From: Acidobacteriota bacterium
GTDB taxonomy: Bacteria > Acidobacteriota > Terriglobia > Terriglobales > Acidobacteriaceae
DNA: 64,000 nucleotides
Reading direction: 5' to 3'
Assembly (NCBI GenBank): GCA_013289765.1
Contig: JABCZI010000007.1
Coordinates: 124,001-188,000 of the forward strand
Each line of letters starts with the position of its first letter. Position 1 is the first letter of the stretch. Both the position numbers and the translations under genes were made by a program. The notes under the pieces were generated by a model, which made no database searches, was not told the DNA's origin, and was given only the letters and a program-made list of their open reading frames with translations. Positions 1 to 64,000 of this stretch are shown here, piece after piece.

Positions 1-717
1 TTGGCAAGCGAATCTCGCATCGCCTTATTCGCCGCGATCGCGAAAGACGACGTTCCACAGGAAAGCTGGTTCCAGCTTGGCCGCGCCCATGCCATTGACC
101 AAGGTGTGGCTGGCTTGCTTTCATGGACCGGAACGATGTTCGAGTACCTGATGCCGACAATCTGGATGCGCATTTACCCCAACACCCTTTTGGAACGTTC
201 GGTCATTGCGGCGGTGCAGGCCCAACGAGCCTATGCCGATGATCTTGGCATTCCATGGGGCATCTCCGAGTGCGCCTGCTTCGCGCTGGACGACTGCGGC
301 AATTATCAATACCACGCGTTCGGCGTTCCTCAATTAGCCATACACAAAGTTGACACCGACGGTCCCGTGGTTTCGCCGTACTCTACATTCATGGCCCTGA
401 TGGTCGATTCCGCCGCCGCGCTGCGGAACTTGCGCAAGCTGGAACACAAGCACGCCCTGGGAGCTTACGGATTCTACGAAGCTCTTGATTTCAATCCCGC
501 CCGGACCCGCTCGCGGTTGCGCCGTTATGAACTGGTGCGCTGCTGGATGGTTCATCATCAGGGAATGAGTCTGCTCTCCGTGGCGAACTTCCTGCATCGG
601 GAAGTGGTGCAGCGCTGGTTCCATAGCCACCCGCGAGTGCAGGCTACGGAATTGCTGCTCCAGGAAAAACCATCGGCGCACGTCCGAACCCCCAGGCCGC
701 GGTCGAGCGTCGCGTGA
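1..717 (+). CDS. Glycoamylase-like domain protein (NdvB / cyclic beta-glucan synthase type), C-terminal part
   Basis: The reading frame is open at the window edge, so this is only the last 238 residues of a larger protein. The sequence matches the glycoamylase-like (PF10091) core found in cyclic beta-1,2-glucan synthases and related proteins: an opening ASESRIALFAAIAKDDVP segment, SWTGTMFEYLMP near residue 41, WGISEC near 86, YQYHAFGVP near 102, then GAYGFYEALDF near 153 and HHQGMSLLS near 184. Family members often continue into a GH94 phosphorylase module, but here the protein stops about 50 residues after the HHQGMS motif, with a short polar tail. The role is inferred to be synthesis or processing of a cell-envelope glucan. 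The GH39 and GH144-like genes that follow support a carbohydrate theme. The true start lies upstream. Confidence 0.8.
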   Translation: MASESRIALFAAIAKDDVPQESWFQLGRAHAIDQGVAGLLSWTGTMFEYLMPTIWMRIYPNTLLERSVIAAVQAQRAYADDLGIPWGISECACFALDDCGNYQYHAFGVPQLAIHKVDTDGPVVSPYSTFMALMVDSAAALRNLRKLEHKHALGAYGFYEALDFNPARTRSRLRRYELVRCWMVHHQGMSLLSVANFLHREVVQRWFHSHPRVQATELLLQEKPSAHVRTPRPRSSVA

Positions 718-781
718 GTTACTCTTCTTCGCGGCAAATGCGCTAAAGTGGGTACGAGTCACACCGACTAAGAGCACCTCT

Positions 782-2290
782 ATGCGACGCCGGCACATCC
801 TCAGTCTCGCCATTCTCCTGGTATTTTCTGGAAATGCTACGAACCTCAACGCCCAAGCGGCCCCCGCGTCTGAGGCTATTGTTATCGACGCAGCGGCGTC
901 CCGGCATCCCCTTCCGCACTTCTGGGAGAAAATGTTTGGCTCGGGACGTGCCATATTGAGCCTGCGCGACAGCTATCGCACCGATCTCCGGTCGGTAAAG
1001 CACATCACGAATTTCGACTATGTGCGCTTCCACGCCATTTTCAACGACGAAGTCGGTATTTATAGCGAGGATGATCACGGCCACCCCGTCTACAACTTCT
1101 CCTACATCGACCAGATTTACGACGGCTTGCTGGCCCAAGGGGTCCGCCCGTTTGTCGAGATCAGTTTCATGCCCTACAAACTCGCGGCCAAGGATTCGAT
1201 TCAAGCTTTCTGGTACAGGCCCAATGTTTCCCCGCCAAAAGACTGGAGCCGCTGGGATGATCTCGTCAGCGCATTTTGCCATCACCTCGTAGATCGCTAT
1301 GGCCTCGATGAAGTCTCGCAATGGTATTTCGAAGTCTGGAACGAACCCAATATTGATTTTTGGGCGGGCGATCCGAAGCAAGAAACTTATTGGGAACTCT
1401 ACGACCATACGGCGCTCGCAGTGAAAAAAGTAAATGAGAAGTTGCGGATCGGCGGCCCTGCAACCGCGCAAGCCGCATGGGTTGACGCGCTCATCCGTCA
1501 CTGCGCCGAAAGGCATATCCCCCTCGATTACGTCTCGACGCACGTTTACGCCAACGATACCGCGAAAGATGTTTTCGGGACGCAGGAAAATATTCCTCGC
1601 GACCGCATGGTCTGCCGCGCCGTCGATAAAGTTCATAATCAGATCAAGAATTCAGCCATGCCAAAGCTGCCGCTGATCTGGAGCGAGTTCAATGCCAGCT
1701 ACAAGAACGAGCCGGAAGTCACCGACGCCGCCTACATGGGCCCATGGCTCGCCGACATGATTCGCCAATGCGACGGACTGGCCGACATCATGGCGTACTG
1801 GAGCTTCTCCGATGTCTTCGAAGAACAGGGCGTAGTGAAAACACCATTCTATGGCGGCTATGGTCTGATCGCGGAAGACAACATTCCCAAGCCGGCCTTC
1901 AACGCTTTCAAGCTGCTGCACAAGCTAGGGGACGAGCGCATCCAACTCGACTCTGATTTCGCCTTGCTCACGCGCAGAAAGGATGGAACTCTAGTATTAG
2001 CCGTGTGGAACTATGCCGATCCCGGTCAGCCCGGTTCTCCAAAAGTAATCTCGTTGAGCTTTAAGGGTACGGATGCGAAACAAGCAGTAATTTCACGTGT
2101 CGATAGCGCTCACGGAGATGTTCATCCTGCCTACGAGAAAATGGGTTCGCCGCGATATCCCACTCAAAAGCAAATTCAGGAACTTCGCCAGGCTGCGGAG
2201 CTTTCCTCGCCGGAACGGCAAGAATTAAAAAACGGCGAGCTTAAATTAACTTTGCCCGCACATGGCTTGGCAGTGATTGAACTGAAGTAG
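782..2290 (+). CDS. GH39-family glycoside hydrolase (beta-xylosidase-like), secreted
   Basis: This 502-residue protein starts with a cleavable signal peptide (basic start, hydrophobic stretch to about residue 24, then NAQA). The body is a (beta/alpha)8 glycosidase of the GH39 type. The acid/base Glu188 sits in EVWNEPN (184-190) and the probable nucleophile Glu302 in LIWSEFN (298-304). The order and spacing of these clan GH-A motifs fit beta-xylosidase/alpha-L-iduronidase relatives. The C-terminal approximately 110 residues form the usual beta-sandwich region. It is expected to cleave xylosidic or related linkages in oligosaccharides outside the cytoplasm. It ends 10 bp before the convergent glucanase gene. 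The exact substrate cannot be read from the sequence. Confidence 0.88.
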   Translation: MRRRHILSLAILLVFSGNATNLNAQAAPASEAIVIDAAASRHPLPHFWEKMFGSGRAILSLRDSYRTDLRSVKHITNFDYVRFHAIFNDEVGIYSEDDHGHPVYNFSYIDQIYDGLLAQGVRPFVEISFMPYKLAAKDSIQAFWYRPNVSPPKDWSRWDDLVSAFCHHLVDRYGLDEVSQWYFEVWNEPNIDFWAGDPKQETYWELYDHTALAVKKVNEKLRIGGPATAQAAWVDALIRHCAERHIPLDYVSTHVYANDTAKDVFGTQENIPRDRMVCRAVDKVHNQIKNSAMPKLPLIWSEFNASYKNEPEVTDAAYMGPWLADMIRQCDGLADIMAYWSFSDVFEEQGVVKTPFYGGYGLIAEDNIPKPAFNAFKLLHKLGDERIQLDSDFALLTRRKDGTLVLAVWNYADPGQPGSPKVISLSFKGTDAKQAVISRVDSAHGDVHPAYEKMGSPRYPTQKQIQELRQAAELSSPERQELKNGELKLTLPAHGLAVIELK

Positions 2291-2300
2291 TATTACGATG

Positions 2301-3686
2301 CTAGGTCCCTTTGGGCGGCGCTGGCGCGTACTTTTTAAAGCCCGCACGATCCATGCCGCGTTTCGCTTCCTGGTTCTTCATAAACGTATCCCACACAAAA
2401 CTGGAGCGGACATTTTCCGCCATGAGCATGGTGATGCCCGTGTCGATGCCGACCACGTCGGTGTCGTACCAATTCTTGAGCGGATTGAACGCGTTCACGA
2501 ATCCGTAACGGCACCAGGCGTGTCCGTAATGATCTTTTATATTTCTCAGCACACGCAGGACGGCCTCGGGCACAAAAGGCAACGAGCCGGCCGATGCGCT
2601 GGGCACCACCGTTCCATCAATCGGGCCCATCATCGGCGGACCTCCCCAGATCACATAGCCCTTCTGCGAATCGGAAGCGGTGATTCCCCACAGGTCGTCG
2701 TTGTAGTCGGGAAATTGCTTGCCCAGTTCCAGGCAGAAGCGCCGGTGGGCGTCGGTCGCGAGAGTCGAGTTTTCAAAGTAATCGGCGAATGCGTCGCGTT
2801 TGCCGCGAAAATCAAACCATGCCTGGGAATATTGATGAATAAATAAGGGAGCAAACGAACCAATATAGCGAAAGCCGTCAAATTCAAACTTCGTCCGTTT
2901 CCACGCATTCCAAGCCTGTACCGGCAATGGATGTGGAAGCGATCCCAGTCCCAGCAGGTAGATCATCATCATCTCGCTGTAATAATCCCAACGATAGGGG
3001 AGAAAACCAAGTTCGGGAGTCCAGCCGTGCGGCAAGAGCGATGTGTCTTCCGACAACCAGCTCCAGTCCACGCGATTAAAAATCTCGTACGCTAGAAGAC
3101 TGATTTCGGAATGTTCCTCAAAGTGCTGCCGGCAAGTCAGAATTCCGCAGAGCAAGATCGCGGTGTCGACGGAAGAGACTTCGGAATCCCACACGCGCTC
3201 GCCGGTGTTGACGTCGGCGAAGTGATAGAAGAATCCTCGATGAGTAGGCATCTTCTTCCAGAGAAAACGCAAAGTGGCCAGAGCCCGGTCGCGCGCGTCG
3301 GCGAGCGGAATGTATCTGCGTTTTTCTGCGATGCACAGTGCGGTCAGGCCGAATCCGGTGGCCGCAATACTGCCTACGTTGGAATTATTGTTGGCTTGAA
3401 CGTTGCATCGATCTTTCACCAATCCAGTCTGCGGGCTCGCCTGTTCCCAGAAATATTGAAAGTTCAGCTTCTCCAGTTCATCCAGGAACTGGTCATCCGC
3501 CGGCGACAGCGAGGTTGTGCCGGGCGCGGGCGGAGGAGCGTTTTGTTTCTCCTGCGCCGTGGCTAGCAGCGAAAATAATCTCGGATGATCGAACAGACTA
3601 CATAGCCCAAGACCGCTTGCTCGCAGCAGCAGATCACGCCGCGAAAGGGAAGTCGCAGGAAGCAGTTTCTTTTCCTTCTTGCGCAT
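2301..3686 (-). CDS. Tat-exported glycoamylase-family protein (GH144-like endo-beta-1,2-glucanase)
   Basis: This is a 461-residue protein with a Tat signal (SRRDLLLRASGLGL, about residues 15-28), so it is folded before export. The mature region is a PF10091 glycoamylase domain: FQYFWEQASPQTGLVKDR near residue 76, AATGFGLTALCIAEKR near 108, RVWDSEVSSVDTA near 163, and the closing NAFNP...WYDTDVVGIDTGI near 410-428. Most characterised proteins of this architecture are GH144 endo-beta-1,2-glucanases, so beta-1,2-glucan is the most likely substrate, by family inference. The truncated first gene of the window carries a domain of the same superfamily as cyclic beta-1,2-glucan synthases, which makes a glucan theme plausible. 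It is convergent with the GH39 gene. Confidence 0.85.
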   Translation of the reverse strand: MRKKEKKLLPATSLSRRDLLLRASGLGLCSLFDHPRLFSLLATAQEKQNAPPPAPGTTSLSPADDQFLDELEKLNFQYFWEQASPQTGLVKDRCNVQANNNSNVGSIAATGFGLTALCIAEKRRYIPLADARDRALATLRFLWKKMPTHRGFFYHFADVNTGERVWDSEVSSVDTAILLCGILTCRQHFEEHSEISLLAYEIFNRVDWSWLSEDTSLLPHGWTPELGFLPYRWDYYSEMMMIYLLGLGSLPHPLPVQAWNAWKRTKFEFDGFRYIGSFAPLFIHQYSQAWFDFRGKRDAFADYFENSTLATDAHRRFCLELGKQFPDYNDDLWGITASDSQKGYVIWGGPPMMGPIDGTVVPSASAGSLPFVPEAVLRVLRNIKDHYGHAWCRYGFVNAFNPLKNWYDTDVVGIDTGITMLMAENVRSSFVWDTFMKNQEAKRGMDRAGFKKYAPAPPKGT

Positions 3687-3828
3687 TCCGTGAATTTTAA
3701 ATGCTTTGGGCGCGAATTCCTATCTGAAGAACGTGTTACGGTCTCCGGTTGGTAAGCAAGGCTCCGGGAAATGAAAGGCACTTTGCCATCCGGAAGATCC
3801 GTCCTAAAATATTAACCGAAGGGTTTTG

Positions 3829-4806
3829 ATGACCAAGCGACAGAAGATCATAGCCTGGGTAACGACCACGGTTATTTTGGGTACGGTGTTGGCAGTCGTG
3901 CTTACCCACCGCAGGCAACCCGTCACGCTGCGAGGTTCCGTCTTGCGGCAGGACGTCGACCCCAATAAGCAGTTGCCCGTGGCTGACGTGGAGATTACAG
4001 CGGTCAACGGATTGGGAAGTGGAAAATCTAAATCCGATGCTTCAGGCTTCTTTAGTCTGACACTACCCAAGGGTCTGCGCCGGCGGCAGCCAGTCCTGTT
4101 GCAATTCCGCGCCAAGGGCTACAAGCCTTTGGATTGGGATGATTTCATCAGTGACAAGCTTTACGTTGCCCGTATGATGCCGCTCCATCAAGAAACCATC
4201 GCCGAATCGCGCAACGATGCGGCAGTCTCGAATCCCCGGATTAGGTATTCGGTGAAGTCTACCGCCGAAGCGAATATCGGAAGCGCCGTCAGGGCGTTTC
4301 AGGTGGTGAATAAAGGCAACACGCCCTGCGATAATCAGCCTCCTTGCGCGCCCGGTGGCAAATGGAAAGCAACGGTCAATTCCCAATCGATCGATGCCGG
4401 CGTAGGCAACGAGTTTCGCAATGCGCGAGTTTCATGCATTGCCGGGCCCTGCGCATTCACCAGAGTCGAAGTGGAAAACTCTGCGCAGGACCGGCGCCAC
4501 TTCAATGTATCGGTGCGTAACTGGTCGGATACAACCACTTTTCTCTTCGAAGCGGAAGTGGTTCACCCCATGACCAGCGATTTGATACGGGAAACCTATC
4601 CAGTGATTTTCGGTCGCGCCTTGAACTTCAGCCTGCCCGCGTTGGCCGAGGGGCCAAGCATTGAAGCGGAGGTCGGCGGAGAGGCAATAGTTTTTCCTCT
4701 CGGACCCGATCTTTTCTTGCGATGGGCGGATTGCCACATGGCGCCCGACAAGGATCAATCCAGAAATTATCGTTGCGAACTGAAGCTGGGATACCAGTTC
4801 CGCTAG
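3829..4806 (+). CDS. Membrane-anchored protein with carboxypeptidase regulatory-like domain
   Basis: The start chosen is the ATG at 3829; a TTG directly before it (3826) is also in frame. The protein has about 325 residues. Residues 8-27 form one hydrophobic segment (IIAWVTTTVILGTVLAVVL) that acts as a signal anchor or uncleaved signal. Residues 33-118 resemble a carboxypeptidase regulatory-like beta-sandwich: LRGSVLRQ, then VADVEITAVNG, then KSDASGFFSLTLP. The remaining 200 residues have four cysteines in C-x-x-x-x-x-C type pairs (DNQPPC, SCIAGPCAF) that may form disulfides in the periplasm. No enzyme motif is visible. Function unknown; probably envelope-associated. Confidence 0.7.
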   Translation: MTKRQKIIAWVTTTVILGTVLAVVLTHRRQPVTLRGSVLRQDVDPNKQLPVADVEITAVNGLGSGKSKSDASGFFSLTLPKGLRRRQPVLLQFRAKGYKPLDWDDFISDKLYVARMMPLHQETIAESRNDAAVSNPRIRYSVKSTAEANIGSAVRAFQVVNKGNTPCDNQPPCAPGGKWKATVNSQSIDAGVGNEFRNARVSCIAGPCAFTRVEVENSAQDRRHFNVSVRNWSDTTTFLFEAEVVHPMTSDLIRETYPVIFGRALNFSLPALAEGPSIEAEVGGEAIVFPLGPDLFLRWADCHMAPDKDQSRNYRCELKLGYQFR

Positions 4807-4902
4807 ACGATTAAAATAACGGACGACGCTTGGTTGTCGGAAAGCTGCGCTCCGAGTTGATCGGGAAGTTGTGTAATAATAATGAACTTACCGCGGCACA
4901 GT

Positions 4903-4977
4903 GGGCGCTTAACTCAGCGGTAGAGTGCCATCCTCACACGGTGGAAGTCATAGGTTCGAATCCTATAGCGCCCACCA
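4903..4977 (+). tRNA. tRNA-Val (anticodon CAC)
   Basis: A full cloverleaf can be drawn by eye: acceptor stem 4903-4909 with 4967-4973 (GGGCGCT/AGCGCCC), D arm 4912-4926, anticodon stem 4928-4932 with 4940-4944, loop CTCACAC with anticodon CAC at 4935-4937, T arm 4950-4966 with TTCGAAT loop, discriminator A 4974 and an encoded CCA (4975-4977). CAC reads GUG, so valine. A degenerate second copy of its 3' end lies about 0.9 kb downstream (5862-5894). Confidence 0.97.
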
Positions 4978-4984
4978 TTTCTTC
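4953..4984 (+). repeat. Direct repeat, left copy: tRNA-Val 3' end plus flank (att-like)
   Basis: This segment covers the T arm, acceptor 3' strand, CCA and seven flanking bases (TTTCTTC). It recurs at 5862-5894 with one substitution and two single-base indels. Direct repetition of a tRNA 3' end including the downstream flank is the usual signature of tyrosine-recombinase integration. No integrase is present in the 0.9 kb between the copies. Confidence 0.6.
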
Positions 4985-5281
4985 AAATGATTGGTTCGAC
5001 ACAATAGTATTCCCGCTGAAGAGTTACCACGCGGCTTTGATAGCCGCGTCCCTGCGGTGTTGCCGCACCTTAGATCACTCATGTGACTAGAACTTAGCCA
5101 CCAACGGCAACCGTATTTCCTTGGCGTGGCGGCCACGTCCTTAAAGCTCGCACCGTGCCGTATCAGCTCAATCGCTAGCGGTTAACGAAGAACCGCACAG
5201 GATCAAACGTAAAGCGGTTTAAACTAAAGATTAATAGATCGAGACCGCTCTTGCTGCTAGGGTTGTTCGCAGTAGGCGGCG
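4978..5281. other. Non-coding stretch between tRNA-Val and the receiver gene
   Basis: About 300 bases follow the tRNA. I see no convincing coding frame, terminator or known element. The small imperfect palindrome around 5051-5068 (CCCTGCGGTGTTGCCGCACC region) is the only structure noted. Confidence 0.4.
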
Positions 5282-5695
5282 GTGACCTTTTTGAACAACG
5301 ACGTGGTTCTGATTGTTGACGACAGCAAGTTTACTACGCAAGCATATTCGCGGGTATTGTTGGGCTTGGGTTATCGAGTTCTCATTGCCTGCGACGGTAA
5401 AACGGGGCTTTTTGCTGCCGAGAGTTGTCACCCGGCCATAATCCTTCTCGACATGCTCATGCCCGATATGGGCGGCATCGAGGCGCTGAGAAAGTTGAAG
5501 CAGACATCGTCCACGGCTGACATTCCAGTCTTGATAATTACCAGTCTGTCAGAAAAAAATCGAAAGACGCTCATCCACGAAGGGGCGGCAGGGTACTTTG
5601 AAAAGGGCTCCATGACTCCGGAGACATTAGAGAACGCCGTTTCCACAATCCTAAAGAAGCGACTATTGGTTCCTAGTAAGCCAGACGCGCGGTAG
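5282..5695 (+). CDS. Single-domain response regulator (CheY-like receiver)
   Basis: This 137-residue protein is a stand-alone receiver domain. The acidic pocket Asp13-Asp14 (VDDSK), the phosphoacceptor Asp57 (LLDMLMPDMGG), Thr87 (IITS) and Lys108 (YFEKG) are all present, so it should be phosphorylatable. No output domain follows. The start is uncertain: GTG 5282 gives the listed protein, and TTG 5291 would remove three residues. No histidine kinase is adjacent. It is the only gene between the tRNA-Val 3' end and its degenerate copy, which raises the possibility that it arrived with, or survives from, an integrated element. Its partner and output are unknown. Confidence 0.88.
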   Translation: MTFLNNDVVLIVDDSKFTTQAYSRVLLGLGYRVLIACDGKTGLFAAESCHPAIILLDMLMPDMGGIEALRKLKQTSSTADIPVLIITSLSEKNRKTLIHEGAAGYFEKGSMTPETLENAVSTILKKRLLVPSKPDAR

Positions 5696-6095
5696 AAGTT
5701 GGATTCTACCGTTTCACGTTCCACGCAGGAAAAAGCGGATAAGTGAAAAGCGCTCTCATATTCCCGCGCCATTCCCCGTGGCGTTAACACCTAACTCTGC
5801 GGAATTGGCCGCGAAAGATGCCATCTGCCGCTGGCTAGCTAATGAAACTACGTTGTGACACGGATTCGAACCTATAGCGCGCACCATTTCTTCCAGGGGT
5901 AGCTGAACACGCGCTGTGCTTGCCCTTCCTCGGCTCAGAAAACTCTTCAAAACTCGCGGCAGGATAAATTATTTTAATGGAGTTCCTCAGAACGCAGCTT
6001 TCTCGCGTTCTTTTGCATCTCTTCCAAAGTCCCCGATAGTATTTCAAGGGTCGGGTATTCTTTTCTGTTCATTGAACCGTAAAAGGCGAGGGCGA
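5696..6095. other. Non-coding stretch with the second tRNA 3'-end copy
   Basis: About 400 bases between the receiver gene and the cytochrome gene. It contains the degenerate tRNA-Val 3'-end copy (5862-5894). An upstream extension of the cytochrome frame reaches 5916 but has no protein-like features, so I treat this as leader or relic DNA. Confidence 0.45.
5862..5894 (+). repeat. Direct repeat, right copy: degenerate tRNA-Val 3' end (att-like)
   Basis: The sequence GGATTCGAACCTATAGCG continues as CGCACCATTTCTTC and matches the tRNA-Val T loop, acceptor 3' strand, CCA and flank at 4953-4984. There is one mismatch in the acceptor strand and one insertion plus one deletion in the T arm. No D arm or anticodon arm precedes it, so it is not a second tRNA gene. 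Confidence 0.6.
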
Positions 6096-7340
6096 ATGCG
6101 AGATGAGGCAACCGTGGTTAGCAATGGAGTTGCGCCACTGAAGGAGCTATGCCACAGAAATACCTTCCGCGAGTCGCCCGCGTGCAGATTCCCACGACTC
6201 CGCACGCGATCGGCGGGCTTACTTATCCTGTCGGTTGTCATGCTTCTCGGTAGCCCTGTGCTTCTTTCTGCACAAACTCTCCACTATGCGGAAAATCCGG
6301 ATGCGACGAATGGAGAGAAGGTCTACAAGGGTGGCTGCATTGCGTGTCACGGGAGCGAGGGAAAGGGTGCTCCCATGGCGAGTACGGTTTTCACGCGTCC
6401 AGATACGTTTCCCGACTTTACGGACTGCGCCGGGACGACTCCTGAGCCGAACGGCAATTGGAAGGCAGTCATCGTGCATGGCGGGCCGTCGCGTGGGCTC
6501 TCGCAGATCATGCCTGCGTTTGGGGATCTCCTGACGGATGAGGAGATCAATGATGTGATCGCGTTCATGCGCGGGTTTTGTAAGAATACCCACCACGATC
6601 CGCTAGGGGAGTTGAATCTGCCGCGGGCATTGGTTACGGAGAAGGCATTTCCGGAGAACGAGCTTGTGGTTTCTACTGCGGCGAGTGCCTCGGGGGCGCC
6701 GGCGTGGACTACCGACATCATCGATGAACGCACGATCATCGACGCCCGGACTCAGCTTGAAACCGATGTTCCAGTGAACTATGCAGACCAGGCGCACAAC
6801 TGGACGGAGGGTTTTGGGGACATTACTCTGGCGCTGAAGCGGGAAATGTTTTCCAGTCTGCGAACGGGATCGATCCTGAGTCTGCAGGGCGGAATTTTGC
6901 TGCCGACCGGAGACAGCAAGCGGGGGTTCGGTGCGGGGACGACGCAGTTCGAACCCTTTGCAGCCTTCGATCAGCTGTTCAAGGAAAATACATTCTTGCA
7001 AACCCAGTTGGGGGCGGACCTGCCGGTGGATACGAGCGTGGCTCCGCGCAGCATGTTCTGGCGGGCGGCGATAGGGCAGGCGATGGCACAGGATCATATG
7101 TTGGGACGGCTCTTTTCTCCCATGGTCGAGTTTCTGGCGGTACGTGACTTCAAGCCGGGGGCAAGCACCAACTGGGATGTTCTACCCGAGATGCAGATCA
7201 CGGTAAGTAGACGACAGCATGTCCGAATAGGCTTTGGAGTAAGGGAACCGTTCACGAATACGGCGGGCAGAACCCCGCAGGTGCTGTTCTACATGCTTTG
7301 GGATCGCGCCGATGGGAAGCTATGGGAAGGGTGGCGATGA
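6096..7340 (+). CDS. Monoheme c-type cytochrome fused to an outer-membrane beta-barrel-like domain
   Basis: The start chosen is ATG 6096, preceded by a purine-rich GGCGAGGGCG stretch; the frame is open back to 5916 but that part looks non-coding. Residues 39-60 form the hydrophobic core of a signal peptide ending in LSAQ. A class I cytochrome c domain follows with one heme site, CIACH at 81-85, and a probable distal Met in IMPAFGDLLTDEEINDVIAFM near residues 138-158. The last 200 residues (WTEGFGDITLALKREMF onwards) have the alternating pattern and glycine/aromatic content of a transporter-type barrel (PF13557-like). The stop overlaps the start of the five-heme cytochrome gene in an ATGA. A role in moving electrons across the envelope is inferred. 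Confidence 0.8.
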   Translation: MRDEATVVSNGVAPLKELCHRNTFRESPACRFPRLRTRSAGLLILSVVMLLGSPVLLSAQTLHYAENPDATNGEKVYKGGCIACHGSEGKGAPMASTVFTRPDTFPDFTDCAGTTPEPNGNWKAVIVHGGPSRGLSQIMPAFGDLLTDEEINDVIAFMRGFCKNTHHDPLGELNLPRALVTEKAFPENELVVSTAASASGAPAWTTDIIDERTIIDARTQLETDVPVNYADQAHNWTEGFGDITLALKREMFSSLRTGSILSLQGGILLPTGDSKRGFGAGTTQFEPFAAFDQLFKENTFLQTQLGADLPVDTSVAPRSMFWRAAIGQAMAQDHMLGRLFSPMVEFLAVRDFKPGASTNWDVLPEMQITVSRRQHVRIGFGVREPFTNTAGRTPQVLFYMLWDRADGKLWEGWR

Positions 7341-8977
7341 GACTCGGTTGGGGTGTTGCGATTCTAGCGCTCGCGGCAGTTGGAGTTCCGGCAATGCTTC
7401 TCGGCCAGTCGCAGACGGAGAACGCGAAGGGAGACAAAACGCCGCCGGGAACTTTCTTTCGGACATCGGAACGGTGTGTAGCTTGTCACAACGGGCTGAC
7501 GACGAGTTCGGGCGAGGACGTTTCGATCGGCTTCGAGTGGCGCGCGAGCATCATGGCCAACGCGTCCCGCGATCCTTATTGGCAAGGAAGCGTGCGGCGC
7601 GAATCAATAGATCATCCCGAGTCGAAGCAGGCGATCGAGGACGAATGCTCGATCTGCCATATGCCGGCCGTCCGCTTGGCGGATAGGGATGCGGGAAAGC
7701 ACACGGACGTCTTTTCGCGCTTTCCTCTGCACAAGTTTCCCAATGGTGATCGCGCGGCGGCCGATGGAATCACCTGCTCGGTGTGCCACCAGATTGAAAA
7801 GACCGGACTGGGAACCCCAGCAACCTTCGTCGGGAATGTGGTCATCGCGAAGCCGGATGCGAATGGCGAGCGTCCCGAGTTTGGCCCCTTCGAGGTCGAC
7901 AAAGGGCACAAGACGGTAATGCACTCTTCGACGGCAACTTACCTCCCGACGAAGGGCGACCATATCCGCGATGCGGGTCTTTGCGGGAGTTGCCATACGC
8001 TGATCACTTCCGCGCTTGGGCCAAACGGCGAGAAGCAGGCCAGGTTCCCGGAGCAGGTGCCTTTCCAGGAGTGGCAGCATAGCGACTACGCGACCACACA
8101 GACCTGCCAGGATTGCCACATGCCGGTGGTGAACGAGCCTGTAGCGATCACCTCGCTGTACGGCCATCCGCGAGATGGCATGCACCGGCACGTGTTTGTG
8201 GGATCGAATTTCGTCATCGAAGGGATGCTGCAGGATCATCGCGATGAATTGGCGACGGCAGCGTTGCCCGAGGAGATGGATGCGGCGATGAAGCGCACGG
8301 CCGAGTTCTTGAAGACGCAGGCGGCGAAGGTCACCATCACCCGCGTGGATGCGACGCCGAATGGGCTCGCCGTGGATGTACATGTGGAGAATCTGGGTGG
8401 GCACAAGCTGCCTACGGCTTATCCTTCGCGGCGGGCGTGGCTGCATTTTGTGGTGACTGACGGCAACGGGCGGGTGGTGTTTGAGTCGGGTGCGCTCAAT
8501 CCGGATGGATCGATTGTCGGCAACGACAACGACGAAGATCCTTTGAAGTTCGAGCCGCATTACCGCGAGATCACTAACTCACAAGAGGTGGAAATTTACG
8601 AGCCTATCCTCAAGGATTCGGAGGGCAAGGTGACGACCGGGCTACTGCATGCTGTCGGATACCTGAAGGACAATCGGCTGTTGCCGCACGGCTTCGATAA
8701 GGCCACCGCGGAAAAAGACATCGCGGTGACCGGCGACGCGGCCAACGATCCTGGATTCACCGACAGTGGAAGCTCAGTGCGGTATGTCGTCTCGACGGGA
8801 AATGCAACCGGACCGTTCAAAGTAGAGGCGGAACTTTGGTTTCAACCGATTGGTTTTCGGTGGGCGCATAATCTGGCGCCTTACCAAGCTGAAGAGCCTC
8901 AGCGCATGGTGCGGTATTACGAAGAAGCGGCTGGGAAGTCGGCTGTGGTATTGGCTAAGGCGCAGGCTACTCGGTAA
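7337..8977 (+). CDS. Five-heme c-type cytochrome, exported
   Basis: The ATG at 7337 overlaps the upstream stop (ATGA) and has GGAAGGGTGG before it, so translational coupling is likely; the frame is open to 7298. After a signal peptide (MRLGWGVAILALAAVGV...) there are five CxxCH heme sites: CVACH at about residue 47, CSICH 104, CSVCH 147, CGSCH 216 and CQDCH 257. Their spacing resembles cytochrome c554/NapC-NirT-like multiheme proteins, but I cannot assign a subfamily. Extra histidines near the sites could be distal ligands. The C-terminal 280 residues carry no hemes and look like a beta-sandwich (VHVENLGGHKLPTAYPSRRAWLHF). It likely passes electrons to or from the upstream cytochrome/barrel protein. 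Confidence 0.87.
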   Translation: MRLGWGVAILALAAVGVPAMLLGQSQTENAKGDKTPPGTFFRTSERCVACHNGLTTSSGEDVSIGFEWRASIMANASRDPYWQGSVRRESIDHPESKQAIEDECSICHMPAVRLADRDAGKHTDVFSRFPLHKFPNGDRAAADGITCSVCHQIEKTGLGTPATFVGNVVIAKPDANGERPEFGPFEVDKGHKTVMHSSTATYLPTKGDHIRDAGLCGSCHTLITSALGPNGEKQARFPEQVPFQEWQHSDYATTQTCQDCHMPVVNEPVAITSLYGHPRDGMHRHVFVGSNFVIEGMLQDHRDELATAALPEEMDAAMKRTAEFLKTQAAKVTITRVDATPNGLAVDVHVENLGGHKLPTAYPSRRAWLHFVVTDGNGRVVFESGALNPDGSIVGNDNDEDPLKFEPHYREITNSQEVEIYEPILKDSEGKVTTGLLHAVGYLKDNRLLPHGFDKATAEKDIAVTGDAANDPGFTDSGSSVRYVVSTGNATGPFKVEAELWFQPIGFRWAHNLAPYQAEEPQRMVRYYEEAAGKSAVVLAKAQATR

Positions 8978-9127
8978 GGATGTTCGGGCAGTTCGGCGGC
9001 GTGCGGACAAAGCGCTTGCTTTTCGACTGATGCATTCGAGACGGCCGCCAAGAGAAGGAGCACTCCGGACCGCAGTGCGGTTCTGGAGGGTGAGACGCTA
9101 TTCGAATCTATTGGAGATGCGAAAGAG

Positions 9128-9391
9128 CTACGAGGCCTTCTTTGCGAGATTCAACCGGGAGCGCTGCTCTTCCTTCATCTGTTCGAAGGAACGAACTCGC
9201 CGCCCGAGGTCCGCGAGTTGGGCAAGTTCTTGCTGGATTGCTTGTAGCCGCTCATGCCTCTGGCCGTGAGCGACTTGAGCCTGCGTTTCGTGTCGTCCTT
9301 GACGTCGGTACTGATCGTTCAACTCTTGAAGGTCTGCAATCTCGGCGCGGAGACGCCCAATCTTTTCCCGAAGCACTGCTAGGTGATCCAT
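9128..9391 (-). CDS. Small coiled-coil hypothetical protein
   Basis: About 87 residues from MDHLAVLREK; an ATG six codons upstream (9409) is also possible. The sequence is almost wholly helical with heptad-like leucines (LREKIGRLRAEIADLQELN, RLQAIQQELAQLADLGRRV), so a dimerising coiled coil is likely. It has no signal peptide, cysteine or catalytic motif. It stands alone between the multiheme cytochrome and the sorbosone dehydrogenase, convergent with the former. I do not recognise a function. Confidence 0.55.
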   Translation of the reverse strand: MDHLAVLREKIGRLRAEIADLQELNDQYRRQGRHETQAQVAHGQRHERLQAIQQELAQLADLGRRVRSFEQMKEEQRSRLNLAKKAS

Positions 9392-9551
9392 GCGTCTAGA
9401 ATAACTCATCTAGACGACTAATCTGCGTCGATCGCTAATCCGCTCGCGAGATTTTTTCGGATTCAGCCGTCCACTTTCCGTAAATCACTGATAATAAAAG
9501 TCGTTCTACCCTCGAGCCGACCATTCTTCGCGATCATGGCCAGGAAGTCTC

Positions 9552-11210
9552 TCATTTCCCGGTGTAGCTGACCCTCCAGATCGAGTTGGAACCATCGTCG
9601 CTCACCAGCAACGAGCCGTCAGGGGCTGCTGTTATTCCTACCGGACGTCCCCAGACGTTGCCGTCGGGCAGCACGAAGCCGGTGAGAAAGTCCTCATATT
9701 CTCCGCTGGCTTCGCCTTTCTGATGCAGCGGAACACGAATCACTTCATAGCCCACGCGCACAGCTTTGTTCCACGACCCATGTTCCGACGCGAAAATGTC
9801 CCCTTTATATTCGGCAGGGAACTGCTTGCCCTCATAGAAAGTAAGTTCAAGCGATGCGTTGTGCGGTTGCAGCAACACATCGGGAACGATGGCTTTATCT
9901 TTCAGCTCTGGATGTTTGCCTTTATGGCGCGGATCCTGATGCCCGCCCATGTACCACCACGGCCAGCCGTAGAAACCACCTTCCTGGACGTGAGTAATGT
10001 AGTCGGGAACCAGATTGTCTCCGAGCCCGTCGCGTTCATTCACCGAGCACCACAATTCGCCGGTCTGCGGGTTCACAGCTATTCCTCCGCCAGCATTGCG
10101 GATTCCGTAGGCATACATGCTCAAATTGCATTTCGAAGGATCGCAGACCAGGATGTCGGCGCGATTTTTCTCTCTCGGAGTTGTGTCGGGATCATCTACG
10201 TTCGATCCTGAACCCACTGCCACAAACAATCTTTTCCCGTCTGGCGAAAATTCCACCGCTCGCGTCCAATGTCCACCCGGTCCCGGCAGAGCGGTCACGC
10301 GTTGCGGTTCACCGGCCGCTTTCATATCGCCGTTGTGATAAGGCAGGCGAACCAGTTCGGTTTCGCTTCCTACGTACAACCATTGCGGATCGGCTCCCGG
10401 GGGATAAAACGCCAAACCGTAGGGACGCTTCAGGCCGCTCGCGAAGATGGACGCCTGCTCCGGCTGGCCGTTGCCCGTCATCCCGCGAAACACGCGAATG
10501 CGACCGGATTCCACCTCTGCCAGAAATATATCGCCGTTCGGCGCGGTGCGCAGTGTCCGCGGATTGTCGAGGCCAGCGGCATACCTCTCCACTTTGAAAC
10601 CAGCAGGTGCTACCGGCCACACATTATCAGGCCGGCCTACGAGTTTCGGACTGTTATCCGCTGGGTTCGTCGCATATGGATGAGGCAAATCCTTCACAGT
10701 AATCTTGCGCACTGTGCCGGGCTTCTCGAAACGGAAATCCGTAAACGGCGGAGTCGGCGGCGGAGCTTTCAACTTTGAGGTGCTAAGGTCCGCAACCGGC
10801 GGAGTTGGCTCTGCGGAAGTCTCGGACAATTTCATCGACTTCACGAAAGTGACGAGCTGCCAGCGCTGCTTCACCTGCAAAAAGGACCATGAAGGCATTC
10901 CATTGTCCTTGCTGCCTTTGGTGATGAACCAAAACACTTCACCGGGCGTAACCGAATCAAGTTTGCCGTCGACGAGAGAAGGTACGTCACCTGTGCCTTT
11001 TCCTTCTTTGCCGTGGCACGAGAGGCAATTGCGGGCATACAATTTTTGCCCCGCTAGCCGCGACTCTTCCCCGTTATAGGGATTCCTGCCCGATTTCACC
11101 GACTCCGGGGCGTTGTGAAACTTGGTGTTAACCTGTTCCGCGAATAGCAGGGCCACAGGCAACAAGATGGCGGCAGGGATGAGGGCAGAACGATTCAGAA
11201 ACGAGCGCAT
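9552..11210 (-). CDS. Cytochrome c-fused sorbosone-type (PQQ-like) sugar dehydrogenase, exported
   Basis: The start chosen is ATG 11210 with AAAGGA in front; a TTG four codons upstream is also open. A signal peptide (SALIPAAILLPVALLFA) leads into a short class I cytochrome c domain with CLSCH near residue 63 and a Met-containing GMPSW near 104. After a proline-rich linker the last 380 residues form a six-bladed beta-propeller of the soluble glucose/L-sorbosone dehydrogenase type (NPRTLRTAPNGDIFLAEVESGRIRVF, then GLKRPYGLAFYPPG, YAYGIRNAGGGIAVNP, HNASLELTFYEGKQFP). It should oxidise a sugar or alcohol in the periplasm and pass electrons to the fused heme. It lies 173 bp downstream of the formate dehydrogenase gamma gene, same strand, possibly with its own promoter. 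PQQ dependence and substrate are family inference. Confidence 0.85.
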   Translation of the reverse strand: MRSFLNRSALIPAAILLPVALLFAEQVNTKFHNAPESVKSGRNPYNGEESRLAGQKLYARNCLSCHGKEGKGTGDVPSLVDGKLDSVTPGEVFWFITKGSKDNGMPSWSFLQVKQRWQLVTFVKSMKLSETSAEPTPPVADLSTSKLKAPPPTPPFTDFRFEKPGTVRKITVKDLPHPYATNPADNSPKLVGRPDNVWPVAPAGFKVERYAAGLDNPRTLRTAPNGDIFLAEVESGRIRVFRGMTGNGQPEQASIFASGLKRPYGLAFYPPGADPQWLYVGSETELVRLPYHNGDMKAAGEPQRVTALPGPGGHWTRAVEFSPDGKRLFVAVGSGSNVDDPDTTPREKNRADILVCDPSKCNLSMYAYGIRNAGGGIAVNPQTGELWCSVNERDGLGDNLVPDYITHVQEGGFYGWPWWYMGGHQDPRHKGKHPELKDKAIVPDVLLQPHNASLELTFYEGKQFPAEYKGDIFASEHGSWNKAVRVGYEVIRVPLHQKGEASGEYEDFLTGFVLPDGNVWGRPVGITAAPDGSLLVSDDGSNSIWRVSYTGK

Positions 11211-11383
11211 GTATCCTTTCAATTCAGCAGAAGATTATTTTGAAATCTTTGGGTGCATCTGAATGCTGGAAGGGCAACCGCAAGAGAAAACGAAAATTCA
11301 TACACAAAGAAAACGCAGTGACTCCTAGTATAAATTCTTGAGTTTTCTTTGCGTTACTTCGTTTCCTCGCGTTCGTAAATGCG

Positions 11384-12073
11384 TCAACGCGGGTATTTTT
11401 CCGAAGATGTTCCTTTCGTCACCTGATCGTACCAAAGTCGATGATGAGTCTTCGCCCAGAGTGCAGATACTTCCCCTCGGATGATCGAAGAGAAGCCGCC
11501 GCGCACCATGGCCGTACTCATGTAGACGTGAATGATGAAGCCTCCGATCGTGGCCAGCGCCGCGATAACATGCACCGTGACCGCCAGATAGCGCAGCCAG
11601 CGCAGGCCCCAGGGGATGGATTCGACAAACCACAAGCCAACGCCGGAGATCAGCAGCAAAATTACTCCGTAGAACATCAGCCAGAAATATATCTTCTGCC
11701 CATAGTTGAAGCGGCCTTCCGGCGGAAGATTCTGGTCATCGTTTTCGATGTAGTGCTTAATCGCCTTCTTCCAACGCAGATCGGCTTCGGTGGTCCGCAT
11801 GTCGCGCCACCACATCTTGTACATCCAGAGCATCGAGGCGGCGAATCCCAAGCCGAACCAGGGATGCCAGAAGCGCGCCGTGGGTCCGCCGCCTACCAGC
11901 GCCGCGAGCCAATACATATACGGCGACCAGAAGGCCAGCCCGGTGATGAGGCAATACAGGTAGAAGAAAAAGCCGAGCCAGTGATGTACCCTCTCGCTTA
12001 ACGTATAGCGGAGAATGTTGCCGCCTGGTTCGCCCGTGGTGCGAGTTGAGGAAATGACATGCGAAGTGCTCAC
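11384..12073 (-). CDS. Formate dehydrogenase gamma subunit (membrane cytochrome b556)
   Basis: GTG 12073 is the likely start: it overlaps the stop of the beta-subunit gene as GTGA and has GGAGG seven bases before it. The frame is open further upstream but that region is inside the beta gene. The protein has about 229 residues and four membrane segments: HHWLGFFFYLYCLITGLAFW, a second near WFGLGFAASMLWMYKMWW, a third near YFWLMFYGVILLLISGVGLW and a fourth near YLAVTVHVIAALATIGGFII. Histidines in the segments (SERVHHW, FWHPWFG, TVHVIAAL, GFIIHVYMS) are the expected b-heme and quinone-site ligands. It anchors the periplasmic alpha/beta subunits and transfers electrons to quinone. Confidence 0.93.
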   Translation of the reverse strand: MSTSHVISSTRTTGEPGGNILRYTLSERVHHWLGFFFYLYCLITGLAFWSPYMYWLAALVGGGPTARFWHPWFGLGFAASMLWMYKMWWRDMRTTEADLRWKKAIKHYIENDDQNLPPEGRFNYGQKIYFWLMFYGVILLLISGVGLWFVESIPWGLRWLRYLAVTVHVIAALATIGGFIIHVYMSTAMVRGGFSSIIRGEVSALWAKTHHRLWYDQVTKGTSSEKYPR

Positions 12074-12960
12074 GGCTGGCCTCCGTTTTCCTTCTTCGTC
12101 TCGTGCACTTCCTTCGGGCCATAGCGCAAATAGTGCATCGTTACGCCGAGAATGCCGCCGAGCATAGCGAGATTGCCGATCCACTTCGCCGGCCCTTTCC
12201 AGATTCGCACTACCCACGGCACATGCGGATTTTTTGGCAATCCACCATACGCCTCTGGGTTCGTTATATCGTGCAGCACATAGATAACCCCGGTTCCGTT
12301 CACGCCCGCGGGATCATAGACTCCGGCCTTCTCGATACCGTAGTTTTCGCGGAGCTGTTTGGCGCGTGTCTCCGCCATGAATGTCATGTCTTCCTTCGTA
12401 CCGAAGTGCAGACATCCGGTGGGGCAGGACTTGATACATGCCGGTTCCAATCCCTCGCTCACGCGGTCGACGCACAGCGTGCACTTGAACATTTTCTTGG
12501 TGGTGGGATTGAACTTCGGAATATCGAATGGGCAGCCGCTGACGCAATAGCCGCAGCCAATGCAATTCTGCTGCTGGAAATCGACGATGCCGTTGGTGTA
12601 CTGCACGATGGCGCCGTCTGCGGGACATGCTGCCAGGCAGCCCGGATCGGCGCAGTGCATGCACTGATCTTTTCGCATCAGCAGCGTGACGCTACCATCC
12701 TCGCGCTCGTGCTCGTTGAACTTGATCAGGTTCCAGTAATTCCACGTCGTCTCCGGCATGGTCTGGTAGCTGTTATCGAACGTCGTCTCGGTGAACGTGT
12801 AGCCGTTCCACTCAAGGCACGCGACCTCACAGGCCTTGCAGCCGATGCACGTGGTGGTGTCGATCAGCTTGCATACGAGTTCGTCGCGCTCGACGTCCTC
12901 GCCGGGAGCGGGACCGGGATGGCCAGAAATTCTGCGAACTGCTAACGTTGCCTGGCTCAT
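12070..12960 (-). CDS. Formate dehydrogenase beta subunit (four [4Fe-4S] clusters)
   Basis: This 296-residue protein has the four cysteine clusters of FdnH/FdoH: CIGCKACEVAC near residue 38, CMHCADPGCLAAC near 99, CIGCGYCVSGC near 133 and CTLCVDRVSEGLEPACIKSC near 161. A hydrophobic helix near the C-terminus (IGNLAMLGGILGVTMHYL) anchors it in the membrane. It carries electrons from the molybdenum/selenium active site of alpha to the gamma-subunit hemes. It starts 9 bp after the alpha gene and overlaps gamma by 4 bp, so the three form one operon. Confidence 0.96.
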   Translation of the reverse strand: MSQATLAVRRISGHPGPAPGEDVERDELVCKLIDTTTCIGCKACEVACLEWNGYTFTETTFDNSYQTMPETTWNYWNLIKFNEHEREDGSVTLLMRKDQCMHCADPGCLAACPADGAIVQYTNGIVDFQQQNCIGCGYCVSGCPFDIPKFNPTTKKMFKCTLCVDRVSEGLEPACIKSCPTGCLHFGTKEDMTFMAETRAKQLRENYGIEKAGVYDPAGVNGTGVIYVLHDITNPEAYGGLPKNPHVPWVVRIWKGPAKWIGNLAMLGGILGVTMHYLRYGPKEVHETKKENGGQP

Positions 12961-12969
12961 AAAGTTGCC

Positions 12970-15900
12970 TTATGCCTTTTCGAGTTTGACCAGAAAGCCC
13001 TTGGATTCAGGTGTATGCGCGTTCGGATCGGTCACCGCGGGGGTGAGAAGATTCGCCGGTGTCCGGGCATCTTTCCCCTCGTCCTCTATGATTCCGCGGA
13101 AGCCCTGGTGAATCGGCAGCCCGATCGGATACACCTTCTTGCCATCGATCATGAGTGGCTTCAGCCGGCGGGTCACGAAGGCTTTAGCGATGTAGGTTCC
13201 ACGGGCGCTAATTACTTTGACCTTGTCCGTTCCCTTGATTCCTTTGTCCTGCGCCAGTTCCACCGGGATCTCGACGAACGGCTCGGGTATGAGCTGGACG
13301 TTCATCGCGTTGTTTTTTGTCCAGTAGTGATAGTGTTCCGTCAGCCGATACGTCGTGCACACGATGTTGTATTCCGCCGGATCGCCGAACTTGTCGTATG
13401 GTGTCTTGAATTTCTTTACCAGCGGATTGTTCGACTGGTCCGGGTGGAGCAGGTTCTTGGTAGGACTTTCGATCGGTTCATAGTGCTCCGGGAATGGGCC
13501 GTCCACCAATACTCCCATCGGAGCAAACAGTCGACCCACGCCCTCCGGATTCATGATGAACGGTCCCATGTGATCCTTGGGGTGGGAGTCGGGCTTGAAG
13601 TCCGGCACATCATTGCCGGCCCAGGTTTGCGCCGCTTCGTTCCACCACACCTGCTTGCGCTCCGGATCCCACGGTTTTCCATCCGGGTCGCACGAAGCAC
13701 GGTTGTAAAGGACGCGCCGGTTGGCAGGCCATGACCATGCCCAATTGGGATAGATGCCCAGCCCGGACGGATCTTCGGTGCCGCGGCGCGCCAATTGATT
13801 TCCGGCCTCGGTCCAGCATCCCGAATAAATCCAGTTCCCGCAGGCGGTTGTGCCGTCGTCTTTGAGCCATGCAAACCCCGGAAGCTGCTGGCCGGCCCTG
13901 ATCACCTGCCCCGTTTTTTCGTCCTTCAACTCTGCCAGCGCCTTGCCATTTAGCTCCATCGCCAGTTGAGATAGTGGCGGATGAGATGCGTCGGCATATG
14001 GCCAGGTCAAGTTCAGAATGGGATCAGGGAATTTCCCGCCCTCTTTTTTGTAGAGGCCGCGAACCCGCAGAAAGATCTGCGCGACGATGTCCTGGTCCAG
14101 TCGGGCATCGCCCGGAGACGGCACAGCAGCAAATTTCCACGTTACCCAGCGCGCCGAGTTCGTCATGCTTCCGTCTTTTTCGGCGAAGCCGGCACAGGGC
14201 AGCCGGTACACTGTAGTCTTGATATTCTTCTGCTCGTCGGCAGTGATTCCCGGAGCGCGCCAGAACTCGCTGGTTTCGTCCGGATAAATCTCACCGACGA
14301 CCAACCAATCGGCCTTTTTCAGTGCATTGATGTTCTTGTTCGTGTCCGGGCCGACCATCACGCCGTTCATACCGAACGCCATCATGCCCTTGACCGTGCC
14401 GTTGTACATGTCGTCCCAGATATGGGTCCACGAGTAGTCGCGGTCGACCTTGGGCAGGTAATCGAAGGCGAACCCGTTTTCTTTCGTCGCCGCCGGACCG
14501 TACATGGCCTTGAGAAACGACACCATGAACTTTGGCGTGTTCGAGTAATAATTGAATGAATCCCACACAGACGGCTTCGAGGCGGTTGGCGTGGTGCGCT
14601 TTAGAAATGCGGCGAGGTCTGCGTCGGCTGGAATCGGCGCTTTCAGGTATCCGGGCAGGCTGTCGAACAAGCCAGCCATATCGGTCGCGCCCTGAATGTT
14701 CGAATGGCCGCGCAGCGCATTGACGCCTCCGCCCGCTCTTCCCACGTTGCCAAGCAGAAGCTGAATCATGGCCGCAGTGCGGATGATCTGCGTCCCGAAC
14801 GTGTGCTGGGTCCAACCGACGGCATAGATGATGGTCGCGACTTTCTTCATGTCGCCATCTTTGCGCACAGATGTGAACATGTCGATGGCTTTGAGATATT
14901 GATCTTTGGGAATGCCTGTAATTCGCTCGACGAGCTCCGGCGTGTAGCGCGAATACTGCTGCTTCAGCAGTTGGAAGACGCAGCGCGGGTGCTGCAAGGT
15001 CAGGTCGTAGGCCGCATTCGGCGGCAGTCCTGCTGGCGCCGAAGACGCCGACTGTGCGGAATTCGCTTTACCGCTGAGGTCGCCGCCCTGTTCGTAATTC
15101 CAGGTTGATGTGTTGTACGAGCCTGTCGCGGCATCGAAGCCGGAGTACAGACCGTCCTCCGGAAGTTTGAAGCCTTCCTTCACGACGAACGCGGCGTTCG
15201 TGTAGTTAACCAGGTAATCCTTCGCGATGCGGTTGTTTTCGATCGCGTACCGGATCAGCCCACCGAGGAAAGCGATGTCGGTGCCCGCGCGGATCTGGCA
15301 AAAGAGATCTGCGGTGGACGAGGTGCGGGTGAATCGGGGATCGACGGAAATCAGCTTGGCGTTGCGGGTGCGCTTGGCCTCCATCGCCCACTTGAATCCG
15401 CAGGGATGGTTCTCAGCAGGATTCCCACCCATGATCAACATCATGTCGGTGTTTTTGATGTCGATCCAGCCATTGGTCATGGCCCCGCGTCCAAATGTTG
15501 GTCCCAAACTTGAGACCGTGGGGCCGTGTCAAACACGGGCTTGGTTTTCTAAATAAACCAAGCCCAGACTCCTCATGGTCTTCACCACCAGATAATTGAA
15601 CTCATTCGTATCCGTGCAGCCGCCAATGAATGAAATTCCTTCGCACCGGTTCGCGGTGCGGCCGTTCGCGTCCTTCTCCACGAAGGTATCGTCGCGTGTC
15701 TTCTTGGTCCAGCGTGCAATCTCATCCAGAGCGTTATCCCAGGAGATGTCTTCCCACTCGGTCGCGCCGGGGCGGCGCACCTGCGGCTTCAACAGCCGCC
15801 GCGGGTTCATGATGTCTTGCTCGAGCGATGCCCCTTTGGGGCACAGCGTCCCGCGATTGGTGGGATGATCGGGATCGCCCTCGACGTGAATCACCTGCGG

Positions 15901-16110
15901 CGTGACGTTCTTGGCCTTGTCCCCGATCGTGTAGATCAGCGCACCGCAGCCGACCGCGCAATATGGGCAGGTCGATCGCGTCTCAGTGGCGCGCGCAATT
16001 TTCAGTTCCTTTAATTGTGCTACCGCGGGAGTCAGATCAAATCCCAGCAGAGAGAAGCCCGCTCCACCGACAAGCGCGCCTCTGAGGAAGTTTCTTCGGG
16101 AGAGTTCCAT
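12970..16110 (-). CDS. fdnG: Formate dehydrogenase alpha subunit, selenocysteine-containing (UGA read through)
   Basis: Two collinear frames on this strand meet at an in-frame TGA at 15529-15531. Upstream ends NQARV and downstream resumes HGPTVSSLGPTFGRGAMTN, which is the classic selenocysteine site of FdnG/FdoG (ARV-U-HGPTV). Reading TGA as Sec194 gives one 1046-residue protein. A bacterial SECIS hairpin starts 11 nt after the UGA (15500-15517). Residues 1-30 are a Tat signal (SRRNFLRGALVGGAGFSLLG). An N-terminal [4Fe-4S] motif CPYCAVGCGALIY is at about residue 48, followed by CPKG near 90. It binds bis-MGD cofactor and oxidises formate to CO2 in the periplasm. A naive gene caller would split it into 15529-16110 and 12970-15507. 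Confidence 0.96.
15500..15517 (-). promoter_or_regulatory. Bacterial SECIS element for formate dehydrogenase Sec194
   Basis: Read on the minus strand, GGTCTCAAGTTTGGGACC folds into a 6-bp stem (one G-U pair) with a hexaloop containing GU. The stem begins 11 nt after the UGA. Stem position and a GU in the apical loop are the features SelB recognises. Confidence 0.8.
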
Positions 16111-16219
16111 TGCGCATCCTCCGAGTACTCGATCACACGGCCAGACTGCAACGCAATTTTGAAAAACTATAATCGCCGAGGCGGCATACAGTCAAACCGA
16201 GAACCGCTTTCTTCGTCGG

Positions 16220-17128
16220 ATGAAACTCGGGGGCCCTCGGTTGCACAAATTCGAGTTGAAGGCCGATAATCGCCCGGTGGCGAACACCTCTTGGCAGCAG
16301 CGCATCTGGCGCGCAGAACAACTGGCCGCCAAGCATCCCTTTGCCGGGGAGATTCTGGGTTTCTACATCCATGTAGCTCGCTTTCAAGAAACTCTCTACC
16401 ATCAGCTCGACCGCTCCAATCACGGCGCAGCAAAAAGTAGCGCCGCGGAGTTCCGTAGCGCCGGCGTCCCGCGGGCTGTCGAGTCGGCGTCTCGCCGACT
16501 CCCCCTCCAGCAAGAAGATGTAATCACAAATGCGCTCTTAGTTCACTTCCCGAAATTCCTCTCACTCGTAGAAGCAAACGCCCCCGCCCCCCTCGCGCAG
16601 GTCGCGCACGATCTATGCGTATCTAACCCCAACTCATGGCCCAACCTCTTCTCCGAATGCTGGACCCACACCGATCCGTCCACCGATCCCGAAGAATTCC
16701 TGGTCCTAGCCTTCCTCCAGCCCTACGCCGAACTCGCCCGCGTTTCGCTGCCAGTCGAGAACTCCGCCTCCCGGCTATGTCCTTTTTGCAGCCGCAAACC
16801 TGCGCTCGCCATCCTTCGCCAGCAAGGCGACGGTGGCCGCCGAAGCCTGCTCTGTGGCTTCTGTCTCACTGAATGGGAGTTCCGCCGCATTGTCTGTCCC
16901 GGCTGCGGCCAGGAAGATCATGCCAAGCTTCCCGTGTATACCGCTGAGAGCTTTCCTTATATTCGGGTCGAATGTTGCGACACCTGCCAGACCTATATCA
17001 AGTCCATCGACTTGACCAAGAATGGCTTGGCCGAGCCGATGGTGGATGAGCTCGCCTCAATCCCCCTCGATCTCTGGGCGCAGGAGCGGGGATACTCAAA
17101 ACTGCGTCCCAACCTGTTGGGAATGTGA
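16220..17128 (+). CDS. fdhE: Formate dehydrogenase accessory protein FdhE
   Basis: This 302-residue protein matches FdhE. The N-terminal helical region contains WQQRIWRAEQLAAKHP near residue 25, and the C-terminal half carries four CxxC pairs: CPFC near residue 188, CGFC near 214, CPGC near 228 and CDTC near 255. These form the rubredoxin-like iron site. The ending DLWAQERGYSKLRPNLLGM is typical of the family. FdhE supports maturation of the Tat-exported formate dehydrogenase, probably by helping sulfuration or assembly of the alpha subunit. It is divergent from the fdh operon, with 109 bp between the two starts serving as a shared promoter region. The residues before WQQRI could be non-coding if a later start (for example GTG 16277) is used. 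Confidence 0.93.
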   Translation: MKLGGPRLHKFELKADNRPVANTSWQQRIWRAEQLAAKHPFAGEILGFYIHVARFQETLYHQLDRSNHGAAKSSAAEFRSAGVPRAVESASRRLPLQQEDVITNALLVHFPKFLSLVEANAPAPLAQVAHDLCVSNPNSWPNLFSECWTHTDPSTDPEEFLVLAFLQPYAELARVSLPVENSASRLCPFCSRKPALAILRQQGDGGRRSLLCGFCLTEWEFRRIVCPGCGQEDHAKLPVYTAESFPYIRVECCDTCQTYIKSIDLTKNGLAEPMVDELASIPLDLWAQERGYSKLRPNLLGM

Positions 17129-17300
17129 GCCCGGGGTCCATTACCGCAAAGGGCACCTGACTGTGCCGTTGGTGCGCCGTTTTTTGCTTTACTTTCTTTC
17201 CCATACAACCTTCTTTCTGTCAAAATTGATCAGAGTGCTATAAAGCCGTATAAGTTAGAAATCAACCACACATTAAGACCCGGTCCCAGACGGAGCGTTC

Positions 17301-20300
17301 ATGCGCGTTGTTGTGAAGTGTCTCTTACCCTTTTTGGCTTCGACCCTATGCTTCGCCGTCCAACCGGATCGTATTACCGGGCCCATCGACTCTTCGCAGA
17401 AAGTCGCCCTCAAAGGGAATGTCCATGGCCTCGCCCAGCGTAGTTTCGACATTGGTCACACCGATAGCAGCTTGGTCCTGCGCGGCGTAACTCTGACCTT
17501 CCAGCCTTCTGCCGCCCAGCAGACCGATCTGAAGAATCTGCTCGCTCAACAGCAGGACCGCTCATCGCCGAATTACCATAAATGGCTCACCCCATCGCAG
17601 TATGCCGACCGCTTCGGCATGAGCCAGACCGACATCGCCAACGTCACTGCCTGGATCGAGTCGCAAGGCCTCGCCGTAACTTCGATCGCCAACAGCCGCA
17701 CCCAAATCTCTTTCGAAGGAACCGTGGCGCAGATCGAATCGATGTTCAATACCGAGATCCACGACTATCTGGTGAATGGCGAAATCCACTTCGCGAACAC
17801 CAGCAATCCTTCGATTCCGGCCGCTCTGGCATCCTCCGTTCTCAGCGTCGGCCATCTCCACAATTTCCTCCCCAGAGCTCGCGCGAAGGTTCGCCAAGTA
17901 TCGGACGCTAATCCCGAATTTACCTCGTACGTCTCCGGCAATCACTTCCTCACTCCCGGCGACTTTGCCACCATCTACGACGTTCAGGCTCTTTACACCG
18001 CGGGCATTGATGGCACCGGCCAAAAGATCGCGGTTACCGGACAGAGTTCCATCAACCTCAACGACGTAGCCAACTTCCGCAGCAATTCCGGCCTGGCCGC
18101 GAATGTTCCCACATTACTTCTAGTTCCTGGTGAAGGCGTTTCCACGCGTTGCCCCGGAGACGAGGGCGAATCCGATCTCGATGTGGAATGGTCCGGAGGC
18201 GTGGCGAAAAATGCCAACGTCACTCTCGTCTACGCAGGATTGAACAGCGGTGAAACCTGTACAAGCCGTCAGTATGGTGCGTTCGATGCGTTGCAGTATG
18301 CCATCGACCAAAACATTGCTCCGGTGATCAGCAACAGCTACGGCAACTGTGAAGCTGCGACCGGCTCATCCTTTGCGCAAACCATGCGGGGATGGATACA
18401 ACAAGCCAACACGCAGGGCCAGACGGTGATTTCGGCCGCCGGCGATTCCGGTGCTGCCGATTGCGATTACCAGGTCAAGTCCGCCACTCAGGGCTTCGCC
18501 GTTGACCTTCCCGCCGCAATTCCGGAGGTCACCGGCATGGGCGGCACCGAGTTCTCCGGAGATGCAGCCGCCACCGTAAGCAACGGAAATGCCGGCGCCA
18601 CTACTTACTGGAGCGGCACCACCGGCGGCATCGATACAGTTTCCTCGGCTCTTTCCTACATTCCAGAAATAGGATGGAACGACAGCGCAGCCGACATTGC
18701 CGCAGGCGGAAACATTTCCGCATCCGGCGGCGGCGCCAGCATCTTCTTCACCAAGCCATCATGGCAGACCGGAACCGGAGTGCCCGCGGACAGTAAACGC
18801 GACGTACCAGATCTTGCCTTGAGCGCCTCGGTCGATCACGACGGATATCTGTTCTGCTCTGAAGACGGCGCCAACGGCGCAATCACCCCGAGCTGTGTCA
18901 GCGGATTTCGCGTCAGCAGCGGCGGCACTCTTACCGTCGTTGGGGGCACATCGGTGGCCGCCCCTACTTTCGCCGGAATCGTTGCCCTCATGAGCCAATA
19001 CCTCGTAACCCACTCGTTCCAGTCGACGCCCGGTCTCACCAATATCAATTCCAATCTTTACTACATAGCTTCCAACAATCCGACCGCACTGAATGACGTT
19101 AAGACCGGCAACAATATTGTTCCTTGCACGGCAGGAACCACGAACTGTCCAGCCTCCGGCCAATTCGGTTTCACCGCCGGTGCCGGATACGATCAAGTGA
19201 CCGGACTTGGTTCCATCAATGCCAACGCTCTAGCGCTCGCCTGGGGAGACTTGTTCACCTCTACCGCAACCGCGCTAGTCTCCTCGACAAGTTCAATTTC
19301 TATAGGCAACGCAGTCACGTTCACAGCGACAGTGACGCCCTCTTCAGCCGCAGGCACGGTAGGCTTCTTTAACAATGGTTCGGCCAGTCCCATGGCTACC
19401 AGCACGGTCTCTGGCGGCAACGCTACATTTACAACGAACACGCTTCCCGCCGGCACGAATTCAGTTGTGGCTATTTATCAAGGCGTCAATGCCCCCTCAA
19501 CCTCATCTCCGGTTGCAATTACAGTGATTCAACCCGATTTCACCCTTTCCGCGACCGCCTTGGCCCCGACTTCCATCTCCGCCGGACAATCCACTTCTGC
19601 AACCCTGATCCTAGCTCCGGTTAACGGTTCCACGCAGAGCATCAACTTTTCGAACTCAATTAGCTCTAATACAGGTTCCAGTCCAGGCAGTTGCACGGCT
19701 GGCTTGCCGGTTGGAGCTCTTTGCCTTTTCAATCCGGCCAGCATCACGCTTGACGGCATACACTCTCAGACCGTCACTCTAACGATTACCACCCTGCCGA
19801 ACATGGCGTTGGGCTCGAATGGCATTACTGTGACGGGTACTGCGAGCGGTACTGGCGGTGCATCGCATACCGCTTCCGTTAATCTCACCGTGACCGCGAC
19901 CACTGAGAGCTTCACTCTCGCTTCGACCAATGGTGCAACCTTTGCTGTGCCGGTCGGAGCCACCGCTTCGGTGCAGCTTGCGGTCAGCAGCGCGAACGGG
20001 TTCGTTAACAGCACAAGTTCAACCACTGTCCTGCCACTCACCTATACTTGCTCCGGACTTCCAGTAACGGCGGAAATCACCTGTCAATTCACTCCCAACG
20101 GCGGCCAACAAGTCACCGCAAGCGCAGTCACGCTGAACCTCGTTACCACTCCGAAGACGGTCAAACTTAATCGGCCCTTCGACCGCAGCCGCGGCATCTT
20201 CTATGCTTTACTGCTGCCCGGCTTGTTCGGGATTGTCTTCGTAGGCGCGTCGCGAACCCGCGCCCCGCGCCTGCTCGGCCTGATGGTGATACTCATCGGT

Positions 20301-20462
20301 TCAACTCTCTGGCTCGGAGCCTGCGGCGGTGGCACCGGCAATAACCTGACGAATGCCGGGACCCCTCCAAGTACTTACACCGTGACGGTCACTACCACAA
20401 CCGGGGGAGCAAGCCCGCTCACTGCAACTGCACCAGCGATCGCACTAAACGTTACGCAGTAA
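17301..20462 (+). CDS. Secreted S53 family protease (pro-kumamolisin/sedolisin) with Ig-like repeats and C-terminal membrane tail
   Basis: This 1053-residue protein starts with a signal peptide (VVVKCLLPFLASTLCFAV). Residues 35-190 are the S53 activation propeptide (SSPNYHKWLTPSQYADRFG). The catalytic domain covers about 215-650, with Glu290 and Asp294 in GESDLDVEW, the oxyanion Asp382 in AAGDSGAADCD and the nucleophile Ser550 in GGTSVAAPTFAGI. The calcium-site region GAGYDQVTGLGSIN follows. About residues 655-950 form Ig-like/Big repeats (SSISIGNAVTFTATVTP, SISAGQSTSATLILAPV). Near residues 965-1015 there are two hydrophobic segments and an LGACGGGTG motif, an ending often seen in acidobacterial secreted proteins. 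It should digest proteins at acidic pH outside the cell. Confidence 0.93.
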   Translation: MRVVVKCLLPFLASTLCFAVQPDRITGPIDSSQKVALKGNVHGLAQRSFDIGHTDSSLVLRGVTLTFQPSAAQQTDLKNLLAQQQDRSSPNYHKWLTPSQYADRFGMSQTDIANVTAWIESQGLAVTSIANSRTQISFEGTVAQIESMFNTEIHDYLVNGEIHFANTSNPSIPAALASSVLSVGHLHNFLPRARAKVRQVSDANPEFTSYVSGNHFLTPGDFATIYDVQALYTAGIDGTGQKIAVTGQSSINLNDVANFRSNSGLAANVPTLLLVPGEGVSTRCPGDEGESDLDVEWSGGVAKNANVTLVYAGLNSGETCTSRQYGAFDALQYAIDQNIAPVISNSYGNCEAATGSSFAQTMRGWIQQANTQGQTVISAAGDSGAADCDYQVKSATQGFAVDLPAAIPEVTGMGGTEFSGDAAATVSNGNAGATTYWSGTTGGIDTVSSALSYIPEIGWNDSAADIAAGGNISASGGGASIFFTKPSWQTGTGVPADSKRDVPDLALSASVDHDGYLFCSEDGANGAITPSCVSGFRVSSGGTLTVVGGTSVAAPTFAGIVALMSQYLVTHSFQSTPGLTNINSNLYYIASNNPTALNDVKTGNNIVPCTAGTTNCPASGQFGFTAGAGYDQVTGLGSINANALALAWGDLFTSTATALVSSTSSISIGNAVTFTATVTPSSAAGTVGFFNNGSASPMATSTVSGGNATFTTNTLPAGTNSVVAIYQGVNAPSTSSPVAITVIQPDFTLSATALAPTSISAGQSTSATLILAPVNGSTQSINFSNSISSNTGSSPGSCTAGLPVGALCLFNPASITLDGIHSQTVTLTITTLPNMALGSNGITVTGTASGTGGASHTASVNLTVTATTESFTLASTNGATFAVPVGATASVQLAVSSANGFVNSTSSTTVLPLTYTCSGLPVTAEITCQFTPNGGQQVTASAVTLNLVTTPKTVKLNRPFDRSRGIFYALLLPGLFGIVFVGASRTRAPRLLGLMVILIGSTLWLGACGGGTGNNLTNAGTPPSTYTVTVTTTTGGASPLTATAPAIALNVTQ

Positions 20463-21048
20463 GGCTTTTTAAAAGTGGCCACTGATAGTGGCCAGTGGTC
20501 AGTACTCAAACATCAGTTGGAAGCAATGTTGGAGGCAATTAAGATCCGGGAGCAAGCTCCTACCGGTCGCCGACCACTACCCCTCGGCCCTTGTGCAAAA
20601 CCCTTCCCCTTTGCCACTTGCGTGCTGACGCGGGGGCGAGTAACATGGGGTTGTTCTCATTTGGCCTCGTTCCCGCGTAGGCTTTCCGCGCCCCAGGCCG
20701 TTCCCGGCGGCGCGACGGATTCCGATAACGGATAACGGACACTGATACTGATACGGATCATTTAGGTTTTTTCGTAGTACGGGTTTGCTTTACCAGGTAG
20801 CGGTCGATTGCGTTCACGATTACGTCCAGCCCAACTCGTAATCCGCATGGGGAATGAACCTTGCCGTCGAACGCATTGGCTCGACTCGATGACCAGACAG
20901 TTGTAATTAATTAGTGCGACGCGCAGCGAAAAAAGTGGCTGTACGCCAACGTTGTCAAAGCCTGCCGCAACCAATGGGGAACTTGTAATCGCCAGAATAT
21001 TGCGACACTGCACCGGGCTAAGCCCGGCGAAGCAGTTATGAGAGGACT
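20463..21048. other. Non-coding stretch with short repeats
   Basis: About 590 bases lie between the protease and the pseudo-receiver gene. Visible structure: near-repeated GGCCACTGATAGTGGCCAG (20477-20500), GATAACGGATAACGGACACTG (split across 20722-20742) and a palindrome CCGGGCTAAGCCCGG (21021-21035) just before the next gene. No convincing coding frame was found. Confidence 0.4.
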
Positions 21049-21726
21049 ATGAACGCAGGACCAGGAAGACCCTCCGGAGGTGGTGGAGGCCGAAATCGTC
21101 GGCGTCGCGGACGGCGCCCCAACAATCCACGCGGTCCCCGCCCCGCCGGCCCCAGCCAATCGCGCCACAATCAGGACGGCATCTATACAGCGCCCATGGA
21201 TCACAGCTACCGCGCCGCATTGGCCGGCAATAACAACAATGGCCAGGGAAGCCGCCGGGGAGCTCGTCCGGGCTTTGCTGCGCCGTTTGCGCCCGTCGAT
21301 CCCGAACCACTGCCAATGCGCGGGGATTCCAACTCCCGGATCTTTGCTTTTGTTGACGACTTGTTTTTCGCGGCCAAGATCCAAGAGACCGCGCGGAAGC
21401 TGAACGTGAAGGTCGAGTTCGCCAAGAGCGACAAGGATCTCGCCGAGCGCATGCAACAGAACGGCGAAGAGAAGCCTTCGCTGATCATATTTGACCTTAA
21501 CAACGCCAACGCCAAGCCGCTCACCCTCATTCCCAAATTGAAGGCGAAGCTGAAGAAGGGAACCTCAATTATCGGGTTCCTCTCTCACGTGCAAGGCGAT
21601 CTGAAGCAGAAGGCTCACGAAGTGGGTTGCGATATGGTGCTGCCCCGCTCCGCCTTCTCCCAGAACTTGCCAAACTTGCTGAGGCGCCACGGAGCCCCGG
21701 ACGACGAAAATCCAACGGTGCAATAG
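21049..21726 (+). CDS. Pseudo-receiver domain protein with basic low-complexity N-terminus
   Basis: A 225-residue protein with AGAGGA before its ATG. Residues 1-45 are a Gly/Arg/Asn/Pro-rich basic tail (NRRRRGRRPNNPRGPRPAG), a type that often binds nucleic acid. Residues 97-213 have the alternating strand/helix layout of a response-regulator receiver: RIFAFVDDLFFAAKIQETA, then SLIIFDLNNANAKPL where the phosphoacceptor Asp would be, then SIIGFLSHVQG and DMVLPRSAF in place of the Lys motif. The switch Thr/Ser and Lys are altered, so phosphorylation-independent behaviour is plausible. No kinase or output domain is adjacent. Function unknown. Confidence 0.75.
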   Translation: MNAGPGRPSGGGGGRNRRRRGRRPNNPRGPRPAGPSQSRHNQDGIYTAPMDHSYRAALAGNNNNGQGSRRGARPGFAAPFAPVDPEPLPMRGDSNSRIFAFVDDLFFAAKIQETARKLNVKVEFAKSDKDLAERMQQNGEEKPSLIIFDLNNANAKPLTLIPKLKAKLKKGTSIIGFLSHVQGDLKQKAHEVGCDMVLPRSAFSQNLPNLLRRHGAPDDENPTVQ

Positions 21727-21740
21727 CGCTAAAACTGTTC

Positions 21741-22094
21741 CTAACCCGGAGGCCACCCCAGCGATCTTCCTCCAAGCAGATGGACGTGAAGATGAAACAC
21801 TGATTGTCCCGCACCCGGTCCCACGTTGAGTACGGTCCGGTATCCATTCTCAATATTGCGCTGGCGGGCAATTTCGGCTGCTGCCAGATGGCAGCGTCCA
21901 ATTACTTCCGCATCTTCCGCTTGCGCTTCCTTCAATCCAGCAAAATGTTTCTTCGGGATGACGAGCACGTGAGTGGGGGCTTTCGGATCGATGTCTTCAA
22001 AGGCCAGAACGTGATCGTTCTCGTAAACTTTTTTTGCGGGAATCTCGCCGCGAAGAATTCGGCAGAAGAGACAGTTGGCAGTCGGATCGGTCAT
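21741..22094 (-). CDS. HIT family (histidine triad) nucleotide hydrolase
   Basis: This 117-residue protein is a HIT domain of the HINT branch. It has CLFCRILRGEIPAKKVYENDHVLAFEDI at the N-terminus, the APTHVLVIPKKH strand near residue 40, and the histidine triad HLHVHLLGGR at about residues 99-108, whose central His is the nucleophile. It should hydrolyse nucleoside phosphoramidates or adenylylated substrates in the cytoplasm. The CxxC near the start is common in zinc-binding HINT proteins. It is convergent with the pseudo-receiver gene, 14 bp apart. Confidence 0.93.
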   Translation of the reverse strand: MTDPTANCLFCRILRGEIPAKKVYENDHVLAFEDIDPKAPTHVLVIPKKHFAGLKEAQAEDAEVIGRCHLAAAEIARQRNIENGYRTVLNVGPGAGQSVFHLHVHLLGGRSLGWPPG

Positions 22095-22167
22095 AACGGG
22101 TTCCGGCGTGAGAATAGCATTCGCATCGCAGAAGCGGCTAGTGGCCCGTGTCTGGTCGAGCCTGGTC

Positions 22168-22965
22168 CTAATCCAGTCTCACCAAAAACACCGCGCCTTC
22201 TGGAGTTTCGTTTTCGGCGGCCAGTTTCCGGGCGCGCTCACGATCATCATTGAGCACGCGTACTCGCACCCACCAATCCCCCACGGGACTCGAGAATTTC
22301 ACAACTTTCGCGGTGCGATAACGCTGCTTGAGATGGTCGGCAAGCTTCGCTGCCGCCTCTTCGTGAGGAAAGCTGCCGATCTGCACCGCCCACTTTCCAC
22401 CCGTCTCAAGCGGCGCAGGAGTCTGCATCACTTCCACTTTCACTTGAGCGATTCCAGGCGAGTAAACATCGAGCTTGCGCGCAGCCGACAGCGACAGATC
22501 AATGATTCGTCCTGGTATGAAAGGCCCGCGATCCGTAATGCGCACCAGCGCGGTATGGCCAGTTTTGAGATTGGTCACGCGAACAATGGTTCCCAGCGGT
22601 AGCGTGCGATGCGCCGCCGTCATCGCGTGCATGTTATAGACTTCGCCGTTCGATCCCCGGCGGTTGTGATACGGCGGACCATACCAGCTGGCTTGCCCAG
22701 TCTCCGTGGCCAGGGGTTTCGCGCCTGCGGGAATAGCTGGTTCGGCCAGGTCGGCGCTTTCGGCTTCGCTTGTGCCTGACAGCCGGTCATGCTTAGCCGC
22801 CCCTTCAGGACGAGAGCCGGCCTCAGGGGTTTCGGGTGCTGGAGGAGGCGGTGGCACGTCGACATGCACCTGCCTCGAGTGGCCGCAACCGGGCAGCAAC
22901 AAAAACGCTGGTAGCAAAGCGAGAGTTACAACAATCGAGAGCACGCATCCCACGCGTGGCTTCAC
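22168..22965 (-). CDS. rlpA: RlpA family septal-ring lipoprotein (DPBB plus SPOR)
   Basis: This 265-residue lipoprotein starts at GTG 22965, overlapping the upstream stop as GTGA. A lipobox LLPGC is near residue 27. A proline-rich linker leads to the double-psi beta-barrel (GQASWYGPPYHNRRGSNGE, then MTAAHRTLPLGTIVRVTNL and RITDRGPFIPGRIIDLS, about residues 90-175), the catalytic lytic-transglycosylase fold of RlpA, with the conserved Asp of TDRGP. A C-terminal SPOR domain (WAVQIGSFPHEEAAAKLADHL, about 190-262) binds denuded septal glycan. It acts at the cell envelope during division. Confidence 0.9.
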   Translation of the reverse strand: MKPRVGCVLSIVVTLALLPAFLLLPGCGHSRQVHVDVPPPPPAPETPEAGSRPEGAAKHDRLSGTSEAESADLAEPAIPAGAKPLATETGQASWYGPPYHNRRGSNGEVYNMHAMTAAHRTLPLGTIVRVTNLKTGHTALVRITDRGPFIPGRIIDLSLSAARKLDVYSPGIAQVKVEVMQTPAPLETGGKWAVQIGSFPHEEAAAKLADHLKQRYRTAKVVKFSSPVGDWWVRVRVLNDDRERARKLAAENETPEGAVFLVRLD

Positions 22966-23189
22966 TTTTGCGACGCTTTTTGCCGCTCCATGTAGTCGGC
23001 CAACTCGGTAAGCTTGGTGCTGGCGGTGCGAAGAGCTTTGGTCGAGTGCTGTCGCACTGCGGGCACGACTTCGTCGTTCAGGTATTTGATGAATTCAGGA
23101 ATCTCCTTCTCGATCCGTTCGGCGGCTTCGGCAACACTCTTGCTGACGCGCGCCGATGCGTCCTCCACCTTGCGGTTAAAGTCGTTCAT
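22962..23189 (-). CDS. Small helical hypothetical protein, coupled to rlpA
   Basis: The start is ATG 23189 with GAGGAG eight bases upstream; nine more codons are open upstream but lack a ribosome site. The 75-residue product is charged and helical (RKVEDASARVSKSVAEAAERIEK...), without a signal peptide or cysteine. Its stop overlaps the rlpA start by 4 bp, so the two are co-translated. It may be a cell-division or envelope accessory, but nothing in the sequence shows this. Confidence 0.75.
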   Translation of the reverse strand: MNDFNRKVEDASARVSKSVAEAAERIEKEIPEFIKYLNDEVVPAVRQHSTKALRTASTKLTELADYMERQKASQK

Positions 23190-23270
23190 AAATGCTCCTC
23201 GCCAATGCAATTGCATTATTTCGTGCCTTGCTGCGCCGGGTCAATGGCGCGGCCGCCGAAAGGCGATGGG

Positions 23271-24311
23271 ATGCCACCGGAGCGCGATCAATTAAAATCA
23301 CGGGTTGGTAACCACTTGGCAAAACGAAAACCGATGAGTCCGGTCCTTCCGCCCACGACGCACGACCGAAGGAATTTCCAGCGAAGTCTTCTCTCCTGGT
23401 ACGACCTCTACCGGCGCGACCTCCCTTGGCGCGTTAGCCGCGACCCTTACCGCGTGTGGCTCTCCGAAATCATGCTGCAGCAGACGCGCGTGACGGCGGT
23501 GATTGCGCACTACCACGAATTTCTGCGGCGTTTTCCCACGATCGAGAAACTGGCGGCGGCGCGCGAGGCGAGCGTGTTGGCAGCATGGAGCGGCCTCGGC
23601 TACTACCGCCGGGCGCGAATGCTTCACGCAGCGGCAAAAGCCGTCGTGCGCGACCATGCCGGGAAATTTCCTTCCGCAACCGGAGCCTTGCTCGCTTTGC
23701 CCGGTATTGGCCGATACACCTCAGCGGCGATTGCCAGCATTGCATTCGATCAGCCGGTCGCCGTGGTCGATGGCAATGTCGAGCGCGTGCTGCATCGGAT
23801 GTCGGGAAGGCGGCTCGGTGGAGAGGAATTGTGGACGGCCGCGAATGATCTGCTGGATGCGAAGCGTCCCGGAGATTTCAACCAGGCGATGATGGAGTTA
23901 GGCGCTACAGTATGCAAGCCGCGGGCACCCTCCTGTTTGACGTGTCCTGTGATCGCACTATGTGCCACCTGCGGAGAATTGACGGCAACGTCGAAACCCG
24001 TCCCGCAAAAGAAGCGAGAGATTAACTACGCTCTCAACTGCCGCAACGGAGAAGTGCTTCTAGTGCAGAGGGCGCGGGATGCGTCACTGATGCCGGGCAT
24101 GTGGGAATTGCCGGAGGGCGGCATGAGCAGTGCAAGCCAACCGCAGATGACTCTCCGGCATTCGATCACGGTCACCGATTACAAAGTGCGCGTGTGGTGC
24201 TGCGTTGCACCTTTACCCGTAGTTGGGAAGTGGATTCCGGTGGGACGGCTAAAGCAAGTCGCGCTCACAGGGCTGGCGCGGAAGATCCTGCTCGCCGCCG
24301 ACATCATCTAA
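23271..24311 (+). CDS. mutY: A/G-specific adenine glycosylase MutY
   Basis: The frame is open to 22836, but conserved sequence begins near RRNFQRSLLSWYDLYRRDLPW. ATG 23271 (AAGGCGATGGG before it), 23244 and 23334 are all possible starts. Catalytic Glu lies in LSEIMLQQTRV; the helix-hairpin-helix LPGIGRYTSAAIASIAF is followed by the essential Asp in AVVDGNVERVL. The [4Fe-4S] cluster CKPRAPSCLTCPVIALC has the C-x6-C-x2-C-x5-C pattern. A NUDIX-like C-terminal domain (EVLLVQRARDASLMPGMWELP) recognises 8-oxoG. It removes adenine mispaired with 8-oxoguanine. Divergent from the rlpA pair. Confidence 0.93.
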   Translation: MPPERDQLKSRVGNHLAKRKPMSPVLPPTTHDRRNFQRSLLSWYDLYRRDLPWRVSRDPYRVWLSEIMLQQTRVTAVIAHYHEFLRRFPTIEKLAAAREASVLAAWSGLGYYRRARMLHAAAKAVVRDHAGKFPSATGALLALPGIGRYTSAAIASIAFDQPVAVVDGNVERVLHRMSGRRLGGEELWTAANDLLDAKRPGDFNQAMMELGATVCKPRAPSCLTCPVIALCATCGELTATSKPVPQKKREINYALNCRNGEVLLVQRARDASLMPGMWELPEGGMSSASQPQMTLRHSITVTDYKVRVWCCVAPLPVVGKWIPVGRLKQVALTGLARKILLAADII

Positions 24312-24384
24312 AATCAAGACGTAGGGTAATGAGCCTATGCATTGGCTTCGAAATATCTTTGGACGACGAGGCGGAGGACAACCG

Positions 24385-24882
24385 ATGGCGGTATTGACCG
24401 CGGGCACCAAGGCGCCCGACTTTGAACTCAAAACAATGGATGGAAAGAAGTTTGTGCTCCGGGACGAATTGGCACGCGGGCCGCTAGTGTTGGCGTTCTT
24501 TAAAGTGTCCTGTCCTACATGCCAGTATGCGTTCCCATTTCTGGATCGGTTGGAGCGGGCATATGGGCACAACGGAGTTCGGATCATCGGAGTCTCGCAA
24601 AACAATCCCAAGGAAACCACTGCGTTCATCAAAGAATTTGGCGTGACTTTCCCTGTGCTGCTCGACGATACCGATAAATATCCCGTATCCAATGCGTATG
24701 GCTTGACCAATGTTCCGACCGTGTTCTGGATCGCGCAGAATGGCGGCATCGAACTCTCCAGCGTGGGATGGGTGAAGGCCGACTTCGAAGAGATCAGCCG
24801 CAAGATGGCCGAGTCGCTACACACGGCGCCGCCGGTAATGTTCAAGCCAGGAGAAGATGTGCGCGACTTCCGTGCCGGTTGA
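24385..24882 (+). CDS. Redoxin-family protein (thioredoxin/AhpC-like, CPTC)
   Basis: The start ATG 24385 has GGAGGACAACCG just upstream, better than ATG 24337, which would add 16 basic residues. The 165-residue product is an AhpC-TSA/redoxin fold: TAGTKAPDFELKTMDGKKFVL, then LAFFKVSCPTCQYAFPFLDRL with the active-site CPTC, then VPTVFWI with the cis-proline. No signal peptide is visible, so it probably acts in the cytoplasm as a thiol oxidoreductase or peroxidase. It follows mutY by 73 bp on the same strand. Confidence 0.86.
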   Translation: MAVLTAGTKAPDFELKTMDGKKFVLRDELARGPLVLAFFKVSCPTCQYAFPFLDRLERAYGHNGVRIIGVSQNNPKETTAFIKEFGVTFPVLLDDTDKYPVSNAYGLTNVPTVFWIAQNGGIELSSVGWVKADFEEISRKMAESLHTAPPVMFKPGEDVRDFRAG

Positions 24883-25151
24883 GGGTCTAAAAATTGATCC
24901 CGCGGTCGCGGGACTGTCGCGAAAACAAACCGCTCGCGCACAAGCAATCGCCACTCAGAAACGAACCGCAAGTACAAATGGTCCCCTGTCTAGACGGTCC
25001 TGAAGTCGCTGGCCTACGGTGCGAGCCACAGACGCTACTCCGTTAAAACAAAACTACTAGCGTCCTTTACAATTCAGTCAGTCCTAAAAATAGGCATTCA
25101 ATAGCATTTTTCCGCGTCGACATGCCACTTCGCCGGGGGAGAAGACTGACT

Positions 25152-26861
25152 ATGCGAGCAAGGGGAAGCAGTAGTGTTTTTGTCAGCGTGATCGCGTCGC
25201 TGAGTCTAATGCTGTGTGGAGAAGGAGGAGCCGCGCCTCTTGCGGCCCCAGCTGCGGCCAAGCGGGACGAGGTTTCCGTGCGCCTGCCCTCCGCTGCGTT
25301 CGCGGCTCTCGAAACTATCGACCCCGAGCACATTCGCTGGCACGTTCGCTATCTCTCGCATGATCTTCTGGAAGGCCGCGGCACCGGCCAGCGCGGCGGC
25401 GATATCGCGGCGGAATACATGGCTACCCAGTTTGCAGAATATGGATTGAAGCCCGCCGGCGACAACGGATCGTACCTGCAGAAAGTGCCACTCGTTGGAA
25501 TCACTACACTCCCCGAGACTCAGTTTTCTTTACTTCCAAAGCACGATGGAGCAATGCGTTTGAAACCCCTCGATGAGTATGTTGCCGTCGATCAGACCCA
25601 GCAGGCAGAGTCCGATGTGGACTCCGAGATCATCTATGTGGGCTACGGCATTGAGGCTCCGGAATACAACTGGGACGACTACAAGGGAGTGGATGTTCGC
25701 GGCAAAGTCCTGCTGATGCTGGTGAACGAACCGCCTTCGGACGACCCCAAGTTTTTCAAAGGCAAAGCTCTGACTTATTACGGGCGGTGGACTTATAAAT
25801 ACGAAGAGGCCGCGCGCAAGGGCGCAGTGGGCGTGATTCTCATTCACAAAGAAGACATGGCGAGTTACCCATGGGAAGTAGTGCGGAACTCAAATTCGGG
25901 CGAGAAGTCTTTTTTAAAGTTGGAAGGGCCAGCACTGCGAGTTGCGTCCTGGATACAACTGGACGTGGCGAAGAAGCTGGCCGCGGCCTCGGGCATGGAT
26001 ATCGACAAGATGATCGCGGACGCGCGGACGCGCGAGTTCCATCCCGTAAATATGGGTGCCAAATTAAAAGCGCACATGGTCAGCAAAGTGCGAAACTTTG
26101 AGTCGAACAACGTGCTGGCGATTCTGCCCGGGTCGAATCGCAAGACGAAAGACGAGGCGGTGATGTTTACGGCGCACTACGATCACCTTGGCATTCGTCC
26201 CGATGTGCCGGGGGATAATATTTACAACGGTGCTGCTGACAATGCCACGGGCTGCGGCATCTTGCTGGAACTGGCGCGCGCATTCAGCGTCGCCAAAGAT
26301 CGACCGGGACGTTCTGTGATCTTCGCGTCGGTAACCGGAGAAGAACAGGGATTGCTGGGGTCGGAATATCTGGGCAAGCATCCGCCAGTCCCGTCCGGAA
26401 AGATTGCCCTGGATTTGAATTACGATGACGTGCAGCCGATTGGGGCGCCGGAGGAAGTGGAAGTTTCAGGCGCAGAGCGCACCACATTCTATCCCTGGGT
26501 ACAGGCGACCGCGAAGGAATTCCGGCTGGCGATTCGTCCCGACGCGCGCCCCGAGGCGGGACACTTCTACCGCTCCGATCATTTCAGTCTGGCGCGTGTG
26601 GGCATTCCATCGTTCTCGATCAACGAAGGCATGAAGTTCAAAGGTCACGACGAAGCTTGGGGATTGGCGCAGAATAAAGATTATGTCTCAAAGCACTACC
26701 ACCAGCCGAGCGATGAGTATCATCCAGAAATGAACTTCGTCGGCGACGCAGCCATGGCGCGTTTCGGATTTGCGCTGGGATGGGAAGCGGCCAGTGCCGC
26801 GAAACTTGTCGGCTGGCAGAAGGGCGACGAGTTCGAAGCGGCGCGGGCTAAAAGTCAGTAG
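25152..26861 (+). CDS. Secreted M28 family metallopeptidase with PA domain
   Basis: ATG 25152 is preceded by GGGGGAGAAG and gives 569 residues; ATG 25122 is ten codons upstream. The signal peptide is SSSVFVSVIASLSLMLCGEGGAAP. A protease-associated insert occupies about residues 130-290 (IIYVGYGIEAPEYNWDDYKG). The M28 zinc site shows His342 (AHYDHLG), Asp363 (GAADNATGC), and the Glu397-Glu398 pair (VTGEEQGLLGS). A late His in KHYHQPSDEY completes the site. It should act as an aminopeptidase or carboxypeptidase outside the cytoplasm; the substrate is not predictable. The 269 bp upstream hold only a small palindrome (CCCGCGGTCGCGGG, 24898-24911). Confidence 0.9.
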   Translation: MRARGSSSVFVSVIASLSLMLCGEGGAAPLAAPAAAKRDEVSVRLPSAAFAALETIDPEHIRWHVRYLSHDLLEGRGTGQRGGDIAAEYMATQFAEYGLKPAGDNGSYLQKVPLVGITTLPETQFSLLPKHDGAMRLKPLDEYVAVDQTQQAESDVDSEIIYVGYGIEAPEYNWDDYKGVDVRGKVLLMLVNEPPSDDPKFFKGKALTYYGRWTYKYEEAARKGAVGVILIHKEDMASYPWEVVRNSNSGEKSFLKLEGPALRVASWIQLDVAKKLAAASGMDIDKMIADARTREFHPVNMGAKLKAHMVSKVRNFESNNVLAILPGSNRKTKDEAVMFTAHYDHLGIRPDVPGDNIYNGAADNATGCGILLELARAFSVAKDRPGRSVIFASVTGEEQGLLGSEYLGKHPPVPSGKIALDLNYDDVQPIGAPEEVEVSGAERTTFYPWVQATAKEFRLAIRPDARPEAGHFYRSDHFSLARVGIPSFSINEGMKFKGHDEAWGLAQNKDYVSKHYHQPSDEYHPEMNFVGDAAMARFGFALGWEAASAAKLVGWQKGDEFEAARAKSQ

Positions 26862-27003
26862 CGAGTACCGAGTTCGAGTTCGAGTACCTAGCACCGAGTA
26901 CCGAGTTCTTCCGCCATAGGCCTCCATTAAGATTTTTTCCGCTCTCAACGGACGCCGTCGAATGAGCACCGCGTTGCTCGGTACTAGGTACTCGGTACTT
27001 CCC
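26862..27003. repeat. Inverted repeats of the GAGTACCGAGT family
   Basis: Directly after the M28 gene, 26862-26908 holds several copies of CGAGTACC/CACCGAGTACCGAG. 26975-27003 holds the reverse complement (CTCGGTACTAGGTACTCGGTAC). The arms could pair as a long stem between two convergent genes. A related short copy lies at 55045-55068 after the last aminotransferase gene. Confidence 0.6.
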
Positions 27004-27008
27004 ACCGT

Positions 27009-27707
27009 CTAGTTCGTACTCGCAAACCGGCTCAAAAGAATGGGCTTGATGATTCCCGTCCACACCGCATAGCCCTGCGCATTCATGTGCAGGCCATCCT
27101 TGCGAAACAGTTCGGGGCGCGGCTTACCTTGCGTATCCAGCATGGCTGAGTCAACATCGATGAACTGGACTCGCGGTTGGGTGCGAGCGTAGTCCTCAAT
27201 CAGCTGATTCGTTTTCTTGATCTTCTGCCAGCCGGCCCACCGCCGGAGCGAAGGTTTAATCGACACGAAGTAGATCCATGTGTCCGGCAGTTGGGCGTGA
27301 ACGATCTCCACAAATTGCTTAAAGTCCGCGAGGACTTGTTCTGGAGTCTTCGACCACGGGAGAGCAAGATCGTTGTCCCCGGCGTAAAGCACCACGGCGC
27401 GAGGCTGATAAGGCAGGACGATTCTGGATGCGTACTGGTTGACCTGAGCAATCTGCGAACCGCCAAACCCGCGGTTGATCACGTCCAGCGGTTGCATGTC
27501 GTTGGCTAGCGTGTCCCAGAACCGAATGCTGGAACTTCCAGTGAAAACGATCACGCCAGGTTTTGGCGGATTGAGCCGGTCTGCCTTTTCAAACGCGGCG
27601 ATCTGACGTTCAAATGATCCGCGCTTCCCCATTGTCAGGAAGATCAGTAGGGTGCAGATGCAAGCCAGCAATACGACAATCAGCGAGCGCCGCAACGTTT
27701 TACTCAT
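27009..27707 (-). CDS. SGNH/GDSL hydrolase, membrane-anchored or exported
   Basis: This 232-residue protein has one N-terminal hydrophobic helix (RSLIVVLLACICTLLIFLTM) as signal anchor. The SGNH blocks are clear: FTGSSSIRFW with the nucleophile Ser, NRGFGGSQ with the oxyanion Gly, LYAGDNDL with the Asn, and RKDGLHMNAQGY with the Asp-x-x-His pair. It should be an esterase or lipase-like enzyme, possibly acting on envelope glycan or lipid esters. GGAG sits before the ATG. It is convergent with the M28 peptidase gene and divergent from the selenoprotein gene. Confidence 0.9.
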   Translation of the reverse strand: MSKTLRRSLIVVLLACICTLLIFLTMGKRGSFERQIAAFEKADRLNPPKPGVIVFTGSSSIRFWDTLANDMQPLDVINRGFGGSQIAQVNQYASRIVLPYQPRAVVLYAGDNDLALPWSKTPEQVLADFKQFVEIVHAQLPDTWIYFVSIKPSLRRWAGWQKIKKTNQLIEDYARTQPRVQFIDVDSAMLDTQGKPRPELFRKDGLHMNAQGYAVWTGIIKPILLSRFASTN

Positions 27708-27784
27708 CGATACTCCAGCAAAAGCAGCAAGCGAAACTTGTCCGCCGAGACAGTCAGTTATACAGTAAGACGCGAGTCCAATAA

Positions 27785-29125
27785 ATGCAGCGAGGTCTCG
27801 AATTGACGCCGTCGATTAGAGTTCACTCTACAGCCCAGCGTTTGACGCCGTTCCTCTTAGCAGTTTTTTCCATGCTTCCCGTAACCGCGGCCGGGCAGAG
27901 CAGCGTGGCAACCTCCGGATCGTGGTCTGGCATGGTTGTCTCCAGCGCTTGCAACGCAGATGAAGCCTTCAACGAATCTCCCGAATGCGTCAAGAATCTA
28001 CCCGGCGCGAAGCTCGCGCTCTACGACGATACGAACCGCGTGATCTATGCGCTGGAACCGCAGAAAGCCATCTCCGCCCATCTCGGCGATACCGTAACCG
28101 TGCGCGGAACGCTTGATGGCGAAACGATTCAGGCTGCATCCATCCAGCCGATGTCGATTGGCCTTGCGGTCGGCGAGAAAGCTCCCGCGTTCTCAATTCG
28201 CGACCAGTTCGGTCGAGCGCAAAGCCTTGACAGTTTGAAAGGACGAAGTGGCACCATACTTCTCTTCTTCCGTTCCGCCGACTGGTGACCGTTTTGCAAA
28301 GGGCAGCTGGTCCAGCTGCAAAGCGCCACTCAGCGATTCGAAAAGCAAGGCGTCAAACTGGCGGCTATCAGTTACGACTCGGAAGAGATCCTCAAGTTTT
28401 TTTCCGACCGTCATAAGGTCGATTATCCGCTGCTCGGAGATCCGGACTCGAAGATCATCAAGGCCTACGGTGTTCTCAACGTCGAAGCTACCGGCATGCA
28501 GAAAGGTTTCGCGCGCCCAGGATATTTCTTCATCGACCCGAACGGAGTTATTCGAGAGAAGTTCTTCGAGGCGAAATATCGCGAGCGGCTCACTGGAAAC
28601 AGTGTGATCTCTAAGCTCTTCCCGGAATTAGGCGAGGAAGTAACGGAGACGATTCAGGCCCCGCATTTGCAACTGGCTCTTGAGCAATCCGATTCCACTG
28701 CTGTCCCGGGCACGCGCGTGACCCTGGCCGCCGAGGTGAAACTGCCTCCGGATGTGCACGTGTATGCGCCCGGTGCGCAAGGTTACAAGCCGATCCGCCT
28801 GCTGATGGATGCGACACCAGAGATGCAGTTTCTCGCAGCCGCTTATCCCGACTCGAAGACGTTGTTTCTACCGGTAATCAACGAACGCGTGCCGGTGTTT
28901 GATGGGACTTTCCGCATCACTCAGGAAGTGAAGGTGAGTTCCGGCGCGGAGTTCTGGGGATCGCTAGGCAAAGACGGCAAAAACTTCACCATTGCCGGCA
29001 AGCTCGAGTACCAGGCTTGTGACCAGACCACCTGCTACATGCCGACATCAGTTCCGGTCAAATGGCAGTTACACGTCGATCCTTTGGATCGGACACGAGC
29101 GCCCGCGGAAGTCCGGCATAAATAG
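27785..29125 (+). CDS. Selenoprotein: exported redoxin with Sec-x-x-Cys active site fused to a DsbD-alpha-like domain
   Basis: Two collinear frames (27785-28288 and onward to 29125) are separated only by an in-frame TGA at 28286-28288. Protein before it ends LLFFRSADW and after it resumes PFCKGQLVQLQ, so UGA replaces the first Cys of the usual ADW-C-P-x-C-K site of AhpC/redoxin proteins. Read as Sec168 the product has 446 residues. A SECIS-like hairpin with a GGUC apical loop follows at 28303-28319. Order: signal peptide (to about 38), small OB-like domain with two Cys (45-120), redoxin domain (128-285, U168/C171), then a DsbD N-terminal-like domain (300-440) with a Cys pair at 412/417 (YQACDQTTCYMP). 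An envelope thiol/selenol reductase or peroxidase role is inferred. Confidence 0.85.
28303..28319 (+). promoter_or_regulatory. Bacterial SECIS element for the redoxin Sec168
   Basis: GCAGCTGGTCCAGCTGC forms a perfect 6-bp stem with a GGTCC pentaloop, starting 14 nt after the UGA. The loop GGUC resembles that of the E. coli fdhF SECIS. Flanking TTTTGCA and TGCAAA could extend or compete with the stem. Confidence 0.7.
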
Positions 29126-29134
29126 CACGAGGCT

Positions 29135-29740
29135 TTAACGCGAAGGACACGGCGCGCCCGCAGCCTGCCATACCTTCACCTTCGCCGAAAACTCATCATG
29201 CGGTATGGGCACCGGCGTTCGCCCTGGGCCTGGATTCCAGCCCCACGCCACCAATTTATCCTCGGTGAGGTGTTCGACCAGTTGATCGAGGTTCCGGCCT
29301 TGATTTTGCTTTGGGTCTTTGAGTGACTGGCAAAGTTGCGCGTCGGTTAGACCTTCCCAGATCATCGGCATACTCGGAGACGGCAAGTGCCACGCTGGCG
29401 CCCCAGGCGGCAGATGAACGTTCCCCAAGTTGTGGTCCTGGTGGCAGGTGCTGCATTTTGCCGCGGTTACTCCGAACCCGGCAGGGCCGCGCCTGATGTC
29501 CATGGTGTGCCGATGGCTATCGTCTCCCTGCCGCGGATAATCTCCCTTCGAATGGCAGTTCATGCAGCGCGGGTGTCGTAGCACCGGAACGAAAGCCGTG
29601 AAGAGTGCGCCGTCGTTGCTGTCGCTGGCGGCGCGCGGCGTGTTCGGCGGCTCCGCCGCAGCCACGGGACGCGAAAGCCACAGTGCTCCCGCGCAGACCG
29701 CTAAGATCAAAACGGCGACGAAAAATTCCACGCGCTTCAT
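29135..29740 (-). CDS. Diheme c-type cytochrome, partner of the isoquinoline-type oxidoreductase
   Basis: ATG 29740 has GGAGG upstream and overlaps the stop of the molybdoenzyme gene as ATGA; a longer open frame upstream lies within that gene. The 201-residue protein has a signal peptide (FFVAVLILAVCAGALWL) and two heme sites: CMNCH near residue 60 and CSTCH near 96. Histidines in HTMDIRRG and CHQDHN may be distal ligands. It should accept electrons from the IorAB-type enzyme in the periplasm. It is the last gene of a three-gene operon and convergent with the selenoprotein gene. Confidence 0.88.
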   Translation of the reverse strand: MKRVEFFVAVLILAVCAGALWLSRPVAAAEPPNTPRAASDSNDGALFTAFVPVLRHPRCMNCHSKGDYPRQGDDSHRHTMDIRRGPAGFGVTAAKCSTCHQDHNLGNVHLPPGAPAWHLPSPSMPMIWEGLTDAQLCQSLKDPKQNQGRNLDQLVEHLTEDKLVAWGWNPGPGRTPVPIPHDEFSAKVKVWQAAGAPCPSR

Positions 29741-31929
29741 ACAGCCTCCGTCATCCGAATCGGCAACCGCCGGATTCGCTTTCCGGTCGCCGCAAATATC
29801 GCGTTTGCGATTGCCGGGGCGGCGCAAGGCACACCCGGTTCTCCGATGCCACCGGATTTCTCCTGGTTGTTCACAATGTGAGTCTCGATCTTCGGACACT
29901 CGTCCATTCGCATGACTGGGAAGGTATTGAAATTGGTTTGCTGCAAGCGTCCATTCTCGAAAGTGAGTTCCTGGAACAGCGCGGCCGATGCCCCGAAGAT
30001 TGCGCCTCCTTCGGTTTGCGCCGCGATAATTCCGGGATTCACATATTCGCCGCAATCGATGGCGCACACCATGCGGTGCACGCGCACCTGGCCGTCCGTA
30101 ACCGAGACTTCTGTTACATGCGCCGAGTAACTCCCAAACGCAAAATGCACGGCGATCCCGCGGCCCATTCCCTTAGGCAAAGGCTTATCCCATCCCGCCT
30201 TCTGCGCGGCGAGATCGAGCACTCCAAGATGCCGGGGCTGCTTTTGCAGCAGAGCGCGCCGAAATTGGTAAGGATCTTTCCCCGCCAGCGCGGCCAGTTC
30301 GTCCACAAAACATTCGACCGCGAAGGCAGTGTGCGAATGTCCGACGGAACGAAGCCACTGCACTGGGACGTTTACCTCAGCTTGGTGCGATTCCACCGTC
30401 ACGTTCGGAATCGCGTAAGGAAGGTCGTCCACGCCCTCCACTGAAGCGGGATCGTATTCCTTGCCCTTCATCATCATTGCTGCGAAGAGCGTCCCGGCCA
30501 TGATCGACTGCCCCACCAGTCGCGATCTCCAACTCACGGCGTTGCCGCTGGCGTCGACGCCACCCTCGATCGCATGCAGAAATGCTGGACGATACCACCC
30601 GCCGGCCATGTCATCTTCGCGTGTCCAAATCACTTTGACTGGAGTTCCGGCAGCTTTAGCGACGTGAACCGCTTCCACCACAAAATCAGATTGCGGATTG
30701 GCGCGTCGTCCGAAACCTCCGCCCAGAAAAGTGGTATGGAGCTGTACCTTCTCAGGCGGCAGACCGGCGATCTTCGCCGCATTCGCGCGATCGATAGTTT
30801 GGAACTGTGAGCCGGTCCACACCTCGCAGGAATCCGCGCGCAAATCCACCGTGCAGTTCAGCGGCTCCATCATCAAATGCGAGAGGTAGGGAACTTCGTA
30901 AACTGCCTCGATCTTCTTTGCCGCGCTCTCCAGCGCACCGTCGGCATCTCCATCTTTGCGCACGCTGGTCCCCGGCGTTTTCGCGCGTTCGCGAAACCCC
31001 TGCATCATCTTGCTGGTGTCGAAGTTCTGCATGCTGCCTTCGTCCCATTCAACGCGAAGAGCATCACGTGCCACCTTGGCTTGCCAAAACGTATCGGCGA
31101 TGACGGCAACGCCCGCCGGAATCGCAACAATCTTGCGCACGCCCGGCATCGAGCGTGCCTTCGCGTCGTCGAAGCTTTTCATCTTTGCGCCGAAGATTGG
31201 AGGTCGCGCGATCACGGCGGTAAGCATTCCCGGCAACTTCACATCGATGCCGAATTCCGCCTTGCCATTCAACTTTTCGGGAGTGTCAAGCCGCTTGATC
31301 GGTTTGCCAATAAGTTTGAACGTTTTTGGATCTTTCAACTGCACGTGTTCTGGGGGAGGCAGCTTTGCCGCTGCAGCCGCGAGATGTCCGTACGTGAGTT
31401 TTCGGTTTGATCCGTTCAGCACCGCGCCCGATTCTGTGCGGCAAGTGGAAGCGTCCACGTTCCACTGCTGCGCGGCTGCCGCGATCAGCATGGCGCGTGC
31501 CGCGGCGCCGGCCTGGCGGAATTGCTCCAATCCCGACCATACGCTTGAGCTTCCCCCAGTCATCTGCATGCCGAACGCGGGATGGTTGTACTTAGGATCG
31601 ACCGGAGCTGGCTCGAAGCCAACTTTAGTCCAATCAGCGTCGAGTTCTTCCGCGAGAAGCATCGGCAACGATGTATAAACGCCCTGGCCCATCTCCGAGT
31701 GATTGACGATGACGGTCACCCGCTCGTCGCTGCCGATGCGCACGAACGCGTTCGGCATAAAAGTGCTGCCGGACGACTCCGCCGCCATGGCGCTGACTCC
31801 AGGAAAACGAAAACCAATCAACAAGCCGCCGCTGGCCGCGACCGAAGCCTTTAGAAAATTGCGCCGCCCTGTATCAGCGATTATTTGGCTTGTGTTCATT
31901 GTTGGACGAGTCACGGTTCTGCGAATCAT
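29737..31929 (-). CDS. Isoquinoline 1-oxidoreductase-type molybdopterin subunit (IorB-like), Tat-exported
   Basis: This 730-residue protein begins with GGAGG six bases before ATG 31929 and overlaps the small-subunit stop as ATGA. A Tat signal ([14 protein letters not shown]) lies at about residues 22-35. The xanthine-oxidase-family molybdenum domain shows [19 protein letters not shown], the [15 protein letters not shown] motif, and the catalytic Glu in GGIGEPGVP near the C-terminus. Enzymes of this two-subunit, FAD-free type hydroxylate N-heterocycles or oxidise aldehydes and pass electrons to cytochromes, which fits the downstream diheme protein. The substrate is unknown. Confidence 0.9.
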
Positions 31930-32396
31930 CGTGCACCTCCTTTCGCAACCATTTCGGCAGCCCGGTGAATCGCTCTGCGAATTCGCGGATACGTTCCACA
32001 GCGGCAGATATTGCCGGTCATGGCCTCGTCAATGTCTTCATCCGTGGGCGCAGGTTTCTCGCGCAGCAGTACCGCCGCGCTCATTAGCTGTCCAGATTGG
32101 CAGTAGCCGCATTGCGGCACGTCTTCTTCCAGCCACGCACGTTGCAGCGGATGGCTTAGATCAGGCGATAGCCCCTCGATGGTTGTTATCGATTTGCCTT
32201 CCGCCCGCGACACCGGAGCGACACAGGAACGCACCGCCTCACCATTGATGTGCACCGTGCAGGCGCCACACTGCGCCATGCCGCATCCATACTTTGTTCC
32301 GGTAAGACTGAGCTGCTCGCGAATCACCCAGAGCAACGGTGTTGAAGGATCCACATCGAGATCGACGCGCTTGCCGTTTACGGAGAAGCCAATCAT
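31926..32396 (-). CDS. Isoquinoline 1-oxidoreductase-type [2Fe-2S] subunit (IorA-like)
   Basis: A 156-residue protein with two [2Fe-2S] centres. The plant-type ferredoxin motif is [18 protein letters not shown] with a further SC near residue 58. The second, helical, centre is QCGYCQSG plus [10 protein letters not shown] near residues 96 and 131. This is the standard small subunit of xanthine-oxidase-family enzymes that lack a flavin subunit. It relays electrons from the molybdenum centre of the next gene. It lacks its own signal peptide and is probably co-exported with the Tat-bearing large subunit. The 241 bp upstream separate it from the divergent cyclase-like gene. Confidence 0.93.
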
Positions 32397-32637
32397 AGTA
32401 GTTCTCCTGATTGTTTTTGTGGTCTTTAGACGTCAGACCAGGCTGCCGCGATGCCGACGATTTTACTCCAGCGGCGCCCGCCGTTGCTGGCGCTGGCAAC
32501 AACGCAGTCAATCAGAAAAATAGTCGAACCAACCCCTAGCCCATAACCTAGGTAACTTTAGCCCTTGTACGACGCATGCTAGCCTCGATTATGTGCGTCT
32601 GTAGTCAACAACTTCCGATAACTCGGAAGCATTCATA

Positions 32638-34908
32638 ATGCCTCGACTTCCCATCTTCCGCCTCGGCAGGGAGCCTGAAAAACCGGCAATGCCGGAAATG
32701 ATCGCGGCGGCGCCCTCGATCGCGCTCGAAGGACTCGCTGTCGGAATCGACAACCTGCGGCACGACGTGTCGCTGAGCCCGCGTTTTGTCGAAGCTGCGC
32801 GCGCCCAGATCATGCGCTTAATTGTGCGTCACGGCGAGTTGCAGGAACTGTTCTCGGCCGAGGTTCCGCAGAAATCTCAGCAGGGGGGACCGTCATGGAT
32901 GAGAAAATCGGTGGCGGCGCCCGCCCGCAATTCTACCGAGAAAGCTGACTGGAAGCCGCTATTAGCGGAACTTCATCTAGCGGCATTGAATCGCGCAAAA
33001 AAAGACGAAAACATTTCACTGGACCTGTTGGCCCGCCTGGCCATAACAAAGTTCCTTCGCACGGAGATGTTGCAACAATTCGCTCAAGTACTCGAACGCT
33101 GCCGGGTTTTGCTTAAGAGTTACGAAGGTATGCGGCATGGCCAGGGGGAAGAGTTCCGCGAACGCGTAGCCGCCTTCCAAGTGCGCAAGAAAATCATTTT
33201 GCGCAAAACCGGGCAGGAGTTGTTCGAGAGACTGCGCGAAATCGAAAAAGAGACTCTGGCGCGCACCCGGCGTTCGTTCTTTGGAGAGGCAAAAGTTGGC
33301 AATCCTAAGGCCGCGGAGCCCGGCAGCCAAACCCTCGACAGCTATGGCCTGTTCGTAAATCGCCTGGCTTTTTCCGAGGACGGCCGCGATGACTACCTCT
33401 GCGCCGAGCATTATGTAATGCTGGGCAATTGGGATCGTGACCCCGACCGCTATTCGCGCCTGCAAGACATCGTATGGAAATTTATACGTTTCCTCTACGG
33501 CGAAGAAACGCTAGGAGAGACGATCGATTCCTGGATCTGTGCTCCAGAAAATGCTCGATCCCTGGTGGGCACGGGAACCCCCGACGATTCCACCGCGGAA
33601 GGAGTCGCCCAGCAGGAGCGCCTGACCAACTGGGTGCGTCTGTTGGAAGACGAGCAGGTCATGGAATGCGTGATTGCCTCCTATCATACGGTGCCGCTGC
33701 TCAATGAGTACGCTCCCCGAATCAATCCGCAGCAATTGAAGAATGCTCTGATCTCGCGGCCCGAATGTGATCGCGTGGAGCGCATGATTCAAGAACACGG
33801 CAAGCTCTCGCCGGCCAGCCTATATGCCGCCGTGGGTAAGGTGGCGGGCTGCCGCGGCTCGGAGCGCGCTAAAGTGGCGGCGCGTTTTCTGCAGGATTTT
33901 TCCCAGTACCATCGCGATCTTCGTCGCCTCGAGGCGCTGAATGCCGCACTCGATTCCGTGAACCTGGTGGGCACCGAAAAATTGCGAGAGCTCTCGCGCA
34001 TGAACGGAACTCTCTATGAATTCTTTCTGCCGGAAGAACAGCAGCAGCCCGAAGAAGATCGAATCCTCCGCCACGTAGTGCTCAAGGCTGACGTGCGCGA
34101 TTCCACCCGCCTGACCCGCACGCTGATGGAAAAGGGACTGAATCCCGCTTCCTATTTCAGCCTGAACTTTTATGATCCGGTGAACAAACTACTGGGCAAG
34201 TACGGAGCGCAGAAGGTTTTCCTCGAAGGCGATGCCATCATTCTCGCCATCCTTGAGCGCTCTGGCGAGCCAGAACTTGCGGTGAGCCGGGCCTGCGTGC
34301 TGGCCCGGGAGATGATCGAGATCGTGCGCGGCTATAACCAACTAATGCAACGTTCCGGCATGCCCGAGCTCGAACTGGGCGTCGGTATCACGCTGCAGGA
34401 ATCCGCCCCGCTCTTTCTGATGGATGGCGAGCGGCAGATTATGATTTCGGAAGCGCTGAACGAGAGCGATCGTCTTTCTTCCTGCAATAAGCGTGCCCGC
34501 AAGGTTATGGAATCGCAGGCTGGGCCGTTCCATGTTTATGTATTTCAATCGTCAGATCCCGGCGCGTCGGCAAATCCGGAAGATTCCATTGTCAGCTACA
34601 ACCTTGGCGGAATTCGCTTGAACGAAGCTGCATTCCGCAAGCTCGAGCAGGAAATTTCACTGGTGCCCCTGGCGGTAAAGCTACCGTCTTCGGCGGCCTC
34701 GGATAAAGGAGAGTATCGGCTCTCGAGCGGAACCGTCCCGGTCGATCGCGACATCTTCCGAAAAATCGTGGTCCGCCAAAGCCGCATGCCCCGCATCAAC
34801 CTCGAGGATTTCTCGATCCTTGGCTGGACCGACCGCAACTACTACGAAATCTGTACCGACTCCGCAATCTACGCCGCGCTGGAAAAGAAAAAAGGAGCGA
34901 AGGCGTAA
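32638..34908 (+). CDS. Large protein with class III nucleotidyl-cyclase-like domain
   Basis: This 756-residue protein has no signal peptide or membrane segment. Residues 1-470 are helical and unrecognised (for example WKPLLAELHLAALNRAKKDEN and LARLAITKFLRTEMLQQFAQ). Residues about 475-640 look like a class III adenylate/guanylate cyclase fold: LKADVRDSTRLTRTL gives Asp485 at the first metal position, GAQKVFLEGDAIILAI gives Asp532 at the second, and LGVGITLQESAP fits the dimer-interface strand. The residues that set ATP or GTP choice are not clear, so it may be a degenerate effector rather than an active cyclase. The last 120 residues are unassigned. It stands alone in the plus direction. Confidence 0.75.
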   Translation: MPRLPIFRLGREPEKPAMPEMIAAAPSIALEGLAVGIDNLRHDVSLSPRFVEAARAQIMRLIVRHGELQELFSAEVPQKSQQGGPSWMRKSVAAPARNSTEKADWKPLLAELHLAALNRAKKDENISLDLLARLAITKFLRTEMLQQFAQVLERCRVLLKSYEGMRHGQGEEFRERVAAFQVRKKIILRKTGQELFERLREIEKETLARTRRSFFGEAKVGNPKAAEPGSQTLDSYGLFVNRLAFSEDGRDDYLCAEHYVMLGNWDRDPDRYSRLQDIVWKFIRFLYGEETLGETIDSWICAPENARSLVGTGTPDDSTAEGVAQQERLTNWVRLLEDEQVMECVIASYHTVPLLNEYAPRINPQQLKNALISRPECDRVERMIQEHGKLSPASLYAAVGKVAGCRGSERAKVAARFLQDFSQYHRDLRRLEALNAALDSVNLVGTEKLRELSRMNGTLYEFFLPEEQQQPEEDRILRHVVLKADVRDSTRLTRTLMEKGLNPASYFSLNFYDPVNKLLGKYGAQKVFLEGDAIILAILERSGEPELAVSRACVLAREMIEIVRGYNQLMQRSGMPELELGVGITLQESAPLFLMDGERQIMISEALNESDRLSSCNKRARKVMESQAGPFHVYVFQSSDPGASANPEDSIVSYNLGGIRLNEAAFRKLEQEISLVPLAVKLPSSAASDKGEYRLSSGTVPVDRDIFRKIVVRQSRMPRINLEDFSILGWTDRNYYEICTDSAIYAALEKKKGAKA

Positions 34909-35036
34909 ATTGCGGACTGTTTTCGCTTGTCTTCGGATCGCTGCAAGAAAAGCCTGCCGGCGAATTGATGTAGCGCTATGATCCCCACGGTATCAAGCGA
35001 TTTCGCTTCCACGCGTGCCAGATAAGACGAGAAATT

Positions 35037-36866
<1,830 letters not shown>

Positions 36867-37040
36867 AGTATGGGTTTTCCTTTAGTGATGGCTCGGATTG
36901 ACAGGGCCAAATAGCGTTTGTCGGCTGTAATGCCTCACCTATAACTTTACTATGGCTTGCCGCTTCGCAGGAGATTACATCGCACTTACGGGCAAGCTGG
37001 AGGGGAAGGACAAAACGAAGAATCCAACACCGGCGGGTCC

Positions 37041-37877
37041 CTAAACGGGATCTGCGACTTCAGCAATTTCGAGGCCTATTTCCGATCCGCCTTCGCCGCG
37101 CACTCGCAGCCGATACCAGAGCAAAATCGCTACCAGCGAAAACACGAAGATAATCGTCGAAACCGCGTTGATCTCCGGCGTAATGCCGCGTCGAAGCCTG
37201 CCCCAGATTTCCAGTGGCAACGTGTTATCTCGTCCAATCAGAAAAAAGCTCACGGCGATCTCGTCCATCGAAAGCGTAAAGATGAGCAGAGCCGCTCCAA
37301 TAATCGGCAGCTTCAAATTAGGAACCGTGATGCGCCAGAATGTTTGCCAGTAATTTGCCCCAAGATCGAGCGAAGCCTCTTCCTGCGCCCGGTCAACCTT
37401 TTGTAGCCCCGCGAATACTTCGGTCGTGGCCACCGAAATCAGCGCGGTCCCATGGCCCAAAATAATAGTTAGCAGACTCAGCTTCGTTCCCGCGACGTTG
37501 AACAGCATAAGCAGCGAGAGCCCCGTGATAATTCCCGGCAGAATTAAAGGCAGCAAGACCAACCGTCGGAACAACGCCTTCCCCGGAAATTGCGCACGTT
37601 CCAGCGCAAGTGCCGCGGGCACGCCGAACGCTAGCGAGATCACCATCGCCGCCAATGCGACTTGCAAACTATTCAGCACGGAATCCCAGATCGGCCCGTC
37701 GGCAAACAGTATGCGGTACCAATCGAACGTCAAATGATGCGGAGGAAATCCGCCCACGCCATCTCCATTGAAGGAGTAAATAATGAGAACGGCAATCGGC
37801 AAATAAAGAAAAGCGAATACCACGGCCGCATGAAGCAGCAACCAACGCGAGCCCGAGACTGATTTCCCTTCGCTCAC
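37041..37877 (-). CDS. potC: Spermidine/putrescine-type ABC transporter permease (PotC-like)
   Basis: GTG 37877 overlaps the potB stop as GTGA with GGAG six bases upstream; a GTG at 37889 is also in frame. The approximately 278-residue protein has six membrane segments (LLLHAAVVFAFLYLPIAVLIIYS at the start). The EAA loop that contacts the ATPase is EASLDLGANYWQTFWRITVPNLKLPI. It pairs with PotB to form the membrane channel. It is the last gene of the regulator-potDABC operon. Confidence 0.9.
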   Translation of the reverse strand: MSEGKSVSGSRWLLLHAAVVFAFLYLPIAVLIIYSFNGDGVGGFPPHHLTFDWYRILFADGPIWDSVLNSLQVALAAMVISLAFGVPAALALERAQFPGKALFRRLVLLPLILPGIITGLSLLMLFNVAGTKLSLLTIILGHGTALISVATTEVFAGLQKVDRAQEEASLDLGANYWQTFWRITVPNLKLPIIGAALLIFTLSMDEIAVSFFLIGRDNTLPLEIWGRLRRGITPEINAVSTIIFVFSLVAILLWYRLRVRGEGGSEIGLEIAEVADPV

Positions 37878-38722
37878 GAGAAGCTCCACTTTTTCTCCAG
37901 CCGTTCAGAGAAAAACAGCAGGCTGACCACCAACAGCAGCATGCACAGCGAAACCGCCGCTCCCAGCGGCCAGTTGTAAGCTGCGCCGAACAGGCTGACC
38001 ACAATGTTTGAAATCATGATGCCGCTCGGCCCACCCAGCAACAGCGGCGCCAAAAAATCTCCCAGGCTCAGCACAAACGCGAACGTCGCCCCCGCTACCA
38101 CTCCCGGAATTGAGAGAGGAAGAATTACTTTCCAGAATGTCTGTCCGCGGGTCGCGCCAAGATCGTGCGACGCTTCCACCAGATTGCGTGGAATGTGCTC
38201 CAGCGCCGCGTAAATCGGCAGAAACGCAAACGGCGTGTAAATGTGCGTCAGAGTCAGCACCACGGCAAACGGACTGTACAGCAGGAATTCCAACGGATGC
38301 TTGGTCAAATGCGCATACTGCAGCAACGTATTCAGGACGCCATCGGAGCCGAGAATCGTCTTCCAGGCATAGGCCCGCACCAGATAGCTCACCCACAACG
38401 GAATGATCACAAACTGATAAAACAGATTCTTTTTCTTTCCTGCGTAAAACGAAAGAAAATATGCCAGCGGATATCCCAGCAGCAACGAAAACATGGTCAC
38501 CCGCGCCGCAATCCACATCGAACGCAGCAGCGTCTTCCAGTAGACGTCAACCCGCACAAGCTCGTTGTAGTTGGCGAGATTCCAGGAATGCACAATCGTC
38601 TGCTCCGACGAAACCGACCAAAAACTGTAGCAAAACAGAAGCAGGTACGGTGCTAGCAGGAATACCGTGATCCACACCAGTGGAGGCAGGGTGACCGCCG
38701 CTTTGTAAGCTCGAGAAAACAT
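37874..38722 (-). CDS. potB: Spermidine/putrescine-type ABC transporter permease (PotB-like)
   Basis: ATG 38722 shares a base with the potA stop (TGATG), so translation is coupled; a TTG one codon earlier is also open. The 282-residue protein has six predicted membrane segments (PPLVWITVFLLAPYLLLFCYSFWS first) and the EAA loop EASHDLGATRGQTFWKVILPLSIPG. It forms the transport channel with PotC. The order D-A-B-C and tight overlaps show one operon. Confidence 0.9.
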   Translation of the reverse strand: MFSRAYKAAVTLPPLVWITVFLLAPYLLLFCYSFWSVSSEQTIVHSWNLANYNELVRVDVYWKTLLRSMWIAARVTMFSLLLGYPLAYFLSFYAGKKKNLFYQFVIIPLWVSYLVRAYAWKTILGSDGVLNTLLQYAHLTKHPLEFLLYSPFAVVLTLTHIYTPFAFLPIYAALEHIPRNLVEASHDLGATRGQTFWKVILPLSIPGVVAGATFAFVLSLGDFLAPLLLGGPSGIMISNIVVSLFGAAYNWPLGAAVSLCMLLLVVSLLFFSERLEKKWSFS

Positions 38723-39852
38723 CAAATTCGTTCCGCAGACTCGCGCACCACAACGGCATCGCCTGGAAAAAACTCCAGTTCAACATTGTCAAGCGCCCCA
38801 GCACTGCCGGGAATCCTCACCACCAGAATCAAACCGTCGGCGCACTCCACGCGTATTAACTCTGTAGCCCCATGAAACGCCTGGTGGCGGACCTTTCCGC
38901 TAATCCGCACGCTACCGCTGGCCGCATTCTCCTGAGAAGCCAGATGGAGGCTCTCGGGCCGCAGCGAGAACAACGCCGGACCGTCTGGCAGCGCGGCGGA
39001 CCAGGTGAACGGACCACTGCGTACCTTTCCCGCTTGCACCTGTCCCTTCAGCAAATTCGTGTGTCCAATAAATTGCGCGACATAAGCGGTGGCCGGTCTT
39101 CCGTAAATTTCGCGCGGCGTCGCCACCTGCTCCAGTTCGCCCGACCGCAGCAACGCTATCCGGTCCGACATCACCATTGCTTCTTCTTGATCGTGAGTGA
39201 CGAAGATGAACGAAATGCCGACCTCGCGCTGCAACGATTTCAATTCCACCTGCATCTGCCGCCGCAAATTCGCGTCCAGCGCGGAAAGCGGTTCATCCAG
39301 CAGAAGCAGCCGTGGACGATTCACAAGCGCCCGTGCCAGCGCAACCCGCTGCTGTTGCCCACCGCTGATCTTCGAAGGTTTCGACTTGGCGTAAGCAGAC
39401 ATCTTTACTTTATCCAGCGCTTCTTTTACGCGCGATGCAATCTCCACCTCAGGCCGCTTCGCCACTCGCAATCCGTAAGCTACATTCTGTTCTACCGTGA
39501 GATGAGGAAACAACGCATAGCTCTGAAACACAGTATTCACGCGGCGGCGGTATGGAGGCTGCTGGTCCAGGCGCTCCTCACCCATCCATACTTCGCCACC
39601 GCTCGCCGTTTCGAAGCCCGCGATAATTCGCAGCAGGGTCGTTTTTCCCGATCCGCTTTCGCCCAGGATCGTGAGAAATTCTCCTTCCGCCACATCGAGA
39701 GAAATATTTCGCAACACAATATTCTTTCCGAAACTCTTGGCGACATTCTGAATCCTGAGCAATGGACCTCGGACGACAGAGCTAGAAACAGAAGCCATCG
39801 CAATTTCAGAAGTAGTCATCATTCCAATGTTCCGGACGCCGGACGCCGGCAC
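38722..39852 (-). CDS. potA: Spermidine/putrescine-type ABC transporter ATP-binding protein (PotA-like)
   Basis: This ATPase has Walker A GESGSGKTTLL, the signature ISGGQQQRVALARAL and Walker B LLLLDEPLSALD, plus a C-terminal TOBE domain (LFSLRPESLHLA, VRHQAFHGATELIRVECADG). GTG 39852 gives 376 residues; ATG 39822 removes ten and is equally plausible. It lies 5 bp after the potD stop if the GTG is used. It powers the PotBC channel. Specificity for polyamines is inferred from PotD and the neighbouring catabolic genes. Confidence 0.92.
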   Translation of the reverse strand: MPASGVRNIGMMTTSEIAMASVSSSVVRGPLLRIQNVAKSFGKNIVLRNISLDVAEGEFLTILGESGSGKTTLLRIIAGFETASGGEVWMGEERLDQQPPYRRRVNTVFQSYALFPHLTVEQNVAYGLRVAKRPEVEIASRVKEALDKVKMSAYAKSKPSKISGGQQQRVALARALVNRPRLLLLDEPLSALDANLRRQMQVELKSLQREVGISFIFVTHDQEEAMVMSDRIALLRSGELEQVATPREIYGRPATAYVAQFIGHTNLLKGQVQAGKVRSGPFTWSAALPDGPALFSLRPESLHLASQENAASGSVRISGKVRHQAFHGATELIRVECADGLILVVRIPGSAGALDNVELEFFPGDAVVVRESAERI

Positions 39853-39857
39853 CCGCC

Positions 39858-40922
39858 CTACTGCGCCGCCTTCACTTCATTCCAAATCTCGTTATACTTT
39901 GCGCGCCGCGGCACATTTTGCCAGAAATACAGCCGCTTCTGATAGTTGTCGACATCATCCAAATGCAAGCTCTTCACTTCCTGCCCCGTCATGAACTGCG
40001 CTGCCTGGGGGTTGGCTGGCGTGTATCCCGTCACGTCCGTCACCTTCTTCTGCGTCTTCGCTTCAATCATGTATTCGAGAAATTCGTTCGCCAATTCTTT
40101 ATTCTCGCTCCCCGCCGTGATCATAAGATGATCGATCCAGCCGGTCGTATTTTCCTTCGGAATCGTCTCTCCCACGGGGAAATTAATCTTGCGCAGCTGA
40201 TTCGTCATCAGCGGCCATCCCATCGCGGCCGCGACTTCATGGCTCTGAAAAAGATTCGTCAGCTCTCCACCGGTAGACCACATCTTGCGGATATTCGGCT
40301 TCAACTCCAGCAACTTCCTTTTCACCGCCTCAAGCTGCTCATCGCTCAAGTTATAAAGCTGCGACGGGTCCGGTTTGTCATATCCGAGAACCTGCGCGGC
40401 CATGTAAATCGTGGACAAATCGTCCCATACCGAAATCTTTCCGCGATATTTCGGATCCCAAAGCACATTCCAGCTCTCCGGCGGCTGAGCGAAAACTGTG
40501 CTGTCGTAGATCAACGGATCTGGCCCCCACATGAACGGAACTCCATACACCAGGCCCTGTACTTGCACCAGCGGCAGGGAAGTAAGCTGCGGAGAGAGTT
40601 GCGAATAGCTCGGAATCTTCGCTAAAGCCAGCGGCGCCGCCAGCCCCGCCGCCGCAATCGACGTCGCCACATCGCTCGAGGGCGAGATCACATCATAGTT
40701 TCCGGCGCTGCCGCCCCGCAGCTTCGCCACCAGTTCATCGCTTGACCCCATATACGACGCTGAAACTTTGCAGTGATGCTGCTCCTCGAAAGCCTTGATG
40801 AACGACGCATCCGCGTACCCTTCCCACACCAGCAGATTAAGTGTGGATATATTTTTTGTGCAGGAGCCGGCAAACAGCAACAGCGTGAACAGAGCCAGCA
40901 GAGCCGATTCTCGCGCCTTCAT
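39858..40922 (-). CDS. potD: Polyamine ABC transporter substrate-binding lipoprotein (PotD-like)
   Basis: A 354-residue binding protein with a lipobox FAGSC near residue 20, so it is anchored to the membrane. The PotD/PotF pattern is clear: LNLLVWEGYADASFIKAFEE, then YDVISPSSDVATSIAAAGL, then VPFMWGPDPLIYDSTVF, and VGETIPKENTTGWIDHL near the hinge. Acidic and aromatic residues in these blocks hold the polyamine in characterised relatives. It follows the regulator gene by 22 bp and opens the transporter part of the operon. Confidence 0.9.
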   Translation of the reverse strand: MKARESALLALFTLLLFAGSCTKNISTLNLLVWEGYADASFIKAFEEQHHCKVSASYMGSSDELVAKLRGGSAGNYDVISPSSDVATSIAAAGLAAPLALAKIPSYSQLSPQLTSLPLVQVQGLVYGVPFMWGPDPLIYDSTVFAQPPESWNVLWDPKYRGKISVWDDLSTIYMAAQVLGYDKPDPSQLYNLSDEQLEAVKRKLLELKPNIRKMWSTGGELTNLFQSHEVAAAMGWPLMTNQLRKINFPVGETIPKENTTGWIDHLMITAGSENKELANEFLEYMIEAKTQKKVTDVTGYTPANPQAAQFMTGQEVKSLHLDDVDNYQKRLYFWQNVPRRAKYNEIWNEVKAAQ

Positions 40923-40944
40923 CGTTCCTCCAGTACCACCGCCC

Positions 40945-41745
40945 TTAAAACGTCGGCGGTGTATTCACCCACAGCAGCCACGCTTCCGCGCGTCCGGGAT
41001 TTTTCCAATGGTGCGGGGTAGCGCTCTCAAAATAAAAACTGTCCCCGGCCTTGAGCCGGTATTCTTCATTTTCCAATGTGATCGTCAGCGCCCCGCGCAA
41101 TATATAGAGAAATTCCTCTCCTTCGTGCGAGTAAGAATCGCCGCTTCCCGCGCCCGGCGCCACGCGAAACAGATGTGGCTCCATCACCGTGTTTCCCCAA
41201 GCCAGCAACTCCATGCGAACCCCAGGGCCTGCTTCGAGAACTTTTCTCTCTCCCGGCTGCACTTGCCGGCTGCTCGCTCCTGTTGCATCGAAGAAATCGA
41301 GGATGTTCGTTTTATAAAATCGTGCCAGCTTGCGCAGAGTCCCTACCGATCCGCTCATCTGCGAACGCTCCAAAGCACTCAAGAAGCCTACCGAGATGCC
41401 CACAGTTTTCGCCACTTGCGCCAGCGATAGTCGCCGCTTCGAGCGCAACTGCCGCAAGTGCGAACCAATCGCCCCTGCGTTCCCATCCGCCGCCGGCCGC
41501 GCCTTGCCTTCCCGGCGCAATAACTCCACGATCGCCGCCGCATTCATTCCGCGGACTTTCCGCATAAAGCGCGCCCGCTTCAGCAGCTTCACATCCTCCG
41601 AAGAGTAAAGCCGGTACTTGCTCTCGGTGCGCCGCGGGTGGGCAAGCCCAAGGTTCTCCCACGACCGGATTACGGACGGCGACACTCCCACCCGCCGTGC
41701 CACATCTCCGATTTTCAAATACGGCTTATCGCTGGAAGCACTCAT
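40945..41745 (-). CDS. Fused MerR-XRE-cupin transcriptional regulator
   Basis: This 266-residue protein joins three domains. Residues 8-78 are a MerR-type winged HTH (YLKIGDVARRVGVSPSVIRSWENLGL). Residues 94-148 are an XRE/HTH_3 domain (IGSHLRQLRSKRRLSLAQVAKTVGIS). Residues 165-262 are a cupin ligand-binding domain (SYSHEGEEFLYILRGALTITL, FYFESATPHHWKNPG). XRE-cupin proteins such as PuuR control polyamine use, and this gene leads the potDABC operon, so it probably senses a polyamine or its product. Having two DNA-binding domains before one cupin is unusual. The 164 bp to the divergent TonB gene are the likely operator region. Confidence 0.9.
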   Translation of the reverse strand: MSASSDKPYLKIGDVARRVGVSPSVIRSWENLGLAHPRRTESKYRLYSSEDVKLLKRARFMRKVRGMNAAAIVELLRREGKARPAADGNAGAIGSHLRQLRSKRRLSLAQVAKTVGISVGFLSALERSQMSGSVGTLRKLARFYKTNILDFFDATGASSRQVQPGERKVLEAGPGVRMELLAWGNTVMEPHLFRVAPGAGSGDSYSHEGEEFLYILRGALTITLENEEYRLKAGDSFYFESATPHHWKNPGRAEAWLLWVNTPPTF

Positions 41746-41909
41746 TATTCAACGAGAGATTAAAGTTTTCTATCGGGAAGAACGCTTTTTTTCTTCTTGA
41801 CAGTCCACCCGCCCCTTCTCTAACCTTGCGGGATTATAGCAAGGTTGCTGCTGCACACAAGCTGCCGTTTCTCACGACAAAACATTTTCGAAAGACGTCT
41901 GGAGGTTTC

Positions 41910-44900
41910 ATGCCGTCACCGCGCTCCCGCTGGACCGCCGTTTGCCTGACAGCCGTGTTGTCACTCTTTGCTTCCAACGTTTTTGCTCAGGGTACTGGCG
42001 GACGAGTTCTCGGTCGCGTTGCCGACCCCAGCGGCGCCGTCCTGGGTGGCGTCAAGGTTTCTGCCGTGAACGTAGCCACCGGCGTCAGCAGAGACACGCA
42101 GACAAACGCCAGCGGTGATTATGGTTTTCCCGACCTGCCCGTAGGAACTTACACTCTTACTTTTGAGCTGCCTCGATTCAAAAAAGACGTCAGCAAAGGG
42201 ATTTCGCTTGATGTCAACCAGGTCATCACCCTCAACATGACGATGCAACTTGGAGCAGCCCAGGAAATCGTCGATGTTACTTCCGAAGCGCCCCTGGTCG
42301 ATACCACCAGCACTCAGCTCGGCGCGGTTGTAAACAATCGCTCAGTCAACGAGCTTCCGCTCAATGCTCGTGACACCTATCAATTCCTTCAGTTGCAGCC
42401 CGGCGTTCAATCGCAATTGGGATCGAGCGGCGGAACGTTCTATGGCAGCGACAACGCCGGAGCAGTTTCCGTCAACGGCGGCCGGAGCCGTGCCAATAAT
42501 TTCAGCGTGAATGGCGGCGACGCCAACGATCAGTTCGTTAACTTGCCAACGATCCAACCAACTCCCGATGCGATTGACGAGTTTCGCGTGATCAGCAATA
42601 CGTTCGACGCGGAATACGGCCGCAATTCTGGAGCGGTAGTTAACGTCGTCACTAAGTCGGGCACTAACCAGTGGCATGGCAACGTATACGAGTACTTCCG
42701 CAATACGGTTCTAAACGCCCAAGGTTACTTCAATACCGTAAAGCCGCAGGAAAATCAGAATCAGTTCGGCGGAACCTTCGGCGGACCGATTAAGAAGGAC
42801 CGCACTTTCTTCTTTGTTTCCTACGAAGGCCGCCGCGTGCGCCAGGGAATCTCAGGTCAGACCGTCTTTGTGCCTACTCCGCAAGAGCGGGCAGGGGTCT
42901 TTGGCGGAGGTAGTGGTTTCAGCGGCGTCATCACCGACCAGTTCGCCGCCGATGCCTTGAATGGAAGACCCGGCTGCACTTCGGCCATAGCTGCGCAGAG
43001 CGGACAGACGCCAATCGCAGGAGCCAGTTGGGGCAGCATCTTTCCTACCGATGCCAATGGGAATGCCACCATCCCAACTCCTTGCATGGACCCGGTCGCC
43101 GTAGACATGTTGCGTTTCGTCCCTAACGCTAACCGGTCAGATGGCAGCTATCAGGCAGTCCCCGCAAGCTCCGATCGGCAAGATCAAGTTACGTTTCGCT
43201 TCGACCATCGCATCAACAATCATCAGAATTTCAGTTTTTATTACTACTTCACCGACGATTCTAATTTTGCACCCTTCTATGATTTCCAGGCCTCTGGAGC
43301 TAATATTCCGGGCTTCGGAGCGAACGTGGGTTCGCGTTATCAGCAATTCAATCCCAGCCACACCTGGACCATCAGCAATTCTTTAATCAACGAATTCCGC
43401 TTCACTTACATGCGCGAAGGGCAGTTGACTTTTCAGCATCCGCAAAACACGGGTGCGGTGCAAGCCTCCTGTTCGTCTCCCGCGGCCCAGGCAGTTTGCT
43501 TCAACGGCACATCGGACTCAGCTTTGATCCAAGCCGACCTTGCGGCGCAGGGACTCGCGCCAACCAGTCCTCAGTACGGAATCACCACTGGTTTGCCTTC
43601 CAATCGCACCGGCGTTCCGTTCATCAGTGTCGCCGGCGGTTTTGCCATCGGCAACGGATGGGAAGGCGAGTTGCCGCAGGTCGGAAACTCCTTCATGTGG
43701 ACGGACAGCATGACCTGGGTCAAAGGTAGTCACACCATGAAGTTCGGCGCTGACGTGCGCCGCGACCGTTTCGACCAGACCCTCTACTACAACGTCAGCG
43801 GTCAGTTAAATTTCAATAGCACGACCGAAAATTCCGTCCTCTATAACGATAACTATCCAGGCTACCTGCTAGGCCTGGACGACAGCTATTCTCAAGGCTC
43901 TGCCCAGCGGGAAAACGTGCGGAACACGGGACTGTATTTGTTCGCCCAGGATAGCTGGAGAATCAAACCTTCGCTCACTCTGAATTACGGCCTTCGTTGG
44001 GAATTGGACACACCGCTGGCCGATGCCCTTCACCACGTGCAGACCTTTCGCCCTGGTCAGAACTCAACCGTTTATCCCTGTACCCTGTCGGCCGCCGACC
44101 AGGCAAATCTTTTGGCCAGCACATGCGCAGCCGCTGGCGTTCTGCCCACCGGACTGGTTGTTCCCGGGGACGCCGGCGTCCCGGCTGGACTCACCCAAAC
44201 CTATTACAAGGCCTTCGCGCCGCGAATCGGACTTGCCTACAGCCTGAATTCAAAGACCACGATTCGCGGCGGTTGGGGCCTGTTTTACAACCCCATGGAG
44301 CAGTTAGTGCTCGAGCAGTTCGGCGCCGAGCCGCCATTTGGCGGCAGCACCTTTTTGCCTGCGACTTTCATGAATACCCCCTTCATCTCGCAAACCGGCG
44401 CCGTCAGTCCGAACCCGTTTAGTGGAATCCTCAGCCCCCCGCGAGGAACCCCGCAGGACTGGGCCTCGTTCCGTCCCATGTTGCTTTACGGGGATTTCCA
44501 GCCCAAGCTGCGCACCCAGTATTCCGCGCAATACAACCTTAATTTCCAACGGGAGTTGGCCCGGAACTTGGTAGCGCAAATTGGCTATGTTGGCTCACAG
44601 GGACATCGGCTGCTCGCTTCTCACGACATTAACGCGGCTAATCCCCAAACGTGTCTCGACATCATGACCTTGGCGGCGGCCGATTCCTCAAAAGTCTTGT
44701 CTTATGGTAATCAGGCAAGTTGCGGCCCCTTCGCAGAAGACAATCAGTATTCGGTCACGCTTCCTTCGAACGTCGGAAGCCTCCTGCCAAACGGATTTCA
44801 TTTGCCCGCCGGCGGAACAGTCACAACTCCGGGCCAGTCACTTTACTTCGTTGGCCTTCGTCCCTATTCCACGCCTACCTGTAATCCTTTGACCGGTGGA

Positions 44901-45668
44901 CCGGGGAACGGTTGCCCCGCCGACGGCGTTCCGGTTTTCACCAACATCTTCGCCGAAGACACCATCGCTGCGTCGGCGTACAACTCGCTGCAGGCCAGTT
45001 TGGAGAAGCGCTTCTCGCATGGGTTGCAAATGCAAGCTGCTTACACTTGGAGCAAGTCGTTGGATTGGGCGTCCAGCTTTGAAGAGACGGTCAATCCGTT
45101 CAATTACAAAGCTAGCCGCTCTTTGTCGCTCTTCAATTCCGCGCAGCGCTTCGTGATCAACTATTACTGGGAGCTTCCAGTTCCGCGATACAGCGGATTC
45201 AAGGGTAAAGTTCTGGATGACTGGTCGATGTCCGGAATCATCCAGTTCCAGAGCGGCTTCCCCATCCGGATTCAAACTCAGGACGATAACGAACTGATCA
45301 GCAGTTTGTTTTTCCTCGGAGCCGGAGCGCCGCAACTGAGCGGCCCGCTGCAGATTCAGAACCCCAAGACGAACGGCGGCTTCTATCTGAATCCGGCGCA
45401 ATTTTCCGATCCCACACTCGGCACTTTCGCCACCACCCGCCGTTCCATCTGTTGCGGTCCCGGCCTGAATCAATGGGACGTAACTTTCTCCAAGCGCTTC
45501 GCCATCTCAGAAGCCAAGTATTTTCAGTTCCGGGCTGATTTTTTCAACTTGTTCAACAAGACGCTATTCGTGAATCCCGACGGCAATTTCAGCGACACAA
45601 CCTTTGGCCAGATTCAGCAAGCGCGCGATCCGCGTCTGATCCAATTTGCCTTAAAGTTTTTCTTCTAG
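41910..45668 (+). CDS. Oar-like TonB-dependent receptor with carboxypeptidase regulatory domain
   Basis: ATG 41910 has GGAGG five bases upstream; the frame is open earlier but into the regulator promoter. The 1252-residue product has a signal peptide (TAVCLTAVLSLFASNVFAQ), an N-terminal carboxypeptidase-regulatory-like domain (VLGRVADPSGAVLGGVKVSA, about 30-110), a plug region (NNRSVNELPLNARDTYQFL, then DEFRVISNTFDAEYGRNSG and VVTKSGTNQWHGNVYEYF) and a long outer-membrane barrel ending in FALKFFF. These receptors, abundant in Acidobacteriota, import or bind large or scarce substrates using TonB energy. Its place between a polyamine transporter and amino-acid catabolic genes suggests a linked substrate, unproven. 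Confidence 0.93.
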   Translation: MPSPRSRWTAVCLTAVLSLFASNVFAQGTGGRVLGRVADPSGAVLGGVKVSAVNVATGVSRDTQTNASGDYGFPDLPVGTYTLTFELPRFKKDVSKGISLDVNQVITLNMTMQLGAAQEIVDVTSEAPLVDTTSTQLGAVVNNRSVNELPLNARDTYQFLQLQPGVQSQLGSSGGTFYGSDNAGAVSVNGGRSRANNFSVNGGDANDQFVNLPTIQPTPDAIDEFRVISNTFDAEYGRNSGAVVNVVTKSGTNQWHGNVYEYFRNTVLNAQGYFNTVKPQENQNQFGGTFGGPIKKDRTFFFVSYEGRRVRQGISGQTVFVPTPQERAGVFGGGSGFSGVITDQFAADALNGRPGCTSAIAAQSGQTPIAGASWGSIFPTDANGNATIPTPCMDPVAVDMLRFVPNANRSDGSYQAVPASSDRQDQVTFRFDHRINNHQNFSFYYYFTDDSNFAPFYDFQASGANIPGFGANVGSRYQQFNPSHTWTISNSLINEFRFTYMREGQLTFQHPQNTGAVQASCSSPAAQAVCFNGTSDSALIQADLAAQGLAPTSPQYGITTGLPSNRTGVPFISVAGGFAIGNGWEGELPQVGNSFMWTDSMTWVKGSHTMKFGADVRRDRFDQTLYYNVSGQLNFNSTTENSVLYNDNYPGYLLGLDDSYSQGSAQRENVRNTGLYLFAQDSWRIKPSLTLNYGLRWELDTPLADALHHVQTFRPGQNSTVYPCTLSAADQANLLASTCAAAGVLPTGLVVPGDAGVPAGLTQTYYKAFAPRIGLAYSLNSKTTIRGGWGLFYNPMEQLVLEQFGAEPPFGGSTFLPATFMNTPFISQTGAVSPNPFSGILSPPRGTPQDWASFRPMLLYGDFQPKLRTQYSAQYNLNFQRELARNLVAQIGYVGSQGHRLLASHDINAANPQTCLDIMTLAAADSSKVLSYGNQASCGPFAEDNQYSVTLPSNVGSLLPNGFHLPAGGTVTTPGQSLYFVGLRPYSTPTCNPLTGGPGNGCPADGVPVFTNIFAEDTIAASAYNSLQASLEKRFSHGLQMQAAYTWSKSLDWASSFEETVNPFNYKASRSLSLFNSAQRFVINYYWELPVPRYSGFKGKVLDDWSMSGIIQFQSGFPIRIQTQDDNELISSLFFLGAGAPQLSGPLQIQNPKTNGGFYLNPAQFSDPTLGTFATTRRSICCGPGLNQWDVTFSKRFAISEAKYFQFRADFFNLFNKTLFVNPDGNFSDTTFGQIQQARDPRLIQFALKFFF

Positions 45669-45697
45669 TTTGAAGCGTAAAATGGTATGACCACGAC

Positions 45698-45717
45698 CCG
45701 GGCGGCTTGCCGCCCGG
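45698..45717 (+). terminator. Hairpin after the TonB receptor gene
   Basis: CCGGGCGGCTTGCCGCCCGG is a perfect 8-bp stem with a TTGC-type loop 30 bp after the stop codon. There is no U tract, so it may be a repeat-type palindrome or a transcript-stabilising hairpin rather than a true intrinsic terminator. Confidence 0.4.
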
Positions 45718-45777
45718 CATTCTAACGGCCCGGCTACCAAAGAAACGCTGCGGCCTGAGTTTTCCCGGAGCAATCTG

Positions 45778-47157
45778 ATGTATCCCGAATTAGACAAAGA
45801 GCTCGCAACTTTCGAGCGCCGCACCCCGAAATCCGCCGAAGCGCACAAGAAGAATCTCAAACGCATCCCGCTCGGCGTGGCCAGCAACTATCGCCATTAC
45901 GAGCCCTGGCCCATCTTCGTGAAGGAGGCCAGCGGCAGCAAGTTTCGCGACCTCGACGGCAACGAGTACATCGACTACAACCTCACCTTCGGCGCGCTCA
46001 TGGCCGGACACTGCCATCCCGCCGTCATGAAAGCCGTCGAAAAACGCCTCTCCACCGGAACCATGTTCGGCATGCCGCACGATATGGAATGGGAACTCGC
46101 CGAAGAAATCTGCAAACGCTTCCCCGTTGAGATGTGCCGCTTCGGCAACAGTGGCACCGAAGCCACCATGCACGCCATCCGCCTGGCCCGCGCCGCCACC
46201 GGCCGAGATAAGATCGTAAAATTCGAAGGCGCCTACCACGGCCTTCACGACTCCGCTCTGGTCAGCGTGAAACCTCATGCTCCCGACTTCGGCGACGTGG
46301 AAAATCCAACGGCAGTAACTGGCGGATTGGGCGTGCCGAAGAGCGCAATCGCCAATGTTAAGATTGCCACCTTCAACAATCTCGGTAGCGTCGAGCGCCG
46401 CTTCCGGGAAAATCCCGGCGAGATAGCCGCGATCATCCTCGAACCCATTCTGATGAACGTCGGCCTCTGCATGCCCGAGCCCGGATTCCTGAAAGGCCTC
46501 CGCGACATCGCCACCAAAAACGGCGCGCTCCTGATCTTCGACGAAGTAAAAACCGGCGCCAAACTCGGTTGGGGCGGCGCGTCAGAATACTTCAATGTGA
46601 AGCCCGACATGATCTGCCTCGCCAAATCGATCGGTGGAGGCCTGCCTCTCGCCGCATTCGGTGCCAGCACCGCGGTGATGGATCTCATCTCGCAACACAA
46701 AGTTTTCCACGGCGGCACTTACAACACCAATCCGGTTTCGATGGCCGCCGGCCTCGCCACCTTCCGCGAGGTCCTCACCCGTGACAATTACGCTCACGTC
46801 GACAAGCTCGGAAAGAAACTCGCCGAGGGATATCGCAAGACCATCGCCAAAGTCGGCCTGCAAGCTTACATCGCGCATGCCGGCGCCAATGGTGCTCTCA
46901 TGTTTTATCCGAAAGAGATTCGCAACTACCGCGACTGGACAACGATCGACATCGATCTCTGGCGTCACTACTGGTTCGCCATGGTCAACCGCGGCGTGAT
47001 GCCGCAGCCCTATTGGTGGGACGAGCAGTGGACAATTTCCGTCCAGCACACTGAAGCCGATATCGACAAGCATCTATCTGCTTTCGACGACATCGCCGCT
47101 TCGCTCGCGAAAGCCCAGCAAGAACGCGTCGGCCAGCCCGTTCTGGCCGCGCACTAA
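45778..47157 (+). CDS. Class III aminotransferase, glutamate-1-semialdehyde aminomutase-like
   Basis: A 459-residue PLP enzyme with CGGAG before its ATG. The fold-type I signature is complete: GNEYIDYNLTFGALMAGHCHP near residue 61, RFGNSGTEATMHAIRLARA near 121, FDEVKTG with Asp255, and the PLP lysine Lys283 in CLAKSIGGGLP. The closest named relatives by motif are GSA aminomutases and amino-acid transaminases, but it lies in an amino-acid/polyamine cluster, not with heme genes. It most likely transaminates an omega-amine or amino acid. It is the first enzyme gene after the TonB receptor. Confidence 0.85.
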   Translation: MYPELDKELATFERRTPKSAEAHKKNLKRIPLGVASNYRHYEPWPIFVKEASGSKFRDLDGNEYIDYNLTFGALMAGHCHPAVMKAVEKRLSTGTMFGMPHDMEWELAEEICKRFPVEMCRFGNSGTEATMHAIRLARAATGRDKIVKFEGAYHGLHDSALVSVKPHAPDFGDVENPTAVTGGLGVPKSAIANVKIATFNNLGSVERRFRENPGEIAAIILEPILMNVGLCMPEPGFLKGLRDIATKNGALLIFDEVKTGAKLGWGGASEYFNVKPDMICLAKSIGGGLPLAAFGASTAVMDLISQHKVFHGGTYNTNPVSMAAGLATFREVLTRDNYAHVDKLGKKLAEGYRKTIAKVGLQAYIAHAGANGALMFYPKEIRNYRDWTTIDIDLWRHYWFAMVNRGVMPQPYWWDEQWTISVQHTEADIDKHLSAFDDIAASLAKAQQERVGQPVLAAH

Positions 47158-47164
47158 ATTTGCA

Positions 47165-47190
47165 AGTGTAGAGCGGGCGCCCCCGCCCGC
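47165..47190 (+). terminator. GC-rich hairpin after the aminotransferase
   Basis: GAGCGGGCG and CGCCCGCTT pair around a short loop just after the stop. Only a weak T run follows, so termination is uncertain. Confidence 0.35.
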
Positions 47191-47230
47191 TTTGCATGCA
47201 GGAGCAGAACCTTAGTTAAGTTAAAAAATT

Positions 47231-47295
47231 CTTGTCATTCCTCACCGGGCGAAAAGCCCGGTGAGGGCTCGCCCTGAGCGAAGTCGAAGGGAACC
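47231..47295 (+). repeat. Dispersed TGTCATYCTGAGCGAAG...GTCGAAGGGA repeat
   Basis: The stretch starts CTTGTCATTCCTCACCGGGC, has the hairpin CCGGGCGAAAAGCCCGG, and ends GCCCTGAGCGAAGTCGAAGG. Close relatives are at 55873-55939, with more distant ones at 50463-50526, 51945-52011 and 62400-62442. It supplies the leader of the permease gene. Confidence 0.7.
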
Positions 47296-47314
47296 TGTTG
47301 TTTTTGGTTTTGCT

Positions 47315-48799
47315 TTGTCCACCACCACCCAACCCGCCGCCCAGCCCCACCTGATCCGCGCTCTCGGACGCCGCGATCTCGTTCTCCTCTTCGTCGTAGC
47401 CGTCTTCAACCTGAACGTGATCCCCTCCATCGCCGCCAACGGTGGCGTCACCATCTGGCTCTGGATCATCTCTCTTCTTCTTTTCTTCTGGCCTCAAGGC
47501 ATCGCGGTCATCGAACTCGCCCACCGTTATCCCGGCGAAGGCGGCGTCTATCTCTGGGCAAAAGAAGTCTTCGGCGACTTTAACGGATTCCTTTCCGGCT
47601 GGTGCTACTGGACCAACAACATGCTCTACGTGCCGACCATCATGCTCTACTTCGTCGGCGTTTCCGTCTACGCGCTCGGTCCTGGCCACCAGGGGTTGGC
47701 TGAAAACAAAATCTTTGCCGCCATCGTGTCCCTCACGCTGTTGGCCCTTCTCACCTTGCTCAACATTCTCGGCCTCGGCGTTGGCAAGTGGATCAACAAT
47801 GTCGGCGCCATCGGTACTTTCATCGCCGCTGCTGTTCTAGTCGGCCTCGGTGTGGTGATCTGCTCGCGTTTCGGCACCGCCATCACCGCCGCCGACTTCA
47901 AGATTCCCGCTAATCCGCGCTTCGTTCTCAATTCCTTTGGCGTCATCTGCTTCGGTCTGCTCGGCCTTGAACTCGCTTCGGTCATGGGCGATGAAATCCA
48001 GGATCCTGCGCGGACTCTTCCCGGTGCCGTCGTGTGGGGCGGTTTGATCTCCGGCACCCTCTACGTCGCGGTCACCATCACGCTACTCGTCGCCGTCGGC
48101 AAGAGCGTCAATGTCCTGCAAGGCATTGTTCAAGCGGTTAGCGGAATGGCTGCCCGCGTCGGCGTGAGTTGGATCTCGGTGCCTTTCGCCGTCATGCTCA
48201 GCCTGGCCATTGCCGGAATCGGTTCGGCTTGGGTCGGTGGTTGCGCCCGCATCCCATTCGTTGCCGGCCTCGATTCCTACATGCCTTCGTGGCTTGGCAA
48301 CATTCACCCCCGCTTCGCCACGCCCTACGCGGCTTTGATCGTCCAAGGCATTGTCTCTGCCGTACTCGTCATCTTGAATTTCGCCGGCGCCGGCGTTCAG
48401 GAAACGTTTCAAAAACTTCTTTCGCTGGCGGTTGTGCTGAATCTTGTCCCTTTCGTCTACATGTTTGGCGCGCTCGTAACATTCGCGGTGACCGAGCCGG
48501 TTCCACGCGGCCACTACGGCCGCACCACACTCTTCGTTGCCGGCAGCAGCGGATTCTTGACCACGATCCTCGGCATCTCTTTGGCATTTTTTCCGGCCCA
48601 GCAGATCACGTCGCTCTGGTCTTACGAATTATGGATGTTCGGCGGAACCCTGTTCTTCGTCGGCCTCGCCGCATTCTTCTTCTTCGTCTACGGCCGCCGC
48701 AAACAACGGGTGGCGTCGGAGTTGGCGCGTGCGCAGACGGCCCCTGTGAAGACGACGCGTGTGGGGACGGGCGACTCTCCCGTCGAAGCTCGCCGCTGA
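47315..48799 (+). CDS. APC superfamily amino-acid/amine permease
   Basis: The likely start is TTG 47315 (LSTTTQPAAQPHLIRAL); the frame continues upstream only through a dispersed repeat. The approximately 494-residue protein has about 12 membrane helices: DLVLLFVVAVFNLNVIPSIA, then GVTIWLWIISLLLFFWPQGIA, and GLLGLELASVMGDEIQDPARTLP, which is the conserved APC loop after helix 6. It resembles glutamate/GABA or amine exchangers of the family. In this cluster it probably imports GABA, putrescine or a related amino compound. A short charged tail follows the last helix. Confidence 0.85.
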   Translation: MSTTTQPAAQPHLIRALGRRDLVLLFVVAVFNLNVIPSIAANGGVTIWLWIISLLLFFWPQGIAVIELAHRYPGEGGVYLWAKEVFGDFNGFLSGWCYWTNNMLYVPTIMLYFVGVSVYALGPGHQGLAENKIFAAIVSLTLLALLTLLNILGLGVGKWINNVGAIGTFIAAAVLVGLGVVICSRFGTAITAADFKIPANPRFVLNSFGVICFGLLGLELASVMGDEIQDPARTLPGAVVWGGLISGTLYVAVTITLLVAVGKSVNVLQGIVQAVSGMAARVGVSWISVPFAVMLSLAIAGIGSAWVGGCARIPFVAGLDSYMPSWLGNIHPRFATPYAALIVQGIVSAVLVILNFAGAGVQETFQKLLSLAVVLNLVPFVYMFGALVTFAVTEPVPRGHYGRTTLFVAGSSGFLTTILGISLAFFPAQQITSLWSYELWMFGGTLFFVGLAAFFFFVYGRRKQRVASELARAQTAPVKTTRVGTGDSPVEARR

Positions 48800-48837
48800 A
48801 GTTGGCTGAAGTTGATTGTTGGATTTTGACTGATGTG

Positions 48838-48952
48838 GGGACAGCCGCCCTCGGCTGTCCGCGAGCGAAGCTCGCAACGGATCGGGAACGGCACGACTTT
48901 AGTCGTGCCGTTGAGTGGCCAGGAATTTGGGGCTTTAGCCCCTGAGGTACGC
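48838..48952. repeat. Cluster of three palindromes between permease and dehydrogenase genes
   Basis: GGACAGCCGCCCTCGGCTGTCC (written as its two halves GGACAGCCG and CGGCTGTCC), GGCACGACTTTAGTCGTGCC and GGGGCTTTAGCCCC follow one another. Similar palindromes occur at 63185-63300, so these are members of dispersed repeat families. Confidence 0.55.
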
Positions 48953-48962
48953 AGGAGGACCA

Positions 48963-50444
48963 ATGCCGGGCGGAGTCACAACCGAAGTAAAAACCTACCA
49001 GATGTTCATCAACGGTGAATGGGTCGATAGCAAATCGACAAAGACCTTCCCCGTCTACGATCCCTCCACGGAAGAAGTAATCGCCCAAGTCCCCGACGCG
49101 AACTCCGATGACGTCAACCGCGCCGTCGCCGCAGCCAAAGCCGCATTCGAAGAAGGCCCATGGGCAAGCTCGACAGCGCAGGAACGCGGCCGCGTCCTCT
49201 TCCGCCTCTCCGAAAAAATTCGTGCCAACCAGCCCGCACTCGCCGAATTGGAATGCCGCAACACCGGCAAGCCAATCGTCGAGGCCGAGTATGACATCAC
49301 CGACGCCGCCACCTGCTTCGAATATTACGGCGGCCTTGCCACCAAAGTTGTCGGCTACGTCAATCCCGTTCCCGATAATGCGATGTCCCTCTCGCTGAAA
49401 GAACCCGTAGGCGTAGCCGGACAAATCATCCCTTGGAACTATCCGCTTCTCATGGCCGCGTGGAAGCTCGCTCCCGCAATCGCCGCGGGCTGCACCTGCG
49501 TCCTCAAGCCAGCCGAGCAGACTCCGCTCACCGCTCTCGAATTTGCTAACTACTTCGCCGATTGTGGTCTGCCCCCGGGCGTCGTCAACATCGTCACTGG
49601 CTTCGGAGAAACCTGCGGCGCTCCGCTCGTTCAGCATCCCGACGTGAACAAGATCGCCTTCACCGGCAGCGCCGCCGTCGGCAAGATCATCGTGAAACAG
49701 GCTGCCGACACGGTGAAGCGCGTCACTCTCGAACTCGGCGGAAAGTCTCCCAACATTTTCTTCGCCGACGCCGATTTCGAAGCCGCCATCGATGGCGCAC
49801 TCTTCGGCGTCTTCATCAATCAAGGCGAGGTGTGCTCCGCCGGAAGCCGCATCCTCGTACAGAAGTCGATCTACAAAAAGTTCGTCGAAGCCATGTCAGA
49901 AAAAGCAAAGAAAATAAAAATCGGCCCGCCGCTCGATCGCGAAACGAAAATGGGCGCGCTCGTCAGTAAAGAACAATACGACCGCGTCAACTCCTACATC
50001 GAGATTGGAAAGAAAGAAGCCAGACTCGTCTCCGGCGGCGGACGCCCGGAGAAAATGGGGAAGGGTTACTACGTCCAGCCCACAATCTTCTCGGATGTCA
50101 CAAACTCCGCGCGCATCGCCCGCGAAGAAATCTTCGGACCAGTCGCCGCCGTGATCCCGTTCGAAGATGAAAAAGATGCGCTGAAAATCGCCAACGATTC
50201 CCCCTACGGCCTCGCCGCCGCCGTCTGGACCCGCGATATTTTCAAAGCCATGCGCGCCGTGAAAGCTTTGCGTGCCGGCATCGTCTGGGTCAATCACATG
50301 CAACCAACGTATGTCGAAGCCCCTTGGGGCGGCTACAAACAATCCGGCTTCGGCCGCGAACTCGGCCCGTGGGGTATCGAAGAATATCTCGAAACCAAAC
50401 AGGTCTACATCAACCTGAACGAGCAGCCAATCGGCTGGTACTGA
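48963..50444 (+). CDS. NAD(P)-dependent aldehyde dehydrogenase (aminoaldehyde/betaine aldehyde type)
   Basis: A 493-residue ALDH with GGAGG before its ATG. Catalytic Cys291 is in NQGEVCSAGSR and general-base Glu257 in TLELGGKSPNIFF. The cofactor motifs IIPWNYPLLMAAWKLAPA and FTGSAAVGK are intact. The C-terminus (APWGGYKQSGFGRELGPWGIEEYLETKQV) is typical of betaine-aldehyde and gamma-aminobutyraldehyde dehydrogenases. In the cluster it fits oxidation of 4-aminobutanal from putrescine to GABA, just before gabT. The substrate is inferred from context. Confidence 0.9.
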   Translation: MPGGVTTEVKTYQMFINGEWVDSKSTKTFPVYDPSTEEVIAQVPDANSDDVNRAVAAAKAAFEEGPWASSTAQERGRVLFRLSEKIRANQPALAELECRNTGKPIVEAEYDITDAATCFEYYGGLATKVVGYVNPVPDNAMSLSLKEPVGVAGQIIPWNYPLLMAAWKLAPAIAAGCTCVLKPAEQTPLTALEFANYFADCGLPPGVVNIVTGFGETCGAPLVQHPDVNKIAFTGSAAVGKIIVKQAADTVKRVTLELGGKSPNIFFADADFEAAIDGALFGVFINQGEVCSAGSRILVQKSIYKKFVEAMSEKAKKIKIGPPLDRETKMGALVSKEQYDRVNSYIEIGKKEARLVSGGGRPEKMGKGYYVQPTIFSDVTNSARIAREEIFGPVAAVIPFEDEKDALKIANDSPYGLAAAVWTRDIFKAMRAVKALRAGIVWVNHMQPTYVEAPWGGYKQSGFGRELGPWGIEEYLETKQVYINLNEQPIGWY

Positions 50445-50462
50445 TGCAGAAAGCCTTAACAA

Positions 50463-50526
50463 TTTGTCATCCTGAGCGAGGATTGTGCTTCGCGATAGCG
50501 AAGCACAACCGCAGTCGAAGGATCTC
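50463..50526 (+). repeat. Dispersed TGTCATCCTGAGCGAGG...CAGTCGAAGGAT repeat
   Basis: Begins TTTGTCATCCTGAGCGAGG, has an internal stem TGTGCTTCGC/GCGAAGCACA and ends CCGCAGTCGAAGGATCTC. It lies between the ALDH and gabT genes and is closely matched at 51945-52011. Confidence 0.75.
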
Positions 50527-50577
50527 TACCTCACACGCACTGTCCCCGCGTCAAGGGCATTCTCCAGAGAAACTGAA

Positions 50578-51939
50578 ATGACCACAATTCGTATCCAAAC
50601 CCCCATCCCCGGTCCCAACTCCCGCGCGCTCAGTGAACGCCGCGCGAAAGCCGTGCCCCGCGGACTTTCCCACGGCACGCCCATCTACGTAGCCAAAACC
50701 GAAGAAGCCTGGCTCGAAGACGTCGACGGCAACCGCTACATCGATTTCGCCGGAGGCATCGGCTGCGCCAACGCCGGTCACCGCCAGGAATCGGTAGTCG
50801 AAGCGATCCAGACGCAGCTCGACAAATTCCTCCACACCTGCGTCCAAGTCACGCCCTACGAAGGCTACATCCGCCTAGCCGAGCGCATGAACGAAATTAC
50901 GCCCGGAAAGTTTCCCAAGAAAACTCTCTTCGTTAACAGCGGGGCTGAAGCTGTCGAGAACGCAGTCAAGATCGCCCGCGCCTACACGAAACGCCCCGCG
51001 ATCATCGCCTTCGAAGACGCCTTCCACGGCCGCACCATGATGACCCTGGCCCTCACCAGCAAGACTCATCCTTACAAAGCAGGATTCGCGCCCTTCCCCG
51101 GCGATGTCTATCGCGTGCCCTTCGCCTACTGCTATCGCTGTTCGTATAACTTGAAATATCCGTCCTGCGATCTTTATTGCGCGCGCCATCTCGAAGACAC
51201 TTTCAAACGCGTAGTCGCAAACGAAGAAGTCGCCGCGGTAATCGCCGAGCCAGTGATGGGCGAAGGCGGCTTCATCGCTCCGCCGCCCGATTATTTCAAA
51301 GTGTTAATCGATCTCTGCCACAAGCACGGCATCCTCTTCATCGCCGACGAAGTCCAATCCGGCTTCGGCCGTACCGGCACGATGTTTGCCAGCGAGCACT
51401 ACGGTGTCGAACCTGACCTGATCGTCACCGCAAAATCTCTCGGCGGAGGCTTGCCTCTAGCTGCCGTAACAGGCCGGGCCGAAATCATGGACGCCCCCGG
51501 CCCCGGCGGCCTCGGCGGCACGTTCGCGGGAAACCCGCTTTCCTGTGCCGCAGCTCTGGCAACCCTCGATCTGTTTGAAAAGACGAATCTGCTCACCCGC
51601 GCCAACGAACTCGGCGTCCGCTTCCAGCGCCGCGCCCGCGACTGGCAGCGCCGCTGGCCCATCGTCGGCGACGTCCGCGGCCTCGGCGGCATGCAAGCGA
51701 TCGAACTGGTGAAATCGCAAGAATCGAAAATTCCAGCGACGGAAGAAACGAAACAGATCACGCAATATTGCTACGAACACGGTCTGATCACAATCACCGC
51801 CGGCACGTATTCCAATGTGATCCGCGTTCTGGTCCCGCTGGTCGCAACCAACGAACAGATAGACGAAGGCCTCGACGTTCTGGCATCCGCGCTAGCGTCA
51901 GTCTGCGATAAGAAAGGCGCCGTAGCGCAGCTAGTCTAA
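50578..51939 (+). CDS. gabT: 4-aminobutyrate aminotransferase (GabT-like)
   Basis: The start is ATG 50578; the longer open frame passes through the dispersed repeat. The 453-residue enzyme has the class III motifs NRYIDFAGGIGCANAGH near residue 52, VNSGAEAVENAVKIAR near 119, ADEVQSGFGRTG with Asp257, and PLP-Lys286 in TAKSLGGGLP. EDAFHGRTMMTLALT and the ending RVLVPLVATNEQIDEGLDVL match GabT. A four-Cys patch (CYRCSYNLKYPSCDLYC) is typical of this GabT subtype. It converts GABA and 2-oxoglutarate to succinate semialdehyde and glutamate. Confidence 0.88.
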   Translation: MTTIRIQTPIPGPNSRALSERRAKAVPRGLSHGTPIYVAKTEEAWLEDVDGNRYIDFAGGIGCANAGHRQESVVEAIQTQLDKFLHTCVQVTPYEGYIRLAERMNEITPGKFPKKTLFVNSGAEAVENAVKIARAYTKRPAIIAFEDAFHGRTMMTLALTSKTHPYKAGFAPFPGDVYRVPFAYCYRCSYNLKYPSCDLYCARHLEDTFKRVVANEEVAAVIAEPVMGEGGFIAPPPDYFKVLIDLCHKHGILFIADEVQSGFGRTGTMFASEHYGVEPDLIVTAKSLGGGLPLAAVTGRAEIMDAPGPGGLGGTFAGNPLSCAAALATLDLFEKTNLLTRANELGVRFQRRARDWQRRWPIVGDVRGLGGMQAIELVKSQESKIPATEETKQITQYCYEHGLITITAGTYSNVIRVLVPLVATNEQIDEGLDVLASALASVCDKKGAVAQLV

Positions 51940-51944
51940 AAAGT

Positions 51945-52011
51945 TTTGTCATCCTGAGCGAGGATTGATCGTTAAGCGAAGCGCAACGATCAACCGCAGT
52001 CGAAGGACCCC
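51945..52011 (+). repeat. Dispersed TGTCATCCTGAGCGAGG...CAGTCGAAGGAC repeat
   Basis: Same ends as the copy at 50463-50526, with a different internal palindrome (GTTAAGCGAAGCGCAAC). It sits between gabT and mmsA, so two neighbouring intergenic gaps carry the same element. Confidence 0.75.
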
Positions 52012-52090
52012 TATAACGCGGTATCATTAGTGTTGTCGCAGGGAATTCACACGATGCACTGCTTTCTTCGCGACAAGTAGAGGTGAACTC

Positions 52091-53584
52091 ATGAGCACAG
52101 TAGCCGCACCCCCCATCATCAAGCTTACGAACTACATCAACGGCCAATGGACCGACTCGCGCGCCAACGAATGGCGCGACGTAATCAATCCCGCCACCGG
52201 CGAAGTAATCGCTCAAGTCCCACTCGCCGACGCCGCCGAAGTGAATCAGGCCGTCGAAGGCGCCGCCGCCGCCTTCCCCGAATGGCGCCGCACTCCGCCT
52301 GAAGACCGCATCCAGCCGCTCTTCAAGCTGAAGATGCTGCTCGAAGATCACATCGACGACATCGCCCGCATCATCACGCAGGAAAATGGCAAAACCTTCA
52401 CCGAAGCCAAAGCCGAAATGCGCCGCGCTATCGAGAACGTCGAGGTCGCGTGCGGCATTCCCATGATGATGCAAGGCTACAACCTCGAAGACGTTGCCCG
52501 CGGCATCGACGAAATGATGATCCGCCAGCCCATCGGCGTCACCGCCGCCATCGTGCCCTTCAACTTTCCCGGCATGATCGCCTTCTGGTATTTGCCCTAT
52601 GCCATCGCCACCGGAAACACATTCATCCTTAAACCGTCCGAGCGCGTGCCGCTTACCATGCGCTACGTTTACGAGCTTCTCGAAAAAACGGGCTTGCCAA
52701 AAGGCGTCGTCAGCCTGATCAACGGGGGGAAAGTCGCCGTCGACGCGCTTCTCGACCATCCGAAAGTTCGCGCCATCAGCTTCGTCGGATCGACCCCCAT
52801 TGCGAAATACGTGTACTCCCGCGCCGCAGCCAATGGCAAGCGCGCGCAATGCCAGGGCGGAGCCAAGAATCACGTCATCGTTCTGCCCGACGCCGACATG
52901 CCCATGGCCACGCAGATCATCAGCGACAGCGCCTTCGGCTGCGCCGGCCAGCGTTGCCTTGCCGTCTCCGTCGCGATCACCATCGGCGAAGCGCAGAAAA
53001 CGTTCCGCGATTCCATCGCCGACGCTGCCTCGAAACTCAAAGTCGGCAACGGCCTCGACAAAGATGTGCAGATGGGACCAGTGATCACGCCGCAAAGCAA
53101 AGAACGTGTCGAATCGCTCATCGCTCTCGGCGAAAAGCAAGGCGCAAAAGTTCTGCTCGACGGACGCAACTCGAAGATTCCGAAATACGAATCCGGCAAC
53201 TTCGTGAATCCGACGATTCTCGATAACGTCCCCGCCACCAGCGATCTCGCCGACACAGAAATCTTTGGCCCCGTCCTCAGCCTCGTTCACGCCAACGACA
53301 TGGACGACGCGCTCGCCTTCCTCGAGCGCAGCGCGTACGGCAATCAGGCGTCGCTGTTCACCTCGAGCGGATCGGCCGCGCGCCGCTTCCGCTACGAAGC
53401 GCCCGCCGGCAATATCGGCATCAACATCGGAGTCGCCGCGCCCATGGCCTACTTCCCCTTCAGCGGATGGAAGAACAGTTTCTTCGGCGATCTCCATGGC
53501 CAGGGCCGCGACGCCATCGAGTTCTACACCGACAAAAAAGTAGTCGTCGAACGCTGGGCAAAAGAACACAGCCGCAAATTCTAG
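52091..53584 (+). CDS. mmsA: CoA-acylating methylmalonate/malonate-semialdehyde dehydrogenase
   Basis: A 497-residue MmsA/IolA-type enzyme with AGAGGTG before the ATG. Catalytic Cys289 is in [12 protein letters not shown]. The usual ALDH glutamate is absent ([16 protein letters not shown]), as expected for the CoA-acylating branch. [19 protein letters not shown] and [12 protein letters not shown] complete the pattern, and [26 protein letters not shown] is the family C-terminus. It turns malonate semialdehyde (from beta-alanine) into acetyl-CoA, or methylmalonate semialdehyde into propionyl-CoA. The aminotransferase that follows can supply malonate semialdehyde. Confidence 0.93.
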
Positions 53585-53636
53585 CCACGGATTGCACGGA
53601 TTCACACGGATAAAGCCTGCAAATCGATGCGTGATA

Positions 53637-53672
53637 TCCGTGAAAATCCGTGAAAATCCGTGAAAATCCGTG
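53637..53672 (+). repeat. Tandem repeat of a 10-bp unit (TGAAAATCCG)
   Basis: Three perfect copies of TGAAAATCCG (53641-53670) follow a half copy and are preceded by CACGGATT-type inverted matches at 53587-53611. It ends 23 bp before the next ATG, between mmsA and the aminotransferase gene. Confidence 0.7.
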
Positions 53673-53694
53673 GCAATAAACTTCGAAGGATTCC

Positions 53695-55047
53695 ATGACC
53701 ACAACTCTCACCACGCCTACAATGTCTGACAAGAAAATGACTGGCAAAGAAATCGTCGATCTCTCCCGCAAGCACACGCTCTACGAGTGGTCGGCGCAAT
53801 CGAAAGTCGATCCCATTCCTGTCGCCAGCGGCAAAGGGATTTACTTTTACACGCCCGAAGGGAAGCGCTTCATCGATTTCAACAGCCAGCTCATGTCCGT
53901 CAACATCGGACACGGCGACCCGCGCGTCATTCAGGCCATCGCCGACCAGGCCGCAACGCTCGCCTACGCGAATCCGTTCATGGCTACCGAGGTTCGCGCT
54001 CGGCTGGGAGCGAAGCTCGCCGAAATCACTCCCGGCGATATCGACACTTTCTTCTTCACCAACGGCGGAGCCGAAGCCAACGAGAACGCCATCAAGCTCG
54101 CGCGCTTTTTCACCGGGCGCCACAAAATCATTGCGCGCTATCGCTCCTATCACGGCGCAACCGCCGGGGCGATCACCCTTACTGGCGATCCCCGCAGATG
54201 GGCCGCCGAGCCTGGCATTCCGGGCGTCATTCACGTGCTCGATCCTTATCACGGCATCGAGCGCGGATGGGAATCCGCGGACTCCTCCCTTGCCATGATT
54301 GAAGAGACGATTCAGCTTGAAGGTCCGAGCACGATTGCCGCATTCATTCTCGAGCCGGTGACTGGAACGAACGGCATTCTCGTTCCGCCCGATGGATATC
54401 TCGAAGGCCTGCGCAAGATCTGCGACAAGTACGGCATCCTGATGATCGCCGATGAAGTGATGTCGGGCTTCGGACGAACCGGCACATGGTTCGCGGTCGA
54501 TCACTGGAAAATTGTCCCTGATCTGCTGTGCATGGCGAAGGGATTGACTTCGAGCTACCTTCCTCTCGGCGCGGTTGGTATGCGGCATCACATCGCGCAG
54601 CATTTTCAGGACAAAGTTTTCTATGGAGGCCTCACTTACAACAGCCATCCCATGGGATGCGCGGCGGCGCTCGCGACCATTCGCGTGTACGAAGAAGATG
54701 GCCTGCTCGACAATTCGAAAAAGATGGGCGCGATAATGAAGTCGCTTGGCGAAGACTTGCAGGCGAAGCATCCATCCGTCGGCGCGGTGCGCTCGATCGG
54801 ATTGTTCGGCATCGTCGAACTCATTCGCAATCGTAAAACGCGCCAGCCCCTCGCTCCCTTCAACGGCACGTCCGACGAGATGGCTGCCCTCGGCCGCTTC
54901 TTCCGCGAGCAAGGGCTCTACACCTTCGTCCGCTGGAACACGTTCTTCACCAACCCTCCGCTCTGCATCAACGAGCAGCAACTGCGCGAGGCGTTCGCGA
55001 TCATCGATCGCGGGCTGGAGATTACTGATAAGGCTGTCGTCGATTAG
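53695..55047 (+). CDS. Class III aminotransferase (beta-alanine/taurine-pyruvate type)
   Basis: A 450-residue PLP enzyme with GAAGGA before the ATG. Motifs: DFNSQLMSVNIGHGDPRV near residue 61, FFTNGGAEANENAIKLAR near 120, ADEVMSGFGRTG with Asp253, and PLP-Lys282 in CMAKGLTSSYLPLG. LTSSYLPLGAVG is characteristic of omega-amino acid:pyruvate and taurine:pyruvate transaminases. Next to mmsA, the likely step is beta-alanine to malonate semialdehyde. The exact donor is not fixed by sequence. Confidence 0.86.
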   Translation: MTTTLTTPTMSDKKMTGKEIVDLSRKHTLYEWSAQSKVDPIPVASGKGIYFYTPEGKRFIDFNSQLMSVNIGHGDPRVIQAIADQAATLAYANPFMATEVRARLGAKLAEITPGDIDTFFFTNGGAEANENAIKLARFFTGRHKIIARYRSYHGATAGAITLTGDPRRWAAEPGIPGVIHVLDPYHGIERGWESADSSLAMIEETIQLEGPSTIAAFILEPVTGTNGILVPPDGYLEGLRKICDKYGILMIADEVMSGFGRTGTWFAVDHWKIVPDLLCMAKGLTSSYLPLGAVGMRHHIAQHFQDKVFYGGLTYNSHPMGCAAALATIRVYEEDGLLDNSKKMGAIMKSLGEDLQAKHPSVGAVRSIGLFGIVELIRNRKTRQPLAPFNGTSDEMAALGRFFREQGLYTFVRWNTFFTNPPLCINEQQLREAFAIIDRGLEITDKAVVD

Positions 55048-55078
55048 TACCGAGTACCTGGTACCGAGATGCTCGTGA

Positions 55079-55100
55079 GGGGCGGACACTCCTGTCCGCC
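55079..55100. repeat. Palindrome GGCGGACACTCCTGTCCGCC
   Basis: A perfect inverted repeat with the core GGACACTCCTGTCC. The same core occurs at 56071-56096 and 56271-56300 and, as GGACAGGAGTGTCC, near 63195. It belongs to a dispersed family, not to a specific gene. A short GAGTACCTGGTACCGAG repeat lies just before it (55045-55068). Confidence 0.65.
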
Positions 55101-55202
55101 TCTTTCCATCTGACAGACTTTGTCATCCGGTTCGGCTGCGGCTTGCGGCGCGGGATCGCGGTGCTATCTTGACGCTGCCGGGCTATTTGCGGCGGTGAAC
55201 GT

Positions 55203-55853
55203 CTACTGACGCGGGCGAAAGCTTCCCCCCATCATCACCCACCAGGCCTCCCGCCATTTCTCAAACATCGCCCCCTTCTTGCTCCCATCCGGATAGAACC
55301 ACAGATTCTTCCGTGGAACAAACGCCCGCACCGGCACCACATACCAGATGTCCCGCGACACTATGTACCCAATCAGCACGTCAATATCTTTCTCCGTCAA
55401 CCCAACAATCTTCCGCCCCACATAAACCGACGCATGCACCGCATACCCCCGCGCCCCAAACCGGTACTCCGTCGACCGCACCTGCGCCCGCCACAACCGC
55501 CCGCCCGTATCGCAGACAAAGTCATACCGGTAACTATCTCCCCAGGGCTTCGACACAATCATCCCCATGCCCATAGCCTTCCGCAGAAAATCCAGCTCCG
55601 AAAGCTCTCCCATCCGCTTAGGCGGAATCCCCTTCTCGGTCCTCAGCGATTTCCTCCCCACATCGGTCTGGGTGCCCCACTTCTCGCTGCCTTTGCGAGA
55701 AGTGGGATTTGCCGCCGGCAAAGTCTCCTCACACGATGCTTCCAATTTCTGCCTTCGATCCCTCTTGCCCGACTTCCTCCCCTCCCCTCCCGCCCCATAC
55801 CTGCCATCCGCCACCGCCATCAAATCCCCAACCGCCACGCCCATAACCAGCAC
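55203..55853 (-). CDS. PD-(D/E)XK-like endonuclease domain protein (group I intron-associated type)
   Basis: A 216-residue protein. The first 78 residues are basic and poorly conserved in character, so the start may be later. From residue 81 it matches the PDDEXK_5-type fold: RMGELSELDFLRKAMGMG, then VSKPWGDSYRYDFVCDTGGRL with Asp111, then WRAQVRSTEY with the QxK position read as Gln124-x-Arg126, then DIDVLIGYIVSRDIWYVVPV and LWFYPDGSK. The Lys-to-Arg change at the catalytic position might reduce activity. It lies at the start of the accessory region, convergent with the aminotransferase gene. Function beyond nuclease-like fold is unknown. Confidence 0.65.
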   Translation of the reverse strand: MLVMGVAVGDLMAVADGRYGAGGEGRKSGKRDRRQKLEASCEETLPAANPTSRKGSEKWGTQTDVGRKSLRTEKGIPPKRMGELSELDFLRKAMGMGMIVSKPWGDSYRYDFVCDTGGRLWRAQVRSTEYRFGARGYAVHASVYVGRKIVGLTEKDIDVLIGYIVSRDIWYVVPVRAFVPRKNLWFYPDGSKKGAMFEKWREAWWVMMGGSFRPRQ

Positions 55854-55872
55854 CCTGTCCTCTCTCTTAAAG

Positions 55873-55939
55873 TCTTGTCATTCCGAACCGGGCGAAAGCC
55901 CGATGAGAGCCTGCCCTGAGCGAAGCCGAAGGGAACCTG
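55873..55939 (+). repeat. Dispersed CTTGTCATTCC...GCCGAAGGGAACCTG repeat
   Basis: Close match to 47231-47295, including the internal hairpin CCGGGCGAAAGCCCG and the end CCCTGAGCGAAGCCGAAGGG. It lies just upstream of the nuclease-like gene in its 5' flank. Confidence 0.7.
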
Positions 55940-56070
55940 CTGTTTTGCAGAGTCAGATCGCACACAAAGGCCCTATTCCCAGTATCCCTGTCCCAAAATG
56001 GGAAGCAAGGTTATCTGAACATCAAAAAAAATAAACCTGTGGAAATCCCTTGGGACCCCGGATTGCTTGT

Positions 56071-56382
56071 GTGGGTCGGACACTCCTGTCCGACGCCTCT
56101 GACCTTGATTTTGATTTTTGCAGGGGACAAGCAGGACGTTTGCAGCACCGTGGAAGAGCGGCGCTTCAGCGCCGCGTAAAGCTCGGGAGGAACAACAAAC
56201 CGGGAAAAGCACGACTTCGCTCGTGCCGTATCAGTCCCAAAAAACAATCCAGCGTCAACGGCTCAGGTACGTGTGGGTCGGACACTCCTGTCCGACGCCT
56301 TTGACTTTGATCGTCCCCTCTTGCGGAGACCTAGCAAGACGCCTGACGTGACGTGGAAGAGCGGCGCTTCAGCGCCGCGTAA
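56071..56382 (+). repeat. Tandem pair of composite palindromic modules
   Basis: Copy 1: GGTCGGACACTCCTGTCCGA (56073-56092) followed by AGAGCGGCGCTTCAGCGCCG (56154-56173). Copy 2: the same two palindromes at 56275-56294 and 56357-56376. The order, the GTGG lead-ins and part of the spacer are shared, so the whole module of about 200 bp was duplicated or inserted twice. Confidence 0.65.
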
Positions 56383-56531
56383 GAGCCCTAAAAACAGAAA
56401 CCCGGCTTCAGCCGCTGAGGGCAACCGATCCAGCCATCCAAGACGCTCCCTATAACTCTCTATTCACCTTCTACGGCGCGCCCGTTTGATATGCTTCTTT
56501 TCCTCGCGCTCGGTTTGTAGCCGCGCGCTTG

Positions 56532-58859
56532 TTAGCCCTTTTTATCGTCAGGCAGCAGAAAGGCTGCGGAGGTGACGCCTTCAATCTTGAACATGCCGCC
56601 GAGCCTCTGGAGAGTTCTGATATTCACACGGTATAGATAGAGGTAGTCTGCTATTAGCTGCCTGAGCAGGGAATAGCTAAAAAGATTTCCGACGACCTGA
56701 TCCCTAAGCCGGGTAATTTGGTATTCGGGCACGACATTTGTGTGGTCGAGTCGGATTGAGAGGTCAACGAGGGCCACAGCCGTACTGTCGGGATTTTCCT
56801 CAACAATACGATCATAAGTTTCTCCGAGATGCTGGTGCCCGACCGCGTAGGAGATTTTCTTTATCGTGCCATAGGCGCAGCCTAACGTGAGTACGATGAA
56901 ACCTTGGTCGGTGAGTTGTAGTAACTCCTGATTCGTGATGTTCTTATCCGTGACCGCGGCACGCTCTTTTATCAGGCTAGCAAGGTAGACACGCAGATCC
57001 TGGGCTTTATCCTCGGCGATGCCGAGGATAGCCCCTAGCGCCCGGAGTCCCAATCTGTAGCAGGTAGACGCAACCTTCAGCCGCTGGTCCGCCTCTAGCG
57101 AAGCAGCGGAACTGCGCAGGACCTGGCCGAGGACCTGAAGGGTCTTGAAGGCGATATTCATCTTATGAATGTCAGCCAAGTCCTCGTCGTATTTCACCTT
57201 CGCGTCTAGTGCGATTTGATTTGGGTCGTCGGCCTCCTCCACCTCGTCCTGTTGCCTGCGATAGTCGTCCTGGTGTTTCTCCACATCCGAATCCTCGATG
57301 AGCATCTTTGGCGGCTCAATGTACGTCTTATTCACGAAGTCCACGTCCCCTCGCAAGGCCGCCGGTGGCCTGTTCGAATAAACTTTGTCGGCATTGTCCG
57401 ATATGTACGTCACAAGCTCCCAGTCTTGCGTGAGGTACAGGTAGAAGAGAACGATGTTGGCCAGTTCCTCGCTGTGGAGCCGGTCCGCCATGTCTCGCAG
57501 CTGTTGCCGAAGAGCGGAGGACTCGGGGGCATCCTTTCGCCGCAGCACGCGGTCGAAGTATTTGGCGACGAAGTAGTAGTAGTAGTGCCTGTATTTGAAG
57601 GTGAACCCACCATGCCTGCGTTCCAGGGCTCGGGCTGACACGAGTTCGTTCAAGATCGCTGGGAACTCGGGTTTGTAGTCGAACCTCTTAGAATAGTCCT
57701 CGTTCAACTTACGAAGCTCACTCTCGTCGAGGAAGGTTGCTTCGCGTGCGAACATCGCGTACGCGATTGAGGATAGATAGTTCGCTTTCATTTCAGCATC
57801 GGTAAACCCTTGGGTGGTGCCGGCACCGAGATTAGCCTTGATTAGTAACTCGTACATGGCCCCATACGAGCCGTCCGTGGTCTTGTGGCTTTGACCGGAC
57901 TCCACCATCTGCAACAGCGTTAGCACATTGAGGGGCGTGGGCGGCACTACATTCTTTCCGAGAAGAGTGGTCACGATTTTTTCGGCAACGCGAACCTCGT
58001 TATCGAGCGTGTCCATGTCGTCCGCACTTTCCCTGCCGACCTCAAGCCATTTGTGGATAAGCTGGCCGCGGAGCCGATGTCCGAATTCTTTAATCTCACA
58101 AGTTTCGAAATCGAGCAGAGGGTCGTCCTTACGAAGCTCTCTAACGTAGACGTCGGACGCAGCAACGACGATGTGCCCGAAGCGGTTTTTTGCGGACGCC
58201 ATTAATTTGCCCTGCTGCAGGATGGTTAGGTTGCACAGGTGGAAATCGTCGATCAGAAGAATAGCGTGGCTTGGGTCTAGTTGCATGAAGCGCTCGACGC
58301 TCGACCTGTCATACTGCGCCTCGATGGCCATCGAAAGTACCGCGTCAAACCGAGTCTCCGAGAACCTCTTCGCGAGATCCCTCCCGCTGAGCCACAGTGG
58401 AACGAATTCTGCCCCCAGGTCGCGGTAAATTGACTTCAGCAGCGTTGTTTTCCCGCAATCGTCCGACCCGGTCACGAATATGTACTCGGTCTCCCGGAAA
58501 TGCTGGAGAACGTCTTTGCCAAAAACGGTCTTAGGTTTCTTGTCCCCCTTCACGAGCGATTGCACTGACCAGCGCTGTAGATCCGGATACACAAATAGAT
58601 CGTCGAATTGCAAATCTCTTTTACGGCGGTGTGTAAACGCGGTCCCGGTGTCCGCCAGCCAATGGGAGTAGGTTTTATTTGCGCGAAATAGGTGCCTCTC
58701 TCGGGCCGGATTGCGGATAAGGGAGGACCAGTTGCTTTGCTGCTTCGATGCATAGAACTTGCCGTTCCATTTGAACTGATCGACTCGTTGTTCGCCGGTT
58801 TCGAAGTCCAGCAGAACCAGGTTGAACCCGCTGTCGAGAACTCCTCCGTCGCCGTGCAT
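56532..58859 (-). CDS. P-loop NTPase part of a metallophosphatase-NTPase protein (frameshifted)
   Basis: This frame encodes 775 residues from its first ATG, but homology in the same frame extends upstream to 58973, where it joins the metallophosphatase frame after a one-base shift. A P-loop (VTGSDDCGKTTLLKS, about 130-144) and a Walker B (AILLIDDFHL, about 197-206) mark an AAA/STAND-like NTPase. A helical region follows to the C-terminus (RHYYYYFVAKYFDRVL, LHSEELANIVLFYLYL), similar in layout to effector-linked NTPases. No nuclease motif was found. Base composition looks slightly less GC-rich than its neighbours. A role in defence or self/non-self response is inferred only from the architecture. 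Confidence 0.7.
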   Translation of the reverse strand: MHGDGGVLDSGFNLVLLDFETGEQRVDQFKWNGKFYASKQQSNWSSLIRNPARERHLFRANKTYSHWLADTGTAFTHRRKRDLQFDDLFVYPDLQRWSVQSLVKGDKKPKTVFGKDVLQHFRETEYIFVTGSDDCGKTTLLKSIYRDLGAEFVPLWLSGRDLAKRFSETRFDAVLSMAIEAQYDRSSVERFMQLDPSHAILLIDDFHLCNLTILQQGKLMASAKNRFGHIVVAASDVYVRELRKDDPLLDFETCEIKEFGHRLRGQLIHKWLEVGRESADDMDTLDNEVRVAEKIVTTLLGKNVVPPTPLNVLTLLQMVESGQSHKTTDGSYGAMYELLIKANLGAGTTQGFTDAEMKANYLSSIAYAMFAREATFLDESELRKLNEDYSKRFDYKPEFPAILNELVSARALERRHGGFTFKYRHYYYYFVAKYFDRVLRRKDAPESSALRQQLRDMADRLHSEELANIVLFYLYLTQDWELVTYISDNADKVYSNRPPAALRGDVDFVNKTYIEPPKMLIEDSDVEKHQDDYRRQQDEVEEADDPNQIALDAKVKYDEDLADIHKMNIAFKTLQVLGQVLRSSAASLEADQRLKVASTCYRLGLRALGAILGIAEDKAQDLRVYLASLIKERAAVTDKNITNQELLQLTDQGFIVLTLGCAYGTIKKISYAVGHQHLGETYDRIVEENPDSTAVALVDLSIRLDHTNVVPEYQITRLRDQVVGNLFSYSLLRQLIADYLYLYRVNIRTLQRLGGMFKIEGVTSAAFLLPDDKKG

Positions 58860-58950
58860 TGCTGCGCCTTCGATATAGTGGAGGTGCTCGCCCGAGAACC
58901 TTTCAATGGAGCCCCCACCCCCTTCGTGCTCATGCCCAGTAAAGACTAGG

Positions 58951-59640
58951 TCACAGGTTTGCTCGACCGCGTCCTTTTAGGGATCTATAGTTGCCTGCGT
59001 CCAGCCAGTTGTAGGGATGGTGGAATACCGACGTCGAGACGCTCGCGGAGACGGAACCGATGCCTATCGCCTCCATTGGAAAGAAGAGCTTCGACTGCTG
59101 CTCCTTCTTGCGGGACAGCCATGCGGTATTGAAGCAGTTGCACAGCACAGTGTAGTTGCCGAACTTAAAGAGCTTCGCCCAGCTAAGCTTTTCGCCAGGG
59201 CCCAGCTCCTTGCTCTGTGTGAGTCGCGACTCGAAAGCGAAGAAGTGCTTCTGTACAGCTGTGAGCGCCTGTACTCGGTCGCTGCTCGGGTGAATTTCCG
59301 AATCCCGAAGCGCCGTAACATCGCGCAGCAGAAACTCTCTTATGTCCGACTCGTTCTCGAAGTCGCAGTCGTGGTTGCCTGGCACCGCGACGAATTCCAC
59401 TTTCGCTACTGGTGGAAGACCGAGCAACTGGTCTCGAAGGGACTCGAAGAACGCGTACGCTAGGTCGTACTGCGCCTGGGTGCCGGAAAACGCCACGTCC
59501 CCTGAGATGACTACAATGCACCCCTCGGCATTCGGCGCCGTCTGGTGCAGAGCTCCCTTTATCGCTTCAGCCCGAGAAAGTATGGGGTCGGCCGAGCTGG
59601 TGATGTGGAAATCGCTTAGATGTAGCAGCGCAATCTGCAT
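58951..59640 (-). CDS. Calcineurin-like metallophosphatase part of a metallophosphatase-NTPase protein (frameshifted)
   Basis: Start at ATG 59640 (MQIALLHLSDFHI); ATG 59664 adds eight residues. Metal-binding blocks are in order: LHLSDFHI, VVISGDVAFSGT, VAVPGNHDCDF and FHHPYNWLD. The last block, TGHEHEGGGG, is missing from this frame. It appears in the next frame straight after the shift at 58973-58974, where the frame-1 sequence runs into a stop (SLKGRGRANL). So one protein of about 1040 residues has been split by a single extra base near AAAAGGAC. The domain would hydrolyse phosphodiester or phosphomonoester bonds with two metals. Confidence 0.75.
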   Translation of the reverse strand: MQIALLHLSDFHITSSADPILSRAEAIKGALHQTAPNAEGCIVVISGDVAFSGTQAQYDLAYAFFESLRDQLLGLPPVAKVEFVAVPGNHDCDFENESDIREFLLRDVTALRDSEIHPSSDRVQALTAVQKHFFAFESRLTQSKELGPGEKLSWAKLFKFGNYTVLCNCFNTAWLSRKKEQQSKLFFPMEAIGIGSVSASVSTSVFHHPYNWLDAGNYRSLKGRGRANL

Positions 59641-59753
59641 AGTAGCTCGTGTGCGTTGGAACATAATTGTACAGCGTGGAGCTGGCCGGCCTCTGAAAAG
59701 TGCGAGGGCTGCCCGGCCCCCTTTGCCCGGCGCCTTTGATTCAAGGTAGAAAG

Positions 59754-59782
59754 AAAAAGGCCCCGCTCTCGCGAGCAGGGCC
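59754..59782 (-). terminator. Intrinsic terminator after the truncated groEL copy
   Basis: Read on the minus strand: GGCCCTGCTC, loop GCGA, GAGCGGGGCC, then TTTTT. This is a 10-bp stem with one G-T pair followed by a U run. It is nearly the same as the terminator after the intact groEL. Confidence 0.8.
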
Positions 59783-59827
59783 TTTGATTCAAGCTAACAG
59801 CTGAGAGCTAAAAGCTAGAAGCTGTTC

Positions 59828-59974
59828 TTAGTACATGCCTTCCATGCCGCCGCCGCCGTGTCCGCCGCCGCCCATGGGAGCTTCCTTCTTTTCAGGAATC
59901 TCCGCGACCAGGGCTTCGGTGGTGAGCATCAACGACGCGATGGAGCCGGCGTTGGTGAGTGCGGTGCGCATCAC
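59828..59974 (-). pseudogene. Truncated 3' end of a groEL gene (48 codons)
   Basis: The frame encodes [20 protein letters not shown] continuing to the normal GroEL end [14 protein letters not shown] and stop. It matches the last 48 residues of the intact GroEL at 60600-62270 except the Met at the break point. By eye about ten third-position differences separate the DNA of the two copies, and these are silent. Homology stops sharply at 59974-59975, mid-gene. Downstream sequence and terminator are also shared (59751-59827 versus 60522-60599). Confidence 0.85.
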
Positions 59975-59994
59975 CTAACACAAGTAGGGAACCT

Positions 59995-60267
59995 CTACTT
60001 CGCGTGGACCGAAGCCTTCGGAGCGGGCGCGCCACGCAACAATCCTTCCGTGCTCAGGTCCTCGTCCAAGTCAGGCCAATGAATCCCGTATCCCCCGCCG
60101 GCAATCTTCCAATTCCGGCGCTGCGCGGGCGTAGCGTTAAGCAGCCGCGGGTACCACACCAGCGGTACCGTGATGACACGTCCGTCCTGCAGACTCACGC
60201 TCAGTGCGTCGTCCGTGGATTGAACGTCCAGGACTCTCTCATCTGCCGCCGACGCCGAAAAACTCAT
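59995..60267 (-). CDS. DUF2442 domain protein (putative antitoxin-like partner)
   Basis: A 90-residue protein with the DUF2442 pattern: VLDVQSTDDALSVSLQDGRVITVPLVWYPRLLNAT, then RRNWKIAGGGYGIHWPDLDEDLS and the ending VEGLL-like TEGLLRG. DUF2442 genes commonly sit directly after DUF4160 genes, and the pair is considered a candidate toxin-antitoxin or small regulatory module. Here it overlaps the DUF4160 gene by 29 bp. Both lie between the truncated and the intact groEL 3' ends. Function not known. Confidence 0.88.
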   Translation of the reverse strand: MSFSASAADERVLDVQSTDDALSVSLQDGRVITVPLVWYPRLLNATPAQRRNWKIAGGGYGIHWPDLDEDLSTEGLLRGAPAPKASVHAK

Positions 60268-60484
60268 TCCATGCCTCCTGAAATGCTCGCCTATGCTCCG
60301 TCACAATCGATTGTATCGTGCGCAGTTCGTGCGCGCGAAATCCAAAATTTCTAGCGAGTTGCACCGGATCGAGCCAGAACTTAGCGGACAGTTCCTCACG
60401 GTCAACATGAATATGCGGCGGTTCGTTCGGCTCATGACTGTAAAAATAAAGGCGGTAAGGGCCGGACCGCAGCACAGTCGGCAT
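60239..60484 (-). CDS. DUF4160 domain protein (putative toxin-antitoxin-like partner)
   Basis: An 81-residue protein with the DUF4160 signature: RSGPYRLYFYSHEPNEPPHIHVDREE (the PPHIHV core near residue 22), then AKFWLDPVQLARNFGFRAHEL and the helix IVTEHRRAFQEAWNEFFG. It is upstream of and overlapping with the DUF2442 gene, as in many genomes. No catalytic residues are established for the family. It sits between the two groEL 3'-end copies, so it reached this position by the same event that duplicated them. Confidence 0.88.
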   Translation of the reverse strand: MPTVLRSGPYRLYFYSHEPNEPPHIHVDREELSAKFWLDPVQLARNFGFRAHELRTIQSIVTEHRRAFQEAWNEFFGVGGR

Positions 60485-60521
60485 GCGCGAATTCTATCAA
60501 AAGCACGCACACCTCTCGACC

Positions 60522-62345
<1,824 letters not shown>

Positions 62346-62399
62346 CTATCAGCTTTTAGCTGCTGGCTTCTAGCTAGTCCATAAAGTCCTCTTGAGGGA

Positions 62400-62442
62400 G
62401 ATCCTTCGCTCCGCCTGAAGAGCGGCTGCGCTCAGGATGACG
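62400..62442 (-). repeat. Dispersed GTCATCCTGAGCGCAG...GGAGCGAAGGATC repeat
   Basis: On the minus strand this reads GTCATCCTGAGCGCAGCCGC and ends GGAGCGAAGGATCTCC, a member of the family at 50463 and 51945. It lies inside the groES-groEL intergenic gap, together with AGCTGTCAGC-type short repeats (62338-62375). Confidence 0.6.
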
Positions 62443-62456
62443 CCGCCAAGAAGATG

Positions 62457-62801
62457 CTAGCGGCGTGCGCCGGCGGTTTCTTTCTTGCTCGAGCCAGCGG
62501 AGCTGGATGAGCCGGTCAGGACGCCGAGGACTTCTTCTTCTTTCATGATGATGAAGTCTTCGCCATCGATCTTGATTTCAGTGCCGGAATACTTGCCGAA
62601 CAGGATGCGGTCGCCCTCTTTAACGGCGAGAGGGAAAGTCTTGCCTTCGTCGTTGGTGCGGCCTTTGCCGGTGGAGATAACTTCGCCTTCCTGCGGTTTA
62701 TCTTTTGCACTGTCAGGAATGATGATGCCGCCTCGAGTGGTGGAAGCTTCTTCCACGCGGCGGACCAGAATGCGGTCATGTAGCGGGCTAAATTTTGCCA
62801 T
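62457..62801 (-). CDS. groES: Co-chaperonin GroES (10 kDa)
   Basis: ATG 62801 ([17 protein letters not shown]) has AAAGGAG eight bases upstream; an earlier in-frame start (62819) is less likely. The 114-residue product has the mobile loop [20 protein letters not shown], the core [17 protein letters not shown] and [34 protein letters not shown] Ser/Lys-rich extension of about 17 residues follows the normal end. It caps the GroEL ring. It is the first gene of the groESL operon. Confidence 0.97.
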
Positions 62802-62880
62802 GGGTGCAACTCCTTTCAAAGTTGATGGAGCAGGTTAATGTTGCTGTAAGCCTATGAAATTGCTGGGTTAGGGCGGTCTG

Positions 62881-62907
62881 TTAGCAGTCTCGCCTATCGA
62901 GTGCTAA
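62881..62907 (-). promoter_or_regulatory. CIRCE operator (HrcA binding site)
   Basis: The inverted repeat TTAGCAGTC-N9-GAGTGCTAA matches the CIRCE consensus TTAGCACTC-N9-GAGTGCTAA with one mismatch. It overlaps the start side of the groES promoter, so HrcA binding would block transcription until heat shock. Confidence 0.93.
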
Positions 62908-62936
62908 TTATAGGGAGGGAAGTCGCGAGTTGTCAA
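62907..62936 (-). promoter_or_regulatory. Sigma-A-type promoter of groESL
   Basis: On the minus strand, TTGACA (62931-62936) and TATAAT (62907-62912) are perfect -35 and -10 boxes with an 18-bp spacer. The CIRCE repeat begins at the end of the -10 box. The transcript leader before groES is about 100 nt. Confidence 0.88.
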
Positions 62937-63478
62937 GGGGTGGTGTTGAAGGGAGCCTGGGCCAGCCGCCCGAGTCTGGGTAGTGCCTTGATTCGGATCA
63001 GAGTGGATGTGATGCCTGGATCTTGTACAAGATCGGTCAGCGAACGGCCGCTGCCAGCTTCAGTAACAAAAGCCCTTGCAGGTCCGTCTGGTTGTTGCCC
63101 TCTCGTTCCAAGAACGTCTCTCTACGCGCAGCCGAAAATCGAGCGTCCAGCGTTCGCCCGACACGGGCAACTTCAAAGACAAAGCCAAAGGCGACGGACA
63201 GGAGTGTCCGTCCCACACGGGCACCGCGCGGAGGACCTCAGGGGCTGAAGCCCGCGATCTTTTTCGCTGTCTATCGGCACGACTGAAGTCGTGCCCTTCC
63301 CGAACCCGTGGCCGTCCGGGGCCCCGTGCCCTTCCCGAAGCCGCTCCTTGCACGCGCAGTGGCGGCAGAGTAATGCATAGGTCCTTCGTTGGGAGTCGCC
63401 CGCTGCGCGTGCGACTCCGCTGCCTCGGGATGACAAGGGGTGGCAACCGACAGGCCACAGTGTTATGCTAGCCGCGTC
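62937..63478. other. Non-coding stretch with palindromes upstream of nuoI
   Basis: About 540 bases. It contains GGACAGGAGTGTCC (63198-63211), GGGGCTGAAGCCC (63241-63253), GGCACGACTGAAGTCGTGCC (63278-63297) and a repeated GAACCCGTGGCCGTCC / GCCCTTCCCGAA pair (63293-63341). These belong to the dispersed families seen at 48838-48952 and 56071-56382. No gene was identified. Confidence 0.5.
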
Positions 63479-63940
63479 ATGGGGATGCAGAGCCTGCTGC
63501 GCAAAGTGTTTCTGATCGACCTTCTGCAGGGATTGAAGGTCACGTTTCTTTATCAGAATCCCAAAGAGATTTACACGGAGCAATATCCGATGGAGCGGCC
63601 GCAGGTGGCGGAACGCTATCGTGGAGCGCCGCGGCTGAATGTGAATCCGGATACTGACGAGACCATGTGCATCGCCTGCGATTTGTGCGCGCTGGCGTGT
63701 CCGGAAAATCTGATTGTGGTGTCGAGCGCGCGCAATGAGCAGACCCGCCGCAAAGAGCTCACCAATTTTACTTACGACTTGAGCCGCTGCATGTTCTGCG
63801 GGCTTTGCGAGGACGCTTGTCCCGTGGACGCGCTTGAACTCACGCAGGATTTCGAACTTGCCAGCTACACTCGCGAGGGCTGGATATGGGATCGCGAAAC
63901 GCTGGAAAAAGGGCCGCAGCCTACGCAGTATAGGAAGTAG
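63479..63940 (+). CDS. nuoI: NADH-quinone oxidoreductase subunit I (NuoI, two [4Fe-4S])
   Basis: The start ATG 63479 (MGMQSLLRKVFLIDLLQGL) gives 153 residues; ATG 63485 is two codons later. The two ferredoxin motifs are CIACDLCALACPENLI near residue 63 and CMFCGLCEDACPVDALEL near 103, with KVTFLYQNPKEIYTEQYP and ERYRGAPRLNV between the N-terminal amphipathic helix and the first cluster. These are the N6a/N6b clusters of complex I. A further nuo gene may follow beyond the window edge; none is seen upstream. Confidence 0.93.
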   Translation: MGMQSLLRKVFLIDLLQGLKVTFLYQNPKEIYTEQYPMERPQVAERYRGAPRLNVNPDTDETMCIACDLCALACPENLIVVSSARNEQTRRKELTNFTYDLSRCMFCGLCEDACPVDALELTQDFELASYTREGWIWDRETLEKGPQPTQYRK

Positions 63941-64000
63941 CGGCCGGCTTTCAGCTGTCAGCTCTCAGCTTTCCTCCATTCAGCGTAAAGCGCTTTGTCA

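Follow-up and report, generated by a model that had tools for sequence, protein, structure and literature searches.

The reading frame at 27785-29125 of the window (the whole stretch of 64,000 nucleotides that was analysed) is free of stop codons apart from one TGA at 28286-28288. The locus therefore raises the question whether this codon interrupts a damaged gene or is decoded as selenocysteine (Sec) and, in the second case, what the protein may do.

Reading frame, homologues and selection

The initial annotation placed the TGA at the first active-site Cys of a redoxin in a frame that continues beyond it, and this was confirmed by the U-P-F-C motif and by a Pfam AhpC-TSA match reaching past the codon. 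It also expected automatic annotation to report two fragments, and standard gene calling indeed split the ORF into 27785-28288 and 28496-29125. The features of the gene are given in Table 1. The N-termini of the homologues are similarly hydrophobic to the putative signal peptide of the window protein. A xanthine-dehydrogenase-family pair (MoCo-binding and 2Fe-2S subunits; window 29740-32396, minus strand) adjoins the gene on the opposite strand.

Table 1. Features of the Sec-encoding gene, in window coordinates
Feature	Position	Strand	Basis or remark
Selenoprotein gene, 446 aa with TGA as Sec	27785..29125	+	ORF; full-length homologues with the same TGA, e.g. L083-L090
In-frame TGA, selenocysteine 168, context RSADW-U-PFCK	28286..28288	+	
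Probable Sec-type signal peptide, residues 1-37, RLTPFLLAVFSMLPVTAAGQ	27785..27895	+	sequence; low model confidence
N-terminal beta domain, residues 42-122	27908..28150	+	clade-specific; DUF5818-like below cut-off; confident model
Redoxin domain (AhpC-TSA/Redoxin), residues 124-283	28154..28633	+	fold nearest AhpE
Cys171, second residue of UxxC	28295..28297	+	aligns with AhpE peroxidatic Cys45
Bacterial SECIS hairpin GCAGCU-GGUCC-AGCUGC	28303..28319	+	
DsbD-alpha (nDsbD) domain, residues 291-433	28655..29083	+	profile and predicted fold
Cys412 of the DsbD-alpha pair	29018..29020	+	invariant
Cys417 of the DsbD-alpha pair	29033..29035	+	invariant

Named genomes were scanned for homologues, which gave 80 loci from 267 relatives, 78 of them classifiable. 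Both of the residues that had been proposed for position 168 of the homologues occur there, codon 168 being TGA in 57 of the classified loci and TGC or TGT in 21. The homologues belong to Acidobacteriota, Gemmatimonadota and marine Gammaproteobacteria (Pseudohongiella, OM182). Of 396 genomes sampled evenly from the phylum, 51 contain the family, and an in-frame TGA, counted at whatever position it fell, was seen in 58 of the 66 matches listed. A tree calculated with the site masked needs six Sec/Cys changes, at least five of which are forced by well-supported branches, and the window protein falls within a clade of nine that all carry Sec (support 99/96).

These data bear on the simplest reading of the locus, namely that an ordinary Cys redoxin has lately suffered a nonsense mutation, or that the TGA is an error of sequencing or assembly, so that a pseudogene or two fragments remain. 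The two pieces from standard gene calling and a tRNA-Sec that was not found in this assembly would agree with it, but the same TGA stands at 57 independent loci from three phyla, and all homologues would need the same error. Moreover, purifying selection acts on both sides of the TGA and continues past it, being stronger downstream (pN/pS of 0.16-0.25, versus 0.25-0.38 upstream), and the hairpin described below goes with the TGA and is absent from the Cys members. The damaged-gene reading is thus refuted by conservation, and its remaining probability is vanishingly small.

Gene neighbourhoods were compared across the 78 loci and no conserved partner was found; therefore, the genomic context names no partner for the protein. 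The protein most closely related to that of the window is encoded on a contig labelled Formivibrio (Betaproteobacteria; L085, JARLJJ010000617.1) in an otherwise acidobacterial clade, and the MAG bin concerned is probably mixed or mislabelled. The relatives also carry a different redoxin family (L006, L008, L011, L013, L014 and L029), in which a TGA lies in the motif YRG-x-WUP[FY]C; these are candidate UxxC selenoproteins, some of them preceded by hydrophobic segments that probably lie in the membrane. Additionally, an AhpC-like protein (L018, G059) has a TGA in the motif FTGGU, which corresponds to Sec at the peroxidatic position.

SECIS hairpin and selenocysteine machinery

A perfect hairpin with a GGUC loop, reported to begin 14 nt past the TGA, was verified at 28303-28319. 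Its arms GCAGCT (28303-28308) and AGCTGC (28314-28319) enclose GGUCC, or alternatively form a 7-bp stem with the loop GUC, and the stem spans +17 to +33 counted from the T of the TGA. In a shuffle test the single-sequence fold of 66 nt around the TGA reached only z = -1.28, because alternative pairings and the repeated codons for QLVQLQ blur the signal, and a comparative test was therefore used in its place. Of 59 distinct TGA sequences, 51 have the 6-bp stem fully paired, compared with none of 20 Cys sequences, which bears out the expected conservation among TGA-bearing relatives. In a scan of 2700 placements within the gene this stem offset ranked first (87% of the TGA-bearing and 0% of the Cys homologues), and the best unrelated placement reached 27%. 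The stem pairs vary on both sides, the fourth from G-C to A-T and the first from G-C to C-G, and the loop of the TGA homologues is mostly GGUCC, GGUCG or CGUGG. Since the encoded peptide QLVQLQ or QLVELQ tends toward palindromes, synonymous recodings of it were used as a control: the stem was kept in 11% of the recodings for the TGA sequences and in 5% for the Cys sequences. With 86% observed in the TGA sequences, the hairpin as a mere by-product of this peptide was ruled out.

For the genome itself, a complete set of selA, selB, selC and selD had been named as a check, and this set was recovered in part. The genes selA, selB and selD are all present, and SelD is itself a selenoprotein with U in KAAGUASKL (G000 C2:298120-299046; L038, L043). 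The tRNA-Sec gene selC was not found in the assembly, a draft of 97.6% completeness, by RF01852 (in an RNA search that scored only part of its candidates), by ARAGORN near the sel genes, by BLAST with the tRNA of the genus or by two patterns, and the best RF01852 matches were tRNA-Ser. Among the relatives searched, tRNA-Sec exceeded the cut-off in 54 of 61 genomes, with clear matches at 60-80 bits, including relatives that have the same TGA gene (G015, G018, G051 and G060). The missing tRNA-Sec probably reflects an assembly gap rather than evidence against Sec. The window holds a second selenoprotein gene, the formate dehydrogenase alpha subunit (12970-16332, minus strand; TGA at 15529-15531). 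The earlier statement that the genome makes a Sec-containing formate dehydrogenase was upheld by the UHGP motif of this subunit at 15531-15521 on the minus strand, and the protein has a Tat-like leader.

The missing selC is also what would speak for a selenium-free decoding of the codon, in which the TGA is read through or a suppressor tRNA inserts Cys or Trp. This is highly improbable in view of selA, selB, a Sec-type selD and a canonical UHGP formate dehydrogenase in the same genome, of the four relatives that combine the TGA gene with tRNA-Sec, and of the dependence of the hairpin on the TGA. The conserved TGA, the SECIS hairpin and selA, selB and selD together make it almost certain, as judged from sequence, that the gene product is a selenoprotein, and the predicted Sec at residue 168 can be regarded as settled short of chemistry.

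Domain architecture and active site

The Pfam search returned AhpC-TSA at residues 129-258 (1.6e-30), the AhpC-TSA and Redoxin matches together spanning 129-265, and DsbD_N (PF11412) at residues 305-422 (1.8e-7; 31.7 bits, cut-off 25), as well as a match to DUF5818 at residues 87-122 below its cut-off. The protein had been described as having three domains, and an AlphaFold model (mean pLDDT 89.7) shows the redoxin domain flanked by a beta domain at either end. The N-terminal one, however, is confined to the Terriglobia/gp2 clade and lies outside the core of the family, DUF5818 being matched by 8 of 48 members, whereas the DsbD_N profile is matched by 44 of the 48. The proposed DsbD-alpha-like domain with a Cys pair 412/417 held up by profile and by predicted fold: when folded alone (pLDDT 91.7), its top 11 structure matches were all DsbD-alpha or ScsB (Z 10.4-11.4), and both Cys residues are invariant in the family, with a C-x4-C spacing and no conserved CxxC. 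The domain scan of the protein gave no membrane beta domain of DsbD; ccdA is encoded elsewhere in the genome. The window protein combines a PF00578 domain with UxxC, by which Prx-like selenoproteins are defined, and it scores below the cut-off of every NCBIfam model; the SelL-related redox protein model NF040769 scores 46.1 bits against a curated cut-off of 120.

The description of the middle domain as redoxin or AhpC-like stands with regard to the fold, the closest match of the predicted structure being AhpE (Z 20.1, rmsd 2.2 over 151 residues). The residues diagnostic of a peroxidase are missing, however, so the term is better taken to mean a thiol:disulfide oxidoreductase. When the two are aligned, U168 corresponds to AhpE T42, C171 to C45 and the invariant P245 to R116. 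Of the peroxiredoxin motif PxxxTxxC only the Cys is kept in SADWUPFC, the Thr position being held by Sec or Cys and the Pro position by Ser164, and the active-site Arg (AhpE R116) is replaced by Pro245. The motif W-U-P-x-C together with a Pro at the facing loop is the arrangement of thioredoxin-like reductases. Because the Thr, Arg and motif Pro of peroxidases are lost and these thioredoxin-like features are present, the function is more likely that of a thiol:disulfide (selenol) relay than that of a peroxidase.

The main rival is a selenium-dependent envelope peroxidase, in which Cys171 or Sec168 would reduce peroxides, a mixed Se-S bond would form and the fused DsbD-alpha domain would supply the electrons to reset it. 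In profile and fold searches the redoxin domain matches AhpE and PrxQ peroxiredoxins best, and Cys171 occupies the peroxidatic position; set against this are the three substitutions just described, with Sec itself in place of the Thr, and a W-U-P-[FY]-C plus Pro arrangement that belongs to thioredoxin-like reductases, so that the peroxidase is considered unlikely.

Proposed relay and comparison with known systems

For the favoured thiol:disulfide relay, the following sequence of steps is proposed. SelB at the downstream hairpin would have UGA 168 decoded as Sec in a presumably exported protein. The membrane protein CcdA would draw electrons from cytoplasmic thioredoxin and deliver them to the Sec168-Cys171 site. 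This selenol/thiol pair would reduce the Cys412-Cys417 disulfide in the alpha domain fused to it, in the way that the Trx-like gamma domain acts in DsbD, and the alpha domain would then reduce envelope targets, where both the targets and the direction of electron flow are what we infer. With Sec, the first step would be rapid and readily reversible. Reduction of ResA by CcdA is established in Bacillus subtilis (PMC9145763). The genome also contains a split DsbD operon (G000 C2; L164:141-2163, minus strand) consisting of ccdA, a ResA-like redoxin (WATWCGPC) and a stand-alone DsbD-alpha protein (YQACDNSACYPP), and the fusion corresponds to its last two domain types joined in unchanged order, redoxin and then DsbD_N. 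The idea that the fusion is the only DsbD-alpha of the genome was wrong, as this operon encodes a second. Against the relay, besides the gene neighbourhoods without a conserved partner, the redoxin and DsbD_N sequences encoded in the ccdA operon share only 28-29% identity with the fusion, and the solved structures nearest to the redoxin domain belong to peroxiredoxins and not to ResA. On balance, the analogy suggests a path from CcdA through Sec168/Cys171 and Cys412/417 to envelope targets, which we hold to be reasonably, though not strongly, probable. The wider proposal, that these proteins form an undescribed and widespread class of Sec-based envelope relays in Acidobacteriota, Gemmatimonadota and marine Gammaproteobacteria, each corresponding to the gamma-alpha half of DsbD as a single soluble chain that has Sec in its Trx-fold part and docks to a free CcdA, is put forward tentatively.

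The analysis adds a family of Sec proteins that annotation pipelines will probably break in two or label as pseudogenes, since no NCBIfam model accepts the window protein. A DsbD-alpha domain is here linked to a Sec active site, a combination shared by dozens of related bacteria. Several Sec/Cys switches, with the SECIS hairpin gained or lost in step, thus offer a natural experiment on the benefit of Sec in envelope thiol chemistry.

No match to a redoxin/DsbD-alpha selenoprotein fusion was found in the literature searched, and the fusion is absent from the catalogue of PMC13188914, going by its table entries. The single domains and the use of Sec are already known, and as far as was searched it is the redoxin/DsbD-alpha architecture that is undescribed. 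Prx-like UxxC/UxxU thiol:disulfide oxidoreductase selenoproteins (PF00578) and a 'Redoxin family protein' with UxxC (PF08534) were catalogued in 2026 (PMC13188914 Table 1); they share with the present family the AhpC-TSA/Redoxin domain, UxxC and the bacterial Sec system, but as described in that table they are given no DsbD-alpha partner, whereas in the present family a DsbD-alpha domain is conserved at the C-terminus and one clade has a further domain at the N-terminus. TsoB (NF045694), in the table of the same source a rhodanese/DsbD fusion-like selenoprotein, likewise has a DsbD-like part, but by that entry it carries a rhodanese with a UxxxxU motif instead of a redoxin. Unknown_3 from marine metagenomes, as described in PMC2398784, also joins a UxxC Prx-like domain to a Cys-containing domain, and marine gammaproteobacteria (Pseudohongiella, OM182) have the present family; by its description, however, Unknown_3 has three conserved Cys including a CxxC, in contrast to the C-x4-C pair without conserved CxxC found here. 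AhpE and PrxQ resemble the redoxin domain in fold (Z about 20 to AhpE) and in the position of Cys171, and differ in the TxxC Thr, the motif Pro and the catalytic Arg, all of which the window protein lacks. With DsbD (alpha, beta, gamma) and with the split arrangement of ccdA, redoxin and DsbD_N the protein shares a genuine DsbD-alpha domain, Cys pair included, beside a Trx-fold domain; unlike DsbD, it has no membrane beta domain, its Trx-fold domain is AhpE-like with Sec, and both domains lie in one predicted secreted chain.
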